Below are positions 1 through 64,000 of a DNA stretch of 64,000 nt, piece by piece; positions within the stretch are counted from its first letter, which is position 1; each line of letters begins with the position of its first letter. Below the pieces are notes generated by a model. The model ran no database searches. It was not told the DNA's origin and saw nothing but the letters and a program-made list of their open reading frames with translations. The translations under genes and the position numbers were made by a program. The stretch spans positions 124,001 to 188,000 of the forward strand of contig NZ_QBUG01000006.1 of assembly GCF_003058225.1 (NCBI RefSeq), given 5' to 3'. This stretch comes from Promicromonospora sp. AC04. GTDB taxonomy: Bacteria > Actinomycetota > Actinomycetes > Actinomycetales > Cellulomonadaceae.

Positions 1-32
1 TCGACCAGTGGATCAGGAAGGTGCGCAAGTGA
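1..32 (+). CDS. C-terminal tail of a sugar ABC transporter permease (partial)
   Basis: Only the last codons are inside the window. They read DQWIRKVRK and end at TGA 30-32. Tails of this kind (QWIRKV) close the permeases of ribose/fructose-type sugar ABC transporters, and the next gene is the matching ATPase. The stop overlaps the GTG start of that ATPase in a GTGA junction, so the two are translationally coupled. The family call rests on nine residues plus context. Confidence 0.5.
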   Translation, partial: DQWIRKVRK

Positions 33-835
33 CTACCATCGACGCGACCACAGCGACCGACCGCCCCGGGGACGCGGACACGACTCCCGTCCTCCGGGCT
101 CGCGGGCTGGTCAAGACCTTCGGCCGGGTCGTCGGGCTCGACGGGGTGGACATCGAGCTGTACCGGGGCGAGGTGCTCGCGATCATCGGCGACAACGGGG
201 CCGGGAAGTCGACGCTCGTCAAGTGCCTGACCGGAGCCGAGATCCCCGACCAGGGCGAGATCCTGCTCGACGGCAGGCCCGTGCACTTCAAGCGTCCCCA
301 GGACGCGCGCGCGGCCGGGATCGAGACCGTCTACCAGACGCTGGCGGTCGCCCCGTCGCTCGACGTCGCCGCGAACCTGTTCCTCGGCCGGGAGGTGCGG
401 CGCAAGGGCCCGCTCGGCTCCGTGCTGCGCATCACCGACCGGGCCGGGATGCGCGAGCGCGCTCGCCGCGAGCTGCGCGAGCTCGGCATCTCGACGCTGC
501 AGGACGTGACCGTCCCGGTCGAGAACCTGTCCGGCGGCCAGCGCCAGGCGGTCGCCGTCGCGCGGGCCGCGGCGTTCGGCTCGAAGGTCGTCGTCCTCGA
601 CGAGCCGACGGCGGCGCTCGGCGTCCGCGAGTCCGGCCAGGTGCTCGAGCTGGTGCGGACCCTGCGGGACAAGGGCGTGCCGGTGATCATCATCAGCCAC
701 AACATGCCGCAGGTCTTCGAGGTGGCCGACCGGATCCACATCCAGCGGCTCGGCCGGCGCGCCGCGACGATCACGCCGAAGTCGCACACCATGACGGAGG
801 CCGTGGCGATCATGACCGGCGCCGCGGAGGCCTGA
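29..835 (+). CDS. Sugar ABC transporter ATP-binding protein (single-domain, FrcA-like)
   Basis: This is the cytoplasmic ATPase that powers uptake of a sugar through the permease encoded just upstream. Visible motifs are Walker A GDNGAGKST (residues 54-62), the signature LSGGQRQ, Walker B VVVLDEPTAALG and the switch histidine in IIISHNM. It has one nucleotide-binding domain of 268 residues, as in FrcA-type systems, whereas RbsA carries two fused domains. A GTG at 8 is also open, but GTG 29 is preferred because AGGAAGG at 15-21 sits at normal spacing and the start overlaps the permease stop. A PfkB kinase follows after one base, so transport and phosphorylation of the sugar are probably co-expressed. 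The substrate is not determined by sequence; fructose or another hexose/pentose is likely. Confidence 0.9.
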   Translation: MTTIDATTATDRPGDADTTPVLRARGLVKTFGRVVGLDGVDIELYRGEVLAIIGDNGAGKSTLVKCLTGAEIPDQGEILLDGRPVHFKRPQDARAAGIETVYQTLAVAPSLDVAANLFLGREVRRKGPLGSVLRITDRAGMRERARRELRELGISTLQDVTVPVENLSGGQRQAVAVARAAAFGSKVVVLDEPTAALGVRESGQVLELVRTLRDKGVPVIIISHNMPQVFEVADRIHIQRLGRRAATITPKSHTMTEAVAIMTGAAEA

Positions 836-836
836 C

Positions 837-1790
837 GTGCACGCTGACGAGGGCGGCCGGGTCCTCGTCGTCGGCGAGGCGCTCACCGACGTCGTCACGT
901 CGGCCGACGGGCGGCACCGGGAACATCCGGGCGGAAGCCCGGCGAACGTCGCGGTGACGCTGGGCCGGATGGGGCACCGGCCCTTGTTCGCGACGTCGGT
1001 CGGCCGCGACGACCGCGGCCGCCGCATCCAGGAGTGGCTGACGGAGTCCGGGGTCGAGCTCACGCCCGGCAGCGCAGGCAGCGGCGCGACCTCCGTCGCG
1101 GCCTCCCGCCTCGGCCCGGACGGGGCCGCCGACTACGAGTTCGCGCTCCGCTGGGCGCCCCGCCTGCCTCGGGCGGGCGCTGCGAGCGTCGTCCACGTGG
1201 GTAGCGTCTCGACCCTGCTCGAGCCCGGCGCGGGCGACGTGCTGCGGCTCGTCGAGGAGGCCCGAGCGACGGCGACGGTGACCTACGACCCGAACCTGCG
1301 GCCGTCGATCTGCCCGGACCGCGCGGCGGTCCGGCGCCGGGTCGAGCGCCTGGTCCAGCTGGCCGACGTCGTGAAGGTGTCGGACGAGGACCTGGCCTGG
1401 CTGTACCCCGGGGAGACCCTCCGGGCGGTGCTCGGCCGCTGGTCCGACGCCGGGCCGGCCGTCGTCGTCGGCACACGAGGCGCGCGGGGCGCCGTGCTCC
1501 TGGCCGACGGCGTGGAGCTCGACGTGCCGGGCCGGGCCGTCACGGTCGTGGACACGATCGGCGCGGGTGACGCGTTCATGGGCGGGCTGATCCACGGCCT
1601 GCTGGCCGCGGGCCTGGACGGCGCGGACCGCCGGACGCTCCTGAGAGCCGTGCCGACGCCGACGCTGGAGGAGATACTGCGCTTCGCCGCCGGCATCGCG
1701 GCGGCGACGGTGAGACGGCCCGGGGCCAACCCGCCGTGGTTCTCGCGCAGTGCCGTGGGGTACGAGCGGCGCGTCGAGGACCACGGCTGA
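837..1790 (+). CDS. PfkB-family carbohydrate kinase (fructokinase-like)
   Basis: ATP-dependent sugar kinase of the ribokinase/PfkB superfamily, 317 residues. The C-terminal signature DTIGAGDAFMGGL carries the catalytic aspartate (GAGD) and anion hole, and the N-terminal GGSPANVAVTLGRMG segment is the typical substrate-side signature. The start is GTG 837, one base after the ATPase stop, with GCGGAGG at 824-830. It is the last enzyme of the sugar operon and should phosphorylate the imported sugar in the cytoplasm. Fructokinase is the usual partner of FrcA-like transporters, but ribokinase or another specificity cannot be excluded. Confidence 0.85.
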   Translation: MHADEGGRVLVVGEALTDVVTSADGRHREHPGGSPANVAVTLGRMGHRPLFATSVGRDDRGRRIQEWLTESGVELTPGSAGSGATSVAASRLGPDGAADYEFALRWAPRLPRAGAASVVHVGSVSTLLEPGAGDVLRLVEEARATATVTYDPNLRPSICPDRAAVRRRVERLVQLADVVKVSDEDLAWLYPGETLRAVLGRWSDAGPAVVVGTRGARGAVLLADGVELDVPGRAVTVVDTIGAGDAFMGGLIHGLLAAGLDGADRRTLLRAVPTPTLEEILRFAAGIAAATVRRPGANPPWFSRSAVGYERRVEDHG

Positions 1791-1831
1791 CCCTCCCTCG
1801 GCCTTGGAGCTCGGCTCCTCCACGGTAGATT

Positions 1832-1849
1832 GATTGGGCATATCCAATC
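1832..1849. promoter_or_regulatory. Candidate operator (GATTGG-N6-CCAATC) of the GntR/LacI-type repressor
   Basis: A perfect 6-bp inverted repeat, GATTGG and CCAATC separated by GCATAT, lies 15 bases upstream of the regulator start. Position and symmetry suit autoregulation by the protein encoded immediately downstream. No second copy was noticed in the window; the sugar operon promoter lies outside it. Confidence 0.5.
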
Positions 1850-1864
1850 GGTGAAAGGCCACCC

Positions 1865-2959
1865 GTGAGCCAGCCGCTCTACCTCGAGGTGTACGAGAAG
1901 CTCCGCGACGCGATCCACGCCGGCACGTACCGCGTCGGTGACCGGATGCCCGCCGAGGCCGAGCTGACCAAGCAGCTGGGGGTAAGCGCCATCACGCTGA
2001 AGCGCGCGATGGACCTGCTGCGCGACGACGGCTACATCACGCGACGGCCCCGGCTGGGCACCGTCGTCGTGAGCGAGACCGCCACGAACGTCACCGGCGC
2101 GGGCAGCGGGCCCACCCCGCTGATCGGGTGCGTCCTGACCGACTTCGACGACACCTTCGGCACGCGCGTCCTGGCCGGGCTGCTCGACGCGTCGAGCACC
2201 GTCGCCAACCTCGTGGTCAAGCGGAGCGTCGGCCACGGCGAGGCGGAGGACGACCTCGTGCGGGCGCTCGTGGCGGACGGCGTCCAGGGACTGATCCTCG
2301 AGCCGAGCTCGTCGCAATACGTGCCCCCGGCCGTCCTGGAGCTGATCACGCAGTCGTTCCCGGTGGCCATCCTGGACCGCGTGTTCGACGGTGTTCCCGT
2401 GTCGTCAGTCTGCTCCGACAACGTCTCGGCGGGCCGCCAGGCCGCGGAGGTCCTGTTCTCGGCCGGGTACGACCACGTCGGGCTCGTCTCGGCGGCGAGC
2501 ACGGTGTCCACGGTGCAGGACCGGCTCGACGGCGTCGTCGACGCCCATGCGACCCGGAACGTCCCGTTCGACCCGGCGCACCAGTTCCGGCAGGTCCGCT
2601 CCACGGTCCCCGGGACCGGCGTCGCGCCCGACGACGACATCGCCGAGCTCGAGAAGTTCCTCGCCACCAACCCGGGCCTGACGGGCCTGGTCGCCACCGA
2701 GTACAACATCGCCGTCCTGCTGCGGGAGGCCGCGCAGCGGGCCGGCCGGGACATCCCCGGCGACCTCGGGATCGTGTGCTTCGACCACCCGGACGCGTTC
2801 TACGACAAGGCGCGCTACCGGTTCACCCACATCCGGCAGGACGAGGCGCGCATGGGCAGCGAGGCGGTCGAGCTCGTGCTCGCGCAGATCCGCGAGGCGG
2901 GTCAGGTCACCAAGGTCAGGCTGCCGACAGAGCTGGTGCCCGGTAGCTCGACTCGCTGA
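1865..2959 (+). CDS. GntR-type HTH / LacI-type sensor hybrid transcriptional regulator (AraR-like architecture)
   Basis: A 364-residue regulator. The N-terminal ~70 residues are a GntR winged helix (EKLRDAIHAGTYRVGDRMPA, then LGVSAITLKRAMDLLRDDGYI). From about residue 85 (PLIGCVLTDFDDTFGTRV) the rest is a periplasmic-binding-protein-like effector domain as in LacI/GalR, ending IRQDEARMGSEAVELVL. This combination is that of Bacillus subtilis AraR, a sugar-responsive repressor. Start GTG 1865 has GAAAGG at 1853-1858. It follows a transporter-kinase operon on the same strand, so it very likely senses that sugar. A strong hairpin follows its stop. Confidence 0.88.
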   Translation: MSQPLYLEVYEKLRDAIHAGTYRVGDRMPAEAELTKQLGVSAITLKRAMDLLRDDGYITRRPRLGTVVVSETATNVTGAGSGPTPLIGCVLTDFDDTFGTRVLAGLLDASSTVANLVVKRSVGHGEAEDDLVRALVADGVQGLILEPSSSQYVPPAVLELITQSFPVAILDRVFDGVPVSSVCSDNVSAGRQAAEVLFSAGYDHVGLVSAASTVSTVQDRLDGVVDAHATRNVPFDPAHQFRQVRSTVPGTGVAPDDDIAELEKFLATNPGLTGLVATEYNIAVLLREAAQRAGRDIPGDLGIVCFDHPDAFYDKARYRFTHIRQDEARMGSEAVELVLAQIREAGQVTKVRLPTELVPGSSTR

Positions 2960-2991
2960 GCTGCCGCGCTGACGCTGGCCGACCACCCGCA

Positions 2992-3042
2992 CCCGCTCGC
3001 CCTTCTGCCGACTGCGTAAGAACCGGCAGAAGGGCGAGCGGG
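2992..3042 (+). terminator. Strong hairpin terminator after the sugar/regulator operon
   Basis: A 19-bp perfect inverted repeat (2992-3010 and 3024-3042) encloses a 13-base loop, 32 bases after the regulator stop. There is no U-tract, which is common in high-GC actinobacteria. The remainder of the gap to 3284 holds the mannanase leader and shows no other gene. Confidence 0.75.
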
Positions 3043-3284
3043 GCGGCGGAACGACACCAGCCAGGTCGGCGCATGCGGGGGTGCTGCCCGGAAGGTGTTG
3101 ACGGCGCTCGGTCGTTTGCGCCGCGGCATCTCTCTGAGGTCGCCGGTGCAACACGGGTGGGCGTGAGCGGCCCGGGTTCGATGCGCGGGAGCAGATAGGT
3201 GCATTTCAACCTTTCCTCATGTAGGTTTTGAGATAAATCACGATCACCGGGGCGCAGCGCTGCGTCCGGGGGAGGAGCTCATCA

Positions 3285-5216
3285 ATGACGATGCTGCGTC
3301 GCGTCCGACCTGTCCTGATAGCCATCGCCGTGATCGTCGGTCTGCAGCCGGTCGCCGTCGTGCACGCGGCTCCGCCCCCCGAGACGCGCGCGACCGCCGG
3401 ATCAACGACCGGATCAACCTCCGGATCGACCACCCCGGCGACCTCCGTGGCGGACGCCCGGGTCTCGACCGACGTGCTGATGGGCTCCTACGACCCGCAG
3501 AAGGCATGGTTCCCGTCGAGCTGGTGGAACTCGGCGGTCGCGCTGCAGACCGTCGGCGACTACATGAAGCGCACGGGCGACCGCCGGTACCTCGACGAGC
3601 TGGACCACAGCTTCGAGACCAACAAGGGCCCGTTCCCGGCGGGCGAGCGGTCCACAGACGAGATCTACGGCAACTTCACGAGCCGGGCCATCGACGACTC
3701 CGGGTGGTGGGGGCTGAACTGGGTCACCGCCTACGACCTGACCGGCGACCAGAAGTACCTGGACATGGCCGTCAGCATCGGCGACTTCATGAACGAGTTC
3801 TGGGACCCGAGCACCTGTGGCGGCGGGATCTGGTGGAACGAGGAGCGGACGTACAAGAACGCCGTCACCAACGGCCAGTGGATCCGCCTGACCGCGGAGC
3901 TGCACAACCGTATCCCCGGCGACACCGTCTGGCTGGACCGCTCGCAGGAGGCCTGGGACTGGTACGTCGCCAGCGGCATGATCAACGCGGACGGCCTGGT
4001 CAACGACGGGCTGCGGGACGACTGCACCAGCAACAACGACACGGTGTGGACCTACAACCAGGGCCTCGGCATCGGCGCGGCCCTCGAGCTGTGGCGGGCC
4101 ACCGGCGACCCGGAGCTGCTCGGCTCCGCCCGTTACCTGGCGGACGCCGCGCTCCGCTCCGACGTCCTGGTCCACGACGGTGTGCTGACCGAGTGGTGCG
4201 AGGCGGCGGGCCGGTCCTGCGACGACAACCAGAAGCAGTTCAAGGGCATCTTCCTGCGCTACCTGATGGAGCTGGCCGACACCACCGGCGACCCGGCCTA
4301 CCAGCAGTTCGTCACCGGTCAGGCCGCGTCCGTCTGGGAGCACGACCGCGACGTCGCCGGCCGGCTGGGCCTGCGCTGGGCCGGCGCCACCGCCGACCAG
4401 CCCAACGTCTTCGACTGGCGGACGCAGGCCAGCGCGCTGAGCGCGCTGATCGCCGACGTCCCGCAGGAGCAGCCGCGGCGGACGCTCTCGGCCGCGGCCT
4501 CGCCCGCGGTGGTAGCGGTAATCCCCAGCCCCGGCTCTGCCACGCGTACGGGTCTCGACGTCCAGGTGGCGGCGACGTCCGCCGGCCCTGAGCCGATGCG
4601 TGTGTCGGTGCGGGCGGAGGGGCCGCGCGGCTGGCGGGTCACGACCGACGAGGTGCTCCGGCTGGACCCGGACGGTCACGCCGATCCCGCGCTGGCCACC
4701 GTGCCGGTGGACGTGCGGATCCCGCCGGACACCGCGGACGGGAGCTACCCGGTGACCGTGACCGTCAGCACGCGGTCCGGGCTGCGCTACACCGCGCACG
4801 CCGAGATCCTGGTCGCCGGCACCGTCGAGTTCGACGCCGGGTCGCCCCAGGAGATCCCGTGGCTCTGGGACGCCGGCGGCTCCGGCTTCAGCGGGGGAGG
4901 GAGCAGGTACGCCGACGGCGAGAGCTACTTCGTCTACCGGTTCCCGTTCCCGGCCGGGACGACGTCGGCCGAGGCGGTGGTGACCATCGACAACCAGTAC
5001 GTGGTCGACGTCGGGCCGGACGGCGAGGCCTGGACCAATGTGCTGACCGAGGACGAGCAGATCAGGGACGGCTCGAACCGGGCCGACCACACGATCGACC
5101 TGACCCCCCACCTCGGCGCGGACAAGGCGGTCTACCTCCGCGTGTCCGACGCCTTCCCGGAGGACGGCTGGGGCGGCGGGATCTACCACCTCTCGGCGGC
5201 CTACGAGACCTCCTGA
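3285..5216 (+). CDS. Secreted glycoside hydrolase family 76 (alpha-1,6-mannanase type) with C-terminal accessory domains
   Basis: Predicted secreted endo-alpha-1,6-mannanase acting on mannan or mannose-rich cell wall glycans. A signal peptide (RRVRPVLIAIAVIVGLQPV, cleavage near VHAA) is followed by a short Thr/Ser-rich linker. The (alpha/alpha)6 GH76 catalytic domain spans roughly residues 60-400 and contains SRAIDDSGWWGLNW, with the tandem Asp pair expected for GH76 catalysis. Residues ~410-515 resemble an NEW3-type beta-sandwich associated with glycosidases. The last ~120 residues (WLWDAGGSGFSGGGSRYADG onward) look like another beta-sandwich, possibly carbohydrate-binding. Start ATG 3285 has GGAGGAG at 3271-3277. 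The gene stands alone with its own leader. Confidence 0.85.
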   Translation: MTMLRRVRPVLIAIAVIVGLQPVAVVHAAPPPETRATAGSTTGSTSGSTTPATSVADARVSTDVLMGSYDPQKAWFPSSWWNSAVALQTVGDYMKRTGDRRYLDELDHSFETNKGPFPAGERSTDEIYGNFTSRAIDDSGWWGLNWVTAYDLTGDQKYLDMAVSIGDFMNEFWDPSTCGGGIWWNEERTYKNAVTNGQWIRLTAELHNRIPGDTVWLDRSQEAWDWYVASGMINADGLVNDGLRDDCTSNNDTVWTYNQGLGIGAALELWRATGDPELLGSARYLADAALRSDVLVHDGVLTEWCEAAGRSCDDNQKQFKGIFLRYLMELADTTGDPAYQQFVTGQAASVWEHDRDVAGRLGLRWAGATADQPNVFDWRTQASALSALIADVPQEQPRRTLSAAASPAVVAVIPSPGSATRTGLDVQVAATSAGPEPMRVSVRAEGPRGWRVTTDEVLRLDPDGHADPALATVPVDVRIPPDTADGSYPVTVTVSTRSGLRYTAHAEILVAGTVEFDAGSPQEIPWLWDAGGSGFSGGGSRYADGESYFVYRFPFPAGTTSAEAVVTIDNQYVVDVGPDGEAWTNVLTEDEQIRDGSNRADHTIDLTPHLGADKAVYLRVSDAFPEDGWGGGIYHLSAAYETS

Positions 5217-5240
5217 GCCGGGCCGCGGGCACCCGCAAAC

Positions 5241-5312
5241 GTCCGCTTCCAACAAGCAGTTACGCATGCTCCGGCCCTCTGAAGCATGCGTAACTGCTTG
5301 TTGGAAGCGGAC
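5241..5312. repeat. 30-bp perfect inverted repeat with 12-base loop
   Basis: Arms 5241-5270 and 5283-5312 are exact reverse complements over 30 bases, enclosing CCGGCCCTCTGA. The element sits 24 bases after the mannanase stop and 38 bases before the next gene. It can act as a transcription terminator. The arm is less GC-rich than its surroundings (AACAAGCAGTTACGCATGC), which would also fit a dispersed palindromic repeat. Confidence 0.85.
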
Positions 5313-5350
5313 CTTTCCGTCGGTCGGCGAGGGCACGGCAGGATGGGGGC

Positions 5351-5839
5351 ATGAGCGAACCCGATGTCACCGCGATCGTCGCCGAGGTCCAGGCCCAGGA
5401 GGCCGAGCTGGTGCTGAACACCTTCACGCACGAGCAGGCGTGGGCCCTCGGCACCCGGCTGGTCGAGCTGGCCACCGAGCGTGAGCTGCCCGTGACCGTC
5501 GACATCCGCAAGGGCACCCAGCAGGTGTTCCATGCGGCCCGTCCGGGTACGACGCCCGACAACGACTCGTGGATCGAGCGCAAGGTGCGGGTGGTGTACC
5601 GGTTCGGGGCGTCGTCGTACCTGGTGGGGCTGCGGGCCCAGGCGAAGGGCTCGGACTTCAATGCCGACCACGGCCTGCCCTTCCAGGAGTACTCGGCGCA
5701 CGGCGGCGCCTTCCCGGTGCGGGTCGCGGGCGTGGGCATCGTCGGCGTCGTCACCGTGTCCGGCCTGGCGCAGCAGGACGACCACGCCCTCGTGGTCGAG
5801 GCGCTGCGGGAGCTGCTGGCGGCTCAGCCGCTGGTCTGA
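5351..5839 (+). CDS. UPF0303 / GlcG-HbpS-like (DUF336) protein
   Basis: A 162-residue cytoplasmic protein of the UPF0303 branch of the GlcG/HbpS fold, a group often annotated as haem-binding or haem-degrading. Family-typical stretches are LPVTVDIRKGTQQVFHAA, GTTPDNDSWIERK and GGAFPVRVAGVGIVGVVTVS, the last being the conserved C-terminal strand. Biochemical function is not established for this branch. No Shine-Dalgarno is seen. CAGGAT ends six bases before ATG 5351, so the transcript may be leaderless. Confidence 0.75.
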   Translation: MSEPDVTAIVAEVQAQEAELVLNTFTHEQAWALGTRLVELATERELPVTVDIRKGTQQVFHAARPGTTPDNDSWIERKVRVVYRFGASSYLVGLRAQAKGSDFNADHGLPFQEYSAHGGAFPVRVAGVGIVGVVTVSGLAQQDDHALVVEALRELLAAQPLV

Positions 5840-5879
5840 GGCCCGAGCGCCGCCGGCCGGCGTGTGGCTCGGGCCGCGG

Positions 5880-6521
5880 TCAGGAGACCGACCACTGCTG
5901 GTTGGCCCCGGCGTGGCAGGTGTACATGATCGCGGGCGTCCCGTTGTCGACCAGGGCGTTCGCGACGTCCAGGCACAGCCCGGTGGCGACGTTGCGCACC
6001 GTGCCGTCGGCCTGCGGGCTCCACTGCTGGTTGGCGGCGCCGTGGCAGGTCCAGACCGTGGCCGGACCGCCGGGCTGCCCGCCGCTCGGGTCGTCCAGGC
6101 ACATGGTCCCGAGGGTGCGCAGCTCCCCGGAGGTCGAGGCGGCCCACTGCTGGGCCGCGCTCCCGTTGCAGTCGTAGATCTGCAGGGCTGCGCCGTCCAC
6201 GGCTGCGCCGCCGGGTACGTCGAGGCACCGGCCGGACGCGGCGCCCTGCAGCGTGACGACCGTCGGCGTCGGCGGAGGGGGCGGGGTGCTCGGCGTGGGC
6301 GACGGCTCGGGGCTCGCGGGGGCGCTCACCAGGCTCGCCTCGGGCGTGCCCGCCGTCGCGCTCGGCTCCGCCGAGCCCTGCGCGGACGCGTTCCCCGGGG
6401 ACAGGTCGTGGTTCAGTACCCACACTGTGCCCACCACCGCCGCGAGCAGCAGCGCGCCGGCGAGCACCCACGCGAGCAGGCCGATAGGTAGGCGCCGGCG
6501 TGGCGTGACCTGGTCGTACAC
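5880..6521 (-). CDS. Membrane-anchored ricin-type beta-trefoil lectin (CBM13-like)
   Basis: 213 residues. There is a short cytoplasmic N-terminus, one membrane helix (LPIGLLAWVLAGALLLAAVV), a Pro/Ser/Thr-rich stalk (SPEPSPTPSTPPPPPTPT), then a beta-trefoil with three subdomains. Each subdomain carries the QxW motif (AQQWAAS, NQQWSPQ, NQQWSVS) and the GRCLDV/TMCLDD/GLCLDV strands. It is expected to display a carbohydrate-binding domain outside the cell. No catalytic domain is attached. GTG 6521 is preceded on the minus strand by GAGGGG at suitable spacing. It is convergent with the UPF0303 gene. Confidence 0.85.
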   Translation of the reverse strand: MYDQVTPRRRLPIGLLAWVLAGALLLAAVVGTVWVLNHDLSPGNASAQGSAEPSATAGTPEASLVSAPASPEPSPTPSTPPPPPTPTVVTLQGAASGRCLDVPGGAAVDGAALQIYDCNGSAAQQWAASTSGELRTLGTMCLDDPSGGQPGGPATVWTCHGAANQQWSPQADGTVRNVATGLCLDVANALVDNGTPAIMYTCHAGANQQWSVS

Positions 6522-6664
6522 CCTTGCGTTTCCCCTCGTGGGCCGACGGCGTTCGTGTGTCCGCGCCGCACCCTACCGGGTTTCACCACCCTGGAGATTG
6601 TTCCGTCGGCCCGCTTCCGCGAAGCCCCTGCGCATGCCTTCGGCGCCCAGGCCCGTCTCGTGTA

Positions 6665-6800
6665 CTCGACCACGATGCCGCGCACCCGGATGGACCAGCC
6701 CTCGGGGTACTCCCGGTTGACACCGACGACGGCGTCCGGGCCGACGAACTGCTTGTTGCTCGCGGTCCGACACTGCCGTTCCGCGTGCGGCACGGCCACT
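6665..6800 (-). pseudogene. Decayed C-terminal coding remnant in the 6522-6873 gap
   Basis: On the minus strand one frame reads NKQFVGPDAVVGVNREYPEG and then WSIRVRGIVVEYT, with G or C at nearly every third position. Codon quality collapses downstream of about 6665 and upstream of about 6800. The stretch looks like a fragment of a real protein without a proper start or end. The family was not recognised. The rest of the gap is non-coding apart from the SDR leader. Confidence 0.35.
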
Positions 6801-6873
6801 GCGGGCCCGCATCAGGACCAGGGAGGTAGATTCGAGGAGTGGCAGTACCGGAGTGCAAGTCGTCGGCCGCAGC

Positions 6874-7611
6874 ATGACGGTGCGCTCGTTCGTGGTGACC
6901 GGCGGCGGCCAGGGTGTGGGGCGCGCCATCGTCGAACGGCTGGCCGCTGACGGCCATGTAGTGGTCCTCGACCTCGCCGGAACACTCACTTGGGCGGGCC
7001 CGGACGTCACGCTGGTCAGCGGCGACGCGGGTGATCCCGACACCGCGCGCCGCGCTGCCGACGTGGCCGAGAGCGCGGCCCCGTTGTCCGGCTGGGTCAA
7101 CAACGCAGCCGTCTTCCGGGACGCGCCGATCACCGCACCGCCGTCCGAGGTGCTGGGGTCTGTCACCGCGAACGTCTCGCTCGCGGTCACGGGCTGCCAC
7201 ACCGCCGTCGGGCACTTTCTGCGGCACGGACGGGCCGGGGCGATCGTCAACGTCTCGTCCCACCAGGCGCAGCGCCCGGTTCGTGGTGCCCTGCCGTACG
7301 CCACGGCCAAAGGCGCCGTCGAGGCGCTGACCAGGGCGGTCGCCGTCGACCACGGGCCCGACGGGATCCGTACGAACGCTGTTGCCCTCGGCTCCGTCGA
7401 GACCGCACGGTATGAGGAGTACCGGCGAGAGCACCCCGACGTCGACCGTCAGATGGCCGCCCTGCACCCGCTCGGCCGTGTCGGCACGGGCCGCGAGGTC
7501 GCCGACGCGGTCGCGTTCCTGCTTTCCGACCAGGCGACGTTCGTCAACGGAGTGGTTCTACCGGTCGACGGCGGGCGCGCGGCGCTGGGAGCCGATCCCG
7601 AGGCCACCTGA
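6874..7611 (+). CDS. SDR family NAD(P)-dependent oxidoreductase
   Basis: Classical short-chain dehydrogenase of about 245 residues. The cofactor motif TGGGQGVG is near the N-terminus, followed by NNA, the catalytic serine in NVSSHQ, the YATAK (YxxxK) pair and a C-terminal FVNGVVLPVDGG. ATG 6874 is chosen because the first strand of SDRs begins within a few residues of the start. GTG 6853 in the same frame would add seven residues. The substrate is not predictable. It is convergent with the next gene and not obviously in an operon. Confidence 0.85.
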   Translation: MTVRSFVVTGGGQGVGRAIVERLAADGHVVVLDLAGTLTWAGPDVTLVSGDAGDPDTARRAADVAESAAPLSGWVNNAAVFRDAPITAPPSEVLGSVTANVSLAVTGCHTAVGHFLRHGRAGAIVNVSSHQAQRPVRGALPYATAKGAVEALTRAVAVDHGPDGIRTNAVALGSVETARYEEYRREHPDVDRQMAALHPLGRVGTGREVADAVAFLLSDQATFVNGVVLPVDGGRAALGADPEAT

Positions 7612-7626
7612 GGACCTGGTGCGCCC

Positions 7627-7929
7627 CTACCAGGACCAGCCGCGCGAGCTCAGCTCCAGCTCCTCCCGCAGCCGCTCGTCTGCCGCAGCGCGCTCGTCCG
7701 CGCGCAACGGCGCCGTGTCCGTCGGCAGGTCCGCGAGGCGGCACGCCTCGCGGAGCAGCGCGTCGTACGCGCCCTGCACGGCGAACCAGTGGTGGGCACG
7801 CGCATACATGCCGGGGTCCTCCTCCACGCGGCGCAGCTCGGCCGCGAGCTCCCCGAGCCGGACCTGCAGACGCAGCGTCACCAGCGGGTCGGGTGCGCGC
7901 ACCGACCGCGTCAGGAAGGTCCAGGTCAT
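7627..7929 (-). CDS. Small hypothetical protein, 100 residues
   Basis: Third-position GC is as high as in neighbouring real genes, which supports coding. The protein is largely helical and charged (RLQVRLGELAAELRRVEED, then ADERAAADERLREELELSSR) with no signal peptide, membrane segment or recognised domain. The start ATG has only a weak ribosome site. The 96 bases between it and recQ show no other gene. Function unknown. Confidence 0.55.
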   Translation of the reverse strand: MTWTFLTRSVRAPDPLVTLRLQVRLGELAAELRRVEEDPGMYARAHHWFAVQGAYDALLREACRLADLPTDTAPLRADERAAADERLREELELSSRGWSW

Positions 7930-8025
7930 GACAGGTCACCGCCACGTCGTCGTCGCGGAACGGGGGACACCACCAGCCTAGGTCCGTGGGGTCGTGATGG
8001 CCATGCCCCAGGCGACCTGAGCGGA

Positions 8026-9873
<1,848 letters not shown>

Positions 9874-9973
9874 GGCCGCAAGTGTGCCAGGGGTCGCTGA
9901 CACGGGCGGGCGGGCATGCCGGGTTGTCCACAGTCCCATGCCCTCCTGGCCTACCGGCCGGGGATCTGGTGAC

Positions 9974-10002
9974 TCGAACATGTGTTCGACTATGCTTGTC
10001 TT
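9974..10002 (+). promoter_or_regulatory. Perfect LexA (SOS) box and -10 element of dinB
   Basis: TCGAAC-ATGT-GTTCGA at 9974-9989 is a fully symmetric match to the actinobacterial LexA operator. TATGCT at 9991-9996 is a good -10 hexamer and ATG follows after six bases, so transcription should begin at or next to the start codon. LexA bound here would block the promoter directly, making dinB SOS-inducible. The box lies about 100 bases from the recQ start, and an effect on recQ is possible but unproven. Confidence 0.88.
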
Positions 10003-11259
10003 ATGTCCGTGCCCGGCGCCACGATCCTGCACGCCGACCTCGACGCGTTCTACGCGTCGGTCGAGCAGCTGCTGGATCCCGCCCTGCGCGGGCGGCCGAT
10101 CGCCGTCGGCGGCGGGCCGCACGGGGGCGTCGTGCTCGCGGCCTCCTACGAGGCCAAGGTCCACGGGGTGCAGGGCGGGATGCCCGGCTGGCGGGCGGCC
10201 CGGCTCTGCCCCGAGCTCGTCTTCGTCCGGGGTCACTTCCGGGAGTACCAGCGGCTGGGCGATGCCGTGATGGCCGTGCTGGCGGACGTGACGCCGACGG
10301 TCGAGCGGATCTCGATAGACGAGGCGTTCCTCGACGTGTCCGGCGCGACGCACCTGTTCGGCCCGCCCGCGGCGATCGGGGCGCGGATCCGCGAGCGCGT
10401 CCGCGCCGAGGTGGGGCTTCCTATCTCGGTCGGCGGTGCGCGGACCAAGCACCTCGCGAAGATCGCCTCCCAGGTGGCCAAGCCGGACGGCCTGGTCGTC
10501 GTCGCCCCGGGCGCCGAGCGGGCTTTCCTCGACCCGCTCCCCGTCGGCCTGATCTGGGGCGTGGGCCCCGTGAACGAGCAGCGCCTCGCCGACCTCGGCA
10601 TCCGGACGATCGGCGAGCTGGCCCGGACCCCGTCGTCGGCGGTCGAGCACATCCTCGGGGAGGCCGTCGGCCACAAGCTCAAGTCGATGGCGCAGGACGA
10701 GGACCCCCGCCGGGTCGTCACCGCCCGCCGCGCGCGTTCCGTGGGAGCACAGTCGGCCCTGAGCCGGCGCCGGCCCGAGCCCGACGACGTCCGTGCGGTC
10801 CTGGCGCACCTGTCCGACCGGGTGTCGCGGCGGCTGCGTGCCAAGGGGCGCGCGGGCCGCACCGTGACCGTCGCCGTGCGGTTCGCGGGTATGCACCGGG
10901 CGACGCGGTCCCTCACCCTGCCGGTGCCGGTCGCGGCCACGCTCACGCTCACCGAGGTCGCCGAGCGGCTGGCCTGGTCCGCGATCGAGGACGCCGCACC
11001 GTGCGAGATCACGCTGCTCGGCGTCTCGGTCTCGAACCTCGCCGACCAGCGGGCGGTCCAGCTCGAGCTCGACCTCGAACCGCCCGACCCGTGGCGTCCC
11101 GGCTCCGCGCCGGGCGCGGCACGGCGCGCGGTCGACGAGTCGATGGATGCGATCCGGACGCGGTTCGGTGGGGACGCCGTCGGCTACCTTCCTGTTGTGC
11201 TGCGCCGCGGCGGCGCCGTGCCCGACGAGTTCCGCGAGCTCGCCGAGCACGACCTGTGA
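10003..11259 (+). CDS. dinB: DNA polymerase IV (Y-family translesion polymerase)
   Basis: 418-residue error-prone polymerase for lesion bypass. Catalytic acidic residues are in [13 protein letters not shown] (Asp12) and SIDEAF (Asp106, Glu107). The fingers motif [14 protein letters not shown], the thumb HhH region ([20 protein letters not shown]) and the little-finger domain follow in order. ATG 10003 is chosen over the in-frame GTG at 9982 because that GTG lies inside the LexA box and upstream of the -10. No Shine-Dalgarno is present, which fits a leaderless SOS transcript. Confidence 0.93.
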
Positions 11260-11268
11260 GCACCGGTC

Positions 11269-12435
11269 TCAGCCGGGACCGAGGTCACGCAGGGCGGGCA
11301 GCGCTCGTTCGAGCATGGCGGTCGTGGCGGTCAGACTGATCCGGAAGTGGCTGGGCCGGTCGAACACGGTTCCCGGCAGCACGAAGACACCGCGCTCGGC
11401 GAGCGCGGTGACGAAGGTGACCGCGTCACCGCCCGGTGCGGCGCTCCACAGGTAGAACGTGCCCTCGGGAACGGTGAGCGCGTATCCCGCCGCGCCGAGC
11501 GCACGCACCATGAGGTCCCGTCGCCGCTCGAGCTCGGCCACGTCGATCGAGACGGTCTCGAGGGCCGGCACCGCGTACTGCATGACGGCGTCGGGGAAGC
11601 CCCAGCCCAGTCCCATCTGGAGCGGGAGCATGGCGGCGCGCAGCTCGCCGAGCTCTGCCCGGGGGATCAGGGGGGAGAGCGCGAGGTAGCCGAGGCGCTG
11701 GCCGGGGGCGAGCAGGACCTTCCCGTAGCTGTAGTCGATCAGGGTCCACGGGTAGCAGGCGGCGGGACTCGTGAAGCCGATGCCGTCGAAGCGGATGCGC
11801 CGGTACGGTTCGTCGGACAGCAACCAGATCCGCCGGCCGTTGCGTGCCGACGCCGCCTCGAGCGCCGTCGCGAGCTCGACCAGCCGGTCCCTGGCGTAGA
11901 TGCGGCCGGTGGGGTTCGCCGGCGAGTTCACGACGACTATGCGCGTGCGCGGCGTGATCGCCCGGACGACGGCATCGACGTCCAGGTCGAACGTGTCCGC
12001 TGCGAGCGGCGCCCTGACCGGGACCAGGTCGGCCGTGCGGAGCATCGGGGCGTAGAACCACCCGGGCTCGGGGAACACGACCTCGTCGCCGACGTCGGCG
12101 ACCAGGCGGAACGCGAGCGAGATGGCACCGAACGCGCCCTGGGTCATGGTGATGTCGTCCGGCTCGAAGGGCAGGCCGAGCTCGTCCCGCAGGCCGGCGG
12201 CGATCGTCTCCCGGGCCGGGGCAAGGCTGGTCTTGTAGGCGAACCAGTCCTCGGAGCGCGGCTCGACGTTCGCGCGCAGGGCGTCGACGAGCGCGGGCAG
12301 CGGCATCTCGTGCGGGTCGCCGAACGTCAGGTCGACGACGTCGGGCTGCCCGTCCAGCGCGCGCAACGAGAGGAAGAAGGACGTGACCGGCTCGATCGCG
12401 TCGCTTGCCGCGTGTGCCCGCTCGGACAGCTCCAT
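11269..12435 (-). CDS. Pyridoxal-phosphate aminotransferase, class I/II
   Basis: 388-residue fold-type I aminotransferase. The cofactor lysine is in DYSYGKVLLAPGQRLGYL, the Asn-Pro-Thr turn in VVNSPANPTGRIY, and the PLP-phosphate/aromatic region in SDEPYRRIRF. Start ATG 12435 has GAGGAG at ideal spacing. It ends nine bases from the dinB stop (convergent). Substrate is not specified by sequence; aspartate, aromatic or alanine specificity are all possible. It lies upstream of nothing obviously biosynthetic. Confidence 0.85.
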   Translation of the reverse strand: MELSERAHAASDAIEPVTSFFLSLRALDGQPDVVDLTFGDPHEMPLPALVDALRANVEPRSEDWFAYKTSLAPARETIAAGLRDELGLPFEPDDITMTQGAFGAISLAFRLVADVGDEVVFPEPGWFYAPMLRTADLVPVRAPLAADTFDLDVDAVVRAITPRTRIVVVNSPANPTGRIYARDRLVELATALEAASARNGRRIWLLSDEPYRRIRFDGIGFTSPAACYPWTLIDYSYGKVLLAPGQRLGYLALSPLIPRAELGELRAAMLPLQMGLGWGFPDAVMQYAVPALETVSIDVAELERRRDLMVRALGAAGYALTVPEGTFYLWSAAPGGDAVTFVTALAERGVFVLPGTVFDRPSHFRISLTATTAMLERALPALRDLGPG

Positions 12436-12514
12436 GGCGGAGCTCCTCTCGTGAGACTGGGTCCTCCCAACGCTCTCCATGGTCCTCCGGAACTTCGGAT
12501 CCGGCCGGTTTCGT

Positions 12515-13714
12515 CTAGCGCAGGGCCGCGTGACCGTCGTCGTGGTGGGCCCGACCGGGTCGCCCGGCGATCTCCAGGACGACGACAACGGCCACGAGGA
12601 CCACCGCGGTCAGGGTGACGGGGACGGGGATCAACGGGTCGCACAGGACCAGTACCGCGGCCAGCGGGACGACGGTGTTGACGAGCCGGTCGGCGTGGTC
12701 GCGGATCGCTATCCACCAGACGCCGGACAGGAAGACCGCTATCGGGACCGTCACGGTGAAGGAGGCGGCCAGGTCGCTGAGTTCGCTGTGCCCGGTCAGG
12801 ACGTCGATCTCCACCTCGATGCCCGCGGAGAGCGCGCCGGCGGCGGCGAACACGAAGTAGTGGGCGTAGCCGTAGCGCAGCGCCCCGCCGAAGCCGGTGA
12901 TGGACCGGTGGTGGGGCGGCCAGAAGTAGACCCACCACAGGGCACCGGTCGCGACGAACGTGAGCCCGGCGAGCGAGATCAGCGGTCCGAGGGCGTCGGC
13001 GTCGTGGACGGCGTCGATGATCGCGTTCGACGAGGCGAGGAGGCTCTCGCCGAGCAGGATGAGCGTGAACAGGCCGTAGCGCTCGGTGATGTGGTGCGGG
13101 TGCCACGGAGCGCTGCCTCGTCTCTGGGCGATGACCGGGATCGCGACCTCGGCGCCGATGAGCAGAACCAGCAAGACCATGCCGGGTACTCCCGGCACCA
13201 CGAGCTGGACCAGCCAGAGGACCTGTACCGCAGTGATACCCCTGGCGTAGGCCTGGGCGGTGCGGTGGATGGACGCGTGGGAGCGTGCGGCGCGCAGCCA
13301 CTGAGCGACCATCGCCAGGCGCATGACCACGAAGCCGAGGACCGGCAGGGTGTACTCCGCGTCGGCGAAGGCCGGTTCGATCCCGCTGGCGAGGACGAGC
13401 ACGCCGGCCATCTGGACGATGGTCAGCACGCGGTAGAGCCAGTCGTCGGTGTCGAACGACGTGGCGAACCAGGTGAAGTTCATCCAGGCCCACCAGATCC
13501 CGAAGAACACCAGGCCGTAGGCGACGAGGCCGTCGAGCACGCGCCCCTCGGTCAGCGCGTGATGAAGCTGGACGGAGGCGATGCTGACCGCGACGACGAA
13601 GACGAGGTCGAAGAACAGCTCGAGCGTGCTGGCCGAGCGGCCCTGCTCGTCGGGGTCGCGGGGCGCCATCGGGACGAGGCGGAACCTGCTCGCCCGAGGC
13701 CGGGGAACGGTCAT
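12515..13714 (-). CDS. Low-temperature requirement protein A (LtrA) family membrane protein
   Basis: 399-residue polytopic inner-membrane protein. Family hallmarks are ELFFDLVFVVAVS in the first helix, WWAWMNFTWFATSFDTDD and the HITERYGLFTLILLGESLLA segment. Roughly twelve hydrophobic segments are visible. The physiological role of LtrA proteins is not well defined. ATG 13714 is preferred, with GGAAGGA upstream; an in-frame extension upstream has poor codon usage. It is the last gene of a same-strand series starting at the alpha/beta hydrolase at 18183. Confidence 0.88.
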   Translation of the reverse strand: MTVPRPRASRFRLVPMAPRDPDEQGRSASTLELFFDLVFVVAVSIASVQLHHALTEGRVLDGLVAYGLVFFGIWWAWMNFTWFATSFDTDDWLYRVLTIVQMAGVLVLASGIEPAFADAEYTLPVLGFVVMRLAMVAQWLRAARSHASIHRTAQAYARGITAVQVLWLVQLVVPGVPGMVLLVLLIGAEVAIPVIAQRRGSAPWHPHHITERYGLFTLILLGESLLASSNAIIDAVHDADALGPLISLAGLTFVATGALWWVYFWPPHHRSITGFGGALRYGYAHYFVFAAAGALSAGIEVEIDVLTGHSELSDLAASFTVTVPIAVFLSGVWWIAIRDHADRLVNTVVPLAAVLVLCDPLIPVPVTLTAVVLVAVVVVLEIAGRPGRAHHDDGHAALR

Positions 13715-13788
13715 CGTCGCGGGGTCCTTCCGGTCGCGAGCAGGAGAGGCGCAGTGGTTGGTGGCTCTGGTGCGCGCTCGTCCATGGT

Positions 13789-14130
13789 TCAGCGCAGAGC
13801 GCGGAGGTGCTCCGGGCTCACGGGTTCGGTGGCGTCGTCGAATTCGTGGTGCAGCGAGAGCCACTTCTTCACGTACGGGCCGACGGCCACGATGCGGTAT
13901 CCCGCCTGGACGCTGGTGCTCAGCGCGGCGCGTGTGAGGGTGCTGGCGAGACCATGACCCTCGAACGCGTCGAAGACCACCGTGTGGTAAAAGATGCGCT
14001 GTCGCGCAGATGTCGTTCCGAGGTCCTTGTACATGGAGAACCCGGCCTCGACACCATCGACAAGGACATCGAACCGGCTCTTGTCGGGATTGTCGCGCAC
14101 GGTGACTACTTGCTGGTCCTGATCGTTCAT
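13789..14130 (-). CDS. Small GNAT-like N-acetyltransferase (YidJ/CG type)
   Basis: 113-residue single-domain protein of the compact GNAT subgroup. It has FYHTVVFDAFEGHGLASTLT (beta4 and a shortened acetyl-CoA loop) and ends IVAVGPYVKKWLSLHHEF, a typical PYVxxW tail. Start ATG 14130 has GAGAGGA upstream. It lies between the MoaF/SnoaL-like gene and ltrA on the same strand with short gaps, so co-transcription is likely. Confidence 0.8.
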   Translation of the reverse strand: MNDQDQQVVTVRDNPDKSRFDVLVDGVEAGFSMYKDLGTTSARQRIFYHTVVFDAFEGHGLASTLTRAALSTSVQAGYRIVAVGPYVKKWLSLHHEFDDATEPVSPEHLRALR

Positions 14131-14170
14131 GGCTGTGGTCCTCTCGTTTCGGGAAGTGACGTGTACGGGC

Positions 14171-14887
14171 TCACACGATGGGGTGGCCGCTGGTCGTCGA
14201 CTCTGGCGGGGTGAGGTCCTGTACGACGTCCCAGTGCTCGACGATGCGACCGTTCTCCAGACGGAAGATGTCGACGATCACCACTGGGCCCGGTGCCCAG
14301 CCGTGGACGATGCTGTGGGTGAAGACGAGGTCACCTTGGGCTGCGATGCGCTGCGGCTCCCAGGAGAATCCCGCCAGAGTGGGCACGGCAGCGCGCAGCG
14401 TAGCGAGACCGTCAGGCATCTGAGGGCTGTGCTGTACGTATGGTTCGGCCCAGTAGCGGTCCAGCGCGGTGAGGTCCTTCTCGCCGAAGAGCTCCCGCAT
14501 CGCGGTGAGCACGATCTTGATGTTGTCCTCGGCCTGGCTGCTCCCGGTGACGGTGTGGTCGACGACGACGGCGTCGGCCACCTCCGTGATGGTTCCGACG
14601 AAGTTGTACAGGGTGCCGTCGACGGTGACGTTGGAGTAGAGCGTCGCGTTGGTGAAGTCCTCCACGTGCGTCACCGTCGCGCCGCTGCCCTCGGTCCAGG
14701 AGTTCAGGTAGACGCCGTCGCGGATCTCCTTCAGGTCGAGCGCGACGGTCTCGGCGTGGCCGTTCGGTGTGAGCCCGCCGCCTTCCTCCACGACGAAGCG
14801 GCCCTGCGACGGCGAGTCGAAGGTGAATCTCACCTTCAGCCAGCCCATGTCGAACCTGTAGGTCTTGCCCACCATCTGCATGGTCAT
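14171..14887 (-). CDS. MoaF-like (lipocalin-type) plus SnoaL/NTF2-like two-domain protein
   Basis: 238 residues if started at ATG 14887. The first ~110 residues (MVGKTYRFDMGWLKVRFTF onward) are beta-rich and resemble MoaF-type lipocalin-like domains. The last ~115 (EDNIKIVLTAMRELFGEKDL to GRIVEHWDVVQDL) are an NTF2/SnoaL-like cone domain. The start is supported by GAAAGGA five bases before ATG 14887. The frame continues upstream to ATG 15043, which also has a ribosome site and would give a 290-residue protein with an unrelated N-terminus. Enzymatic role unknown; small-molecule binding or isomerisation is plausible. Confidence 0.65.
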   Translation of the reverse strand: MTMQMVGKTYRFDMGWLKVRFTFDSPSQGRFVVEEGGGLTPNGHAETVALDLKEIRDGVYLNSWTEGSGATVTHVEDFTNATLYSNVTVDGTLYNFVGTITEVADAVVVDHTVTGSSQAEDNIKIVLTAMRELFGEKDLTALDRYWAEPYVQHSPQMPDGLATLRAAVPTLAGFSWEPQRIAAQGDLVFTHSIVHGWAPGPVVIVDIFRLENGRIVEHWDVVQDLTPPESTTSGHPIV

Positions 14888-15043
14888 GGAGTTCCTTTCA
14901 TTGCCGGACGACGGCTGGAAGAGCAGCAGCAGAACGTCCTCGACGAGCAGCGGTTCATCGATCGGCCGCTCGCGAGGCGCATCGTCAGCGCGGCCCGCCG
15001 GTGTCTGGTTCTCGTCGTTCGGGGCGGAGCTGTCTTGGGGCAT
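14888..15043 (-). pseudogene. Possible N-terminal remnant of a GPP34 (GOLPH3-like) gene, in frame with the downstream gene
   Basis: ATG 15043 follows AGGAGA at good spacing and encodes about 52 residues. After a polar stretch comes EPLLVEDVLLLLFQPSSG, which resembles the conserved N-terminus of actinobacterial GPP34 proteins. The rest of such a protein is missing. The frame runs straight into the MoaF/SnoaL-like gene, which has its own ribosome site. Either it is a truncated gene or a 52-residue extension of the next protein. Confidence 0.4.
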
Positions 15044-15073
15044 CGATAGGTCTCCTGTTATCCGCAGAAAGCC

Positions 15074-16978
15074 TCAGGGTGTCGGACCGTCGTAGCTCGT
15101 CCAGAAGTCGATGGCTTCCGGTCGTGGGCGTGGTGCCATGCCGGTGTCGGTTCCGAGCTTCATGACCTGCCCGGGAGCGTCCCGGACGGTTGACCAGCCG
15201 GGCAGGCCGAGCCCGTTCGGGTCTCCGTGGAGCACGAAGTTCAGCCAGTAGCCGCGCATCTGGTCGCGGAGCCGGTAGTCGTCCTGGCCGTAGTCGGCGT
15301 CGCCGTCCTTGCCCAGGTTGTCGTAGGCGTACATGACCTCTGCGCCGTGGTAGGCGCCGTACTTCTCCAGGCCCGGGTCTGGTGGGGTGTGCGTGAAGAA
15401 GTACAGGTAGGCGGGAGCCCGGCCGGTCCGCGTCTGCAGGTGTGCCCAGCGGTGCATCGCCCGGGTCATGACCTGGTCCGTCTGGGACTGCAGGAGCGAG
15501 TCGAGCACCTGGTCCTCGGTAGCCCCGGGGTACAGGTCGAGGAAGGTCCGGGCGAGGTCGCCGTACTTCTCCCGCGCGGACGCCTGGTAGGCGTCGACGT
15601 CGGTATCCGGCGGGGCCGCGAGCGCCAGCGAGCTCTCGTCCGCGTTGCTGCCCACCAGGGTCGGCACGTCGAGCTGGTCCCCGTCCGCGTAGATCTGTGC
15701 GGGTGACCGGTCCAGCACGTGACCGTCGACAGACGGCCGCCAGTGCGGGCCGACGGCGGCGGCCGCCTCCGTGATCTCGCCGACGGGCATCAGCCGCATC
15801 TGGTCGATCGTGGCGCCGCCCAGTTCCTGGGCCAGCCGCCGGCCGGCGTCCTCGGCCACGGCCCGGGTGTCGGCCTGGTCACCGTTCTCAGTGTTTCCCG
15901 TGGTGCCCATGCAGGCGCCGCTAGCGCCGATGATGCCGTCGATCAGGCCTCGGGTCAGCGGCGTCGCACCCAGGGTGCACACGCTCTCCCCGCCGGCGGA
16001 CTCACCGGCGATCGTGACCCGGGAGGGGTCGCCGCCGAACGCGGCGATGTTCTGCCGGATCCAGTCCAGGGCGGCGATCTGGTCCAGGATCCCGTAGTTG
16101 CCCGAGGCGTCGTGCTCCGACTCTGCGGCCAGCTCGGGGTGGGACAGGAAGCCCAGCACACCAAGCCGGTAGCTGATCGTCACCACGATGACCTCGCCGC
16201 TGGAGGCCAGCGCCTCGCCGTCGTACAGCGGCAGAGCGCCTGAACCCGTGGCGAAGCCGCCACCTGGGATGTACACCAGCACCGGCAGCCGGTCCGAGGC
16301 GGGTCCTGTACTACGCCAGATGTTGAGGTAGAGGCTGTCTTCGCTGACCGGGTAGGGGTTCAGGAGCGTGTTCTCCAGCGGCACGTCGACGACTTGCGAC
16401 AGGGCACGGGTGGCGAACGTGGAGGTGCCCTGAACGGGTGCGGCCGAGAACCGGTCCGCCGCCAGCACTTCGGCCCGTTTCTGGGGTGGCCGCGGCGGCC
16501 GCCAGCGCAGCTCCCCTACGGGTGGCTGGGCGTATGGAACACCCGCGAAGATCTCGACCGTGCCGGCATCGTTGTGGACGCCGGTCACCGGGCCCTCCCT
16601 GGTTGTGACGGTCTGGGTGGGTTGTGGATCGTCCCCGCCGGCGAGGCGCACCTGCGGCGCCGGGTAGGCCACCACCGCGGCGCCACACACCACGACCGCC
16701 GCGACCAGCCACGCGCCCACCCGCAGAAGGAGGCCGCGTCTCGACCACCACCGGGCGGTCACCACGAACAGCGCGAACAGCACGAAGACCAGACCCAAGC
16801 CCCACCACGGGCTGCGGTTGAGCCACAGGAGGGCCGAGGCGACGACCGCCAGGAGAGCCAGCGGCACCCAGGACCACGCCGAACACGATGGCGCGTTGCG
16901 GAGGGACGCCGCCGTTCGGGGCTCGCGTGCGGCGGTCGAGCTCGCGCTTTCATGCTCACGAGCTTGGCGGGGGTTCAT
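15074..16978 (-). CDS. Type B carboxylesterase with N-terminal membrane segments
   Basis: 634 residues. Up to three hydrophobic segments occupy residues ~30-110 (for example VPLALLAVVASALLWL). An extracytoplasmic-looking linker precedes a complete carboxylesterase type B domain: YAQPPVGELRWRPP, oxyanion loop YIPGGGFATGSG, nucleophile elbow TIAGESAGGESV, the acidic region GSNADESSLAL and a histidine in GAYHGAEVMYAYDN. It should hydrolyse carboxylic esters at the cell surface. ATG 16978 overlaps the preceding stop (ATGA), so the two genes are coupled. Confidence 0.87.
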   Translation of the reverse strand: MNPRQAREHESASSTAAREPRTAASLRNAPSCSAWSWVPLALLAVVASALLWLNRSPWWGLGLVFVLFALFVVTARWWSRRGLLLRVGAWLVAAVVVCGAAVVAYPAPQVRLAGGDDPQPTQTVTTREGPVTGVHNDAGTVEIFAGVPYAQPPVGELRWRPPRPPQKRAEVLAADRFSAAPVQGTSTFATRALSQVVDVPLENTLLNPYPVSEDSLYLNIWRSTGPASDRLPVLVYIPGGGFATGSGALPLYDGEALASSGEVIVVTISYRLGVLGFLSHPELAAESEHDASGNYGILDQIAALDWIRQNIAAFGGDPSRVTIAGESAGGESVCTLGATPLTRGLIDGIIGASGACMGTTGNTENGDQADTRAVAEDAGRRLAQELGGATIDQMRLMPVGEITEAAAAVGPHWRPSVDGHVLDRSPAQIYADGDQLDVPTLVGSNADESSLALAAPPDTDVDAYQASAREKYGDLARTFLDLYPGATEDQVLDSLLQSQTDQVMTRAMHRWAHLQTRTGRAPAYLYFFTHTPPDPGLEKYGAYHGAEVMYAYDNLGKDGDADYGQDDYRLRDQMRGYWLNFVLHGDPNGLGLPGWSTVRDAPGQVMKLGTDTGMAPRPRPEAIDFWTSYDGPTP

Positions 16979-17226
16979 GCGGCTTCGACCGCGGTGACGA
17001 GGCCGGTGGCCGCCAGGGTGAGCAGGACGACGGCGATGATGTTGCCCGCCGCGCCCGACACCGCGGCAACGACCGGGTGGATGCCCGCGAAGACGCGCAG
17101 CGCCCCTGATCCCTCGCCCTCGATGTACGGGATCGCGCCGGCCAGCGCGACGATCAGGGGCTGGACGATCTCCGGCACCTGTGCAACGAGGTCTTGGAGC
17201 CACTCGTAGGGGTTGGAACCTGACAT
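16975..17226 (-). CDS. Small membrane protein, small-multidrug-export-like, 83 residues
   Basis: Begins SGSNPYEWLQDLVAQVPEIV, has a hydrophobic segment ending AIPYIEGEGSGALRVFAGIHP, then a C-terminal helix (GNIIAVVLLTLAATGLVTAV). The VPYIEGEG..GIHP pattern resembles proteins annotated as small multidrug export (Pfam Sm_multidrug_ex), but those are normally longer, so this may be a shortened version. ATG 17226 has AGGAGA upstream. The stop overlaps the esterase start, tying its expression to that gene. Confidence 0.65.
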   Translation of the reverse strand: MSGSNPYEWLQDLVAQVPEIVQPLIVALAGAIPYIEGEGSGALRVFAGIHPVVAAVSGAAGNIIAVVLLTLAATGLVTAVEAA

Positions 17227-17286
17227 GGGGTATCTCTCCTGGGTAACGCTGGATGGGCGCGTGGTCGGCTTCCGCCTGGTGAGCGG

Positions 17287-18183
17287 CTACGGGGCGAGCC
17301 GGCTCTTCGGTGCCAGGGCCCGTTCTGAGAGGACCTGGAGCTTCTCGCCCAGGCTGCCGATCACAAGAGAGAGGTGCCCCTGCTCGGGTTCCAGGTGTGC
17401 CTTGGCTGTGGGCAGGTGCTCGGCCAGCCACCGGCCGTGCGTGACCGGGACCATCCGGTCGACGGTGCCGTGCCACAGTTCGACCGGCGCCGTGACGGCA
17501 CCGAGGTCGAAGCCCCACGGGCTGGTGAGCGCGGCCAGGTCCGCGACCCAGCCCTCGTCCCCTCGGGAGAGTCCGTGGTCCATGTTGGCCGCGTTGTCCG
17601 CGCCGTACTCGCCGGTCAGCACCGCCAGATCCGCGGGAGGCAGCAACGACGCCATCTCGGCGGCGACGTCCGCCGACGTGTGGCCCCGGACAGCCGAGGC
17701 CATCTGCCCAACGAGCTCGCGCATCGCCGCATCGCCGTGCCCGACCGTCCCGAACTGCGCGACGTTCTGGGCGCCCATGCCCTCGACGTAGTCGAGTCCG
17801 TCGGCGTCGAACGGTGCGAACGAGGCCACGAGCAGCACACCCCCGACGCGGTCCCGGGCTACCGCCGCGCTGGCCAGGGCATGCGGTCCGCCGGCGGACC
17901 ACCCGGCGACCAGGTAGTGCATGACGCCGAGGTGGGTGAGCAGGAAGGCGCAGTCGGCGGCCGTGTCGAGGACCGTCCGGCCGACGGCGGGAGTCGATGC
18001 GCCGTACCCGGCCCTCGAGTACGTGACCACCCGGAACCCGCGGTCCGTCATCGAACCCAGAACCGTGCCCATCGGGACGGCCGAGCCCGGCATCCCGTGG
18101 TGGAACAGGACGACCGGTCCCGTGCTCGGTCCTCGAACGTCGTACTCGAGATCGCGCCCGTCGGGCAGCTGTAGGAGTGGCAC
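17287..18183 (-). CDS. Alpha/beta hydrolase
   Basis: About 298 residues with the alpha/beta hydrolase order: HG oxyanion region FHHGMPGSA, YSRAGYGAS, nucleophile elbow AGWSAGGPHA, acid in WHGTVDRMVP and His near EQGHLSLV. GTG 18183 is preferred because GGAGG lies five bases before it. ATG 18195 in the same frame has its only possible ribosome site just two bases away. It is the first gene of the minus-strand series and lies directly behind a MerR-type promoter. Substrate unknown; esterase or lactonase activity is likely. Confidence 0.82.
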   Translation of the reverse strand: MPLLQLPDGRDLEYDVRGPSTGPVVLFHHGMPGSAVPMGTVLGSMTDRGFRVVTYSRAGYGASTPAVGRTVLDTAADCAFLLTHLGVMHYLVAGWSAGGPHALASAAVARDRVGGVLLVASFAPFDADGLDYVEGMGAQNVAQFGTVGHGDAAMRELVGQMASAVRGHTSADVAAEMASLLPPADLAVLTGEYGADNAANMDHGLSRGDEGWVADLAALTSPWGFDLGAVTAPVELWHGTVDRMVPVTHGRWLAEHLPTAKAHLEPEQGHLSLVIGSLGEKLQVLSERALAPKSRLAP

Positions 18184-18256
18184 TGGAACCTCCATCACCT
18201 TCTGAGATCGAACGGAACATGCTCAAGGTCGCGCCCAGCCGTTGCCGGGTGTGCCG

Positions 18257-18287
18257 AGTAGAGACCGTGTCCTTGGGGCACGGTCAA
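18257..18287 (-). promoter_or_regulatory. MerR-regulated-type promoter (19-bp spacer with central dyad)
   Basis: On the minus strand TTGACC (18287-18282) and TCTACT (18262-18257) are separated by 19 bp instead of about 17. The spacer overlaps GACCGTG-N9-CACGGTC, a perfect 7-bp dyad at 18263-18285. An elongated spacer containing a dyad is the hallmark of promoters activated by MerR-family regulators through DNA distortion. It reads toward the alpha/beta hydrolase and the genes behind it. No MerR gene is adjacent; the only MerR-family gene here is soxR at 54247, whose box is different. Confidence 0.65.
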
Positions 18288-18305
18288 GCACCCGGCAGGA
18301 CACAA

Positions 18306-18348
18306 GGAGGCGGGCCTGGCGCACGCCACGGGCGCCAGGCCCGCCTCC
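18306..18348 (-). terminator. Hairpin terminator after the isochorismatase gene
   Basis: A perfect 17-bp inverted repeat (18306-18322 and 18332-18348, nine-base loop) lies 20 bases beyond the isochorismatase stop on the minus strand. It separates that gene from the MerR-type promoter of the next unit. Confidence 0.75.
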
Positions 18349-18367
18349 GGCTCAGCAGCAGCCGGCG

Positions 18368-19030
18368 CTACGCACCCGCGCCGTCGGCGGTGGGGGTGGC
18401 CAGCAGCTGCAGCTCCCAGGCCAGCGCGACACCGGTGGCGCCGCCGTGCTCGAAGAGGATCGGTCCGAGCTGGTTGGCCGTCTCCTCGCGAGCCCAGTCG
18501 CGCTGCCACTCGCTGGACACGACCAGCCAGGTGACGGGGACCACGCCGGCTCGTTCCATGCGGCGCACCGCCATGTCGTGCGCCTCGGCGGTGACACCGC
18601 CGCTGGCGTCTGTGACGACGAACACGTCGTACCCGTCGTCCAGCGCGTGGATGGCGGGCATGGCGACGCAGATCTCGGTCCACAGCCCGGCGATGATCAG
18701 CTTCTTGCGTCCGGTCTTCTTCACGGCGTCGACGACGCGCTGGTCTTCCCAGGTGTTGATGGACGTGCGGTTGATCGGCTTCTGGTCCGGGAAGACGTCC
18801 TGGATCGCCTGGATGAGGTGGCCGCCGCGTTCCTCGATCACCGTGGTGAGGATCGTCGGCACGTCGAACACCTTCGCGAACTTGGCGAGGCCGACGGTGT
18901 TGTTGACGACCAGGGTCGGTTCGTGGCTGTGGAGGTTGGCGACCTGGAAGGGCTGGTGGTCGATGAGCACCAGGACGCTCTCCTCGGGGGTGAGCAGCGC
19001 GTCGAGTCCTACCTTTGCGGAACGTGTCAT
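18368..19030 (-). CDS. Isochorismatase-family (YcaC-like) cysteine hydrolase
   Basis: 220 residues. Conserved features are VLVLIDHQPF (catalytic Asp), RTSINTWED, and KKLIIAGLWTEICVAMPAIH with the Lys and nucleophilic Cys, followed by YDVFVVTDASGG. This matches YcaC-type hydrolases, which act on amides or unknown substrates, more than true isochorismatases. ATG 19030 has AAAGAAG upstream. It is divergent from a LysR regulator, the usual layout for a LysR-controlled target. The 271-base gap between them holds a 10-bp inverted repeat (19147-19156 with 19186-19195) and no gene. Confidence 0.87.
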   Translation of the reverse strand: MTRSAKVGLDALLTPEESVLVLIDHQPFQVANLHSHEPTLVVNNTVGLAKFAKVFDVPTILTTVIEERGGHLIQAIQDVFPDQKPINRTSINTWEDQRVVDAVKKTGRKKLIIAGLWTEICVAMPAIHALDDGYDVFVVTDASGGVTAEAHDMAVRRMERAGVVPVTWLVVSSEWQRDWAREETANQLGPILFEHGGATGVALAWELQLLATPTADGAGA

Positions 19031-19286
19031 GTCGCTTCTTTCTGTGTGGCGGGCTGAACGCCAGGAGGGGAGAGGCGGGCTCAGAGCTGTTCGGGCGCGG
19101 CCATGCGGTACACGAACTCGCCGAGACCGGCCAGGCAGTGTGGGACGCCGGTCGGTGCGGCCGGCCGATACCGGATCCGGGCATGACCGACCGGCATCAA
19201 CGGGTGGGCCGGAGCCTGTCCCCGTGGCGTGACACGACGCTATGGCGGCCCTCCTGCAGGCGTCCAAGACTTGTCCCGACGCCGGA

Positions 19287-19305
19287 CGATAGGATCTGTC
19301 TATCG
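19287..19305 (+). promoter_or_regulatory. Inverted repeat CGATAG-N7-CTATCG over the lysR promoter and start
   Basis: A perfect 6-bp dyad surrounds the -10-like TAGGAT (19290-19295) and reaches the presumed start codon at 19302. Position and symmetry suit an autoregulatory LysR-family binding site that would occlude RNA polymerase. Confidence 0.5.
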
Positions 19306-20231
19306 ATCTCAATCCCCGTCTCCTGCGCTACTTCCTGGCCGTGGCCGAGGAGCTCCACTTCGGCCGCGCGGCCATGCGCCTCTACATCTCCCAGCCGTCG
19401 TTGAGCCATCAGATCCGTAAGCTCGAGGAGACCCTGGGTACGCCGTTGTTCGTGCGCTCCAGTCGCTGGGTGCAGCTCACCGCCGCGGGACGGACGCTGC
19501 TCAAGGAGGCGCCGACGGCGCTGGCCGCGCTCGAACAAGCCGCGGAGCGCACTCGGCTGGCCGGGTCGGGCGCCGCGACCACGATCCGGTTGGGCTATAC
19601 CCCGGTCGCGAACTTCGGCACGCTCACCGTGCTCCTGGATGCCCTCCAGGAGGAGCACCCTGATCTCACGATCGACGCCCGGGAGATCTTCAGCGCCGAG
19701 ATCCCCGAACGGCTCTGCGCCGGCGACCTGGACATCGGTCTCGCGCTCTCCCCGCCGCCGTTCGACGGCGTGGGCAGCGAGGTGCTGCGCAGGGAGGCCG
19801 TCTCCGCGCTCCTGAGCACGCGCCACCGCCTTGCCGGCGCGCCGAAGATTCCGCTGGCGGACCTGCGCGACGAGACGCTGCTGCTGTTCCCACGCCGACT
19901 CGCGCCTGCGTACTACGACGGCATCGTCGCCGCGTGCCAGGAAGCGGGCTTCACACCCGAGATCTGCGCGTTCGAGGAGCCGCCGGTCAACGCCATGCTT
20001 GCCCGCCTCTCCGGGGGGCGCGAGGTCGGCCTGGCCCCCGCGTCGTTCGCGGAGCACGCCGCGAATCTCGGCACCACCCTCGCCGTTCGCGACGTCGTCG
20101 ATCCGCAGGTCGCTGCGGACCTGTCGGTCTTGTGGCCGACGAACGATCCCTCGCCCGCCATCGCGAGCGTCCTGGCCACCGCACGACGATGTGCCGAACG
20201 CAACGGATGGCTGCGCAGGACCACCTTGTAG
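19302..20231 (+). CDS. LysR-family transcriptional regulator, apparent AUC start
   Basis: LysR regulator: N-terminal winged helix (RLLRYFLAVAEELHFGRAAM, then SQPSLSHQIRKLEETLGTPL) and a C-terminal periplasmic-binding-like effector domain. An in-frame stop at 19290-19292 limits the start, and no ATG, GTG or TTG precedes the HTH. The first such codon is GTG 19341, which would delete helix 1. Reading from ATC 19302 gives (M)DLNPRLLRYFLA, the normal LysR N-terminus, and 19302 lies six bases after TAGGAT. CTG 19296 is the alternative. It probably controls the divergent isochorismatase gene and itself. Confidence 0.8.
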   Translation: MDLNPRLLRYFLAVAEELHFGRAAMRLYISQPSLSHQIRKLEETLGTPLFVRSSRWVQLTAAGRTLLKEAPTALAALEQAAERTRLAGSGAATTIRLGYTPVANFGTLTVLLDALQEEHPDLTIDAREIFSAEIPERLCAGDLDIGLALSPPPFDGVGSEVLRREAVSALLSTRHRLAGAPKIPLADLRDETLLLFPRRLAPAYYDGIVAACQEAGFTPEICAFEEPPVNAMLARLSGGREVGLAPASFAEHAANLGTTLAVRDVVDPQVAADLSVLWPTNDPSPAIASVLATARRCAERNGWLRRTTL

Positions 20232-20256
20232 CGGTTGAACCGCAGTGCCGACTCGT

Positions 20257-21198
20257 TCAGCTTCCGTGCACGACCGAGCTGCGTGCCTGGGTCCGGAACT
20301 TGGTGGGTGATGAGCCGACCACGCGGCGGAACGCGGTGCTGAACGCGCTCTCGGACTGGTAGCCCGTGGCCTGGGCGAGCTCGGAGATCGACAGCGTGTC
20401 GCGGGCGAGGGCGTCTCGCGCGAGGCTCATGCGCCACTGGATCAGGTACTCCAGGGGCGGGACCCCGACGTGGCTCTTGAAGGCCTGGGCGAACGCGGAA
20501 CGCGACATGTGGCTGATCTCGGCGAGCTCGTTGAGGCTCCAGGAGTGTGCCACGTCCGCATGCACGGCACGCAGTGCGGTGCCGATGCCGTCCTCGTTCA
20601 GGGCGCCCAGCCAGCCGGTGGGCCGGTCCGTCTGGCCGGCGTGAGCACGCAGCATATGAACGAGCAGGACCTGCGCGAGGTGGTTCTGCACCAGCGGGCC
20701 GCCGGCGGCGGCCACCCCGACCTCGGTGGCCAGGTGATCGATGAGCTGCGCGAGCCGCGCGCCATGAGGGTCGCCCGCACGGACGAGCACGAGTGGCGGC
20801 AGGAGATCGGTCAGGAGGGCCGCGTTGCCGTCGTCGAACGCGATGTGCCCGACGCAGAGGTAGAGGTCGTCCTCGGACGCCGGGCCGATCCGTACCAACC
20901 CGTTCTCGGCACCCGCCCATGCCTGCTCCGCGGGGCGCGGGCTCGCGTCGGGCGTGCTGGCCAGCACGTAGGGCGGCGGGTTGCCCAGCAGGAAGGTGTC
21001 GCCCTGCTGCAGGAGCACCGGCTCGTGCCCGTCGAGGATCAGCCAGCACGTGCCGCGCACGAGGCCGCCGGTCCGCACGTGCGGGAACGGGTCGAAGCGC
21101 AGCGCCCACTCACCGGTGGCCCGGAGGCTGGGGCCGATCACCGTGCGGGGCCGGAGCAGACCGATCGCGTCAGCCACTGGATCCCGAAAGCCGAGCAC
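20257..21198 (-). CDS. AraC-family regulator with N-terminal cupin sensor
   Basis: About 313 residues. The N-terminal half is a cupin_6-type ligand domain (GGLVRGTCWLILDGHEPVLL to DTFLLGNPPPYVL). The C-terminal ~100 residues are the double HTH of AraC (LAEISHMSRSAFAQAFKSHV and ATGYQSESAFSTAFRRVVG). GTG 21198 is chosen since AGGAGG at 21207-21212 is eight bases away; GTG 21207 abuts that ribosome site. It is divergent from an SDR-SnoaL pair, its likely target, and convergent with lysR after 25 bases. Confidence 0.85.
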   Translation of the reverse strand: MLGFRDPVADAIGLLRPRTVIGPSLRATGEWALRFDPFPHVRTGGLVRGTCWLILDGHEPVLLQQGDTFLLGNPPPYVLASTPDASPRPAEQAWAGAENGLVRIGPASEDDLYLCVGHIAFDDGNAALLTDLLPPLVLVRAGDPHGARLAQLIDHLATEVGVAAAGGPLVQNHLAQVLLVHMLRAHAGQTDRPTGWLGALNEDGIGTALRAVHADVAHSWSLNELAEISHMSRSAFAQAFKSHVGVPPLEYLIQWRMSLARDALARDTLSISELAQATGYQSESAFSTAFRRVVGSSPTKFRTQARSSVVHGS

Positions 21199-21321
21199 CG
21201 GCGACACCTCCTGGACGATGCATAAAGAAATTCGGACTCTGCGTTATGGATAGTACCACCGGCCTCGCGCAGTATCGATGTCGAACGGATCGGGTACAGG
21301 GAAAGTGATGGAGGCACCCAC

Positions 21322-22074
21322 ATGGGACACCTTGAGGGCAGGACGGCGGTTGTGACCGGGGGCAGTACCGGTATCGGTCTGGCCGCCGCGGTCCGGCTGG
21401 CGGACGAGGGCGCGTACGTGTTCGTCACCGGGCGACGTGAGGCCGAGCTGGAGGTCGCTGTCAAGACCATCGGAACGGACCGAGCTACGGGAGTCGCGGG
21501 CGACATCGCGAAGCCAGAGGACCTGGACCGGCTCTACGAGGCGGTCCAGGCACGGGGCACGGGGCTGGACGTGCTCATGGCGAACGCGGCGGTCGGTGCG
21601 TTCGTGACGCTGGAAGAGACCACCGAGAAGCATTTCGACCACACCTTCGCGGCTAACGTCCGAGGCACGCTGTTCACCGTGCAGAAGGCGCTGCCGCTGC
21701 TCAACGAGGGAGCCTCGGTCATCCTGACCGGCTCCACGGCCGCCGACCACGGCATGGAGGCGTTCGGCGCGTACGCGGCGTCGAAGGCAGCCGTCCGGTC
21801 GTTCGCGCGGACGTGGTCCAACGAGCTCAAAGGACGCGGCATCAGGGTCAACGTGATCTCGCCGGGGTGGATCGACACTCCCGGAGGTACCGCCATCAAC
21901 GGTGGCGAGGAAGCCATGCCGGCGGTCAAGGACCATGCCGCCGCGACCGTGCCCAAGGGCCGCATGGGCCAACCCGAGGAGGTAGGCGCGGTCGTCGCTT
22001 TCCTGGCCTCGGAACAGAGCAGCTACGTCGTCGGGACGAACATCTACGTCGACGGTGGCGCCAACCAGATCTGA
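21322..22074 (+). CDS. SDR family NAD(P)-dependent oxidoreductase
   Basis: 250-residue classical short-chain dehydrogenase: TGGSTGIG cofactor loop, MANAAVG, catalytic serine in LTGSTAA, YAASK, the SPGWIDTPGG loop and terminal YVDGGANQI. Start ATG 21322 has GGAGG just upstream. A SnoaL-like gene follows after 47 bases, and the AraC regulator is transcribed away from the shared 123-base control region, which includes AT-rich CATAA/TTATG half-repeats. The two enzymes may act on one small polyketide-like or xenobiotic substrate. Confidence 0.87.
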   Translation: MGHLEGRTAVVTGGSTGIGLAAAVRLADEGAYVFVTGRREAELEVAVKTIGTDRATGVAGDIAKPEDLDRLYEAVQARGTGLDVLMANAAVGAFVTLEETTEKHFDHTFAANVRGTLFTVQKALPLLNEGASVILTGSTAADHGMEAFGAYAASKAAVRSFARTWSNELKGRGIRVNVISPGWIDTPGGTAINGGEEAMPAVKDHAAATVPKGRMGQPEEVGAVVAFLASEQSSYVVGTNIYVDGGANQI

Positions 22075-22121
22075 CCATGAACACACGAATACAGCCCCTA
22101 CACCGGGCGAGAAAGGCAGTC

Positions 22122-22520
22122 ATGTCCGACTTCAACATCCGCGAGTTCTACGACCGCTACACCGAGGCGCTCAACGCGCACGAGTTCGACCGCATGGACG
22201 AGTTCGTCGCCGAGTCCATCCTCTCGCACGGTCAGCCGGCTACCCGGGCGGACGTCATCGCGGCGCTCAAGGGCATAGCCGATGCGGTTCCGGACATCCG
22301 GTGGGAGATCAAGGAGGTCGTGATCCACGCCGAGGGGGAGACTCTGTCCTGCCACTCCGTCAACCACGGCACCCCCACCAAGGAGTGGCTCGGCGTTGCT
22401 CCCACGGGCGCTCGGATCGAGATCGACGAGGTCGCCATGTACAAGGTCCACGACGGAAAGTTCGTGCAGATGTCCAACGTCCACGACGTCGAGGCCCTGA
22501 AGAAGCAGCTCGCCGGCTGA
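22122..22520 (+). CDS. SnoaL-like / ester cyclase family protein
   Basis: 132 residues, NTF2-like cone fold. FYDRYTEALNAHEFDRMDEF at the N-terminus, the VPDIRWEIKEVVI strand and DEVAMYKVHDGKFVQMSNVH at the end are characteristic of SnoaL-type polyketide cyclase-like proteins. ATG 22122 has GAAAGG at good spacing. It is probably co-transcribed with the upstream SDR. Substrate unknown. Confidence 0.83.
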   Translation: MSDFNIREFYDRYTEALNAHEFDRMDEFVAESILSHGQPATRADVIAALKGIADAVPDIRWEIKEVVIHAEGETLSCHSVNHGTPTKEWLGVAPTGARIEIDEVAMYKVHDGKFVQMSNVHDVEALKKQLAG

Positions 22521-22631
22521 TCCAGCCGGGTTCAGCGGCTCACGGCCCGACTGCCGCTGCGGCCCTGTAGGATCGGTGGCAGTCTTCCGGCGCCTGCGGG
22601 TGCCGGCGGGTCCGAATGAGACAGCGGACTG

Positions 22632-22668
22632 CGAACGGCTCCCTTCCTCCACAGATGGGAGCCGTTCG
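22632..22668 (+). terminator. Hairpin terminator after the SDR-SnoaL unit
   Basis: A perfect 12-bp inverted repeat (22632-22643 and 22657-22668) with a 13-base loop lies 111 bases after the SnoaL-like stop. Apart from this and the tRNA terminator, the gap 22521-22817 shows no supported gene. Confidence 0.6.
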
Positions 22669-22774
22669 TGCGTCCACGGTCGTCGTCGTGCGAGGGGCGG
22701 ACGTGTTGCGCAGCCGGATCCGGAGGCGGGTCCTGCGGATCGAGCCCGACGTACGTCGAGGCCACAAACAAGAA

Positions 22775-22810
22775 CATCACGCCCCCTCGATACCTCGAGG
22801 GGGCGTGATG
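22775..22810 (-). terminator. Terminator of the tRNA-Leu gene
   Basis: A perfect 16-bp stem (22775-22790 and 22795-22810) with tetraloop TACC begins seven bases beyond the mature 3' end of the tRNA on the minus strand. Confidence 0.8.
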
Positions 22811-22817
22811 GTAAGTG

Positions 22818-22902
22818 TGTCCGGAGGGGGACTTGAACCCCCACGCCCGATAAAGGGCACTAGCACCTCAAGCTAGCGCGTCTGCCATTCCGCCACCCGG
22901 AC
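22818..22902 (-). tRNA. tRNA-Leu, anticodon GAG
   Basis: 85-base class II tRNA. The acceptor stem begins GTCCGGG and is closed by TCCGGAC plus discriminator A. The anticodon arm is CTAGC-TTGAGGT-GCTAG with anticodon GAG (reads CUC/CUU). A long variable arm (TGCCCTTTATCGGGCG) and T-arm GGGGGTTCAAGTCCCCC are present. CCA is not encoded. Confidence 0.97.
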
Positions 22903-23027
22903 AGGTGGACCGATCCCGGCGTTTCCGCCGTTCCGGTGCGGGGAAAAACATAGCACGCAGGACGGGGCGGTTCCGAATTGAAAACCGTGTGACCTGGGTC
23001 GCGTGGGGTGGACCCGGCCGCCGTCCG

Positions 23028-23322
23028 TCAGCGGGACGCGTCGGCGTTCGCGGCGGCCCGCTGCTCGGACGTCTTGGCGGGCGACCCGGTCACGTCCGCG
23101 ACAGCGGTCGTGACGGCCCGCGGGTTCTCGACCATCCGGGCGAACCCTTCGAGGTACCACCTGGCGTACTCGCCCATCACCGGCTCGAGCACGGTGGTGG
23201 CCTCGTCGAGCGAGACCCGCGTGAAGGTCGGTTCCCGCCGAGCGCCTCCCCGAGCCGGCGGACGCGCTCGGCGCGCGTCATCGTCTCGGGACTATGGGCA
23301 GTTGTCGCCAGAAGCGACATGC
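23028..23322 (-). pseudogene. NmrA/NAD(P)H-binding family gene, 3' fragment with frameshift
   Basis: The minus strand encodes HSPETMTRAERVRRLGEALGG. A one-base shift around 23231-23240 then gives EPTFTRVSLDEATTVLEPVM and YARWYLEGFARMVENPRAVT, ending ADVTGSPAKT..DASR at TGA 23030-23028. Joined, this matches the C-terminal quarter of NmrA-type NAD(P)-binding proteins, where helix AERVRxLGEALG precedes a VTGxPxxT tail. The Rossmann part is absent and the fragment abuts the AI-2E transporter leader. It is a degraded pseudogene. Confidence 0.7.
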
Positions 23323-23374
23323 CGCTAACGTCCGCCTGGACAATTCGCCCAAAAACAATACTTGGAGCATGGCG

Positions 23375-24535
23375 ATGACGGCTGAAGCGCCGACGGTAGC
23401 GCCGACGACAGCGGCGGAGCCGCCGACCACCCCGCAGCCGACCGGTCTGGAGCCGACCGCTCCGCCGCCGGGCACCTTCGGCGCACCGTGGATCCGGTCC
23501 ACCGGGGACCTGGCCTGGAAGCTGATCGGCATCGGGCTCGCCGTCGCCCTGGTGTTCTACGTGGTGAGCCTGGTCCAGGTCGTGTTCGTCGCGCTGTTCC
23601 TCGCCCTGGTCTTCACCACGGTGCTGCTCCCGCTCGGGGACCTCTACGACCGCGTGATGCCCCGCGGGCTGGCCATGGCGGCGTCCCTGCTGACCGCGGT
23701 GCTCGCGGTCGGTGGACTCGTGACGTACGTGGTCTCGTCCGTCGTGAGCCGGTGGGAGGAGCTCGCCACCGAGTTCGGCACCGGCCTCACGGACCTCGCG
23801 CAGCTCGTCACCGAGATCCCGCTCCTGGCCGGCCTGGGCACGCCCAGGAAGTGGCTGACGGACGGCGGTGCCTGGCTCCAGTCGAACGCCGGCGACTACA
23901 TGGCCACCGCCGCCGCGAGCGCCGGATCGATAGCTGAGGGCGTGACCGCCGTCGTGCTGGCGATCTTCTGCACCGTGTTCTTCCTGACCCAGGGCAGCCG
24001 CATGTGGCGCTGGGCGTTGTCTCTGGTCCCCGCGGACCGGCACGACCGCTGGGAGAGCGCCGCCGACGCGGGCTGGACCGCGTTCTCCGGGTTCACGCGC
24101 GGCATGTTCTTCGTCGCGCTGGCCGACGGCGTGCTGGCCGGGATCTTCCTCACCGTCGTCGGCGTGCCGTTGGCCCTGCCCCTGTCCGTGGTGGTGTTCC
24201 TGGGAGCGTTCATCCCCATGATCGGCCCCGTCGCGGCCATCGTGATCAGCGCGTTCGTGGCGCTGGCCGCCAAGGGCCCGGTGCTCGCGCTGGTGGTGCT
24301 GATCGGCATGGTGGTGGTCGCCCAGATCGACGCCAACGTGCTGCAGCCGCTGATCACCGGCAAGCAGGTCTCGCTGCACCCCGTGGTGATGGCGCTCGTC
24401 GTCGCCGCCGGCTCGGTGCTGGGCGGCCTGCTGGGCGCCGTCGTCGCCGTGCCGCTCACCGCCGTGACGTGGGCGGTGTTCAGCAAGCTGCGCAAGACGG
24501 CGCAGGGCGCGACGCCCGCCCATGAGGCAGACTGA
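23375..24535 (+). CDS. AI-2E family transporter (PerM-like), first copy
   Basis: 386-residue membrane protein of the AI-2 exporter superfamily. Helix pair LIGIGLAVALVFYVVSLVQV, the cytoplasmic central region with repeated amphipathic helices, and the conserved C-terminal GKQVSLHPVVMALVVAAGSV. ATG 23375 (MTAEAPT) has GGAG seven bases upstream; ATG 23369 would sit only one base from it. Some relatives export autoinducer-2 and others work in cation/proton antiport, so substrate is unknown. Its end overlaps the second copy by 14 bases. Confidence 0.88.
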   Translation: MTAEAPTVAPTTAAEPPTTPQPTGLEPTAPPPGTFGAPWIRSTGDLAWKLIGIGLAVALVFYVVSLVQVVFVALFLALVFTTVLLPLGDLYDRVMPRGLAMAASLLTAVLAVGGLVTYVVSSVVSRWEELATEFGTGLTDLAQLVTEIPLLAGLGTPRKWLTDGGAWLQSNAGDYMATAAASAGSIAEGVTAVVLAIFCTVFFLTQGSRMWRWALSLVPADRHDRWESAADAGWTAFSGFTRGMFFVALADGVLAGIFLTVVGVPLALPLSVVVFLGAFIPMIGPVAAIVISAFVALAAKGPVLALVVLIGMVVVAQIDANVLQPLITGKQVSLHPVVMALVVAAGSVLGGLLGAVVAVPLTAVTWAVFSKLRKTAQGATPAHEAD

Positions 24536-25766
24536 ATCGGTGCCTGACCCCGCACCACACACGAACCCCGCGCTGCGCGGCGAGCCCGCGCCGTACAGCG
24601 ACGCGGCGGGGCGCGACCCCGCACCACCAGCCTGGCTGCGCACCGCCGCGGGCTGGTCCTGGCGCCTCATCCTGGTGGTAGCGGGGATCGCCCTGATCTT
24701 CTGGGCGGTCACGCAGGTGCTGATCGTCTTCGTGGCGGTGTTCCTGGCCCTGGTCTTCACCGCGGTGCTCAACCCCCTCACCGACCTCTACAACCGCGGC
24801 ATGCCCCGCCCCCTGGCGACGGCGCTCGCCATCCTGTCCGGCGTCCTCGTGGTCGGAGGCCTGGTGACCTACGTCGTCGTGTCGGTCGCGGGCCAGTGGG
24901 AACGGCTCGCGGGGGAGTTCAACACCGGCATCGACCAGATCGTCAGCCTCATCGAGAACAGCACGCTGCCGGTCGACGTCGAGCTCGACACGCGCGACCA
25001 GTGGATCGACGACGCCGCAGCCTGGATCCAGCAGAACGCCGAGACCCTCGTGGGCACGGCGGCCGAGAGCGCCGGCTCGATCGTCGAGGGCGTGGCCGTC
25101 CTGGTGCTCTCGATCTTCTGCACCATCTTCTTCGTCGCGTCGGGCGCCTCGATGTGGCGCTGGTTCATGGCGCAGGTGCCGGCCCGGACGCGGGACCGGT
25201 GGCACGCCGCGGCGGGCGTCGGCTGGTACACGTTCTCCGGCTACACCCGCGGCACCGTGCTCGTCGCGATCACCAACGGCATCCTCGCCGGCATCTTCCT
25301 GTCCATCCTCGGCGTACCCCTCTCCGCGCCGCTGGCCGTGCTGGTGTTCATCGGTACCTTCATCCCGCTCATCGGCGCACCGCTGGCGATGATCATCGCG
25401 GCGGTGGTGGCGCTCGCGGCCGACGGTCTCCTGACGGCCCTCATCGTCACCCTCGGCATCGCGGGCATCGGCCAGCTCGAGGGGCACGTGCTCCAGCCGC
25501 TCATCATGGGCAAGCAGGTCTCGCTGCATCCCGTCGTGATCGCCCTGGGCGTCACCTGCGGCACGGTGGTGGGCGGCATCCTCGGCGCGATCATCGCCGT
25601 CCCGCTCATCGCGGTGGCCTGGGCGGTGTACAGCACGCTGCGCACGCCCCCCGACGTCGTCCCGGCCGACGACGAAGGCGCCGACGGCGACGGTGCCGGC
25701 GACGAAGGGCCACCGCCCGAAGGCGTGACGGACGTCACGCGGACGACCCCGGCGAAGCAGGGGTAA
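24522..25766 (+). CDS. AI-2E family transporter (PerM-like), second copy
   Basis: 414 residues, clearly paralogous to the preceding gene. The same blocks recur (LALVFTAVLNPLTDLYNRGM, GKQVSLHPVVIALGVTCGTV), indicating tandem duplication. An acidic tail (DDEGADGDGAGDEGPPPEG) follows the last helix. ATG 24522 lies inside the end of the first gene; GTG 24540 is a possible start just after its stop, and neither has a strong ribosome site. The overlap implies coupled translation, perhaps of subunits of one complex. Confidence 0.88.
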   Translation: MRQTESVPDPAPHTNPALRGEPAPYSDAAGRDPAPPAWLRTAAGWSWRLILVVAGIALIFWAVTQVLIVFVAVFLALVFTAVLNPLTDLYNRGMPRPLATALAILSGVLVVGGLVTYVVVSVAGQWERLAGEFNTGIDQIVSLIENSTLPVDVELDTRDQWIDDAAAWIQQNAETLVGTAAESAGSIVEGVAVLVLSIFCTIFFVASGASMWRWFMAQVPARTRDRWHAAAGVGWYTFSGYTRGTVLVAITNGILAGIFLSILGVPLSAPLAVLVFIGTFIPLIGAPLAMIIAAVVALAADGLLTALIVTLGIAGIGQLEGHVLQPLIMGKQVSLHPVVIALGVTCGTVVGGILGAIIAVPLIAVAWAVYSTLRTPPDVVPADDEGADGDGAGDEGPPPEGVTDVTRTTPAKQG

Positions 25767-25815
25767 GACAGGTATATCTGCAGGTGGGAGCCTGTTTCTG
25801 TGGCACCATCGAGGG

Positions 25816-26451
25816 ATGGAACCGTTCGTCCTGGCCACGGAGCACGTCCGCCTGTCCGTCCCGACTTACGCGGACGTCGACACGATCACCACGGCCTGCC
25901 AGGACCCCGGCATCTCGGAGTGGACGGTGGTGCCGGTGCCGTACGAGCGCAGGCACGCCGAGGGATTCGTGCGGTACCACGTCGCCGACGGCTGGGCCAA
26001 GGGCTCCGTGTACACGTGGGCGGTGCGCGCGCCGGGTGACGCCGACGGGCCGCTGATCGGCATGGTCGGCCTTACGTGCGAGGGCGGTCCGGAGGAGGAG
26101 CGCGCCGGGGAGCTCGGCTTCTGGATGTCGGCGGACGCGCGCGGCAACGGGCTGTGCACCGAGGCGGCCCGCCTGGTCGTCGACTGGGCGCTGGACCCGG
26201 AAGGGCTCGGGCTGTCGGTGGTGACGTGGGTGGCGTACGTCGGCAACTGGGCGTCGCGCCGGGTGGCGTGGCGCCTCGGCTTCCGCGTGGAGGCCACGCT
26301 GCGCAGGCACGGGCTGCAGCGCGGCGTACGGCGAGACGCCTGGGTCGGCACGATCCTGCCGGACGACCCGCGTGCGCCCAACGAGCCGTGGCCCGCGGAC
26401 GCGCCGGCTCGGCCGGCGGGTCAGGCGGCGGGTCAGCCGACCCGGGCGTAG
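25816..26451 (+). CDS. GNAT acetyltransferase, RimJ/RimL type
   Basis: 211 residues. LATEHVRLSVPTYADVDTI at the start, FWMSADARGNGLCTEAARLV (acetyl-CoA loop RGNGxxTEA) and VAYVGNWASRRVAWRLGFRV at the end are typical of RimJ/RimL-like N-acetyltransferases that modify ribosomal or other protein N-termini or small amines. A Pro/Ala tail follows the domain. It converges on the MMPL gene and the coding ends overlap by 19 bases. Confidence 0.85.
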   Translation: MEPFVLATEHVRLSVPTYADVDTITTACQDPGISEWTVVPVPYERRHAEGFVRYHVADGWAKGSVYTWAVRAPGDADGPLIGMVGLTCEGGPEEERAGELGFWMSADARGNGLCTEAARLVVDWALDPEGLGLSVVTWVAYVGNWASRRVAWRLGFRVEATLRRHGLQRGVRRDAWVGTILPDDPRAPNEPWPADAPARPAGQAAGQPTRA

Positions 26452-28706
26452 GCCCGCCGCAGCGCCCGCGGCGCCCACCAGGCGCGGCGGCCCAGCAGGG
26501 CCAGTGCGGTGGGCCAGAGCAGGGCGAGGACCAGCAGATCGACCAGCGCGGCGACGGTGATCGCGAACCCGGTCTCCTGGATCACGAGCCCGCCGCCGGC
26601 CATGAACGCGGCGCACACCACCACTACCACCAGGACTGCCGCGAGCACCGACCGCCCGGAGCGGTGCAGGCCGCGGCGGACGGCCTCGGTGTCGGGCGTG
26701 CCGCCGGCCCGCAGGTCGGCCACGCGCGACGTCACGAGCAGCGTGTGCGCGCACCCGAGCCCGAATGCCAGGGCGGCGACGGTCGCCAGGACGTTGGCCT
26801 CGATGCCGCCCACCGAGGTCACGCCCAGCGGCCGTGCCAGGGCGCCCCACTGGAACCCGGCGACCAGCGTGCCGAGCGACACCGCGAGCGTGAGCGCACC
26901 CGAGACGACGGCCGTGCCGGCCACCGTCCCGGACCCCGTGGCGAGGAACGCCAGCAGCGCCGCCACCACGGCCGCGGCCAGGGCGGCGAGCCACCCGCGC
27001 TGCGCGAGCGCAGCCGCCAGGTCCACCTGGGCGGCCGCGCGGCCGGTGACCAGCACTTCGTAGGGCGCCGCCAGCCCGCGCACGGCGCGGACCACGTCCT
27101 GCGCCTGCCGGTCGCGCGTGTCGACGTCGCCGGTGTGCACGCCCACCACGGACCAGGCACCCTGCGCGGTCCCTGTCCCGGCGTCCTCGAGGGCGGTCGG
27201 CCCGTCGGTCCGGGCGACCCCGTCCAGGGCTCCCACCTGCGCGGCCAGCGGCCCGACGGCGCCAGGGGCCGCCCGGGCGAGGACCGTCACCGCCGCGCCC
27301 TCGCTGGCCGGGTAGGAGGTGGCGAGGGTTTCGACGAAGCGGCGCTGCTCGGCGCCGTCGGGCAGGAGCTCGATAGCGCTCGTGGCCCGGACCTGCAGCG
27401 CAACGGCCGGCGCCGCGAGCCCGAGCAGCACCACGAGGCAGCCGATCGCGACGGCCCACCGCCGCCGTCGGAGGAACCGGAGCGCGACGCGCCGGGGGCG
27501 GCGGGCCCGCTCGCGCGCCGCGCGGTAGGCCGGCCCCAGCAGCTCGGCCGCGGCCTGGCGGAGCACCCCGGGCCGCGCGAGGCGGCGCCCGGTCAGGGTG
27601 AGCAGCGCGGGGACGAGGGTGACGGCGGCGAGCAGCGCGAGCAGGGCCGCCACGAGCGCGCCGGCCCCGGCCCCGAGGACGACGGCGGGGGAGAACACGA
27701 GCAGGGCGGCGGTGGCGGCCGCGAGCGCGAGGGCCGAGAGCGTGACCGCGCGGCCCGCTGTCGCCGTGGTGCGGGCCACCGCCTCGGCGACCACGCCGTC
27801 GCGCCGCCGGCGGCGCAGCAGGGGAGCCTCGGCGGCCAGGCCGGACAGGGCGTCCAGCTCCTCGCGGAACCGTGCGGTCACGAACAGCCCGTTGCCCAGG
27901 GTGACCCCGGTCGCGAGCATGGCGACCACCGCGGGCAGCGACACGTCGACGTCGGCGGCCCGAGCCGGCAGGTACGTCAGCAGGTGCAGGACGCCGAGCG
28001 CCGTGCCCAGCGCCGCCACCGCGGCCGCGAGCGGGACGGCGGCGGCGAGCAGGCCACCCAGGGCGAGCGCGGCCACGACCAGCGCCACCGGCAGCGCGAC
28101 GAGAGTCCCCGTCCGCAGGTCGTCCCTGGCCTGCTCGCGTACGACGTCGCTGACCAGCTCCGTGCTGGTGACCAGGCCGGACGCCGCGGCGGCGGCGCCG
28201 GAGTCTCGGCGCAGGGCGGCGGGGACGGCCTCCAGCCGGTCCACCACCGCGTCGTGGACCGCGGCGGCGCCCGGCTCCAGGAGCACGTAGGTCACGAACC
28301 CGTCGCCGCTCGCCGACACCAGGTCGCGCGCGGCGGGGTTCGTCAGGCCGCCGTCGAGCACGTACGGGTTGACGACGGCGGTGACGCCGTCCAGCTCGGC
28401 GAGCTCGGCACTCACCGTGCCCATGGTGGCCACGACGGCGTTGTCGGCCGGGTCGACGCCCTGCACCACCAGGGAGACTGAGCCGCCGTCGGGCGCGGCG
28501 CCGGCCAGGATCGCGTCGGCCGTGGCGCTGTCGGAGCCAGGCGCGACGGGTGCCGCGACCGTCACCCGGTCCAGGAGACCGGGCCCGCCGAGGCCCGTCG
28601 CGGCCGCGCCGAACCCGATGACGGCGAGGACGAGCCAGACGGCGACAGTGGTCAGCGGGCGGCGAGCGACGGTGCGGCCCAGTGCGTCGAACAGCGAAGT
28701 GAGCAC
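26433..28706 (-). CDS. MMPL/RND-superfamily transporter
   Basis: 757 residues in two homologous halves, each a membrane helix, a large extracytoplasmic loop, then five helices. First half: VAVWLVLAVIGFGAAATG, loop, MLATGVTLGNGLFVTARFR. Second half: WAVAIGCLVVLLGLAAPAVA, loop, GGIEANVLATVAALAFGLG. These are features of MMPL exporters for lipids or drugs, driven by proton motive force. The start is GTG 28706. No regulator or partner gene adjoins it, so the cargo is unknown. Confidence 0.87.
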   Translation of the reverse strand: MLTSLFDALGRTVARRPLTTVAVWLVLAVIGFGAAATGLGGPGLLDRVTVAAPVAPGSDSATADAILAGAAPDGGSVSLVVQGVDPADNAVVATMGTVSAELAELDGVTAVVNPYVLDGGLTNPAARDLVSASGDGFVTYVLLEPGAAAVHDAVVDRLEAVPAALRRDSGAAAAASGLVTSTELVSDVVREQARDDLRTGTLVALPVALVVAALALGGLLAAAVPLAAAVAALGTALGVLHLLTYLPARAADVDVSLPAVVAMLATGVTLGNGLFVTARFREELDALSGLAAEAPLLRRRRRDGVVAEAVARTTATAGRAVTLSALALAAATAALLVFSPAVVLGAGAGALVAALLALLAAVTLVPALLTLTGRRLARPGVLRQAAAELLGPAYRAARERARRPRRVALRFLRRRRWAVAIGCLVVLLGLAAPAVALQVRATSAIELLPDGAEQRRFVETLATSYPASEGAAVTVLARAAPGAVGPLAAQVGALDGVARTDGPTALEDAGTGTAQGAWSVVGVHTGDVDTRDRQAQDVVRAVRGLAAPYEVLVTGRAAAQVDLAAALAQRGWLAALAAAVVAALLAFLATGSGTVAGTAVVSGALTLAVSLGTLVAGFQWGALARPLGVTSVGGIEANVLATVAALAFGLGCAHTLLVTSRVADLRAGGTPDTEAVRRGLHRSGRSVLAAVLVVVVVCAAFMAGGGLVIQETGFAITVAALVDLLVLALLWPTALALLGRRAWWAPRALRRAYARVG

Positions 28707-28825
28707 CGAGCGACCATCTCACCACGCGCACCTCCCCGCGCGCCGAGCGGCGGGTGGGCATCTCGGGTGCGGGCCGGACGTCCCTGCTGGACGTGAGTGT
28801 CGGTGAGCATCCGTAGGCTGGGGCG

Positions 28826-30238
28826 GTGTTCGACGACCTGTTCAGTACGGCGACTACCGACACGGCGGGAACCCCGGCCGCGCGGGCGTCGTCGCCCCTC
28901 GCCGTGCGCATGCGCCCGGCCTCGATCGACGAGATAGCCGGACAGGAGCACCTGCTGGAGCCAGGGTCGCCGCTGCGGCGGCTCATCGAACCGGGCGGCG
29001 CCGGGCGCGCCGCGCCGTCGTCGGTGATCCTGTGGGGGCCGCCCGGCACCGGCAAGACCACGCTCGCCTACCTCGTCGCCACCGTGTCCGGGCGCCGCTT
29101 CGTGGAGCTCAGCGCCGTCACCGCGGGCGTCAAGGACGTGCGCCAGGTGGTCGAGGACGCCCGGCGCCGGCTCGCCACCGGCGGCGACGAGACGGTGCTG
29201 TTCGTCGACGAGGTGCACCGCTTCTCCAAGTCGCAGCAGGACGCCCTGCTGCCCAGCGTCGAGAACCGCTGGGTCACCCTCGTGGCCGCGACCACCGAGA
29301 ACCCCAGCTTCTCCGTCAACTCCCCGCTGCTGTCCCGCTCCCTGCTGCTCACGCTCAAGCCGCTCGAGACCGAGCACGTCCGCGAGCTCGTCCTGCGCGC
29401 GGTGACCGACGAGCGCGGCCTCGGCGGTTCCGTCGACCTCGACGACGACGCCGTGGACCACCTCCTGCGGCTGTCGGGGGGAGACGCCCGCAAGGCCCTC
29501 ACCATCCTGGAGGCCGCCGCGGGCGCGGTGCTGTCGGACGGGGTCCCGGCGAGCTCGACCGGCGACGACGACGCCGTCCCCCGCATCGGCCTCGCCGACG
29601 TCGAGCGCGCCATCGACGTCGCCGCCGTCCGCTACGACCGCGACGGCGACCAGCACTACGACGTCATCTCCGCGTTCATCAAGTCCATCCGCGGGTCCGA
29701 CGTCGACGCCGCACTGCACTACCTCGCCCGCATGGTGGCCGCGGGCGAGGACCCGAGGTTCATCGCCCGGCGCCTGGTCATCTCCGCCGCCGAGGACGTC
29801 GGCATGGCCGACCCCTCGGCCCTGCAGACCGCCGTCGCCGCGGCCACGGCGGTACAGCTCATCGGCATGCCCGAGGGCCGCATCATCCTGGCCGAGGCCG
29901 TCGTGCACCTGGCCACCGCACCGAAGTCGAACGCCGCCTACCTGGGCATCGACGCGGCGCTCGCGGACGTGCGCGCCGGCCGGGTGGGGACGGTCCCGTC
30001 CCACCTGCGGGACGCGCACTACGCGGGCGCGAAGCAGCTGGGCCACGGGGACGGATACCGGTACGCGCACGACTGGCCGCACGGCGTCGCGCCGCAGCAG
30101 TACCTGCCGGACGTGCTCGCGGGCTCGCGCTACTACGACCCGAGCGACCGCGGGTACGAGCGGCAGGTGTCGGAGCGGCTGGAGCGCATCCGGGGGATCC
30201 TCGGCAGTGACGAGCCCCACGGCGGGCCGAAGCCCTGA
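28826..30238 (+). CDS. rarA: Replication-associated recombination protein A (AAA ATPase RarA/MgsA)
   Basis: 470 residues. AAA core with Walker [10 protein letters not shown], Walker [21 protein letters not shown], sensor 1 [19 protein letters not shown], then the MgsA-type C-terminal tetramerisation domain ([37 protein letters not shown]). It acts at stalled replication forks as a clamp-loader-like ATPase. TAGGCT at 28814-28819 is followed six bases later by GTG 28826 with no Shine-Dalgarno, so a leaderless transcript is likely. It lies upstream of rpsD on the same strand. Confidence 0.93.
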
Positions 30239-30241
30239 CTT

Positions 30242-30423
30242 GCGTTAGGATGGGCAGGTTGCCTATGGCAGCTCCCTGGGACCTCGGCCCCGTGAACGTG
30301 ACGGTCCGATCATCGATCTGACCTTCCCGCTCCATCGGCTGGTCCCGCACCCGGTGTGGTTCCCCTTCGTGGGAGAGCCGTGTCCGGGTGTGACCTTCAC
30401 TTACTACAGGACAGGAAATCACA
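30242..30423 (+). promoter_or_regulatory. rpsD promoter and structured leader
   Basis: TAGGAT near 30247 is a reasonable -10, giving a 5' UTR of about 165 bases. The leader contains CACCCGG (30348-30354) and CCGGGTG (30384-30390) as a stem with an inner TCCC/GGGA pairing, close to the ribosome site AGGA before GTG 30424. S4 represses its own translation in other bacteria. A similar role for this leader is only a suggestion. Confidence 0.35.
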
Positions 30424-31050
30424 GTGACTTCTGTGACCCGTGCGCGCCGCCAGGTGCGCCTGAGCCGCAAGCTGGGCCTCGCGCTCACGCCGAAGGCCGT
30501 CAAGCACTTCGAGAAGCGCCCCTACCCGCCCGGTGAGCACGGCCGTGCCCGCCGCCGCACCGAGTCGGACTACGCGGTGCGTCTGCGCGAGAAGCAGCGT
30601 CTGCGCGCCCAGTACATGCTCAAGGAGAAGCAGCTCCTCAAGGTGTACGAGAACGCCCGCAAGCAGGCCGGCCTGACCGGTGAGGTCATGGTCGAGGACC
30701 TCGAGACGCGTCTCGACTCCGTGGTGCTGCGCGCCGGTTTCGGCCGCACCATCCTGCAGGCCCGCCAGCACGTGACCCACCGTCACATCCTGGTCGACGG
30801 CAAGATCGTGGACCGCCCGTCGTTCCGCGTGAAGCCGGGCCAGACCATCCAGGTCAAGCCGAAGAGCCAGACCACGGTGCCGTTCCAGGTCGCCGCCGCG
30901 GGCGCGCACCGCGACGTGCTGCCGACCCTGCCGGGCTACCTGGACGTGCAGCTCGAGAAGCTGACCGCCACGCTGACCCGCCAGCCGAAGCGCGTCGAGG
31001 TCCCCGTGACCTGCGACGTGCAGATGGTCGTCGAGTTCTACGCTCGCTGA
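30424..31050 (+). CDS. rpsD: 30S ribosomal protein S4
   Basis: 208-residue primary 16S rRNA-binding protein that nucleates assembly of the small subunit body. It begins [20 protein letters not shown], continues [15 protein letters not shown], and has the S4 RNA-binding domain [20 protein letters not shown] and [20 protein letters not shown]. The zinc-binding cysteines of C+ S4 proteins are absent, so this is the C-minus form. GTG 30424 has AGGA at proper spacing. It stands apart from the alpha operon. Confidence 0.97.
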
Positions 31051-31096
31051 TCCGGGTCGCTGAGCTCGCTCACTGAGCCTGCTCGGCATCCACGAC

Positions 31097-31134
31097 CGGC
31101 CCCGTCCACGCTTCGGCGTGAACGGGGCCGTTCT
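31097..31134 (+). terminator. Rho-independent terminator of rpsD
   Basis: A 15-bp stem (31097-31111 and 31116-31130) with one mismatch and a stable TTCG tetraloop is followed by TTCT, 46 bases after the rpsD stop. Confidence 0.85.
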
Positions 31135-31263
31135 GCATTCCGCGGTCCTCGACCCTCCGGGAGTGTCGGGCGAACTCGTCGGCGTCCGGGATAGGGTGAC
31201 GAACGGTTCGGCACGGACAGCAGAGCCGACCCATCAGCTGACCATCCAGGTAGGAGCTAACGC

Positions 31264-31668
31264 ATGACCTTCGGCGACCTCGGAGACGTGGCGGGACTGA
31301 TCGCGGCGATCGCGTTCGTGCTCCTCGTGGGCTTTCTCGCCGTCCCCCTGTGGAAGCTGGGCAAGCTGCTCGACGAGGCGCGCACCAGCGTCCGCGACGT
31401 CACCGAGCACTCGGTGCCGATCCTCGACGAGGCCGCGAGCACCGTCGCCTCCGCGAACACGCAGCTCGTCAAGGTCGACACGATCACCACGTCCGCGGCG
31501 TCGGTCAGCGAGAACGTGTCCGCGCTGACGGGCCTGTACGCGGCGACGCTGGGTGGCCCGCTCGTCAAGGTCGCTGCCTTCTCCTACGGCGTGCGCCAGG
31601 CGTTCGGCAGGGCCAAGGGCCGGGCCGGCAAGCACACGGACGCCGACACCGGCGGGGCCGACGCATGA
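31264..31668 (+). CDS. DUF948 membrane protein
   Basis: 134 residues. One N-terminal membrane helix (LIAAIAFVLLVGFLAVPLW), then a long amphipathic region (LDEARTSVRDVTEHSVPILD) and a basic tail. It matches DUF948 proteins found upstream of alaS in many actinobacteria. ATG 31264 has AGGAG upstream. Its stop overlaps the next start (ATGA). A structural envelope role is conceivable; function is unknown. Confidence 0.85.
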   Translation: MTFGDLGDVAGLIAAIAFVLLVGFLAVPLWKLGKLLDEARTSVRDVTEHSVPILDEAASTVASANTQLVKVDTITTSAASVSENVSALTGLYAATLGGPLVKVAAFSYGVRQAFGRAKGRAGKHTDADTGGADA

Positions 31669-31919
31669 TCCGCCGCCTGTTCTGGGTCGGCGTGGGCGTG
31701 GTCGTCACGGTCGTCGTGATCCGCAAGGGCCGCCAGGTCGTCGCGCGCTACACACCCGAGGCCGTAAGCGAGCGCGCCGCGGCCGCGGTGGACGACGCCG
31801 GGACGCGGCTGAACCAGATGGCGCGCACGTTCCGGTCGGAGTTCTCCACGGCCCGCGCCGAGCGCGAGGCCGAGCTCATGGCCTCCCTCCGGGGCGAGCT
31901 GCCCGGCCACGAGCGGTAG
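31665..31919 (+). CDS. Small membrane protein, DUF6167-like
   Basis: 84 residues. A single N-terminal membrane helix (RLFWVGVGVVVTVVVIRKG) and a charged helical tail (YTPEAVSERAAAAVDDAG, then TARAEREAELMASLRGEL). It is translationally coupled to the DUF948 gene by an ATGA overlap and lies just upstream of alaS, a conserved actinobacterial pair. Probably partners the DUF948 protein; function unknown. Confidence 0.8.
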   Translation: MIRRLFWVGVGVVVTVVVIRKGRQVVARYTPEAVSERAAAAVDDAGTRLNQMARTFRSEFSTARAEREAELMASLRGELPGHER

Positions 31920-32050
31920 CGAGACCGCTCCGTCGGCCAGGCCGATCATCAGGCGGGTCCGCGGGCGGATGATTCAGTTTCCGTCCGCCGCGCTTCGAGC
32001 GGCAGAATAAGAGACGCGCGAACTGCTGCACGTGATTCGCGCACCCCAGT

Positions 32051-32105
32051 GCCGTACCCGTTTGCTGTACCCGTTCTTCCATAGCCGTACTTCCGTACCT
32101 GTTCT
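32051..32105. repeat. Imperfect short direct repeats before alaS
   Basis: GTACCCGTT occurs at 32054-32062 and 32067-32075, GCCGTAC at 32051-32057 and 32084-32090, with further variants GTACTTCC and GTACCTGTTC. The block is pyrimidine-rich and lies in the 231-base gap between the small membrane protein and alaS, within its probable leader. No hairpin or known alanine-responsive element was recognised. Confidence 0.6.
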
Positions 32106-32150
32106 CCGACCTACCTTTCCGCACGACCGAGAAGAAGGATCACTGACCTC

Positions 32151-34844
32151 ATGCGCACCGCCGAGATCCGCAAGCGTTGGCTCGACTACTTCGAAGCGCA
32201 GGGTCACGCGGTGGTGCCGTCCGCGTCGCTGATCTCCCCGGACCCGTCGACGCTGTTCACCATCGCGGGCATGGTGCCGTTCATCCCGTACATGACGGCC
32301 CAGCAGACCCCGCCGTGGCAGCGCGCCACGAGCGTGCAGAAGTGCGTGCGCACGCTCGACATCGACGACGTCGGCAAGACGACGCGGCACGGCACGTTCT
32401 TCCAGATGAACGGCAACTTCTCGTTCGGCGACTACTTCAAGGCCGACGCCATCCGGTTCGCCTGGGACTTCCTGACGGGCTCGCTGGAGGACGGCAAGCT
32501 GGGCATCGACCCCGACAAGCTGTGGGTCACCGTCTACTACGAGGACGACGAGGCCCGCCAGCTCTGGAAGGACATCGTCGGCCTGCCCGACGAGCGCATC
32601 CAGGGGCTCGGCAAGAAGGACAACTACTGGTCCACGGGCCAGCCCGGCCCGGCCGGCCCGTGCTCGGAGATCTTCTACGACCGCGGCGCCGCCTACGGCC
32701 CCGACGGCGGCCCGCTGATCGACGAGGGCGGCGACCGCTTCGTCGAGATCTGGAACCTCGTGTTCATGCAGTACGCCATCGACGACGTGAGGTCCAAGGA
32801 AGAGTTCCGGATCGTCGGCGAGCTGGCGAAGAAGAACATCGACACCGGCATGGGTCTGGAGCGTGTTGCCTTCCTGCTGCAGGGCAAGGACAACATGTAC
32901 GAGATCGACGAGGTGTTCCCCGTCATCGAGGCCGCCCAGAAGCTGAGCGGCAAGACGTACGGCGAGAACCACGAGGACGACGTGCGCATGCGCGTCGTCG
33001 CCGACCACGTCCGCTCGGCCCTGATGATCATCGGCGACGGCGTGCGCCCCTCGAACGAGGGCCGCGGCTACGTGCTGCGCCGGCTGCTGCGCCGCTCCGT
33101 GCGGGCGATGCGCCTGCTCGGCGTCGACGGGCTGGCCCTGCCGTCGCTGCTGCCGGTCTCGAAGGACGCCATGGCGCCCTCCTACCCGGAGCTCGCCACC
33201 AACTTCGAGCAGATCTCGGCAGTCGCCTACGCCGAGGAGGAGGCCTTCCGGCGCACGCTCGCCTCGGGCACCACGATCCTCGACAGCGCCGTGGCCGGCC
33301 TCAAGAAGCAGGGCGGCGAGCACCTGGTGCTGCCGGGCGAGGCCGCCTTCCAGCTGCACGACACGTACGGCTTCCCGATCGACCTCACCCTCGAGATGGC
33401 CGCCGAGCAGGGCGTCCAGGTCGACGAGCAGGCCTTCCGCTCACTCATGCAGGAGCAGCGCACCCGCGCCCGCGCCGACGCCCTGGCCAAGCGCACCGGC
33501 GGGGCCGACGTCGCCGCCTACGAGGCCCTGGAGAAGGAGCTCACGGCTCCGGTCGAGTTCCTCGGCTACACGCAGACCGACGCCGTCGTGCGCGTGACCG
33601 GCCTGCTGACCGGCGGGATCCCGGCCCCGGCCGTCACCGCCCCGGCCGAGATCGAGGTCGTCCTGGACCGCACGCCGTTCTACGCCGAGGCCGGCGGCCA
33701 GCTCGCCGACCACGGCACGATCGTGCTCGACGGCGGCGCCACCATCGAGGTGGACGACGTGCAGCGCCCCATCAAGGGCCTGAGCGTGCACCGCGGTCGC
33801 CTCATCGAGGGCACCGTGGCGCTGGGGGACCCCGGCACCGCGCAGATCGACACGGCCCGCCGCAAGGCCATCAGCCGGGCCCACTCGGCCACGCACATGA
33901 TCCACAAGGCGCTGCACGAGCTCGTGGGCCCGGACCGCACGCAGGCCGGCTCGGAGAACGCCCCGAGCCGCATCCGGTTCGACTTCCGCTCGCCGTCGGC
34001 CGTCTCCGCCTCCGCCCTGACGGAGATCGAGGAGCGGGTCAACGTGCGCCTCGCGGACAACCTCGAGGTGACCGACCAGCTCATGCCGATCTCGCGGGCC
34101 CGCGAGATGGGTGCCATGGCGCTGTTCGGCGAGAAGTACGGCGACGTCGTGCGCGTGGTCTCGATCGGCGACGACTGGTCGCGCGAGCTGTGCGCCGGAA
34201 CGCACGTGAAGCAGACCGGCCAGCTCGGCCGGGTCACCCTGCTGGGCGAGTCGTCGATCGGCTCGGGCGTGCGCCGCGTGGACGCCCTGGTGGGCGACGG
34301 CGCGTACGGCTTCCAGGCCAAGGAGCACGCGCTGGTCGGGCAGCTGACCGGGCTCCTCAACACGCGTGCCGAGGAGCTTCCCGACCGCGTGGGCTCGCTG
34401 GTGTCCCGCCTCAAGGAGGCCGAGAAGGAGCTTGCCTCCCTGCGCCAGGGCCAGCTCCTGGCCGCCGCGGGCAAGCTCGCCGCAGAGGCCCCGCGCGTCG
34501 GCGACGTCCGCGTGATCACGCACGACGCCGGTGAGGCCCAGGCCGATGACCTGCGCGCCCTCGTGCTCGACGTACGCGGCCGCCTCGGCGAGGCCGAGCC
34601 CGTCGTGGCCGCCGCCGGCGGCGTGTCGGGTGGCCGCCCCGTCGTGGTGGTCGTGACCAACGCCGCCGCGCGCGCCGCGGGCTACAAGGCCGGCGACCTG
34701 GTACGCACGGCCGCTCAGACGCTCGGCGGCGGTGGCGGCGGCAAGCCGGACATGGCCCAGGGCGGCGGCACGGACCCGGCGAAGCTGGGCGAGGCGCTGG
34801 CGGGTATCGCCGAGGGCGTGCGCCTGGCCGCCGTCGGCGCCTGA
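32151..34844 (+). CDS. alaS: Alanyl-tRNA synthetase
   Basis: 897 residues, full length. It charges tRNA-Ala and hydrolyses mischarged Ser/Gly-tRNA. The class II catalytic domain begins [19 protein letters not shown] and includes [14 protein letters not shown] and [16 protein letters not shown]. The editing domain shows HSATH (motif HxxxH) and CAGTH (CxxxH), which together bind zinc. The C-terminal oligomerisation/C-Ala region ends [18 protein letters not shown] 32151 follows a purine-rich AAGAAGGA. It heads the block running through aroB. Confidence 0.97.
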
Positions 34845-34849
34845 CGCCG

Positions 34850-35458
34850 GTGGTCGAACCCGTGCCGTCGCCGGCCGAGACCGAGGCCGGGCTCCCGCGT
34901 GGAGCCCGGCTCGGGGTCGACGTCGGCATGGCCCGGATCGGGCTGGCCGCGAGCGACCCCGACGGCCTGGTCGCCACCCCGGTGGAGACCGTGCCGCGGG
35001 TGCTCGCGGGTCCGGGAAAGCAGCCCGGCAAGCAGGGTGCAAAGCCCGGCAAGCAGGCCGCCAGGAGCGCCCAGGGCACCACGGCCGACGTCGCCCGGAT
35101 CGTCGCCGAGGCGGCCGAGCGCTTCGCCGTCGTCGTCTACGTGGGGCTGCCCCGGCACCTGTCCGGGAAGGAGGGCGCGGCCACCGCCGACGCCCGCCGG
35201 TTCGCGGCCCGGCTGGTCGTCGCGCTCGCCGCCGCGGGGGAGGGCGCGGAGGTCCGGCTCGTGGACGAGCGGATGACCACCGTGTCGGCCCATCAGGCGC
35301 TCCATGCGGCGGGCCGGAAAACCAAAAAGCACAGGTCCGTGATCGATCAGGCCGCAGCCGTTATCATTCTGCAATCTGCACTCGATGCGGAGCGGGCGAA
35401 GGGGGAGCGCGCCGGCGAGCTCGTCGAGGTGCAGACCGTGCACGACACGCACGAATGA
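34850..35458 (+). CDS. ruvX: Putative pre-16S rRNA nuclease / Holliday junction resolvase-like protein
   Basis: 202 residues of the YqgF/RuvX RNase H-like family, implicated in 16S rRNA 5'-end maturation. Key blocks: GVDVGMARIGLAASD (first catalytic Asp), VYVGLPRHLSGKEG, VRLVDERMTTVSAHQAL and the terminal DQAAAVIILQSALD. A Gly/Lys/Gln-rich insert (GKQPGKQGAKPGKQAARSAQ) after about residue 50 is absent from most homologues and makes the protein longer than the usual 140-160. GTG 34850 starts five bases after alaS. Confidence 0.9.
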   Translation: MVEPVPSPAETEAGLPRGARLGVDVGMARIGLAASDPDGLVATPVETVPRVLAGPGKQPGKQGAKPGKQAARSAQGTTADVARIVAEAAERFAVVVYVGLPRHLSGKEGAATADARRFAARLVVALAAAGEGAEVRLVDERMTTVSAHQALHAAGRKTKKHRSVIDQAAAVIILQSALDAERAKGERAGELVEVQTVHDTHE

Positions 35459-35494
35459 CCCAGTCGCCCCCCAGCGAAGGACAGTGAGTCTCCG

Positions 35495-36628
35495 GTGACG
35501 GACCTCTTCACGGCGCCCCCGCGCCCCCAGGCAGATCCCGCGTTCCCCGGGCCGAGATCGGGCCGGAGAGCAGAGCGCCGGCGCAGGCGTCGGCGCGGAC
35601 GCTCCTTTGTCGTGCTCCTCGTCGCGCTCGTCCTGGTCGGCGGCGCGGGCTACGCGGTGTGGACCAACCTCGACTCCCTGATCAGCCTGACGACCCCGCT
35701 CGAGTCCAAGGACTTCCCGGGCCCGGGCGGCGACCAGGTCGACGTCGAGATCCCCGAGGGCGCCACGGGCACGGCCATGGGCCAGGAGCTCTACGAGGCC
35801 GGCGTGGTCGCGAGCGTGTCGGCGTTCACCGCGGCGTTCGAGGCGAACCCGGGCTCGGCGTCGATCCGGCCGGGCACGTACACCATGCTCGAGGAGATGC
35901 CCGCGCGGGACGCCGTCGCGCTGCTGGTCAAGAACGAGACGGCGGACCTGCAGCTCACCCTTCCCGAGGGGTACACGGTCGACCAGACGATCGAGCGTGC
36001 GGCGCAGGTCACTGGACTGCCCGTGGAGGACTTCGAGGCGGCCCTGAAGAGCCCGGGCAAGATCGGTGTCCCGAAGCAGGCCGAAGGCAAGGTCGAGGGC
36101 TGGCTGTACCCCGACACGTACATGGTGAAACCGGACGACACGGCCGTCGGGCTGCTGACGCAGATGGTGGACGGCACCAAGAGCGTGCTCAGGGAGAAGA
36201 ACGTCCCCGTCGCCGACTGGCAGTCGGTGCTGACGAAGGCGTCGCTGGTGGAGCGTGAGGGCCGGACCGCCGAGGACCGGGCGAAGATCGCGCGGGCCAT
36301 CGAGAACCGGCTCGAGGACGGCATGCCCCTGCAGATCGACGCGGCGGTCGCCTACGGAGCGGGCAAGCCCGGCACCGAGCTGACGGACGCCGACCTGGAC
36401 AACGAGAAGAACCCGTACAACACGTACGAGCACCTGGGGCTGCCGCCGGGACCGATCGCGAACCCGGGAACGACGTCGATCGATGCCGTCCTGAACCCCA
36501 CCCCGGGTGACTGGAAGTACTGGATCACGGTCAACCTCGACACGGGCGAGACCAAGTTCTCCGAGACGTACGAGGAGCACCTCGCGTACCAGCAGGAGCT
36601 GCGCGAGTGGCAGGCCGCCAACGGGTGA
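35495..36628 (+). CDS. mltG: Endolytic murein transglycosylase MltG, copy 1
   Basis: 377 residues. A Pro/Arg-rich cytoplasmic N-terminus, one membrane helix (VVLLVALVLVGGAGYAVW), then the YceG/MltG domain. The catalytic glutamate lies in LTKASLVEREGR, and GWLYPDTYMV and NPYNTYEHLGLPPGPIANPG are conserved blocks. It cleaves nascent glycan strands and is proposed to set their length. The GTG 35495 start is 36 bases after ruvX. A second, divergent mltG follows. Confidence 0.92.
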   Translation: MTDLFTAPPRPQADPAFPGPRSGRRAERRRRRRRGRSFVVLLVALVLVGGAGYAVWTNLDSLISLTTPLESKDFPGPGGDQVDVEIPEGATGTAMGQELYEAGVVASVSAFTAAFEANPGSASIRPGTYTMLEEMPARDAVALLVKNETADLQLTLPEGYTVDQTIERAAQVTGLPVEDFEAALKSPGKIGVPKQAEGKVEGWLYPDTYMVKPDDTAVGLLTQMVDGTKSVLREKNVPVADWQSVLTKASLVEREGRTAEDRAKIARAIENRLEDGMPLQIDAAVAYGAGKPGTELTDADLDNEKNPYNTYEHLGLPPGPIANPGTTSIDAVLNPTPGDWKYWITVNLDTGETKFSETYEEHLAYQQELREWQAANG

Positions 36629-36825
36629 ATTCGCGCGTCGTAAGGCCTCGTGACGGTTCTGCATGGTGAATCCCGGGAGTTGGCCGGGAATGCGCCCATC
36701 GGGGTAGCGTTCGCGGCGTCCGGGCTGTGATGCGATCGTGACATGCGATTGCGGCGTCGTGCGCCCGGGTTGGTGATCAGCGTGGATCGACAAGTGATTC
36801 AGCCAGCGCAGAGGATGGAGCAAGC

Positions 36826-37974
36826 GTGACCGAGGCCCTTCCGGGAGTGGACTATCAGGGGCCACCGAGGCACGCCAGTGGTGCCCGGAGCCGTCGGGGG
36901 GATCGGGACGTGTACTACAGCCGGGGGCAGCGCGGCTTCCGGCGCCCGCTGATCATCGCGGTCGTGGCGGTGCTGGTGGTCGTCGGCGGCCTCGGCGCGT
37001 GGACGGTGAAGAACGACGGCTACCTCTTCGGCATCCGGACGCCGCTGGCCGCCGCGGACTACGAGGGCGCGGGCGGGGAGCCGATAGACGTCGAGATCCC
37101 CGAGAACGCGAACGGGTACACGATGGGCGTGGAGCTCGAGGAGAAGGACGTCGTCGCCAGCGCCGAGGCGTTCGTCGTGGCGTTCAACGCGAACCCGGAC
37201 GCCGGCGCGATCCAGCCCGGCACGCACGAGATGAAGCTGCAGATGAGCGCGGCGGCAGCCGTCGAGCTGCTCGCGGCGAACGCGGTCCAGCGCGGCGGCT
37301 TCACGGTGCCGGAGGGCCTGACCGCCGCACAGATCCAGCAGCGGATGATCGAGCAGGGCTGGCCCAAGGCGGACGTCGACGCGGCGTTCAAGAACATCGC
37401 GCAGAAGCTCCCGCCGGAGGCGGGCGGCAAGCCAGAGGGCTGGCTGTTCCCCAGCACCTACGAGGTGAAGCCGGACGAGACTCCCGCCGCCGACGTCGTG
37501 GCGCAGATGATCGTCCAGACCGTCAGCGTGCTGGACTCCCTCGATGTGCCCTCCGACCAGCGCGAGGAGATCCTCGCCATGGCGTCCCTGATCGAGCGCG
37601 AGGCCAAGAACCCCGCGGACCAGCCCAAGATGTCCCGCGTGATCCACAGCCGGATCGAGCAGAACTGGTACCTAGGTATCGACGCCGCGATCCTCTACGG
37701 CGTGGGGCGCACGAGCGGGGCGCTCTACCAGTCCGAGCTGGACGACGCGTCCAACCCCTACAACCTGCGCCGCCACAAGGGCCTGCCGCCCACGGCCATC
37801 TCGAACCCGGGCCGCAGCGCGATCGACGCCGCGATGAACCCGGCCGACGGCCCGTGGATGTACTGGTGCGCGGTGAACCTGGAGACGGGCGAGACCAAGT
37901 TCGCCACCACCGAGGCGGAGTTCAACGCGCTCGTGGCGGAGCTCCGGGCCTGGGAAGATGCGAACGGCTACTGA
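36826..37974 (+). CDS. Endolytic murein transglycosylase MltG, copy 2
   Basis: 382 residues with the same architecture as the preceding gene: basic N-terminus, helix LIIAVVAVLVVVGGLGAW, then the MltG domain with catalytic Glu in MASLIEREAK, GWLFPSTYEV and NPYNLRRHKGLPPTAISNPG. It aligns with copy 1 throughout but differs at many positions, so the duplication is not recent. GTG 36826 has GGAG upstream. The 197-base gap between copies could hold a separate promoter. aroE follows after two bases. Confidence 0.9.
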   Translation: MTEALPGVDYQGPPRHASGARSRRGDRDVYYSRGQRGFRRPLIIAVVAVLVVVGGLGAWTVKNDGYLFGIRTPLAAADYEGAGGEPIDVEIPENANGYTMGVELEEKDVVASAEAFVVAFNANPDAGAIQPGTHEMKLQMSAAAAVELLAANAVQRGGFTVPEGLTAAQIQQRMIEQGWPKADVDAAFKNIAQKLPPEAGGKPEGWLFPSTYEVKPDETPAADVVAQMIVQTVSVLDSLDVPSDQREEILAMASLIEREAKNPADQPKMSRVIHSRIEQNWYLGIDAAILYGVGRTSGALYQSELDDASNPYNLRRHKGLPPTAISNPGRSAIDAAMNPADGPWMYWCAVNLETGETKFATTEAEFNALVAELRAWEDANGY

Positions 37975-37976
37975 CC

Positions 37977-38909
37977 ATGAGCTCCACCGACGAGGCCACC
38001 ACGGCCACGACCCGCACCCCCACCCGCCGCGCCGCGGTCCTGGGCCACCCCGTCGCGCACTCGCTGTCCCCGGTGCTGCATGCGGCGGCCTACCGGGCCC
38101 TGGGCCTGGACGGCTGGGAGTACGGCGTGCACGACGTCACCGAGGACACCCTGGCGGGCTTCCTGCACGACGTCGGCCCGGGCTGGGCCGGCCTGAGCCT
38201 GACCATGCCCCTCAAGCAGGCGGTCATCCCGTTGCTGGACCACGTGGAGCCCCTCGCCGAGGCCGTCGGCGCCGTGAACACCGTGTTGTTCTCCTCGGTG
38301 GGTTCGCCGGGCCGCCCCTCGGGCGGCTCCTCGGGCGGCGGGGTCACCACGATCGGCACGAACACTGACGTGCACGGCATAGTCGCGGCGCTGCGCGAGG
38401 GCCTGGGCACGCGCCGCGTCTCGGACGCCGTCGTCCTGGGCGGGGGAGCCACCGCGGCATCGGCCCTTGCCGCGCTCGCGGAGCTCGGCTGCGCCTCGCC
38501 GCGGGTCTTCGTGCGCTCCCTGGAGCGCATCGGCCCGCTGCGCGCTGCCGTGGCCCGGATGGGCGTGAGCCCGTCGTTCGAGGTGTTCGACGACAAGGCG
38601 ACGACGTCGGCCCTGGCGGGCGCGGACGCCGTCGTCTCCACGACGCCGAAGCATGCCGCGGACACGTGGGCGGCTCTGCTGACCGAGCGGCTGACCGACG
38701 CCGGCGACAGGCCCGGCGGCGTGCTGCTCGACGTCGTCTACGACCCGCGCCCCACCGCCCTGCAGTCCGCGTGGGCCGCCCTGGGGGCCGACGCCGTGGG
38801 CGGCGAGCGCATGCTGCTGCACCAGGCCGCCGAGCAGGTGCGCCTGATGACGGGGCGTCCGGCGCCGCTGGCGGCGATGGACGAGGCGCTCCAGGCGGCG
38901 CTCGGCTGA
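37977..38909 (+). CDS. aroE: Shikimate dehydrogenase
   Basis: 310 residues. NADPH-dependent reduction of 3-dehydroshikimate to shikimate. HPVAHSLSPVLHAAAYRALG binds substrate. The catalytic Lys is in LSLTMPLKQAV, followed by AVGAVNTVL and GTNTDVHG. The nucleotide loop is VVLGGGATAASAL and the C-terminal MLLHQAAEQVRLM is typical. A Ser/Gly/Pro insert (SSVGSPGRPSGGSSGGG) interrupts the loop after NTVL. ATG 37977 begins two bases after mltG copy 2, so they are co-transcribed. Confidence 0.93.
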   Translation: MSSTDEATTATTRTPTRRAAVLGHPVAHSLSPVLHAAAYRALGLDGWEYGVHDVTEDTLAGFLHDVGPGWAGLSLTMPLKQAVIPLLDHVEPLAEAVGAVNTVLFSSVGSPGRPSGGSSGGGVTTIGTNTDVHGIVAALREGLGTRRVSDAVVLGGGATAASALAALAELGCASPRVFVRSLERIGPLRAAVARMGVSPSFEVFDDKATTSALAGADAVVSTTPKHAADTWAALLTERLTDAGDRPGGVLLDVVYDPRPTALQSAWAALGADAVGGERMLLHQAAEQVRLMTGRPAPLAAMDEALQAALG

Positions 38910-38973
38910 GTATGCGCCGACGGCCTGTGGACAGCGGGCGCCGGGTGCGTCACGCGCGTGAAACAATCCGAGC

Positions 38974-40212
38974 ATGCTTCGTTGGTTGACATCGGGTGAG
39001 TCGCACGGTCCTGCGTTGGTGGGCGTGATGGAGGGTCTGCCCGCCGGCGTGGAGCTCACGACGGCGGACATCCAGGGTGCGCTCGCGCGCCGCCGCCTCG
39101 GCTACGGGCGCGGGGCGCGCATGAAGTTCGAGCAGGACGAGGTGCGGGTGCTCGGCGGCCTGCGGCACGGGATCACGCAGGGCGGGCCGCTCGCGATCGA
39201 GATCGCGAACACGGAGTGGCCCAAGTGGACCGACGTCATGTCGGCCGACCCGGTGCCCCCCGAGGCCCTCATGGTCGACGCCGGCACCGGCGACGAACGC
39301 GAGGTCGCGCGCAACCGGCCGCTGACCCGTCCGCGCCCCGGGCACGCCGACCTGATCGGCATGCGCAAGTACGGCTTCGAGGACGCGCGGCCCGTGCTGG
39401 AGCGCGCCTCGGCCCGCGAGACCGCGGCCCGGGTCGCGCTGGGCGTGGCCGCCGCGAAGTTCCTCGAGCAGGCCCTCGGCGTCCGCCTGGTGTCGCACGT
39501 GGTCGCGATCGGCGGGGCAGCGGTGCCCGACGACGCGGCGCTGCCGACCCCCGACGACGTCGCCGCGCTCGACGCCGACCCGGTGCGCTGCCTCGACGCC
39601 GCGTCCGCGAAGCTGATGATCGAGGAGATCGACCTGGCCAAGAAGGACGGCGACACCCTCGGCGGCGTCGTCGAGGTGCTCGCCTACGGCGTGCCGTCGG
39701 GCCTGGGCACCTACGTGCAGGGCGACCGCAGGCTCGACGCGCGCCTGGCAGCCGCCCTCATGGGCATCCAGGCGATCAAGGGCGTCGAGGTCGGCGACGG
39801 CTTCCGCACCGCCCGCCGCCGCGGCACCGCCGCCCACGACGAGATCGTGCGGGAGGCGGGAGCCAACGGTGCGGCCGGGCCCGGCCGGATCCGCCGCACC
39901 ACCAACCGCGCCGGCGGCATCGAGGGCGGCATGTCGAACGGGGAGATCGTGCGCGTACGCGCCGCGATGAAGCCGATCTCGACGGTGCCCAGAGCGCTGC
40001 CGACCGTCGACACCGCCACCGGCGAGCCCGTCACCGCCCACCACCAGCGCTCCGACGTGTGCGCGGTGCCGCCCGCCGCCGTCGTCGCCGAGGCGATGGT
40101 GGCGCTCACCCTGGCCGAGGCCGCCGTCGAGAAGTTCGGCGGCGACTCCGTCGCCGAGGTGCGCCGCAACCTGGAGTCCTACGTGGCCGCGATCCCGGAG
40201 CTGCTGCAGTGA
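38974..40212 (+). CDS. aroC: Chorismate synthase
   Basis: 412 residues. FMN-dependent conversion of EPSP to chorismate, last step of the shikimate pathway. Signatures: [78 protein letters not shown] and the C-terminal [22 protein letters not shown] 38974 follows a 64-base gap. Its stop overlaps the aroK GTG (GTGA), so aroC, aroK and aroB are chained. Confidence 0.96.
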
Positions 40213-40817
40213 GCGGCCCGGCCGGCCCGGCCACCGGTCCCGTCGCCGTCATGATCGGGCCCCCCGGCTCCGGCAAGTCCAAGGTGGGCCGGATCCTCGC
40301 AGTCGGCGTGGGCGTAACGATCCGGGACACCGACGCGGACATCGAGGCGGCCGCCGGCAAGCCCGTCGGCGACATCTTCGTGGACGACGGCGAGCCCCGG
40401 TTCCGTGAGCTGGAGACGGCCGCGGTGCTTGCCGCCCTCGCGGAGCACGACGGCGTGGTGTCGCTCGGCGGCGGCGCCGTCATGAGCCCCACGGTCCAGG
40501 AGGCGCTCGCGAAGTACGCGGCGGACGGCGGCCACGTCGTCTTCCTGGACGTGCCGCTGGCGATCGCCGCCCAGCGGGTCGGCATGAACCAGGCCCGGCC
40601 CCTGCTGCTCGGCAACCCCCGCGCGCAGTGGCAGAAGCTGATGACCGAGCGGCGCCCCACGTACGAGCGGCTCGCGACCCTGAAGATCGTGTCGAGCGAG
40701 CGGCCCGGCGAGCAGGTGGCGGCGGAGATCATCGAGGCCCTCGGCCTCCAGCTGCGGGTCCCGGAGCTGGTGGACCCGAAGCGGGCAGAGAGCACAGAAG
40801 AGGAGAGCACGAAGTGA
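40209..40817 (+). CDS. aroK: Shikimate kinase
   Basis: 202 residues. P-loop kinase phosphorylating shikimate at O3. Walker [12 protein letters not shown], substrate Asp in [22 protein letters not shown], the GGGAVM loop and lid arginine in [13 protein letters not shown]. The acidic tail ([11 protein letters not shown]) extends past the family core. GTG 40209 overlaps the aroC stop and its own stop overlaps aroB, giving two GTGA junctions in a row. Confidence 0.94.
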
Positions 40818-41971
40818 GCACCAACAGCGCTCCCACCCGGGTCACGGTCCGGGGAGACGTCCCCTACGACGTCGTCATCGGCCGCCACCTGCTGGGTGAG
40901 CTGCCGTCGCTGGTGGGCGCGGCCCGCAAGGTCATGGTGATCCACCCGGCCGCGCTGTCGGCGACGGCGGACACGATCGCGGAGGACCTGAGGTCGTCGG
41001 GCTACGAGGCGTTCGTCGCCGAGGTGCCGGACGCCGAGTCGGCCAAGACGCCGCAGGTCGCCGCGTTCCTGTGGGGTCTGCTGGGGCAGCTGGACTTCAC
41101 GCGGTCGGACGCGATAGTCGGCGTCGGCGGGGGAGCCACCACGGACCTCGCGGGCTTCGTGGCCGCGACCTGGCTGCGCGGGATCCGCGTGGTGCACGTG
41201 CCGACCACGCTGCTCGCGATGGTCGACGCCGCCGTGGGCGGCAAGACGGGCATCAACACGTCCGAGGGCAAGAACCTCGTGGGCGCGTTCCACCCGCCGG
41301 CGGGTGTGCTGGCAGACCTGGCGGCGCTGGGCTCGCTCGACAAGTGGGACCTGGTGGCGGGCCTGGCGGAGGTCGTCAAGACAGGCTTCATCGCGGACCC
41401 GGTGATCCTCGACCTCGTCGAGGCGCACATCGACGAGCTGCGGAACTGGGCGGGCGCGGACGCGACGGACGAGACCTGGGCCGTCGTGGCCGAGCTCGTC
41501 GAGCGGTCGGTCCGGGTCAAGGCCCAGGTGGTCGGCGAGGACCTCAAGGAGGCCGGCCTGCGCGAGATCCTGAACTACGGGCACACGCTGGGCCACGCGA
41601 TCGAGCTGGTCGAGCGCTACCAGTGGCGCCACGGCGCCGCGGTGAGCGTGGGCATGATCTTCGCCGCCGAGCTCGCCCGGATGGCCGGCAAGCTGCCCGA
41701 CGACGTCGCCGACCGGCACCGCTCGCTGCTGGACTCGCTGGGGCTCCCGGTGCACTACCGGGGTGACCGCTGGGACCAGCTGCTGGCCGCGATGCGCCGC
41801 GACAAGAAGGCGCGCGGCGACCTGCTCCGGTTCGTGGTGCTGGACGACGTCGCCAAGCCGGTCCGCCTGGAAGGCCCCGACCCGACCCTGCTGGCCGCCG
41901 CCTACGCGGAGGTCTCGAAGGAGCCCCCGACAAAGGGCCCGGGCACCCCGGTCACGCTGACGCTGGGCTGA
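40814..41971 (+). CDS. aroB: 3-dehydroquinate synthase
   Basis: 385 residues. NAD- and metal-dependent cyclisation of DAHP to 3-dehydroquinate. [20 protein letters not shown] binds [23 protein letters not shown] and [12 protein letters not shown] carry the metal and active-site residues. GTG 40814 overlaps aroK, with AGGAGA at 40801-40806. In related genomes aroQ and efp often lie close by; here they are 13.5 kb away. Confidence 0.96.
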
Positions 41972-42042
41972 GCCGCCGGGGCCCGCTCTTGCGCGCACAG
42001 GTTTACGTGCAGAGGGGGCAAAGTGGACATTAACCTCGGCGG

Positions 42043-42948
42043 ATGATCTCCGATCCTGGCTTCCAGGCCGCACGCAGGGCCGGGTTACGCGGCATCGGCC
42101 GCCTGATCTTCCCTCTGGTCTTCCTCGCCCTCCTGGGTTTCCTCGTTCGGCCGTTCTCCCCTGACGGCCTCGAGGCGCCACTGCCGTTCCTCGGGGTGGC
42201 CGGGGTAGCGGCCGCCATCGCGCTGTTCATCTTCCTCACCGAGGTCACGCGGGGCGCGCGGAACCGAGGCGCCTGGCGCCGGGCCGCGCGAGGTGCCGTT
42301 TCCCTGACGCTGCGCGGCGAGGCCGTGGCCAAGCAGCGCAACGTGTCGGGCCGGCCGATGCGCACGATCGTCGTCGAGCACCGCGGGGAGCAGCGGTACC
42401 TCCACCTGCTGTTCGCGAAGGGCGCGCCCGCCGACCTTCTGCGGCGGGGCCCGGTGACCGTCGAGTTCTTCGCCGGGACCGAGGTCGAAGGCCCGGCGCG
42501 GATCCTCCTGCCCGACGGTAGGACTCTGTGGGCGTTCACCACGCGTCTCGGGGAGCGAGCGGAGACTGCGCCCCGTACCAGGGCCGGACGCGCGTCCGCC
42601 ACGTCGTCAGACGACGGCAGCGCCGGGCTCATGGTGCCTGCGGTCGTCGTGGGGTCCGGACCGCATGGCGACAACGAGGGCCGGGATCGCGACGCGGGCC
42701 GGGACCAGGACGGTGAGAACGACGGGTACGACGGCGGCTCGGGTGACGGGTTCGGTGACACCACGTGGTCGGGCGGTGACGGCTGGACGGGCGGCGGCTC
42801 CTGGGGCGGGGACTCAACCTGGTCCGGCTCGGACGGCGGCAGCGGCAGCACCGGCGGCGGTGGCGGCTGGTTCGGTGGTGACTCGGGCGGTGGCTGGTCC
42901 GGCGGCGACTCCGGCGGCGGCGGCGACTCGGGTGGCGGTGGCTCCTGA
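42043..42948 (+). CDS. Membrane protein with glycine/serine-rich tail, function unknown
   Basis: 301 residues. Two membrane helices (LIFPLVFLALLGFLVRPF and LPFLGVAGVAAAIALFIFL) precede a soluble beta-rich region of about 120 residues. The last ~100 residues are low-complexity Gly/Ser/Asp/Trp repeats (WSGGDGWTGGGSWGGDSTWS). Tails of this type occur in TPM/YgcG-like and other envelope proteins, but no such domain is visible here. TAACCT at 42031-42036 ends six bases before ATG 42043, suggesting a leaderless transcript. First gene of the accessory segment after aroB. Confidence 0.75.
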   Translation: MISDPGFQAARRAGLRGIGRLIFPLVFLALLGFLVRPFSPDGLEAPLPFLGVAGVAAAIALFIFLTEVTRGARNRGAWRRAARGAVSLTLRGEAVAKQRNVSGRPMRTIVVEHRGEQRYLHLLFAKGAPADLLRRGPVTVEFFAGTEVEGPARILLPDGRTLWAFTTRLGERAETAPRTRAGRASATSSDDGSAGLMVPAVVVGSGPHGDNEGRDRDAGRDQDGENDGYDGGSGDGFGDTTWSGGDGWTGGGSWGGDSTWSGSDGGSGSTGGGGGWFGGDSGGGWSGGDSGGGGDSGGGGS

Positions 42949-42954
42949 CGTGGC

Positions 42955-43054
42955 GTCGGCAGTTTGCACCACAGAGTCGGCACTTGGCATCGAGATCGGC
43001 CCAGGCCTGGACCGACCTCGATGCAAAGGGCCGACTTCCCAGGGGGCTGCCGAC
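42955..43054. terminator. Nested palindromes between convergent genes (probable bidirectional terminator)
   Basis: Three nested inverted repeats share one axis: GTCGGCAG (42955) with CTGCCGAC (43047-43054), GTCGGC (42976) with GCCGAC (43030-43035), and a 13-bp arm 42987-42999 with 43012-43024 having one mismatch. They lie between the stops of two convergent genes. The core hairpin can terminate either direction; the outer layers make the element unusually large. Confidence 0.65.
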
Positions 43055-43103
43055 TTCGGAGGGCTCAGTAGCTGGCGGGCAACCGGAATGCCGGCGGAGG
43101 CGC

Positions 43104-43877
43104 CTAGTCCCAGAGGCCGCGTTCGATCAGGACGTCCTTGAGCAGGTCGGCGCGGTCGGTGATCAGGCCGTCCACGCCCTCGTCGATGAGCCGGTTCATC
43201 TCGTCCGGGTCGTCGATGGTCCAGACGTGCAGCTTCTTGCCGAGCGCGTGCGCGGCCTCGATCGACGCGGCGTCGACCACCGTGACGGACCCTTCGCTCA
43301 CCGGGACCTGCAGCGCGTCGACGTCGTGCAGGGCGCGCCGGGCCAGCGGGCGCACGTGCAGCCGCACGCCGGTGAGGAAGGTGGCGATCTCCCGGCGCCC
43401 GGCCGACGTCGCAACGGGGCGGGACAGCTTGGTGAGCGTCGCGCGGCGGCGGGCGGGTTCGAAGGACGTGACGCACACGCGGTCCCACGAGGCGGTCTTC
43501 TCGATGGCCCGGGCGACCGGTCCGACGCCGGAGGCGTGCTTGACGTCGATGTTCACCCTCAGGTCGGGCCACCCGCCCAGCAGGTCCTCGAGCAGCGGCA
43601 CGGGTTCGACGCCGCCGATGCGCGCCTCCCTGACCTCGGACCACGGCAGCTCGGCCACGAGGCCGGCGCCGTCTGTGGTGCGGTCGAGCGACTCGTCGTG
43701 CAGCGCGACGGCCACGCCGTCGATGGTGCCGTGCGCGTCCGTCTCCACGTAGCGGTAGCCGAGGTCGACGGCGGCGCCGAACGCCGCCAGCGAGTTCTCC
43801 AGACCCTCGGTACCGGCCGAGGCATGCGCGAACCCGCGGTGGGCGAGGGCTTGGAAGGGCCCCTCGAAGTAGGTCAC
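43104..43877 (-). CDS. Glycerophosphodiester phosphodiesterase
   Basis: 257 residues, PLC-like TIM barrel. ALAHRGFAHASAGTEGLENS contains the first catalytic His-Arg and Glu-Asn. GYRYVETDAHGTIDGVAVALHD carries the metal-binding Glu/Asp and second His, and LHVWTIDDPDEMNRLIDEGV plus GLITDRADLL close the domain. It hydrolyses glycerophosphodiesters to glycerol-3-phosphate and an alcohol. No signal peptide, so cytoplasmic. GTG 43877; a same-strand hydrolase lies 40 bases upstream. Confidence 0.9.
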   Translation of the reverse strand: MTYFEGPFQALAHRGFAHASAGTEGLENSLAAFGAAVDLGYRYVETDAHGTIDGVAVALHDESLDRTTDGAGLVAELPWSEVREARIGGVEPVPLLEDLLGGWPDLRVNIDVKHASGVGPVARAIEKTASWDRVCVTSFEPARRRATLTKLSRPVATSAGRREIATFLTGVRLHVRPLARRALHDVDALQVPVSEGSVTVVDAASIEAAHALGKKLHVWTIDDPDEMNRLIDEGVDGLITDRADLLKDVLIERGLWD

Positions 43878-43917
43878 TGGCTGTCCTTGTCTACCCGGTG
43901 TGGTCTACACGATGTGT

Positions 43918-44928
43918 CTACGTGATGTCTCGGGCGCCGACGTTGGCGCCGACCTGGCTGTCCGTCCATTTCAACATGCCGTCGAGGTATGCCTCGCGCG
44001 GCCCGCGAGCTGACAGCGACAGGTCGTGCACACCGCCCGGGACGACGAGCTCGGTGACGTCGTGGCCCAGGCCCGGCCCGAGCGCGGCCATGTGCTGCAC
44101 GTCGAGCACCGTGTCCTGCGCGTCGAGCAGCGGGTTGTCGAGCTCGTCCGGGCCGGAGGAGTCGGACCGTGCGAGCAGCACGGGGCACGCGATCTCCAGC
44201 CCGGCGGCGACACGTGCCTGCCCGCGCCGGACGGCGACGAACCACCCGACGCGGCCGGGCACGCCCTCGGGGCGCTTGAGCGTCGTGTCGAACTCCCAGC
44301 GCCCGCCGTTGGCGGCCAGCAGGTGCTCGGCATACCGGGACGGGCCGTCGCTGATGATCGCGGTCGAGGCGAGGTGCCCGACGGTGTCCAGCACCCGCGT
44401 CCCGAACGTGCGCTTCCAGAGCGGGGCCCGCAGCTCGAGGAACGGCGAGTCGAGCACGAGCAGGTCGGGTCCGGCGTCGGCCCCTGCCGCGTTGCGGTGC
44501 GCGTGCGCCCACAGGGAGGCGGTGAGGCCGCCCGTGGAGTGGGCGTGCACGACCAGCGGCAGCCCCGGCTCCAGGGCGCGCACGGCGCGCGCGGCCGCGG
44601 CGATGTCGGTCGCCTGCTCGCGCAGGTCCATCACGAAGTGCGGGAGCTCGTCCGGCTGCAGCGACCGCCCGGCGGCCCGGAGGTCGACGGCGTAGAACGC
44701 ATACCCGGCCGCCGCGAAGGCGCGGGCCAGGTGCTCCTGGAAGAAGTAGTCGTTGTAGCCGTGCACGTGGATGACGGCGGCCTTGGGCGGTCCGAGGTCC
44801 TCCGGGTGCGGGTACCGCACCAGGGTGGCCGGCCCGAGCGGGGTCTCCTGGAACGGTTCGCCGAGCAGATGGTCGGTGCGCCAGTCGAGTGCGACCTGCT
44901 GGGACGTCGTCAGGGGTTGTGCGGACAC
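43918..44928 (-). CDS. Alpha/beta hydrolase (serine aminopeptidase S33 / monoacylglycerol lipase-like)
   Basis: 336 residues. VIHVHGYNDYFFQEHLARAF oxyanion region, YAVDLRAAGRS, nucleophile elbow VHAHSTGGLTASLW, acid in LARSDSSGPDE and His in VPGGVHDLSLS. This fits hydrolase_4-type lysophospholipases, and the adjacent glycerophosphodiesterase suggests stepwise lipid breakdown. The minus strand has TACGAT (44940-44935) six bases before GTG 44928 and no ribosome site, so translation is probably leaderless. Confidence 0.83.
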   Translation of the reverse strand: MSAQPLTTSQQVALDWRTDHLLGEPFQETPLGPATLVRYPHPEDLGPPKAAVIHVHGYNDYFFQEHLARAFAAAGYAFYAVDLRAAGRSLQPDELPHFVMDLREQATDIAAAARAVRALEPGLPLVVHAHSTGGLTASLWAHAHRNAAGADAGPDLLVLDSPFLELRAPLWKRTFGTRVLDTVGHLASTAIISDGPSRYAEHLLAANGGRWEFDTTLKRPEGVPGRVGWFVAVRRGQARVAAGLEIACPVLLARSDSSGPDELDNPLLDAQDTVLDVQHMAALGPGLGHDVTELVVPGGVHDLSLSARGPREAYLDGMLKWTDSQVGANVGARDIT

Positions 44929-45019
44929 GTGGGGATCGTATGCGAAGCCCCGCCGTCGTGGCAGGTCGCGACGCGCGGGCGGAGCTTCCGGGCACCGTGG
45001 TCCAGCTCCGCCTGACCCC

Positions 45020-45559
45020 TCAGGCCGGGCGCAGGCCGGCGAGCAGGATCTCCAGGTACGGCGTGCGGTCCGTGGCGTCGCCCAGCCGCACCGCGTGCTC
45101 CATCCCGCAGACGAGGTGCTCCACCTGCGCCACGGTCAGGTCCGGGCGGATGACGCCCGCCGCCCGGGCGCGGTCGAGGATCGCCTCGAAGCCGGTGACG
45201 ATCTCCCGCTTGGCCGCGCGCACGTCGTCGGCCTCGTCCTCGGGGGACAGGAGCACGGGTTGCAGGCCGCCCTCCTCGAGCTGCAGCTCGAGCGCGGTGC
45301 CCAGCAGGTTGGCGATGGCCACGCCCGGGTCGGGCTCGGCGACCGCCTCGCGGGTCAGGACCTGCAGCCGCTCCAGCGTCTCCCAGGCCAGCGCCTCGAC
45401 GAGCGCGTGGGTGGTGGGGAAGTGCCGGTAGACCGTGCCGACCCCCACGCCGGCCTCCCGGGCCAGCTCGTTGAACCGCAGGGTGCCGGGGTCGTGGCGG
45501 CGCGCCACCTCGAGGATGCGGGCACGGCTGCGTGCGGCGTCGGACCGGAGAGCGGGCAT
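45020..45559 (-). CDS. TetR-family transcriptional repressor
   Basis: 179 residues. The N-terminal HTH reads RARILEVARRH, then FNELAREAGVGVGTVYRHFP. The C-terminal ligand domain resembles TetR_C_33/SbtR types (LEALAW-like region ALVEALAWETLERLQVL). It is divergent from an SDR gene, with symmetric AAACGGAT/ATCCG operators in the 143-base gap, so it most likely represses both. Ligand unknown. Confidence 0.87.
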   Translation of the reverse strand: MPALRSDAARSRARILEVARRHDPGTLRFNELAREAGVGVGTVYRHFPTTHALVEALAWETLERLQVLTREAVAEPDPGVAIANLLGTALELQLEEGGLQPVLLSPEDEADDVRAAKREIVTGFEAILDRARAAGVIRPDLTVAQVEHLVCGMEHAVRLGDATDRTPYLEILLAGLRPA

Positions 45560-45576
45560 GGGGTGAGCCTACAGCA

Positions 45577-45633
45577 GAAACGGATGGAAGATCCGTTTCA
45601 GGTGCTACGCTCAAACGGATACATCATCCGGAA
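45577..45633. promoter_or_regulatory. Two TetR-type operators between the regulator and the SDR gene
   Basis: Site 1 is a perfect 9-bp dyad GAAACGGAT-N5-ATCCGTTTC (45577-45599). Site 2 repeats the same half-site, AAACGGAT-N5-ATCCGG (45613-45631), with a degenerate right end. The centres are about 34 bp apart. Equal 5-base spacers and shared half-sites argue for one protein, the adjacent TetR regulator, covering the divergent promoters. Confidence 0.75.
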
Positions 45634-45702
45634 GTGTTCGCGTGCCCCGTCCGCCGGGGCGCGCCGTGCGCACCGCCGAACCCGAGAGAACCGAGGACCA
45701 CC

Positions 45703-46671
45703 ATGGCCGCCACCACGACCACCACCACGAGCTGGGACCCCGCCCGCCTGCCCGACCAGACCGGCCGCACCCTCGTCGTCACCGGCGCCACCGCCGGCAT
45801 CGGCTACTTCGCCGCCGAACAGCTCGCCGCCGCCGGAGCGCACGTCGTGCTCGCGTCCCGCTCGGCCGGCAAGCTCGCGACCGCCGTGGCCGCCATCGAG
45901 CACCAGGTGCCCGGTGCCTCGCTCGACACCGTCGTCGTCGACCTGGCGTCCCTGGCGTCCGTGGCGGACGCCGCGGCCCGGGTCGCCGCCCTGCCCCGCG
46001 TGGACGGCCTGCTGCTCAACGGCGGGTCCATGGCCATGAAGCGCGGCGCCACCACCGCCGACGGGCTGCCGCTGATCCTCGGCACCCACGTGGTCGCGAA
46101 CCTGGCGCTGCTTGCGGGCACGCTCCCGGCGCTCGCGGCCACGGGGGAGCGGTACGGCACCACGACGCGGGTGGTGCACACCTCGACCGGGTTCGTCGGG
46201 ATGTTCCCGATGGCCGTCGACGACGTCCGCCGCGAGCCCTGGGCGGCCGTCGCCGCCTACACGAAGGCGAAGACGGTGACCGAGGTGCTCGCGTTCGAGC
46301 TGGCTCGCCGCCTGGCGGCGGCCGAGGCGCCGGTCGCCTCGCTGGTCACCCGTCCCGGGGTGGGCGTGGACGCCAGGACGCCGGAGCGAGCCGGGATCCG
46401 CGACGCGACCACGCCTTACCAGCCCAACCCGTACACGCCCTGGGCCCAGGGCAAGGACACCGCCGCCTGGTCGGCGGTCCGCGCCCTGACCGACCCGCGG
46501 GCGCGCAACGGCCAGTACTACGCGCCGACCGGGCGGCTGCGGGGCGCCCCGGTGCTCGTCGAGCCGACCGCCCGGACCTTCGCCCCCGAGGGCGACCTGG
46601 CGGCGCGTGTGTGGGCCCAGGTCGAGGAGCTCGCGGGGACGGCGCTGCCCGCCCCCGCCGTCCGCCGATAA
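45703..46671 (+). CDS. SDR family oxidoreductase (retinol dehydrogenase/protochlorophyllide reductase-like)
   Basis: 322 residues. TGATAGIG cofactor loop, LASRSAGKL, VVDLASLASV, LLLNGGSM, the Ser region in VVHTSTGFVG, and catalytic Tyr/Lys in AAYTKAKTVTE. The extended C-terminus is typical of the longer SDRs. ATG 45703 is preceded by CGAGGA. It is controlled with its divergent TetR regulator through the paired operators. Substrate unknown. Confidence 0.83.
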   Translation: MAATTTTTTSWDPARLPDQTGRTLVVTGATAGIGYFAAEQLAAAGAHVVLASRSAGKLATAVAAIEHQVPGASLDTVVVDLASLASVADAAARVAALPRVDGLLLNGGSMAMKRGATTADGLPLILGTHVVANLALLAGTLPALAATGERYGTTTRVVHTSTGFVGMFPMAVDDVRREPWAAVAAYTKAKTVTEVLAFELARRLAAAEAPVASLVTRPGVGVDARTPERAGIRDATTPYQPNPYTPWAQGKDTAAWSAVRALTDPRARNGQYYAPTGRLRGAPVLVEPTARTFAPEGDLAARVWAQVEELAGTALPAPAVRR

Positions 46672-46692
46672 TCACGTGGCAGGATGTCCGCC

Positions 46693-48039
46693 ATGCGCAA
46701 TATCGGCCGGACAGTGCAGTCGTCGATCTACCGCAACGGGGTCTACGGCCACCGGCCGGCGGTGCCCACCAGCCCCGACGCGCTCGCCGACGCCGCCAGA
46801 CGCCGCATGACCAGCACCGGCTGGTCCTACGTCTCCGGCGGCGCCGGCGCGCAGCGCACCGTGGCGGCCAACCGGGAGGCCTTCGGCCGGTATCGGATCG
46901 TGCCGCGCCAGATGGTCGACGTCGGCGAGCGCTCCCTGGCCACCACCCTGCTCGGCCGCCCGCTGCCCGCCCCCGTGCTGTTCGGGCCGGTCGGGGCCCT
47001 GGAGCTCGCCGTGCAGCACCAGCGCGGCGGCCGGGCCGCCGCACCCCGCAACGCCGAGCCCGCGCTCGCCCGCGCCGCCCGCGACCTCGGCCTGCCCGTC
47101 GTCATCTCCTCCCAGGCGTCAACGCCCATGGAGGACACCGCCGCGATCCTCGGAGACAGCCCGCGCTGGTTCCAGCTCTACTGGTCGTCCGACGACGCCG
47201 TGGTCGAGTCCTTCGTCACCCGCGCCGAGGCCAGCGGGTGCGAGGCGATAGTCGTCACCCTCGACACCCACGTGCTCGGCTGGCGAACCCTCGACCTCGA
47301 CCTCGGCTACCTGCCGTTCGCCCGCGCCGAGGGCATCGCCCAGTACCTGAGCGACCCCGAGTTCCGGAAGCTCGTCGAGGCCCGGGTCCGCGGCGCGGCG
47401 TCGTCGGGCGAGGCGACGGCGTCGAACCGGCCCACCGTGGCCGCCGTCCGCTCGCTGCTGTCCATGGCCCGGCACCACCCCGGCCCCACCCTGCGCAACC
47501 TGACCCAGCCGTACGCCCGCGCCGCCGTCGAGACCTTCCTCGACGTCTTCTCCCGCTCCACCCTCACCTGGGCCGACCTCGCCTGGCTGCGCGAACGCAC
47601 CACCCTGCCCATCCTCGTCAAGGGCATCCAGCACCCCGACGACGCCCGCGCCGCCCTCGACCACGGCGCCGACGGCATCATCGTCTCCAACCACGGCGGG
47701 CGACAGATCGACAACGCCGTCGCCTCCCTCGACACCCTGGGCCCCGTAGTCGACGCCGTGCGCGCGCACTCGGGCGGCGGCACGGACACCGGCACGGGCG
47801 CCGTCGTACCCGTCCTGTTCGACTCCGGCATCCGCACCGGCGCCGACGTCTTCACCGCGCTCGCCCTCGGGGCCGACGCCGTGCTCCTGGGCCGCCCCTG
47901 GGTCTACGGCCTCGCCATCGCGGGAGCCGACGGCGTCCGCGCCGTCGCCGAGCACGTCCTGGCCGAGCTCGACATCACGATGGCGCTCGCGGGCGTGTCG
48001 GAGACGGGGCAGATCGGGCGACACAACCTCGCGCTGTGA
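46693..48039 (+). CDS. FMN-dependent alpha-hydroxy acid oxidase/dehydrogenase (lactate 2-monooxygenase-like)
   Basis: About 448 residues, longer than the usual 350-390 because of an insert after YLSDPEFRK. TIM-barrel FMN enzyme with VLFGPVGALELA, VISSQASTPMED, RWFQLYWSSDDAV, the catalytic His in IIVSNHGGRQID and the FMN phosphate loop LFDSGIRTGADV. The insert between barrel strands is reminiscent of lactate 2-monooxygenase. ATG 46693 is chosen over ATG 46684 because AGGAT at 46681-46685 is correctly spaced only for the former. Confidence 0.85.
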   Translation: MRNIGRTVQSSIYRNGVYGHRPAVPTSPDALADAARRRMTSTGWSYVSGGAGAQRTVAANREAFGRYRIVPRQMVDVGERSLATTLLGRPLPAPVLFGPVGALELAVQHQRGGRAAAPRNAEPALARAARDLGLPVVISSQASTPMEDTAAILGDSPRWFQLYWSSDDAVVESFVTRAEASGCEAIVVTLDTHVLGWRTLDLDLGYLPFARAEGIAQYLSDPEFRKLVEARVRGAASSGEATASNRPTVAAVRSLLSMARHHPGPTLRNLTQPYARAAVETFLDVFSRSTLTWADLAWLRERTTLPILVKGIQHPDDARAALDHGADGIIVSNHGGRQIDNAVASLDTLGPVVDAVRAHSGGGTDTGTGAVVPVLFDSGIRTGADVFTALALGADAVLLGRPWVYGLAIAGADGVRAVAEHVLAELDITMALAGVSETGQIGRHNLAL

Positions 48040-48040
48040 C

Positions 48041-48094
48041 TCGGCCCTGCCCCGTCCTCGGCCCTGCCCATCCTCGGTCCTGTCCCGTCCTCGG
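48041..48094. repeat. Three tandem copies of a 16-17 base repeat
   Basis: TCGGCCCTGCCCCGTCC, TCGGCCCTGCCCATCC and TCGGTCCTGTCCCGTCC follow one another, then TCGG. The array begins right after the FMN oxidase stop and precedes the terminator hairpin. No spacers, so not CRISPR. Confidence 0.8.
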
Positions 48095-48120
48095 ACGGGC
48101 GCCCTCCGCGCCTGGAGTGT

Positions 48121-48156
48121 CGGAGGTGCAGGTCACCGGGGTGACCTGCACCTCCG
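48121..48156. terminator. 36-base palindrome, probable terminator
   Basis: Arms of 17 bases (48121-48137 and 48140-48156) are perfectly complementary with two bases between them. It lies between the FMN oxidase and the MFS gene, both on the plus strand. The near-absence of a loop is unusual for a terminator but it could still form a hairpin with a few unpaired central bases. Confidence 0.6.
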
Positions 48157-48228
48157 GCAGGTGGGTCGGTATGAGATCGTGACCGGCTCCAGCACCCGTC
48201 GTTCACGCGATCCGGGCAGACTGCGGCC

Positions 48229-49650
48229 ATGACCGACGCCGTACCCGGACCCGACTCGCCGGCCCTTTCGGCCACCGACTCGGCCACCGAGATACCGACG
48301 CCCCCGAAGATGGGCCTGGAGCTGCAGGAGGGCGTGCGGATCCCGCGCCGCCAGGTCTTCTCCTGGGCGTTGTGGGACTGGGGGACCCAGCCGTTCAACA
48401 CGGTCATCCTCACGTTCGTGTTCACGGCGCTGTACCTGACCACGGAGTCGTTCCTGGAGCCGGCCGTCGCGGCGCTGGGCGAGGACGATCCCGCCTACCA
48501 GCGCGGCCTCGCGGACCTGACCAGCGGCGTGGGCCTGTGGAACACCCTCGCCGGCCTGCTCATCCTCTTCCTCGCCCCCGTGCTGGGGCAGCGCGCGGAC
48601 GCCACCGGACGGCGCAAGGCGTGGCTCGCCGGCGGGACGGTCGGCATGGTGCTGTGCATGCTCGCGCTGTGGTTCGTCGAGGCCGACCCGGCCTACTTCG
48701 TGCTCGGCGCCGCCCTGATCGGCCTGGGCAGCGTGCTCAACGAGATCGCCGGCGTGAACTACAACGCCATGATGGTCTCGGTCGCCACGCCGAAGACCGT
48801 GGGCAAGGTGTCCGGGCTCGGCTGGGGCCTGGGTTACGTCGGCGGCATCCTGGCGCTCCTGTTCGTGGTGGTCGCCAACGGGGCGGACTGGTGGGGCATG
48901 CCCACCGACAACGGCCTCGCCTTCCGCGTGATCGCCGTGGGCTGCGCCCTCTGGGCGCTCGCGTTCGCCTGGCCGGTGCTCGCCTTCGTGCCGGAGCTTC
49001 CCCCCACCAAGGGCCACGCCAAGGTCGGGTTCTTCGCCAGCTACGTGGTGCTGTTCCGCGACATCCAGGGCCTGTGGCGCACCTCGCGCCGCACCTTCTG
49101 GTTCCTGCTGGCCAGCGCCGTCTTCCGCGACGGCCTCAGCGGCGTCTTCGCGTTCGGCGCGATCATCGGCAGCGTCAGCTTCGGCTTCTCCGCCGACCAG
49201 GTGATCATCTTCGGGATCGCCGCCAACCTCGTGGCAGGGATCAGCACCGTCCTCGTGGGCTACGCCGACGACCGCTTCGGGCCCCGCGCCGTCATCCTGA
49301 GCACGCTGAGCACCATCGTCGTCGCCGGGCTCGCCGTCGTGTTCCTGCGTGATCTGGGCCCCATCGTCTACTGGGTGGGCGGGCTGATCCTGTCCGCCTG
49401 CGTCGGCCCTGCTCAGGCTGCGTCCCGGTCCTACCTCGCCCGCGTGACGCCCGCGGGCAAGGAGTCGGAGATCTTCGGCCTCTACGCCACCACCGGCCGG
49501 GCCTCGTCCTGGATGTCGAGCGCGCTGTGGACGATCACCATCGCCGCGACGGGCGCGACCATCTGGGGCACCCTCGGGATCGTCGCCGTGGTGCTCGTCG
49601 GCCTCGTGCTGATGTGGTTCGTGCAGGAGGCTCCGCTCGCCGACGCGTGA
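48229..49650 (+). CDS. MFS transporter, UMF1/Atg22-like
   Basis: 473 residues, about twelve membrane helices. SWALWDWGTQPFNTVILTFV is the UMF1 N-terminal signature. LAPVLGQRADATGRRK is the MFS motif A, and NEIAGVNYNAMMVSVATPKT and SYLARVTPAGKESEIFGLYA are conserved in this family. Yeast Atg22 is a vacuolar amino-acid effluxer; bacterial members are uncharacterised. CAGACT ends six bases before ATG 48229, so it may be leaderless. Confidence 0.87.
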   Translation: MTDAVPGPDSPALSATDSATEIPTPPKMGLELQEGVRIPRRQVFSWALWDWGTQPFNTVILTFVFTALYLTTESFLEPAVAALGEDDPAYQRGLADLTSGVGLWNTLAGLLILFLAPVLGQRADATGRRKAWLAGGTVGMVLCMLALWFVEADPAYFVLGAALIGLGSVLNEIAGVNYNAMMVSVATPKTVGKVSGLGWGLGYVGGILALLFVVVANGADWWGMPTDNGLAFRVIAVGCALWALAFAWPVLAFVPELPPTKGHAKVGFFASYVVLFRDIQGLWRTSRRTFWFLLASAVFRDGLSGVFAFGAIIGSVSFGFSADQVIIFGIAANLVAGISTVLVGYADDRFGPRAVILSTLSTIVVAGLAVVFLRDLGPIVYWVGGLILSACVGPAQAASRSYLARVTPAGKESEIFGLYATTGRASSWMSSALWTITIAATGATIWGTLGIVAVVLVGLVLMWFVQEAPLADA

Positions 49651-49723
49651 CGGGGCGGCGGGCCGAGCGCCTGGGCGGCCGCCCGGCCGAGCCCCGAGCG
49701 GCCGGCCGGCGGACCGCGTGACT

Positions 49724-51007
49724 CTAGTCGGCCGGCCGCTCGGGCTTGGCGCTCTCCGGGTCGCTCGCACTCGTCAGCGCGGCCTTCCTCAGCGCCACCC
49801 GTTCCTGCATGGCACTCCTCAGCGCAGCCTGGATCCGGTCGAGGTCGGCCAGCGGCCCCACGTGCCGCAGCTTCTCCGGGTTGATCACGCCACGGATACC
49901 CGCGATCGCGCCGCCCGAGATCTCGAACGCCCAGGTGCCCACCAGGCCGCCGCCCACGGCGTCGTCCGCCACGATGAGCAGACCCGGCTCGCCGCCCACC
50001 AGAGCCCGCTCGAAGTGGAGGGGCGCGCCACGGTGCATGAAGCCCGCCAGCAGGCGCGCGACCATCTCCCGGCCGGCGACCGGCCGGGCGATCGACATGC
50101 CCGGCGGCACCTTCCCGCCGCTGTCACCGGTCAGCACCACGTCCTCGGCGAGCAGCTCCAGGAACGGGTCCACCGCACCCTCCTCGCACGCGGCCAGGAA
50201 CCGCGCCACGAGCTGTTCGGCCCGGGCCTTGTCACCAGCGGTGCGAGGCCGCAGGGCGTGCCCGTCGGGCCCACCCTGCTCGTCGTGGCCGTCCTGGCCG
50301 TCCGGTCCGGCGTGTGCGTCCTGCCGGTCCCGCGCGTCCCGTCGGCCTTGCCCGCCCCGCTCCGGACGCCCGGTCCGTGCGAGCGCGGCGCTCGCGGCCG
50401 CTCCGTCCTGCGCCTCGCGTTCGGCGACGTCGCCGCGGTGCCGCGCGATCCGGCGTCGGGCGCGCGATGCCAGCTGACGCGCCGCGACCTCGCTCGTGCC
50501 GATGACGCCGGCCGCGTCGCTGTGCGGAAAACCGAGCACGTCGTGCAGCAGGAACGCCGCGCGCTCGGTCGGGGTCAGGGTCTCCAGCAGCACGAGGAAC
50601 GCCGTCGAGAGATCGTCGGCCAGCTCGGCATGACCGGCGACGTCGGGCGGCGCGGTCGCCATGGCGACCGGAAGGTTCGACGGGACCGGGCCGACCAGGG
50701 GCTCGGGCAGCCAGTCGCCCACGTAGGACTCACGCCGGACCCGGGCCGAGCGCAGCACGTCGATAGCTATCCGCGTCGTGACGGTGGTGACGAACGCGTC
50801 CGGGTTGTGTACCCCCTCCGCCTGCGAGACTCGGGTCAGCGCCTCCTGCACCACGTCCTCCGCCTCGGCGACGCTGCCGAGCATCCGGTACGCCACCGTG
50901 AAGGCGAGGGGACGCAGCCGGGCGAGCGCGGCGTCGTCGAGCCGGGCGGTGCCGGCGTGCGTCGCGGCCCGCGGGGTGCCGGGCTCGGGGCTGTCGGGAT
51001 CCGTCAT
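49724..51007 (-). CDS. ECF sigma factor, ECF41/SigJ type with C-terminal SnoaL-like domain
   Basis: 427 residues. Sigma region 2 (LAFTVAYRMLGSVAEAEDVV), the ECF41 linker motif GDWLPEPLV, region 4 (LTPTERAAFLLHDVLGFPHS), then an NTF2/SnoaL-like domain. The C-terminal INPEKLRHV matches the NPDKL-type motif through which ECF41 domains control the sigma factor. About 65 charged, low-complexity residues (QDAHAGPDGQDGHDEQGGPD) are inserted between region 4 and the SnoaL domain. ATG 51007 is used. No classical anti-sigma gene adjoins; the usual ECF41 partner oxidoreductase is not evident. Confidence 0.88.
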   Translation of the reverse strand: MTDPDSPEPGTPRAATHAGTARLDDAALARLRPLAFTVAYRMLGSVAEAEDVVQEALTRVSQAEGVHNPDAFVTTVTTRIAIDVLRSARVRRESYVGDWLPEPLVGPVPSNLPVAMATAPPDVAGHAELADDLSTAFLVLLETLTPTERAAFLLHDVLGFPHSDAAGVIGTSEVAARQLASRARRRIARHRGDVAEREAQDGAAASAALARTGRPERGGQGRRDARDRQDAHAGPDGQDGHDEQGGPDGHALRPRTAGDKARAEQLVARFLAACEEGAVDPFLELLAEDVVLTGDSGGKVPPGMSIARPVAGREMVARLLAGFMHRGAPLHFERALVGGEPGLLIVADDAVGGGLVGTWAFEISGGAIAGIRGVINPEKLRHVGPLADLDRIQAALRSAMQERVALRKAALTSASDPESAKPERPAD

Positions 51008-51102
51008 GGGGCCATGTTCTCGCGTCACAACCCGACGACGAGAGCCCGGCACAAAACGTGACGGCAGGACGGCGGGTGGTCGGCCGCAGGTCACATGATC
51101 GG

Positions 51103-51459
51103 TCAGCGTGCGCGCATGGCGTCGATCTCGTCGCGGCGAAACAGGATGAGGCGGTCCAGGACGCCGTCGGGCAACGGATCGTCCGGTGCGAACCGGATGG
51201 TGCCCTTCGACGTCGAGAAGCCGGCCAGGTCCGGTGCGAGCGCGTCGATCGCGGGCGGGCTGAACGGGTACAGCCCGATGTGCTTCGCCGTGGCCCGCGC
51301 CGAGACGAGCGGGCTGCCGCGGTAGCGCAGGGCGGCCATGCCGTAGCTCATGCCCTCCTCGGCGTCCGGCACGAGCTCGAGCGCCCGCGCGCGCACGTGC
51401 TCGACGGCGTCCCGCACCGGTCCGTCCAGGCTCGCTATGTACTCGGTGAACTCGTCCAT
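51103..51459 (-). CDS. DUF1801 protein
   Basis: 118 residues. It begins MDEFTEYIASLDGPVRDAVE and contains EEGMSYGMAALRYRGSPLV, TAKHIGLYPFSP and FSTSKGTIRFAPDDPLP, the core of DUF1801/YdhG-like proteins. Function unresolved; Bacillus relatives have been linked to iron handling. ATG 51459 has GAGG upstream; GTG 51465 is possible. Confidence 0.85.
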   Translation of the reverse strand: MDEFTEYIASLDGPVRDAVEHVRARALELVPDAEEGMSYGMAALRYRGSPLVSARATAKHIGLYPFSPPAIDALAPDLAGFSTSKGTIRFAPDDPLPDGVLDRLILFRRDEIDAMRAR

Positions 51460-51526
51460 GAGCACAGCCTCGCCAGGTCTGGCACTTTCCGCGAGGGCTG
51501 CTGTCGACCAGCGGCTCGACGGCCGG

Positions 51527-52873
51527 TCACGCCGCCACGGGCCGGGTCCGTCCAGCGAGCACCATCGCGCTCGCGGCCAGCAGCCCGGTCAGCCCCAGCA
51601 CGACGGCGTACGCGGGCAGCCCCGCGACGTCGTACAGGACCCACAGCAGCGCCCCGGTAGCGGAGGACGCGATCGCGGCGGCCACGGCGTCGGCCACCTG
51701 CAGCGCCGACGACGCCGAACCCTGCTCGTGCGGCGCCGCCAGCTCGAGCGTGAGGACCGACAGCGTCGGGTAGACCAGGCCCATCCCGCTGCCCGACAGC
51801 ACCCAGAACGCCATCCCGACCCCGGCCGGCACACCAGGGAGCACGAGAACGGCCGCGCCGACCATGCCGAGGGCAAGCAGGCCGCCGCCCAGCCGCACGT
51901 ATCCGGCGTGGCTCAGGCGCAGCAGGTTGCGCCCGCGCACCCACGACGCCGCGGACCAGCCGAGCGCCCCCACCGTGAGGATCAGCCCGGCACCGCCGGG
52001 GCTCAGGTGCCGCTCGTGCACGAGGAGCAGCGGAAGCAGCACCTCGGCGCCGGTGAACGCCCCCGACACCAGAGCCCGCACCGACACGACGGCCGGCAGC
52101 CCGCGCCCGGCCCGCAGCACGGACACGGCCAGGCGCAGCGCGTGCATTAGGGGACGCTCCGGCCGCCCGACGACGGGCTCGCCGCCCTTCAGGTCCTTGC
52201 CGACGCGTTTGCCGTCCGGCGCGGGACTGTCGCCTCGCGCCGCCGTCAGCCCCGGCCGCATCAGGATCGCCGCCGGGACGGTCAGCGCGGCCGCGCCGAG
52301 GAAGACCCACCGCCAGCCCAGGTGGTCCACCACGAGACCGGCCAGGCCTGGCCCGACGATCGCGGGCACCACCCAGGCTGCGGCGAACGCGGAGAACACG
52401 GCGGGGCGCCGGTCGGGCGCGAAGACGCGGGCGACCAGGACGTACAGCGCGACGCCGAACAGCCCGCTCCCGACGCCCTGCACCGCACGCCCCGCGATGA
52501 GGGCGCCCATGCCGGTAGCGGTGCCGGCGACCACGAGCCCGACCACGAAGAGCGCCACGCCGGTCCACATCGCCGGCGCCGGGCCGGTGCGGTCGCACCA
52601 GCGTCCAGCCGTGAGCATGCCGACCACGCTGGTCGCGAAGACCACCGCGAACGCGAACGTGTAGTGCCGCAGCCCGTCCAGGTCGACGGCGATGGTGGGC
52701 ATCGCCGTCGCCACGGCGAGGGCCTCGAACGCGCCGAGCGAGCAGAGCGCGACCATCCCGGTCAGGACGAGGCGCTGCGCGCCGCGGCTCAGCGTGCCCG
52801 GCTGTGTGCCCGACTGTTCGCTGGACTGTCCGGCCGGCTGTGCGCTCGGCTGCGAGGGGAGCGTGTCGGTCAC
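51527..52873 (-). CDS. MFS transporter (drug efflux type)
   Basis: 448 residues. A Ser/Gln-rich N-terminus is followed by twelve or more helices, with motif-A-like GRWCDRTGPAPAMW and motif C-like VPAIVGPGLAGLVVDHLGW, the latter typical of antiporters. GTG 52873 overlaps the stop of the quinone reductase gene (GTGA), so the two are coupled under the SoxR box upstream. It likely exports redox-active or toxic small molecules. Confidence 0.85.
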   Translation of the reverse strand: MTDTLPSQPSAQPAGQSSEQSGTQPGTLSRGAQRLVLTGMVALCSLGAFEALAVATAMPTIAVDLDGLRHYTFAFAVVFATSVVGMLTAGRWCDRTGPAPAMWTGVALFVVGLVVAGTATGMGALIAGRAVQGVGSGLFGVALYVLVARVFAPDRRPAVFSAFAAAWVVPAIVGPGLAGLVVDHLGWRWVFLGAAALTVPAAILMRPGLTAARGDSPAPDGKRVGKDLKGGEPVVGRPERPLMHALRLAVSVLRAGRGLPAVVSVRALVSGAFTGAEVLLPLLLVHERHLSPGGAGLILTVGALGWSAASWVRGRNLLRLSHAGYVRLGGGLLALGMVGAAVLVLPGVPAGVGMAFWVLSGSGMGLVYPTLSVLTLELAAPHEQGSASSALQVADAVAAAIASSATGALLWVLYDVAGLPAYAVVLGLTGLLAASAMVLAGRTRPVAA

Positions 52874-54048
52874 ACCAGCACCACCTTGCCGGTGGTGCGG
52901 CGCTCCTCGAGCTCGCGGTGGGCCCGGGCGGCCTCGGCGAACGGCACGCGGTGGGTCGCGACCCGCCACCGGCCCGACGCCGCCTGGGCCAGCGCACGCT
53001 CCTGGTACGGCCGCTGGTCGGGCATCGGGGGTGCGTCCGGCCCGACGGCGTAGCGCACCTCGATCGGCGACTCGATCCGGTCGGCGCCCGCCCAGGACGT
53101 GTAGCGGTTGGGCGCACCGGACGCCCAGCCGTAGGCGACGAGCCGGCTGCCCGCCATGTCCAGCACGGTCGCGTCCTGCGCGGTCGCGTCCGACAGTGTC
53201 TTGTCCGGCGGAGTCGTGTTCAGCAGCGCCGCGTCCATCAGGCTCGTGGCGGCCGTGCCGAGCTCGCCGCCTACGCCGTCGAACACGAGTGTCGCGGGGG
53301 ACGGCCCGAGGGCCGCGCGCGCCGTGTCCAGCCAGCCGGGTTCGGAGTAGTCGACGAGGGTGAGGCGGTCCGAGCCGGACAGCGTGTCGGTCGAAGTGGC
53401 GGGAAGAGTGTCGGTCGGGGCGTCAATCGGGGCGTCGGGCGAGACGTCGGGCAGGGCATCCGGCACGAGGTCCTGGAGGATCTTCAGCTTCGCCGCGCCG
53501 CCCGCGAGGGCGACGACGCGGGCGCCGGACCGCAGCGCCTCCTGCACAAAGAGTGGGCCGAGCCCGCCCGCGGCACCGGTCACGACCACGACGTCGGCCG
53601 CGGTCACAGCCGCGATGTCGAGGGTGTAGACGGCCATCCGGCCGGTGCCGATCATGGCTATCGCGTCGGCCGGGTCGAGGGGAGCGCCGTCGGGCCCGTC
53701 GGGGATCGCGTGCAGCTTCTCGGCGGCGACGACGACCCGGCGGGCGTACCCGCCGCCGTCGGGCACCGCGCCGAGGTGGGCCGCCACGCGCCGTCCGGTC
53801 CACGAGGCATCGACCCCGGGACCGACCTCGGCCACGGTGCCCGCGATCTCGCGGCCGGGGACCGTCGGCAGGCTCGGCAGGGGGAGCGGCGGGCCGGCCT
53901 CGCCGCGGCGGATGCTGGTGTCGAGGAGGTGCACGCCGTGCGCGACGGCGTCGACCAGCACCTCGCCAGGGCCGGGGACGGGGTCCGGGATCTGCTCGAG
54001 CGTGAGGACCTCGGGCGGCCCGAAGGAGTGGTGTCTGATCGCGTCCAT
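52870..54048 (-). CDS. Zinc-binding-type alcohol dehydrogenase / NADPH:quinone reductase
   Basis: 392 residues of the MDR superfamily without the catalytic zinc cysteines, as in quinone reductases. GroES-like N-terminal domain (IRHHSFGPPEVLTLEQIPDP, TVPGREIAGTVAEVGPGVD) and Rossmann loop VVVTGAAGGLGPLFVQ. Two inserts rich in Asp/Pro/Thr/Ala (DVSPDAPIDAPTDTLPATST and TPPDKTLSDATAQDAT) lengthen the usual ~320 residues. A SoxR box lies 16-33 bases upstream of the start, and soxR is divergent, so redox-cycling compounds should induce it. Confidence 0.85.
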   Translation of the reverse strand: MDAIRHHSFGPPEVLTLEQIPDPVPGPGEVLVDAVAHGVHLLDTSIRRGEAGPPLPLPSLPTVPGREIAGTVAEVGPGVDASWTGRRVAAHLGAVPDGGGYARRVVVAAEKLHAIPDGPDGAPLDPADAIAMIGTGRMAVYTLDIAAVTAADVVVVTGAAGGLGPLFVQEALRSGARVVALAGGAAKLKILQDLVPDALPDVSPDAPIDAPTDTLPATSTDTLSGSDRLTLVDYSEPGWLDTARAALGPSPATLVFDGVGGELGTAATSLMDAALLNTTPPDKTLSDATAQDATVLDMAGSRLVAYGWASGAPNRYTSWAGADRIESPIEVRYAVGPDAPPMPDQRPYQERALAQAASGRWRVATHRVPFAEAARAHRELEERRTTGKVVLV

Positions 54049-54063
54049 GCGCTCATCCTTTAA

Positions 54064-54081
54064 CCTGAACCAAAGTTGAGG
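54064..54081. promoter_or_regulatory. SoxR box
   Basis: CCTGAAC-CAAA-GTTGAGG is an 18-bp palindrome with one arm mismatch, close to the SoxR consensus CCTCAAG...CTTGAGG. On the minus strand it reads toward the quinone reductase. It sits between that gene and the divergent soxR, whose HTH and iron-sulfur motifs match this site type. Confidence 0.8.
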
Positions 54082-54103
54082 TCAACTGTGACCTGCGCCG
54101 GTC

Positions 54104-54148
54104 GGCGTCGCCTGCATTGGCGTCGCTTGCATCGGCGTCACCTGAATG
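54104..54148. repeat. Three tandem 15-bp repeats in the soxR leader
   Basis: GGCGTCGCCTGCATT, GGCGTCGCTTGCATC and GGCGTCACCTGAATG are adjacent. Related pieces (GGCGTCACCTGGAA, CACCTGGAATCGC) continue to about 54225. They occupy the space between the SoxR box and the soxR ribosome site. Confidence 0.7.
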
Positions 54149-54246
54149 GAAGCACCTCGAAGCATCCGGAGTCACCCGGAATCCGGCGTCACCTGGAACC
54201 GCACTGGAATCGCACCTGGAATCGCGAGAGCCGTAGGAGGCCATGC

Positions 54247-54735
54247 ATGGAAGCGCCCAACCCCGCCGTCCCCTGGGACCGTGACGAGCTCACCGTCGGC
54301 GACCTCGCCACCCGGAGCGGTGTGACGGTGTCCGCGCTGCACTTCTACGAGCGCAAGGGGCTGATCACGAGCCGACGCACGTCGGGCAACCAGCGGCGCT
54401 ACCGGCGGGAGACCTTGCGGCGCGTGGCATTCATCCGCGTGTCCCAGCGCGTCGGGATCCCGCTCGCCGACATCGGGGCGGCCCTCGACACCCTGCCCGG
54501 CGACCGCACGCCCACCGCGAAGGACTGGCGCCGCATCTCGCAGGCCTGGCACGACGACCTCGACGCAAGGATCGAACAGCTCTCCCGGCTGCGCGACCAT
54601 CTCACCGACTGCATCGGCTGCGGCTGCCTCTCGCTGCGCCGGTGCGCGCTGACCAACCCGCACGACGCCCTCGCCGAGGCCGGCCCTGGCCCGCGGACGC
54701 TGCTGGTGGACGGGCTGGAGCCCGACGGGGCCTGA
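54247..54735 (+). CDS. soxR: Redox-sensitive transcriptional activator SoxR (MerR family)
   Basis: 162 residues. MerR winged helix (LTVGDLATRSGVTVSALHFY, then ERKGLITSRRTSGNQRRYRR), dimerisation helix, and the [2Fe-2S]-binding cluster CIGCGCLSLRRC with Cys122, 125, 127 and 133. Oxidation of the cluster activates transcription. In actinomycetes SoxR responds to redox-active metabolites and induces reductases and efflux genes, which matches the divergent quinone reductase and MFS pair. ATG 54247 has AGGAGG seven bases upstream. Confidence 0.94.
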   Translation: MEAPNPAVPWDRDELTVGDLATRSGVTVSALHFYERKGLITSRRTSGNQRRYRRETLRRVAFIRVSQRVGIPLADIGAALDTLPGDRTPTAKDWRRISQAWHDDLDARIEQLSRLRDHLTDCIGCGCLSLRRCALTNPHDALAEAGPGPRTLLVDGLEPDGA

Positions 54736-54840
54736 GCGTCAGTAGCCGGGCCGCGACCCCAGAGAACCGCTGAACACAATCACTGTCAGTGGCCGGGGGT
54801 AGCGTGCGCGACACCGAACGAGATCAGCCGAGGGAGAGCC

Positions 54841-55428
54841 GTGGGCACGTACTTCGAGTGGGTCGCCGACCTGGACGCGACCGAGGCCGAGGCCCCTGAG
54901 CTGGGGCGACGCGTCGTGGACGCGCTCGTCGCGCGCGGGGTGCTGCTGCCGGAGCTGTCCTCGGACGCGGCCCTCGGCGGCGTCGGTCACCCGCCGGGCC
55001 CCGCATGGGCGGACACCGTGGCGCGGTCCGTCTCGGGCGAGGCGCCGTGGGGCATGCAGGTGGGAGTGGGGCGCGAGGTGTACGACGGCGGGCAGGGCGC
55101 CGTCGCCGCGGTCACCTGCCCCGGGTGCTTTGTCCGGAGGTCGTTCTTCGGGCCGCCCGAGGAGTTCGGCCCCACCTGCTCGGACGAGGACGGGCTGCGC
55201 TGGTTCTACGACGCTGCCGCCACCTGGCGCAGCGACGGCGTCGCCGACCTGGAGTGCCGCACGTGCGGTGCCGCGGCCCCGGTCACGCGGTGGACTGCCG
55301 ACGCCGCCGCGCTCGCGTGCCTGGGCTTCACCTTCTGGGGCTGGGACGAGCTGCTGCCCGAGGTGACCGAGTGGATCGCCGCGGCGACGGGCGGGCACCG
55401 GATCGTGCGCGGGAGCGGCAAGGTCTGA
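54841..55428 (+). CDS. Hypothetical protein with zinc-ribbon-like cysteines
   Basis: 195 residues, soluble and acidic. Two CxxC pairs (VTCPGCFVRR and LECRTCGAAAP) about 40 residues apart suggest a metal-binding ribbon. It begins TYFEWVADLDATEAEAPELG and has an aromatic stretch GFTFWGWDELLPEVTEWI. No family recognised. GTG 54841 has GAGGGAG upstream. Codon usage is normal for the window, so it is a real gene. Confidence 0.65.
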   Translation: MGTYFEWVADLDATEAEAPELGRRVVDALVARGVLLPELSSDAALGGVGHPPGPAWADTVARSVSGEAPWGMQVGVGREVYDGGQGAVAAVTCPGCFVRRSFFGPPEEFGPTCSDEDGLRWFYDAAATWRSDGVADLECRTCGAAAPVTRWTADAAALACLGFTFWGWDELLPEVTEWIAAATGGHRIVRGSGKV

Positions 55429-55512
55429 CGGTTGATCGCGACTCGATCGCGACGCGCAGGTCAGGGCGAGACCCGACGGCGGCGGGCGCGGCGGGCCACT
55501 AGGCTCGCGGCC

Positions 55513-55971
55513 ATGGCTTCTGCACTGCCCAGCGTCCTGGTGCTCAACGGTCCCAACCTCGGCCGGCTCGGCGTCCGCGAGCCCGAGATCTACGGTCACG
55601 CCTCGATGGCGGACCTCGAGGTCGCCGCCGCGAAGTGGGGCGAGGAGCTCGGCCTGGCGGTCGAGGTGCGACAGACCGACGGCGAGTCCGAGATCGTCGG
55701 CTGGCTCCACGAGGCCGTCGACGCCGGCGCCCACGTCGTGCTGAACCCGGCGGCGTTCACGCACTACTCGTACGCGCTGCGCGACGCCGCGGCCCAGGTC
55801 ACGTCGGCGGGGCTGCTGCTCGTCGAGGTGCACCTGTCCAACCCGGCGACGCGGGAGTCGTTCCGGCACTACTCGGTGGTGGCCGGGATCGCGACGGGAA
55901 CGGTCGCGGGGTTCGGGTTCGACTCGTACAGGCTGGCGCTGACGGCGATCGCCGGGCGGCTGGGGGAGTAG
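55513..55971 (+). CDS. aroQ: Type II 3-dehydroquinate dehydratase
   Basis: 152 residues. Reversible dehydration of 3-dehydroquinate, the step after aro[20 protein letters not shown] with the conserved Arg, the [20 protein letters not shown] block, catalytic His region [13 protein letters not shown], and [23 protein letters not shown] (55500-55505) lies seven bases before ATG 55513 and no Shine-Dalgarno is seen, so the message may be leaderless. It is separated from aroB by the accessory segment. Confidence 0.94.
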
Positions 55972-56064
55972 TGCCGGACGGCGGAGGAGCGTCGCCAAGC
56001 TAGACCACCGATCAAGCCTCGAACCTTGATTCCATAAACTTAAGTCCATGGCCTTGAGGTGATT

Positions 56065-56088
56065 GCCTAAAGCCACTATGCTTTAGGC
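56065..56088 (+). promoter_or_regulatory. Operator over a leaderless promoter of the SatD-like gene
   Basis: GCCTAAAG-N8-CTTTAGGC is a perfect 8-bp dyad ending at the base before ATG 56089. TATGCT (56077-56082) lies in it, six bases before the start, and is a strong -10. The site would let a bound protein block initiation directly. The downstream protein has its own HTH and is the obvious candidate. Confidence 0.65.
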
Positions 56089-56913
56089 ATGATCGTCCTG
56101 ACCGTCGACCAGCGGGGCTCGACCTACGCGGCCGACCGGGTTCCCGAGGTGCTCGCGGAGCTCGCGCGCCTGACGCGTGGCCGCGAGGGGCTCGTGGTGC
56201 CGTTCGAGCGCACGGTGGGCGACGAGGTGCAGGGGATCCTGGCGGCCGGTCGCCGGGGTGCCGAGCTCGCCGTCGACATCGGGCTGCACCTGCTGCGCGA
56301 CCAGGGCTGGAGCATCGGCATCGGCGTCGGCCAGGTCGAGGGTCCGCTGCCCACGGTGTCCCGCGAGGCGCGCGGGTTCGCGTTCTACCGTGCCCGTGAC
56401 GCCGTCGAGCGGGCCAAGACCCGGAGCCGGGGCACGTCGGTCGCGGTGGAGGGTCCGCCACCGGGCGCGGCGGACCTGAGAGCGTCGGGCGACGCGACGT
56501 CGGGCAGGCCGGCGTCGGGCAAGCAGGCAGGCGACGTTGCATCGGGCGATACCGCGTCGGGCGACAAAGTGGAGCCGGATCTGGCCGCCGAGGTCGAGGC
56601 CCTGCTGCGTCTTCTTGCCGCGGTCCGCGCGCGTCGGACTCCCCAAGGGTGGGAGGTCGCCGATACGCTCGCCACGCTGACGGACAAACCGGGACGACAG
56701 AAGATCGTTGCCCAGTCCCTGAACGTCAGCGAGCAGGCGGTGAGCCAGCGCCTCCGAGCGGCCCTCTGGCAGGAGGAGGAAGCCGTGCGGCCGGTGGTGG
56801 TGCGGCTGCTCGCCGAGCTGAGCTGCTCGGTCAGCAGCGAGCCGGACGCCCCGAGCGGGCCGTCCGCTGAAGCAGGCAAGGGCAAACGCAAGACGAAGCG
56901 CGCGAAGAGCTGA
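56089..56913 (+). CDS. SatD-family / HTH DNA-binding protein
   Basis: 274 residues. The N-terminal ~130 (MIVLTVDQRGSTYAADRVPE, PFERTVGDEVQGILAAGRRG, GWSIGIGVGQVEGPLP) resemble SatD proteins. The C-terminal part has a helix-turn-helix (GRQKIVAQSLNVSEQAVSQR). They are joined by a low-complexity linker of repeated SGD/ASG units. It is coupled with the membrane protein that follows 14 bases later, a common SatD arrangement. Autoregulation through the GCCTAAAG dyad is inferred. Biological role unknown. Confidence 0.7.
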   Translation: MIVLTVDQRGSTYAADRVPEVLAELARLTRGREGLVVPFERTVGDEVQGILAAGRRGAELAVDIGLHLLRDQGWSIGIGVGQVEGPLPTVSREARGFAFYRARDAVERAKTRSRGTSVAVEGPPPGAADLRASGDATSGRPASGKQAGDVASGDTASGDKVEPDLAAEVEALLRLLAAVRARRTPQGWEVADTLATLTDKPGRQKIVAQSLNVSEQAVSQRLRAALWQEEEAVRPVVVRLLAELSCSVSSEPDAPSGPSAEAGKGKRKTKRAKS

Positions 56914-56927
56914 GGAGACGTCACGTC

Positions 56928-57539
56928 GTGACCTGGGAGACGCTGAACTACTTCGACGGGTGGCAGTGGTTCGCGGCCGTCGCGATCTGGCTGGTCACGC
57001 TGGCGCTCAGCGTCATCGTCGGCTCGTGGGTGGTGCCGTGGGTCTTGCGCCGCGCGGGCCGGGGAGACCTGCCGTGGGCGCGGTACAAGCCGCCCGTGTA
57101 TCCGCAGTCGCTGGAGCCGGGCGGAGAAGCGAGCGGAGAGCCCGGCGGAGAGCCGGGCGGCGAAGCGGGCGGAGAGCCGGAGAAGGACGACAAGGGCTCC
57201 GGCGCCGAGGGCTCGGTCAAGGCCGGCTCGGCCAAGGGCGGTGTCCGGTCCGGCGAGGAGTCGCCGACCGGCACGATGCACCCGGCGGCCGTGGCCATCC
57301 TGCGGGGAGGCGCCTGGCTCGGCGTGCTGGAGCGTCTCGCGATCACGGGCTCCCTGCTGGCGGGCTACCCGTACGGCATAGCGATAGTGATCGCGATCAA
57401 GGGCCTGGGCCGCTACGCGGAGCTGCGTGACCAGCCGGTCGCGTCGGAGCGGTTCGTCGTCGGCACGCTCGCCTCGCTGATCTGGTCGGTCGCGACGGGC
57501 CTGCTGGGGCTGGCCGCGCTGAATGTGCTCGTGCTCTGA
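56928..57539 (+). CDS. Membrane protein partner of the SatD-like protein
   Basis: 203 residues. Helix 1 WFAAVAIWLVTLALSVIVGS, a short basic loop, a long Gly/Glu-rich insert (GGEASGEPGGEPGGEAGGEP), then C-terminal helices (LAITGSLLAGYPYGIAIVIA and FVVGTLASLIWSVATGLLGL). The GGAWLGVLERLAI segment is a typical feature of the SatD-linked membrane proteins. GTG 56928 has GAGGAGA upstream. Function unknown. Confidence 0.7.
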   Translation: MTWETLNYFDGWQWFAAVAIWLVTLALSVIVGSWVVPWVLRRAGRGDLPWARYKPPVYPQSLEPGGEASGEPGGEPGGEAGGEPEKDDKGSGAEGSVKAGSAKGGVRSGEESPTGTMHPAAVAILRGGAWLGVLERLAITGSLLAGYPYGIAIVIAIKGLGRYAELRDQPVASERFVVGTLASLIWSVATGLLGLAALNVLVL

Positions 57540-57663
57540 CCGGTCCGTTAGACTTGACCGCTGCTGCTTGACGCCTTGCTAGATCAACCAGCGTGATCAC
57601 CCCAGCCGCCGGCCCGCTGTCGGCGTGCCCTGGGTACACCTTCACCAACACAGGAAGACGAAC

Positions 57664-58227
57664 GTGGCTACCTCCAACGACATCAAGAACGGCACCGTGC
57701 TCCGGATCGACGGCAACCTCTGGACTGTCATCGAGTTCCAGCATGTCAAGCCGGGCAAGGGTGGAGCGTTCGTCCGGACGAAGATGAAGAACGTGCTGTC
57801 CGGCAAGGTCGTCGACAAGACGTTCAACGCGGGCATCAAGGTCGAGACGGCCAACGTGGACCGCCGCGACTTCCAGTACCTGTACATGGACGGCGAGGAC
57901 TTCGTCTTCATGGACAACGACACCTACGACCAGGTGAACGTGCCGGCGGCGACCGTCGGGGACGCGAAGGACTACATGCTCGAGGGCATGAGCGTCATGC
58001 TCGCCTCGAACGACGGCACCCCGCTCTACATCGAGCTCCCGACGTCCGTGGTCCTGGAGATCACGTACACGGAGCCGGGCCTGCAGGGCGACCGCTCCAC
58101 CGGCGGCACCAAGCCGGCGACCCTCGAGACGGGTGCGGAGATCCAGGTCCCGCTGTTCCTCGAGCAGGGTGTCAAGGTCAAGGTCGACACGCGCACGGGC
58201 GACTACCTCGGCCGCGTCACCGACTGA
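57664..58227 (+). CDS. efp: Translation elongation factor P
   Basis: 187 residues, exactly the family length. It rescues ribosomes stalled at polyproline. The tip loop [12 protein letters not shown] holds the conserved Lys32. The OB domains follow, ending [23 protein letters not shown] 57664 has AGGAAGA at 57651-57657; an in-frame ATG at 57625 would add 13 atypical residues. TAGACT near 57549 is a possible -10, giving a leader of about 100 bases. Many proline-rich proteins here would need EF-P. Confidence 0.96.
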
Positions 58228-58246
58228 CGCAGCAGCTCCCTAGCAG

Positions 58247-58272
58247 GTTTCGTAGCAGAGTTTCGTAGCAGA
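58247..58272. repeat. 13-bp tandem duplication before nusB
   Basis: GTTTCGTAGCAGA occurs twice without a gap (58247-58259 and 58260-58272) in the 53-base efp-nusB spacer, immediately before the nusB ribosome site GAGAGA. It looks like a small local duplication. Confidence 0.8.
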
Positions 58273-58280
58273 GAGAGACC

Positions 58281-58697
58281 ATGGGCGCACGCACCAAGGC
58301 GCGCAAGCGCGCCGCCGACATCCTCTTCGAGGCGGAGCAGCGGGGCATCGACCCGCTGAAGCTCCTCGCCGACCGCGTGGCCGTGCCGCACACCGAGGCG
58401 GCAGTGCCGCAGTACGCGGTCGAGATCGTGGAGGGTGTGGTCGCTCACCGCGACCGCATCGACGAGGTGCTGGAGACCTACTCGCAGGGCTGGACCCTCG
58501 AGCGCATGCCAGCCGTCGACCGCGCACTGCTGCGGATCGGCTCCTGGGAGGTCCTCTTCAACGACGACGTGCCCGACGCCGTCGCGGTGGACGAGGCGGT
58601 CGACCTCGCCGGCGACCTGTCCACCGACGACTCGCCGGCCTTCGTGAACGGTCTGCTCGGCCGGGTCAAGGACCTGAAGCCGACACTGCTGGCCTGA
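58281..58697 (+). CDS. nusB: Transcription antitermination factor NusB
   Basis: 138 residues, all-helical. It binds boxA RNA with NusE in rRNA antitermination. ARKRAADILFEAEQRGIDPL at the N-terminus, RMPAVDRALLRIGSWEVLFN, and the C-terminal DAVDLAG-like block followed by PAFVNGLLGRVK are diagnostic. It follows efp in the standard actinobacterial order. Confidence 0.95.
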   Translation: MGARTKARKRAADILFEAEQRGIDPLKLLADRVAVPHTEAAVPQYAVEIVEGVVAHRDRIDEVLETYSQGWTLERMPAVDRALLRIGSWEVLFNDDVPDAVAVDEAVDLAGDLSTDDSPAFVNGLLGRVKDLKPTLLA

Positions 58698-58707
58698 GCA
58701 CTCCCGC

Positions 58708-59994
58708 GTGAGCACCGGTCCCGGCGCTGAACGGTTCGACGAGCGACGTCTGCTCGTTGCCCTGTTCGGCGCCGGGACCGCTGCGTTCGCGCAGCTCTAC
58801 GCCCCCCAGTCCGTCCTGCCCGACGCCGCCCGCGAGCTCGCGACGTCGGCCTCCGCGACGGCGCTGCTCGTGTCCGCCGCCACCCTTGGCCTCGCCGCGG
58901 GTGTGCTGCCCTGGGCCTGGGTAGCGGACCGGATCGGGCGAGTGCGGGCGATGACCATCGCGATGCTCGGCGCGACCGCCGTCGGGCTCGCCGTGCCGTT
59001 CGCGCCGTCGTTCGGGCTGCTCATCGCCGGACGTGCCATCGAGGGGCTGCTCGTCGCGGGAGTGCCCGCGGTGGCGATGGCCTACCTGACCGAGATGCTG
59101 CCCGCCTCGGTGGTGCCGCGTGCGGCGGGGACCTATGTGGCGGGGACGTCGATGGGTGGGCTCCTGGGGCGGCTCGTCGCGGGCGGTGTCGCCGAGCTGT
59201 TCGGCTGGCGCGCCGGCGTGGGCGCCGTCGCGGTCGCGTGCCTGATCGCCGCGGGCGTGTTCGTCTGGCTCGCGCCGCGGGACCGCGGCCCGAGGGCCTC
59301 CGCGGCGGGGCTCCCGCCGTCCGCTGGCGTGTTTGGTGGCTCTTCTGATGGCATGTCCGACGGCGGCGCGCCCGGGCAAGGGTCGTCCGAGCGCGGCGCG
59401 CCCAGCGGCGGCGCGCCCGGGAGCGGTGGCCGGGCCGGGCGCCTCCGTGCCCTGCTCAGCCCGCGCCTGCTCGTGCTCGACGCCCAGGGCCTGCTGCTCA
59501 TGGGCGGCTTCGTCGCCGTCTACAACTACCTGGGCTTCCGCCTCGCCGACGAGCCCTTCGGTCTGTCGCCCGGTGTGGTCAGCCTCGTGTTCCTCGCCTA
59601 CCTGGCCGGGACGTGGTCGTCGGCCCGGACCGGGCGGCTCGTGGTGCGGCACGGCCGGCGTCGGGTGCTGATCGTGTCGACGGGGGTGATGGTCGTCGGG
59701 GTGGTGGCCACGCTGTCGGCCTGGCTGCCGCTGGTGCTGGCGGGCCTGGTCGTGCTGACCGCCGGCTTCTTCGGGGCGCACGCCGTGGCCAGCGGGTGGA
59801 CGCCGGTCGCGGCGCCACAGGCCCGGACGCAGGCAGCCGCCGTCTACAACCTCGCGTACTACGCCGGGTCCAGCGTGTTCGGCTGGCTCGGCGGCGTGGG
59901 GTTCGCGCTGGCGGGCTGGCCCGGGACGGTGAGCATGGTGCTCGCACTGGTGGCCGTCGCGGCTGGCCTGGCGGCGGCGGTGCTGCGGGACTGA
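58708..59994 (+). CDS. MFS transporter
   Basis: 428 residues, twelve helices in two halves. LYAPQSVLPDAARELATSAS at the start, motif A WAWVADRIGRVRAM and a periplasmic-side AGTYVAGTSMGGLLGR resemble YnfM/AraJ-like transporters. The central cytoplasmic loop contains a Gly/Ser/Pro expansion (SSDGMSDGGAPGQGSSERGA). GTG 58708 is ten bases after nusB. Substrate unknown. Confidence 0.87.
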   Translation: MSTGPGAERFDERRLLVALFGAGTAAFAQLYAPQSVLPDAARELATSASATALLVSAATLGLAAGVLPWAWVADRIGRVRAMTIAMLGATAVGLAVPFAPSFGLLIAGRAIEGLLVAGVPAVAMAYLTEMLPASVVPRAAGTYVAGTSMGGLLGRLVAGGVAELFGWRAGVGAVAVACLIAAGVFVWLAPRDRGPRASAAGLPPSAGVFGGSSDGMSDGGAPGQGSSERGAPSGGAPGSGGRAGRLRALLSPRLLVLDAQGLLLMGGFVAVYNYLGFRLADEPFGLSPGVVSLVFLAYLAGTWSSARTGRLVVRHGRRRVLIVSTGVMVVGVVATLSAWLPLVLAGLVVLTAGFFGAHAVASGWTPVAAPQARTQAAAVYNLAYYAGSSVFGWLGGVGFALAGWPGTVSMVLALVAVAAGLAAAVLRD

Positions 59995-60029
59995 CGGGCA
60001 CGCGACCGGAACGGCCGCAGGGCGCCTGG

Positions 60030-60148
60030 GATGCAACGAGTGCGATGCAACGAGTGCGATGCAGCAAGTGATGCAACAAGTGATGCAACCAGAGGGTTGC
60101 ATATTGGCGGACAGCGGTGCATGGTTGATGTGCAACCAAATGGTTGCG
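60030..60148. promoter_or_regulatory. Operator cluster upstream of the SRPBCC-ArsR pair
   Basis: Five GATGCA-type direct repeats run 60030-60093 (two identical 14-mers GATGCAACGAGTGC, then three 12-mers). The last forms ATGCAACC-AGAG-GGTTGCAT, a perfect dyad at 60083-60102. A second dyad TGCAACC-AAAT-GGTTGCG lies at 60131-60148. The shared TGCAACC/GGTTGCA half-sites and fixed four-base spacers suggest binding by the ArsR-family protein encoded two genes downstream. Confidence 0.7.
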
Positions 60149-60183
60149 CACAATCCGTTCGACCAGCGTTCCCGGAGGACACC

Positions 60184-60657
60184 ATGACCGCTACTCAGCC
60201 GCGCGCGAGCATCGACCTCGACACGCGCTCCGTCACCCGCACCGTCCGGGTCGCTGCCGGGCCGGACGCCGTCTGGCGCGCGATCTCCGAGCCCGAGCAC
60301 GTCGCCGGCTGGTTCGGTGACGGCTGCGAGACCGACGACGGCGGCCCGCTCACCACGGGGACCCGGGGCAGGCTGCACTTCGAGGGCTACGGCTGGTTCG
60401 CCTTCGAGGTCACTCGCGTGGAGCCGGGCCGCGTGCTCGCCTACCGGTGGGGCCAGTCGCCGGACGAGCCCGAGCGCATGACCGAGGCCACGTTCACCCT
60501 GGAGCCCGACGGAGCCGGCACGTATCTCACGGTCCACGAGACCGGCTTCAGCGGCGACACGGACGACGACGTGCGCGCCGCTCTGGAGGGCAACCGCGAG
60601 GGCTGGGACGGCGAGCTGGACGAGCTCGTCGACTACGTCGAGTCGCGCACGTGGTGA
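60184..60657 (+). CDS. SRPBCC (AHSA1-like) domain protein
   Basis: 157 residues. START-like ligand-binding fold: TVRVAAGPDAVWRAISEPEH, VAGWFGDGCETDDGG, FEVTRVEPGRVLAYRW and HETGF, followed by the long C-terminal helix (REGWDGELDELVDYVESRTW). Frequently paired with ArsR regulators. ATG 60184 has GGAGGA upstream. Its stop overlaps the next GTG (GTGA). Ligand unknown. Confidence 0.9.
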   Translation: MTATQPRASIDLDTRSVTRTVRVAAGPDAVWRAISEPEHVAGWFGDGCETDDGGPLTTGTRGRLHFEGYGWFAFEVTRVEPGRVLAYRWGQSPDEPERMTEATFTLEPDGAGTYLTVHETGFSGDTDDDVRAALEGNREGWDGELDELVDYVESRTW

Positions 60658-60992
60658 CCTCGACGTCACCGGTCGCAGCGTTCGCGGCGCTCGGCGACGA
60701 GACCCGCTGGGCCGTGCTCGAGGCCCTGGCGGATGCAGATCCGGCGGCGGGCCTGACGGCGTCGGCGCTTGCCGCCCGGCTGCCGGTGACGCGGCAGGCG
60801 ATCGCCAAGCACCTCGTCGTGCTCGAGGCTGCGGGGCTCGTCGATTCGCGGGCCGTGGGTCGCGAGCGCCGGTACCGCGCGCTCGGTGCGGAGCTGACGG
60901 CGCTGGGCCGCCGGCTGGAGCGCATCGGCGACGCATGGGAGGCGCGTCTGGGCCGCATCGCGAGTATCGCGGAGCACCTGGAGCGCGGCTGA
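60654..60992 (+). CDS. ArsR-family transcriptional regulator
   Basis: 112 residues. Winged helix: FAALGDETRWAVLEALADAD, LAARLPVTRQAIAKHLVVLE, AAGLVDSRAVGRERRYRALG. No metal-binding CxC/CVC motif in the recognition region, so not a classical metal sensor. The GTG 60654 start overlaps the SRPBCC stop; GTG 60651 is the alternative. It most likely autoregulates through the dyads at 60083 and 60131. Confidence 0.88.
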   Translation: MTSTSPVAAFAALGDETRWAVLEALADADPAAGLTASALAARLPVTRQAIAKHLVVLEAAGLVDSRAVGRERRYRALGAELTALGRRLERIGDAWEARLGRIASIAEHLERG

Positions 60993-61099
60993 GCGGGGCA
61001 CCTACGCGACCGACCGAGCTCGGCGGCCGGCCGGTGCGGGTGTGAGCAACGCCCCTCCGGCGGGCGGCGGCTCCGGCATCCGGCACATGTCCGGCGAGT

Positions 61100-61162
61100 T
61101 AGGGTGGTGACTGTCAGACTCCCTTTAAACCCGTCCTGTGAGGCGGAGAAGGAGGTCGCCAG
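61100..61162 (+). promoter_or_regulatory. pyr operon promoter and PyrR-binding RNA element
   Basis: TAGGGT (61100-61105) is a likely -10. The short leader contains GTCCTGTGAGGC at 61133-61144, matching the PyrR binding loop consensus (RUCCNGNGAGGY), closed by CCG/CGG. The flanking CTCCCTT (61119-61125) can pair with AAGGAG (61149-61154), the pyrR Shine-Dalgarno. PyrR bound with UMP would stabilise the stem and block translation, as proposed for mycobacteria, rather than act by attenuation. Confidence 0.8.
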
Positions 61163-61915
61163 ATGAATCCTGGCAGCCGCATGCCCGAATCCAGCGCACC
61201 ACCGAGCCCGGCCTCCGGCACGGTGCCGAGCGCCGCGCCGAGCGCAACATCGAGCCCAGCATCGAGTGCAGCACCGAGCAGGGACCCCGGCACCGCAGCA
61301 AGGACAGTGCTCGGCGAGGCCGACATCGCTCGCGCGCTGACCCGCATCGCTCACGAGATCGTCGAGCGGAACAAGGGCGCCGCCGACCTGCTCCTGCTCG
61401 GCATCCCGACGCGCGGCGTCCAGCTCGCCCACCGGCTGGCCGAGCGCCTGGCGCAGATCGAGCCCACCTTCAGCGGCGAGTACGGCACGCTCGACGTGAC
61501 CATGTACCGCGACGACCTGCGCCGTCAGCCCACGCGCGCCGTCGGGCAGACGGTCCTGCCGGGCAGTCTGGACGGCACCATCGACGACAAGGTGGTCGTG
61601 CTGGTGGACGACGTCCTGTTCTCCGGCCGCACCATCCGCGCCGCGCTCGACGCCCTGAACGACCTGGGCCGCCCGCGCGTGGTGCAGCTCGCCGCCCTCG
61701 TCGACCGCGGGCACCGCGAGCTCCCGATCCGCGCGGACTACGTCGGCAAGAACCTGCCCACCTCGCGCAGCGAGCGCGTGCGGGTCCGGCTGGCCGACGT
61801 CGACGGGGGAGCGGACTCCGTGGTGATCAGCGAGGTCGCGTCCGCCGGGGTCTCGACGGGCTCGACCGGCGACGCCTCGACCGCCTCGACCGGTGAGAGC
61901 GAGGCAACGCTGTGA
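61163..61915 (+). CDS. pyrR: Bifunctional pyr operon regulator / uracil phosphoribosyltransferase PyrR
   Basis: 250 residues. The PRTase core starts near residue 47 ([20 protein letters not shown]) and contains the PRPP loop [20 protein letters not shown] and [21 protein letters not shown] Ser/Ala/Pro-rich N-terminal extension of about 45 residues and a Ser/Thr/Gly-rich tail ([18 protein letters not shown]) exceed the usual ~180-residue family length. ATG 61163 follows AAGGAGG. It is coupled to pyrB by GTGA. Confidence 0.94.
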
Positions 61916-62952
61916 AGCACCTGCTGACAACCCAGGGCCTGTCCAAGGACGACGCGATCCTGCTCCTGGACACCTCCGCGCAGATGGCGGCCACCCAGTC
62001 GCGGGAGAACAAGAAGCTGCCCACGCTGCGCGGCCGCACCGTGGTGAACCTGTTCTACGAGGACTCCACGCGCACCCGGATCTCGTTCGAGACGGCGGCC
62101 AAGCGCCTGTCGGCCGACGTCATCAACTTCTCGGCCAAGGGGTCGAGCGTCTCCAAGGGCGAGTCCCTCAAGGACACGGCCCTCACCCTGCACGCCATGG
62201 GGGCCGACGCCGTGGTGGTGCGCCACTCGGCGTCGGGCGCCGCGCACCAGCTGGCCCATGCGGGCTGGCTCGACGCCGGCGTGCTCAACGCGGGCGACGG
62301 CATGCACCAGCACCCCACGCAGGCGCTGCTGGACGCGTTCACCATCCGCCGGCACCTGGTGGGGAACGTGGGCGACGACGGCCGCGGCCCGGACAGCTCG
62401 GTCGGCGCGGACCTGGCCGGCCTGCGCATCGCGATAGTCGGCGACGTCCTGCACTCCCGCGTCGCCCGCTCGAACGTGTACCTGTTGCACACCCTGGGCG
62501 CCGAGGTGACCCTGGTCGCACCGCCGACCCTGGTTCCGGTGGGCGTCGAGACGTGGCCGTGCCGGGTCTCGTACCACCTGGACGAGACGCTCGAGCAGTG
62601 GCAGCCGGACGCGGTGATGATGCTGCGGGTGCAGCGCGAGCGGATGTCGGGCGGCTCGGGCGCGTTCTTCCCGAGCCCCATGGAGTACAGCCGCAAGTTC
62701 GGGTTCGACGCCCGCCGCCTCGCGGTGCTGCCGGACCACGCGATAGTGATGCACCCCGGCCCGATGAACCGCGGCCTGGAGATCTCGGCGGCCGCCGCCG
62801 ACCACCCGCGCTCCGTGATCGTGGAGCAGGTGGCCAACGGCGTCGCCGTCCGGATGGCCGCCCTGTACCTGCTGCTCGCCGGCGACGACAGCACCGGCAG
62901 CACCAGCAGCAACACCGGCAGTACCAGCACCGACGAGAGGATCGCCCTGTGA
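61912..62952 (+). CDS. pyrB: Aspartate carbamoyltransferase catalytic subunit
   Basis: 346 residues. Condenses carbamoyl phosphate and aspartate, first committed pyrimidine step. Carbamoyl phosphate motif [19 protein letters not shown], the [18 protein letters not shown] 80s loop, [12 protein letters not shown] and [11 protein letters not shown]. The C-terminus ends with a low-complexity Ser/Thr/Gly stretch ([18 protein letters not shown]). GTG 61912 overlaps pyrR and its stop overlaps pyrC. Confidence 0.96.
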
Positions 62953-64000
62953 GCAGCACCCCTTCGAGCACGACCTACGTCCTGCGGGGGGTACGCCCCT
63001 ACGGCACGGACCCGGTCGACGTCGTGCTGTCGGACGGCGTGATCGCCGCGATCGGCGCTCCGGGCACGATCGAAGCGGGCGAGGGCCAGGGCGCGGGCGC
63101 CGTCGTGCGCGAGATCCAGGCCGAGGGCCACGTCCTGCTGCCCGGGCTCGTGGACCTGCACACCCACCTGCGCGAGCCCGGCCGGGAGGACGCCGAGACG
63201 GTGTTCTCCGGCACCCGGGCCGCAGCGGCCGGCGGCTTCACCGCCGTGCACGCCATGGCCAACACGACGCCGACGCAGGACACCGCGGGCGTCGTCGAGC
63301 AGGTGTACCGGCTGGGCCAGGAGGCCGGCTGGGTGGACGTGCACCCCATCGGCGCGGTGACCGTGGGCCTGGGCGGCGAGAAGCTCGCCGAGCTGGGCGC
63401 CATGGCCGACTCCGCCGCCCGCGTGCGGGTCTTCTCCGACGACGGCAAGTGCGTGCACGACCCGGTCCTGATGCGCCGCGCGCTGGAGTACGTCAAGGCG
63501 TTCGACGGCGTCGTGGCCCAGCACGCGCAGGAGCCGCGCCTGACCGAGGGCGCGCAGATGAACGAGGGCGTCGTCTCCGCGCAGATCGGGCTGACCGGCT
63601 GGCCCGCGGTGGCCGAGGAGTCGATCATCGCCCGCGACGTGCTGCTGGCGGAGCACGTGGGCTCGCGCCTGCACGTGTGCCACCTGTCGACCGCGGGCTC
63701 GGTGGAGATCGTCCGCTGGGCCAAGGGCCGGGGCATCAACGTCACCGCAGAGGTGACGCCGCACCACCTGGTCCTTACCGACGACCTCGCCCGCGACTAC
63801 GACCCGGTGTTCAAGGTGAACCCGCCGCTGCGCACCGCCAAGGACGTCGAGGCGGTCCGCGAGGGCCTGGCCGACGGCACCATCGACATCGTCGCCACCG
63901 ACCACGCCCCGCACCCGGTCGAGGACAAGGACTGCGAGTGGGCGTCGGCGGCGTTCGGCATGACGGGCCTGGAGACGGCGCTGTCGGTGGTGCAGCAGAC
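62949..64000 (+). CDS. pyrC: Dihydroorotase (partial, runs off the window)
   Basis: About 350 residues visible. Zinc-dependent cyclisation of carbamoyl aspartate. Metal-binding [18 protein letters not shown], then [14 protein letters not shown]-like [21 protein letters not shown] and [11 protein letters not shown] with the catalytic Asp. GTG 62949 overlaps the pyrB stop (GTGA). No stop is reached before position 64000; carA and carB would be expected beyond. Confidence 0.95.

Follow-up and report, generated by a model that had tools for sequence, protein, structure and literature searches.

A probable MerR-type promoter ahead of a hydrolase–esterase operon in Promicromonospora sp. AC04 and a candidate activator encoded elsewhere in the genome

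A hydrolase–esterase operon in the window (the whole 64,000-nucleotide stretch of Promicromonospora sp. AC04 analysed here) stands behind a promoter with MerR-type geometry, and the best candidate for its activator, judged from sequence, is a MerR-family protein encoded elsewhere in the same genome, at C4:22947-23711 on the minus strand (the C4 MerR). We consider it likely that this protein controls the window promoter by the usual MerR distortion mechanism. The first-pass annotation had proposed that the promoter has no MerR gene beside it and that its activator lies elsewhere. No fitting MerR gene adjoins it, and the genome search for the dyad and for MerR genes suggested at that stage has supplied a specific candidate, in silico, in the C4 MerR. 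The assignment is made because the genome search gave no other full-length member of this subfamily and because the operator is shared; it does not assume strict orthology with regulators of similar loci in other genomes.

Read on the minus strand from 18287 to 18257, the site is TTGACC-GTGCCCCAAGGACACGGTC-TCTACT (Table 1). The geometry originally described (TTGACC, 19 bp, TCTACT and a perfect dyad) is present in the sequence as claimed, except that the dyad, although perfect, is not wholly inside the spacer: its left arm (GACC...) overlaps the -35 hexamer and so extends outside it. The spacing falls within the 19-20 bp of MerR-activated promoters, the dyad is centred between -35 and -10, and a MerR gene of the same genome, that of the C4 MerR, is associated with the same site. 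MerR-family promoters have spacers of 19-20 bp and are activated by DNA distortion (PMC9909328, PMC1526738), and we infer the same for the window promoter. Scanning 18150-18420 for sigma-70-like promoters with 16-18-bp spacing gave none, which is little informative as shuffled sequences gave none either.

Table 1. Promoter elements and genes around the MerR-type site, in window coordinates.
Feature	Coordinates	Strand	Remarks
-35-like hexamer TTGACC	18282..18287	-	Read in sequence; also present at related sites
19-bp spacer	18263-18281	-	Between TTGACC and TCTACT, read in sequence
-10-like hexamer TCTACT	18257..18262	-	19 bp from TTGACC
Perfect dyad GACCGTG-N9-CACGGTC, proposed MerR operator	18263..18285	-	0 mismatches, 7-bp arms
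G+C-rich inverted repeat, without T run	18306..18348	.	By eye; aligned with G111 copy
Isochorismatase-domain gene, upstream syntenic anchor	18368..19180	-	90% identical copy adjoins same site in G111
Alpha/beta hydrolase (Abhydrolase_1), first gene	17287..18183	-	GTG start at 18183 chosen by eye for GGAGG
83-residue membrane protein	16975..17226	-	Internally shortened relative of the 200-residue protein adjoining the candidate MerR
Carboxylesterase, hydrophobic N-terminus	15074..16978	-	COesterase E 5e-105 (searched 15074-16708, internal start)
MoaF-like/SnoaL-like protein	14171..15043	-	Common transcript presumed
GCN5-related acetyltransferase	13789..14130	-	PF14542; common transcript presumed
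LtrA membrane protein; true start probably more internal	12515..13864	-	PF06772; common transcript presumed

The dyad alone is weak evidence. Loose matches to it are at background level: allowing 3 mismatches gives 10 matches in the window, where 14.8 are expected, and allowing 2 gives 68 places in the genome, where the reversed control has 64. The dyad by itself thus proves little, and matches with 2-3 mismatches were dropped as evidence. Exact copies occur at 2 places in the 6.85-Mb genome against 0 for the reversed control, a modest excess. The full -35/dyad/-10 pattern, searched as TTGACYNTG-N9-CANRGYNTNNRST, is found in the genome at 3 places without mismatch and at 4 with up to one mismatch, against 2 control matches counted at up to one mismatch. 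The three exact places are the window site; C8:208157-208187 (TTGACCGTGCCCTTGGGACACGGTCTGGAGT), upstream of a TAP-like alpha/beta hydrolase whose start looks signal-peptide-like by eye; and C4:23733-23763 (TTGACCCTGCCCCGACGGCACGGTTTCTACT), which lies between the C4 MerR gene, 21 bp away, and a divergent gene for a 200-residue membrane protein. The 200-residue protein is a relative of the 83-residue protein of the window operon, and the candidate regulator is therefore encoded beside a relative of one of its proposed targets. Two further places were set aside: C5:45230 (dyad with 2 mismatches, 16 of 20 positions), which has neither TTGACC nor a -10, and C14:107477 (1 mismatch to the pattern), which adjoins a MerR gene of another type. 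The latter site, TTGACCTGGAGCGCACTCCAGGGTTTTCGCT at C14:107477-107507 beside the MerR gene at C14:107251, exemplifies a second class of MerR-type promoter; G006, G087, G111 and G123 have similar sites. A dyad of a third type, TTGACCTTGACCTGAGGTCAAGGTGGACGCT with its variants, recurs at G006:C31:278172, G087:C38:23297, G111:C7:78186 and G123:C5:298460.

The C4 MerR has a clear N-terminal winged helix (PF13411, 49.2 bits against a cut-off of 21.6; PF00376, 46.7 against 28.2), and TipA and CueR are among the proteins that its DNA-binding domain matches; for a profile of 12 relatives, the nearest solved chain is the N-terminal domain of TipA (E 2.9e-15). A structure model of a Sinosporangium relative, built from 12 sequences (pLDDT 80), consists of the MerR domain, a long low-confidence helix, possibly for dimerisation (residues 74-105, in a block with pLDDT of only 48-71), and a helical C-terminal domain, which reaches pLDDT 90 when modelled alone. 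This C-terminal domain had no significant match to solved structures by profile (best E 0.11) or by fold (best E 1.1), and in Pfam one of the 12 members reached 0.0017 to a haem-binding family, the others being weaker. No TipAS match was found in the C-terminal part of the 12 members, and the fold match to the TipA drug-binding domain, 2mbz, had E 2.7 and TM 0.3, so that neither sequence nor fold supports a TipAS identity for the sensor domain.

Within the genome, no full-length match of this subfamily was found besides the C4 MerR; the next match covers residues 6-115 at 41% and forms a very long branch of the tree. MerR_1 matches number 24 in the genome, and another of these proteins might control what would still be a MerR-type promoter, for example that encoded at C6:408772-409104, which over 62 residues shares 48% identity with the DNA-binding domain of the C4 MerR, or the SoxR-like protein of the window (54247-54735, plus strand). 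We regard this as improbable, since only two of the 24 MerR loci (L011-L034), L027 with the C4 gene (17) and L033 (16), contain a match to at least 16 of 20 consensus positions, L023 and L024 having none in the same scan, and since zero-mismatch sites track the C4 subfamily across the genus. SoxR is likewise of the MerR family, with a different operator sequence, and the SoxR-like gene was rejected as the regulator because a different box-like sequence lies upstream of it. That sequence, CCTGAACCAAAGTTGAGG at 54064-54081, has 1 mismatch to what we take to be the sox-box consensus, a resemblance that by itself is not beyond chance.

The co-occurrence of C4-type regulators and sites extends through the genus. 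Full-length relatives of the C4 MerR (at least 45% identity) are present in 11 of 13 genus genomes, G048 and G117 having only shorter, weaker matches. All 26 zero-mismatch sites among the 13 genomes fall within those 11, each of which has at least one. G048 and G117 have no zero-mismatch site; the former has one loose dyad match at 2 mismatches, and in the latter a single match, non-palindromic and with 1 mismatch, stands against 3 in the control. Every one of the 26 sites is upstream of a gene for MerR, the membrane protein, a CPBP protease, a TAP-like hydrolase or the window's hydrolase, as identified by tblastn with reference proteins; the reference families were picked because they were seen near sites, so this is recurrence and not unbiased enrichment. 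For the site at G105:C3:935400, the TAP match has 48% identity and starts ~400 bases downstream. Allowing up to one mismatch gives 48 pattern matches in the 13 genomes against 9 control matches; the 22 that have one mismatch were kept out of the count of 26, 9 of them being of the two other dyad types and 13 incompletely sorted, some of these adjoining regulon genes. More broadly, the exact pattern occurs in 3 of 200 genomes of the family, all of this genus and the present one included, and the MerR subfamily, at E 1e-40 and with up to 18 candidates per genome scored, in at least 3 of 149 genomes of the phylum, again including this one. The geometry, the three sites in the genome, their conservation and their co-occurrence with the MerR subfamily can all be read directly from the DNA.

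Absence of the dyad from orthologous loci had been named at the outset as a result that would refute the MerR-type reading, and this was checked. The syntenic locus of G111 has the site, as does a membrane-protein and esterase pair in G031, which it precedes; the hydrolase locus of G031 (L146) and the esterase locus of G077 (L145) have no site above 13 bits. In G111 the order after the isochorismatase gene is site, membrane protein, hydrolase, the window order being hydrolase first, and the two promoters align together with the upstream inverted repeat, which in both genomes lies between the isochorismatase gene and the promoter. In the comparison of esterase and membrane-protein loci, the tblastn alignment to the 83-residue gene of the window extended beyond the stop of that gene and is of descriptive use only. 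The esterase and a MerR gene with its own site also lie within ~9 kb in G111, the MerR gene being 6.8 kb from the syntenic promoter. This MerR is a different paralogue from the C4 MerR, 49% identical and in another group of the tree, so control by the C4 MerR in the window presupposes an operator shared between paralogues. The tree of 31 MerR proteins has several paralogue groups and does not settle the place of the C4 protein within them.

The earlier account of the unit behind the promoter needs two revisions: the 83-residue protein is a shortened relative of a larger one, and the operon appears to be one arm of a larger putative regulon. Over 82 aa the 83-residue protein shares 73% identity with the 200-residue protein, and its end likewise matches the end of the longer one, at the C-terminus, so it is an internally shortened relative, lacking the middle. 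Its stop overlaps the esterase start (ATGA), with the esterase ATG at 16978, and the gene may for this reason have been kept for translational coupling with the esterase. Assignment of the membrane protein as a multidrug exporter was rejected, the best match to Sm_multidrug_ex (PF06695) being 23.0 bits (L160) against a curated cut-off of 30.7 and the copies of this genome being unmatched. At several loci the MerR gene is followed by a GPP34 gene (PF05719 in L159 and L161). At its N-terminal end the MoaF/SnoaL-like protein is similar to the beginning of GPP34 proteins (LVEDVLLLLFQP; pairwise E 5e-6, from a set of 3 sequences and with composition uncorrected), and alignment of the G111 copy starts at residue 26; the gene is possibly an old fusion, in the position that GPP34 takes behind MerR at other loci.

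The shortened protein, together with the failure to find in this genome the paralogue type linked to the G111 locus, would fit a promoter that is a decaying, non-working leftover, its linked MerR having once controlled the operon and since been lost from the genome. Such a history seems to us very unlikely, given that the dyad is perfect and the site has the highest score among those scored (48.6 bits, with a matrix that includes the window site), and that the window's hydrolase and esterase align with relatives over almost their whole length.

A matrix trained on 13 sites, none adjoining MerR genes, provides a further line of evidence that links the sites to MerR genes. It was applied to 30 MerR genes, in each case to the 300 bp upstream; the genes comprise 18 of the 23 full-length genus members (own included) and 12 from named actinobacteria; the named loci number at least 12 and come from Sinosporangium, Nonomuraea, Herbidospora, Jidongwangia, Microbacterium, Kineococcus, Subtercola, Lacisediminihabitans, Citricoccus, two Tsukamurella and Brachybacterium. 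Scores of at least 15 bits were found upstream of 19 of the 30 genes (at least 20 bits in 18, at least 25 in 16), and 3000 dinucleotide shuffles of these same regions reached at least 15 bits 0 times, with a maximum of 13.1. The remaining 5 genus genes, which the shuffles do not cover, included 2 positives (18.4 and 26.9 bits), for a total of 21 of 35 MerR genes; the other 14 have no site of at least 15 bits in the 300 bp upstream, several having one at another position of the locus. Many repressors, too, bind dyads that overlie promoters, and the dyad alone has no power to identify the protein family, but that it is the operator of a repressor from another family, overlapping a promoter by chance, is hardly credible when sites adjoin MerR genes in other actinobacteria too and when T....T lies exactly 19 bp from TTGACC in 14 of 16 sites chosen on the dyad only (TTGA kept, up to one mismatch in TTGACCGTG/CACGGTC; exceptions L045 and L055).

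Under control by the C4 MerR, a dimer of this protein would bind the window dyad and, unliganded, would hold the over-long 19-bp promoter poorly active. Binding of a ligand by the helical C-terminal domain would then distort the spacer so that RNA polymerase engages both hexamers. The site would drive the hydrolase, membrane-protein and esterase genes and probably also those for the MoaF/SnoaL-like protein, the acetyltransferase and LtrA, and the C4 MerR would act as well on the promoters of the divergent 200-residue membrane-protein gene and of the C8 TAP-like hydrolase. Binding, activation and the extent of the operon are what we infer from these arrangements. Because the targets are membrane proteins and hydrolases, our guess is that the inducer is a membrane-active or lipophilic toxic compound.

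The proposed system resembles the multidrug activators TipA, BmrR and Mta in having an N-terminal MerR domain with a larger C-terminal domain, a 19-20-bp spacer with a central dyad, and membrane proteins among its putative targets. It differs from them in that its C-terminal domain has no significant sequence or fold match and in that hydrolases, CPBP proteases and GPP34 proteins take the place of a known pump among its putative targets. CueR/HmrR and MerR metal-resistance promoters share the 19-bp spacer and the dyad between the hexamers (PMC1526738, PMC9909328), but have other half-site sequences (likewise PMC1526738); here, moreover, no metal genes were recognised among the targets, and the C-terminal domain is long.

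Promoter distortion by MerR itself is a textbook mechanism and already known. A literature search covering titles and the starts of abstracts found no description of such a MerR regulon. A more far-reaching reading, less likely than not, is that an undescribed subfamily of actinobacterial MerR proteins, having a ligand-binding domain of a new kind, responds to a membrane-active or lipophilic compound by switching a scattered regulon for envelope protection, one arm of which, in this genome, has lost its linked regulator and is read in trans. Putative members of this regulon are the small membrane protein, the CPBP intramembrane protease, the bacterial GPP34 protein, and the TAP-like and membrane-anchored hydrolases. 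The analysis provides an orphan promoter with a testable candidate regulator and sketches the putative, conserved regulon of a MerR subfamily; for the sensor domain of that subfamily our searches gave no significant solved match. It also offers a lead to the function of poorly understood actinobacterial proteins such as GPP34, CPBP and the small membrane protein, and a possible biosensor.
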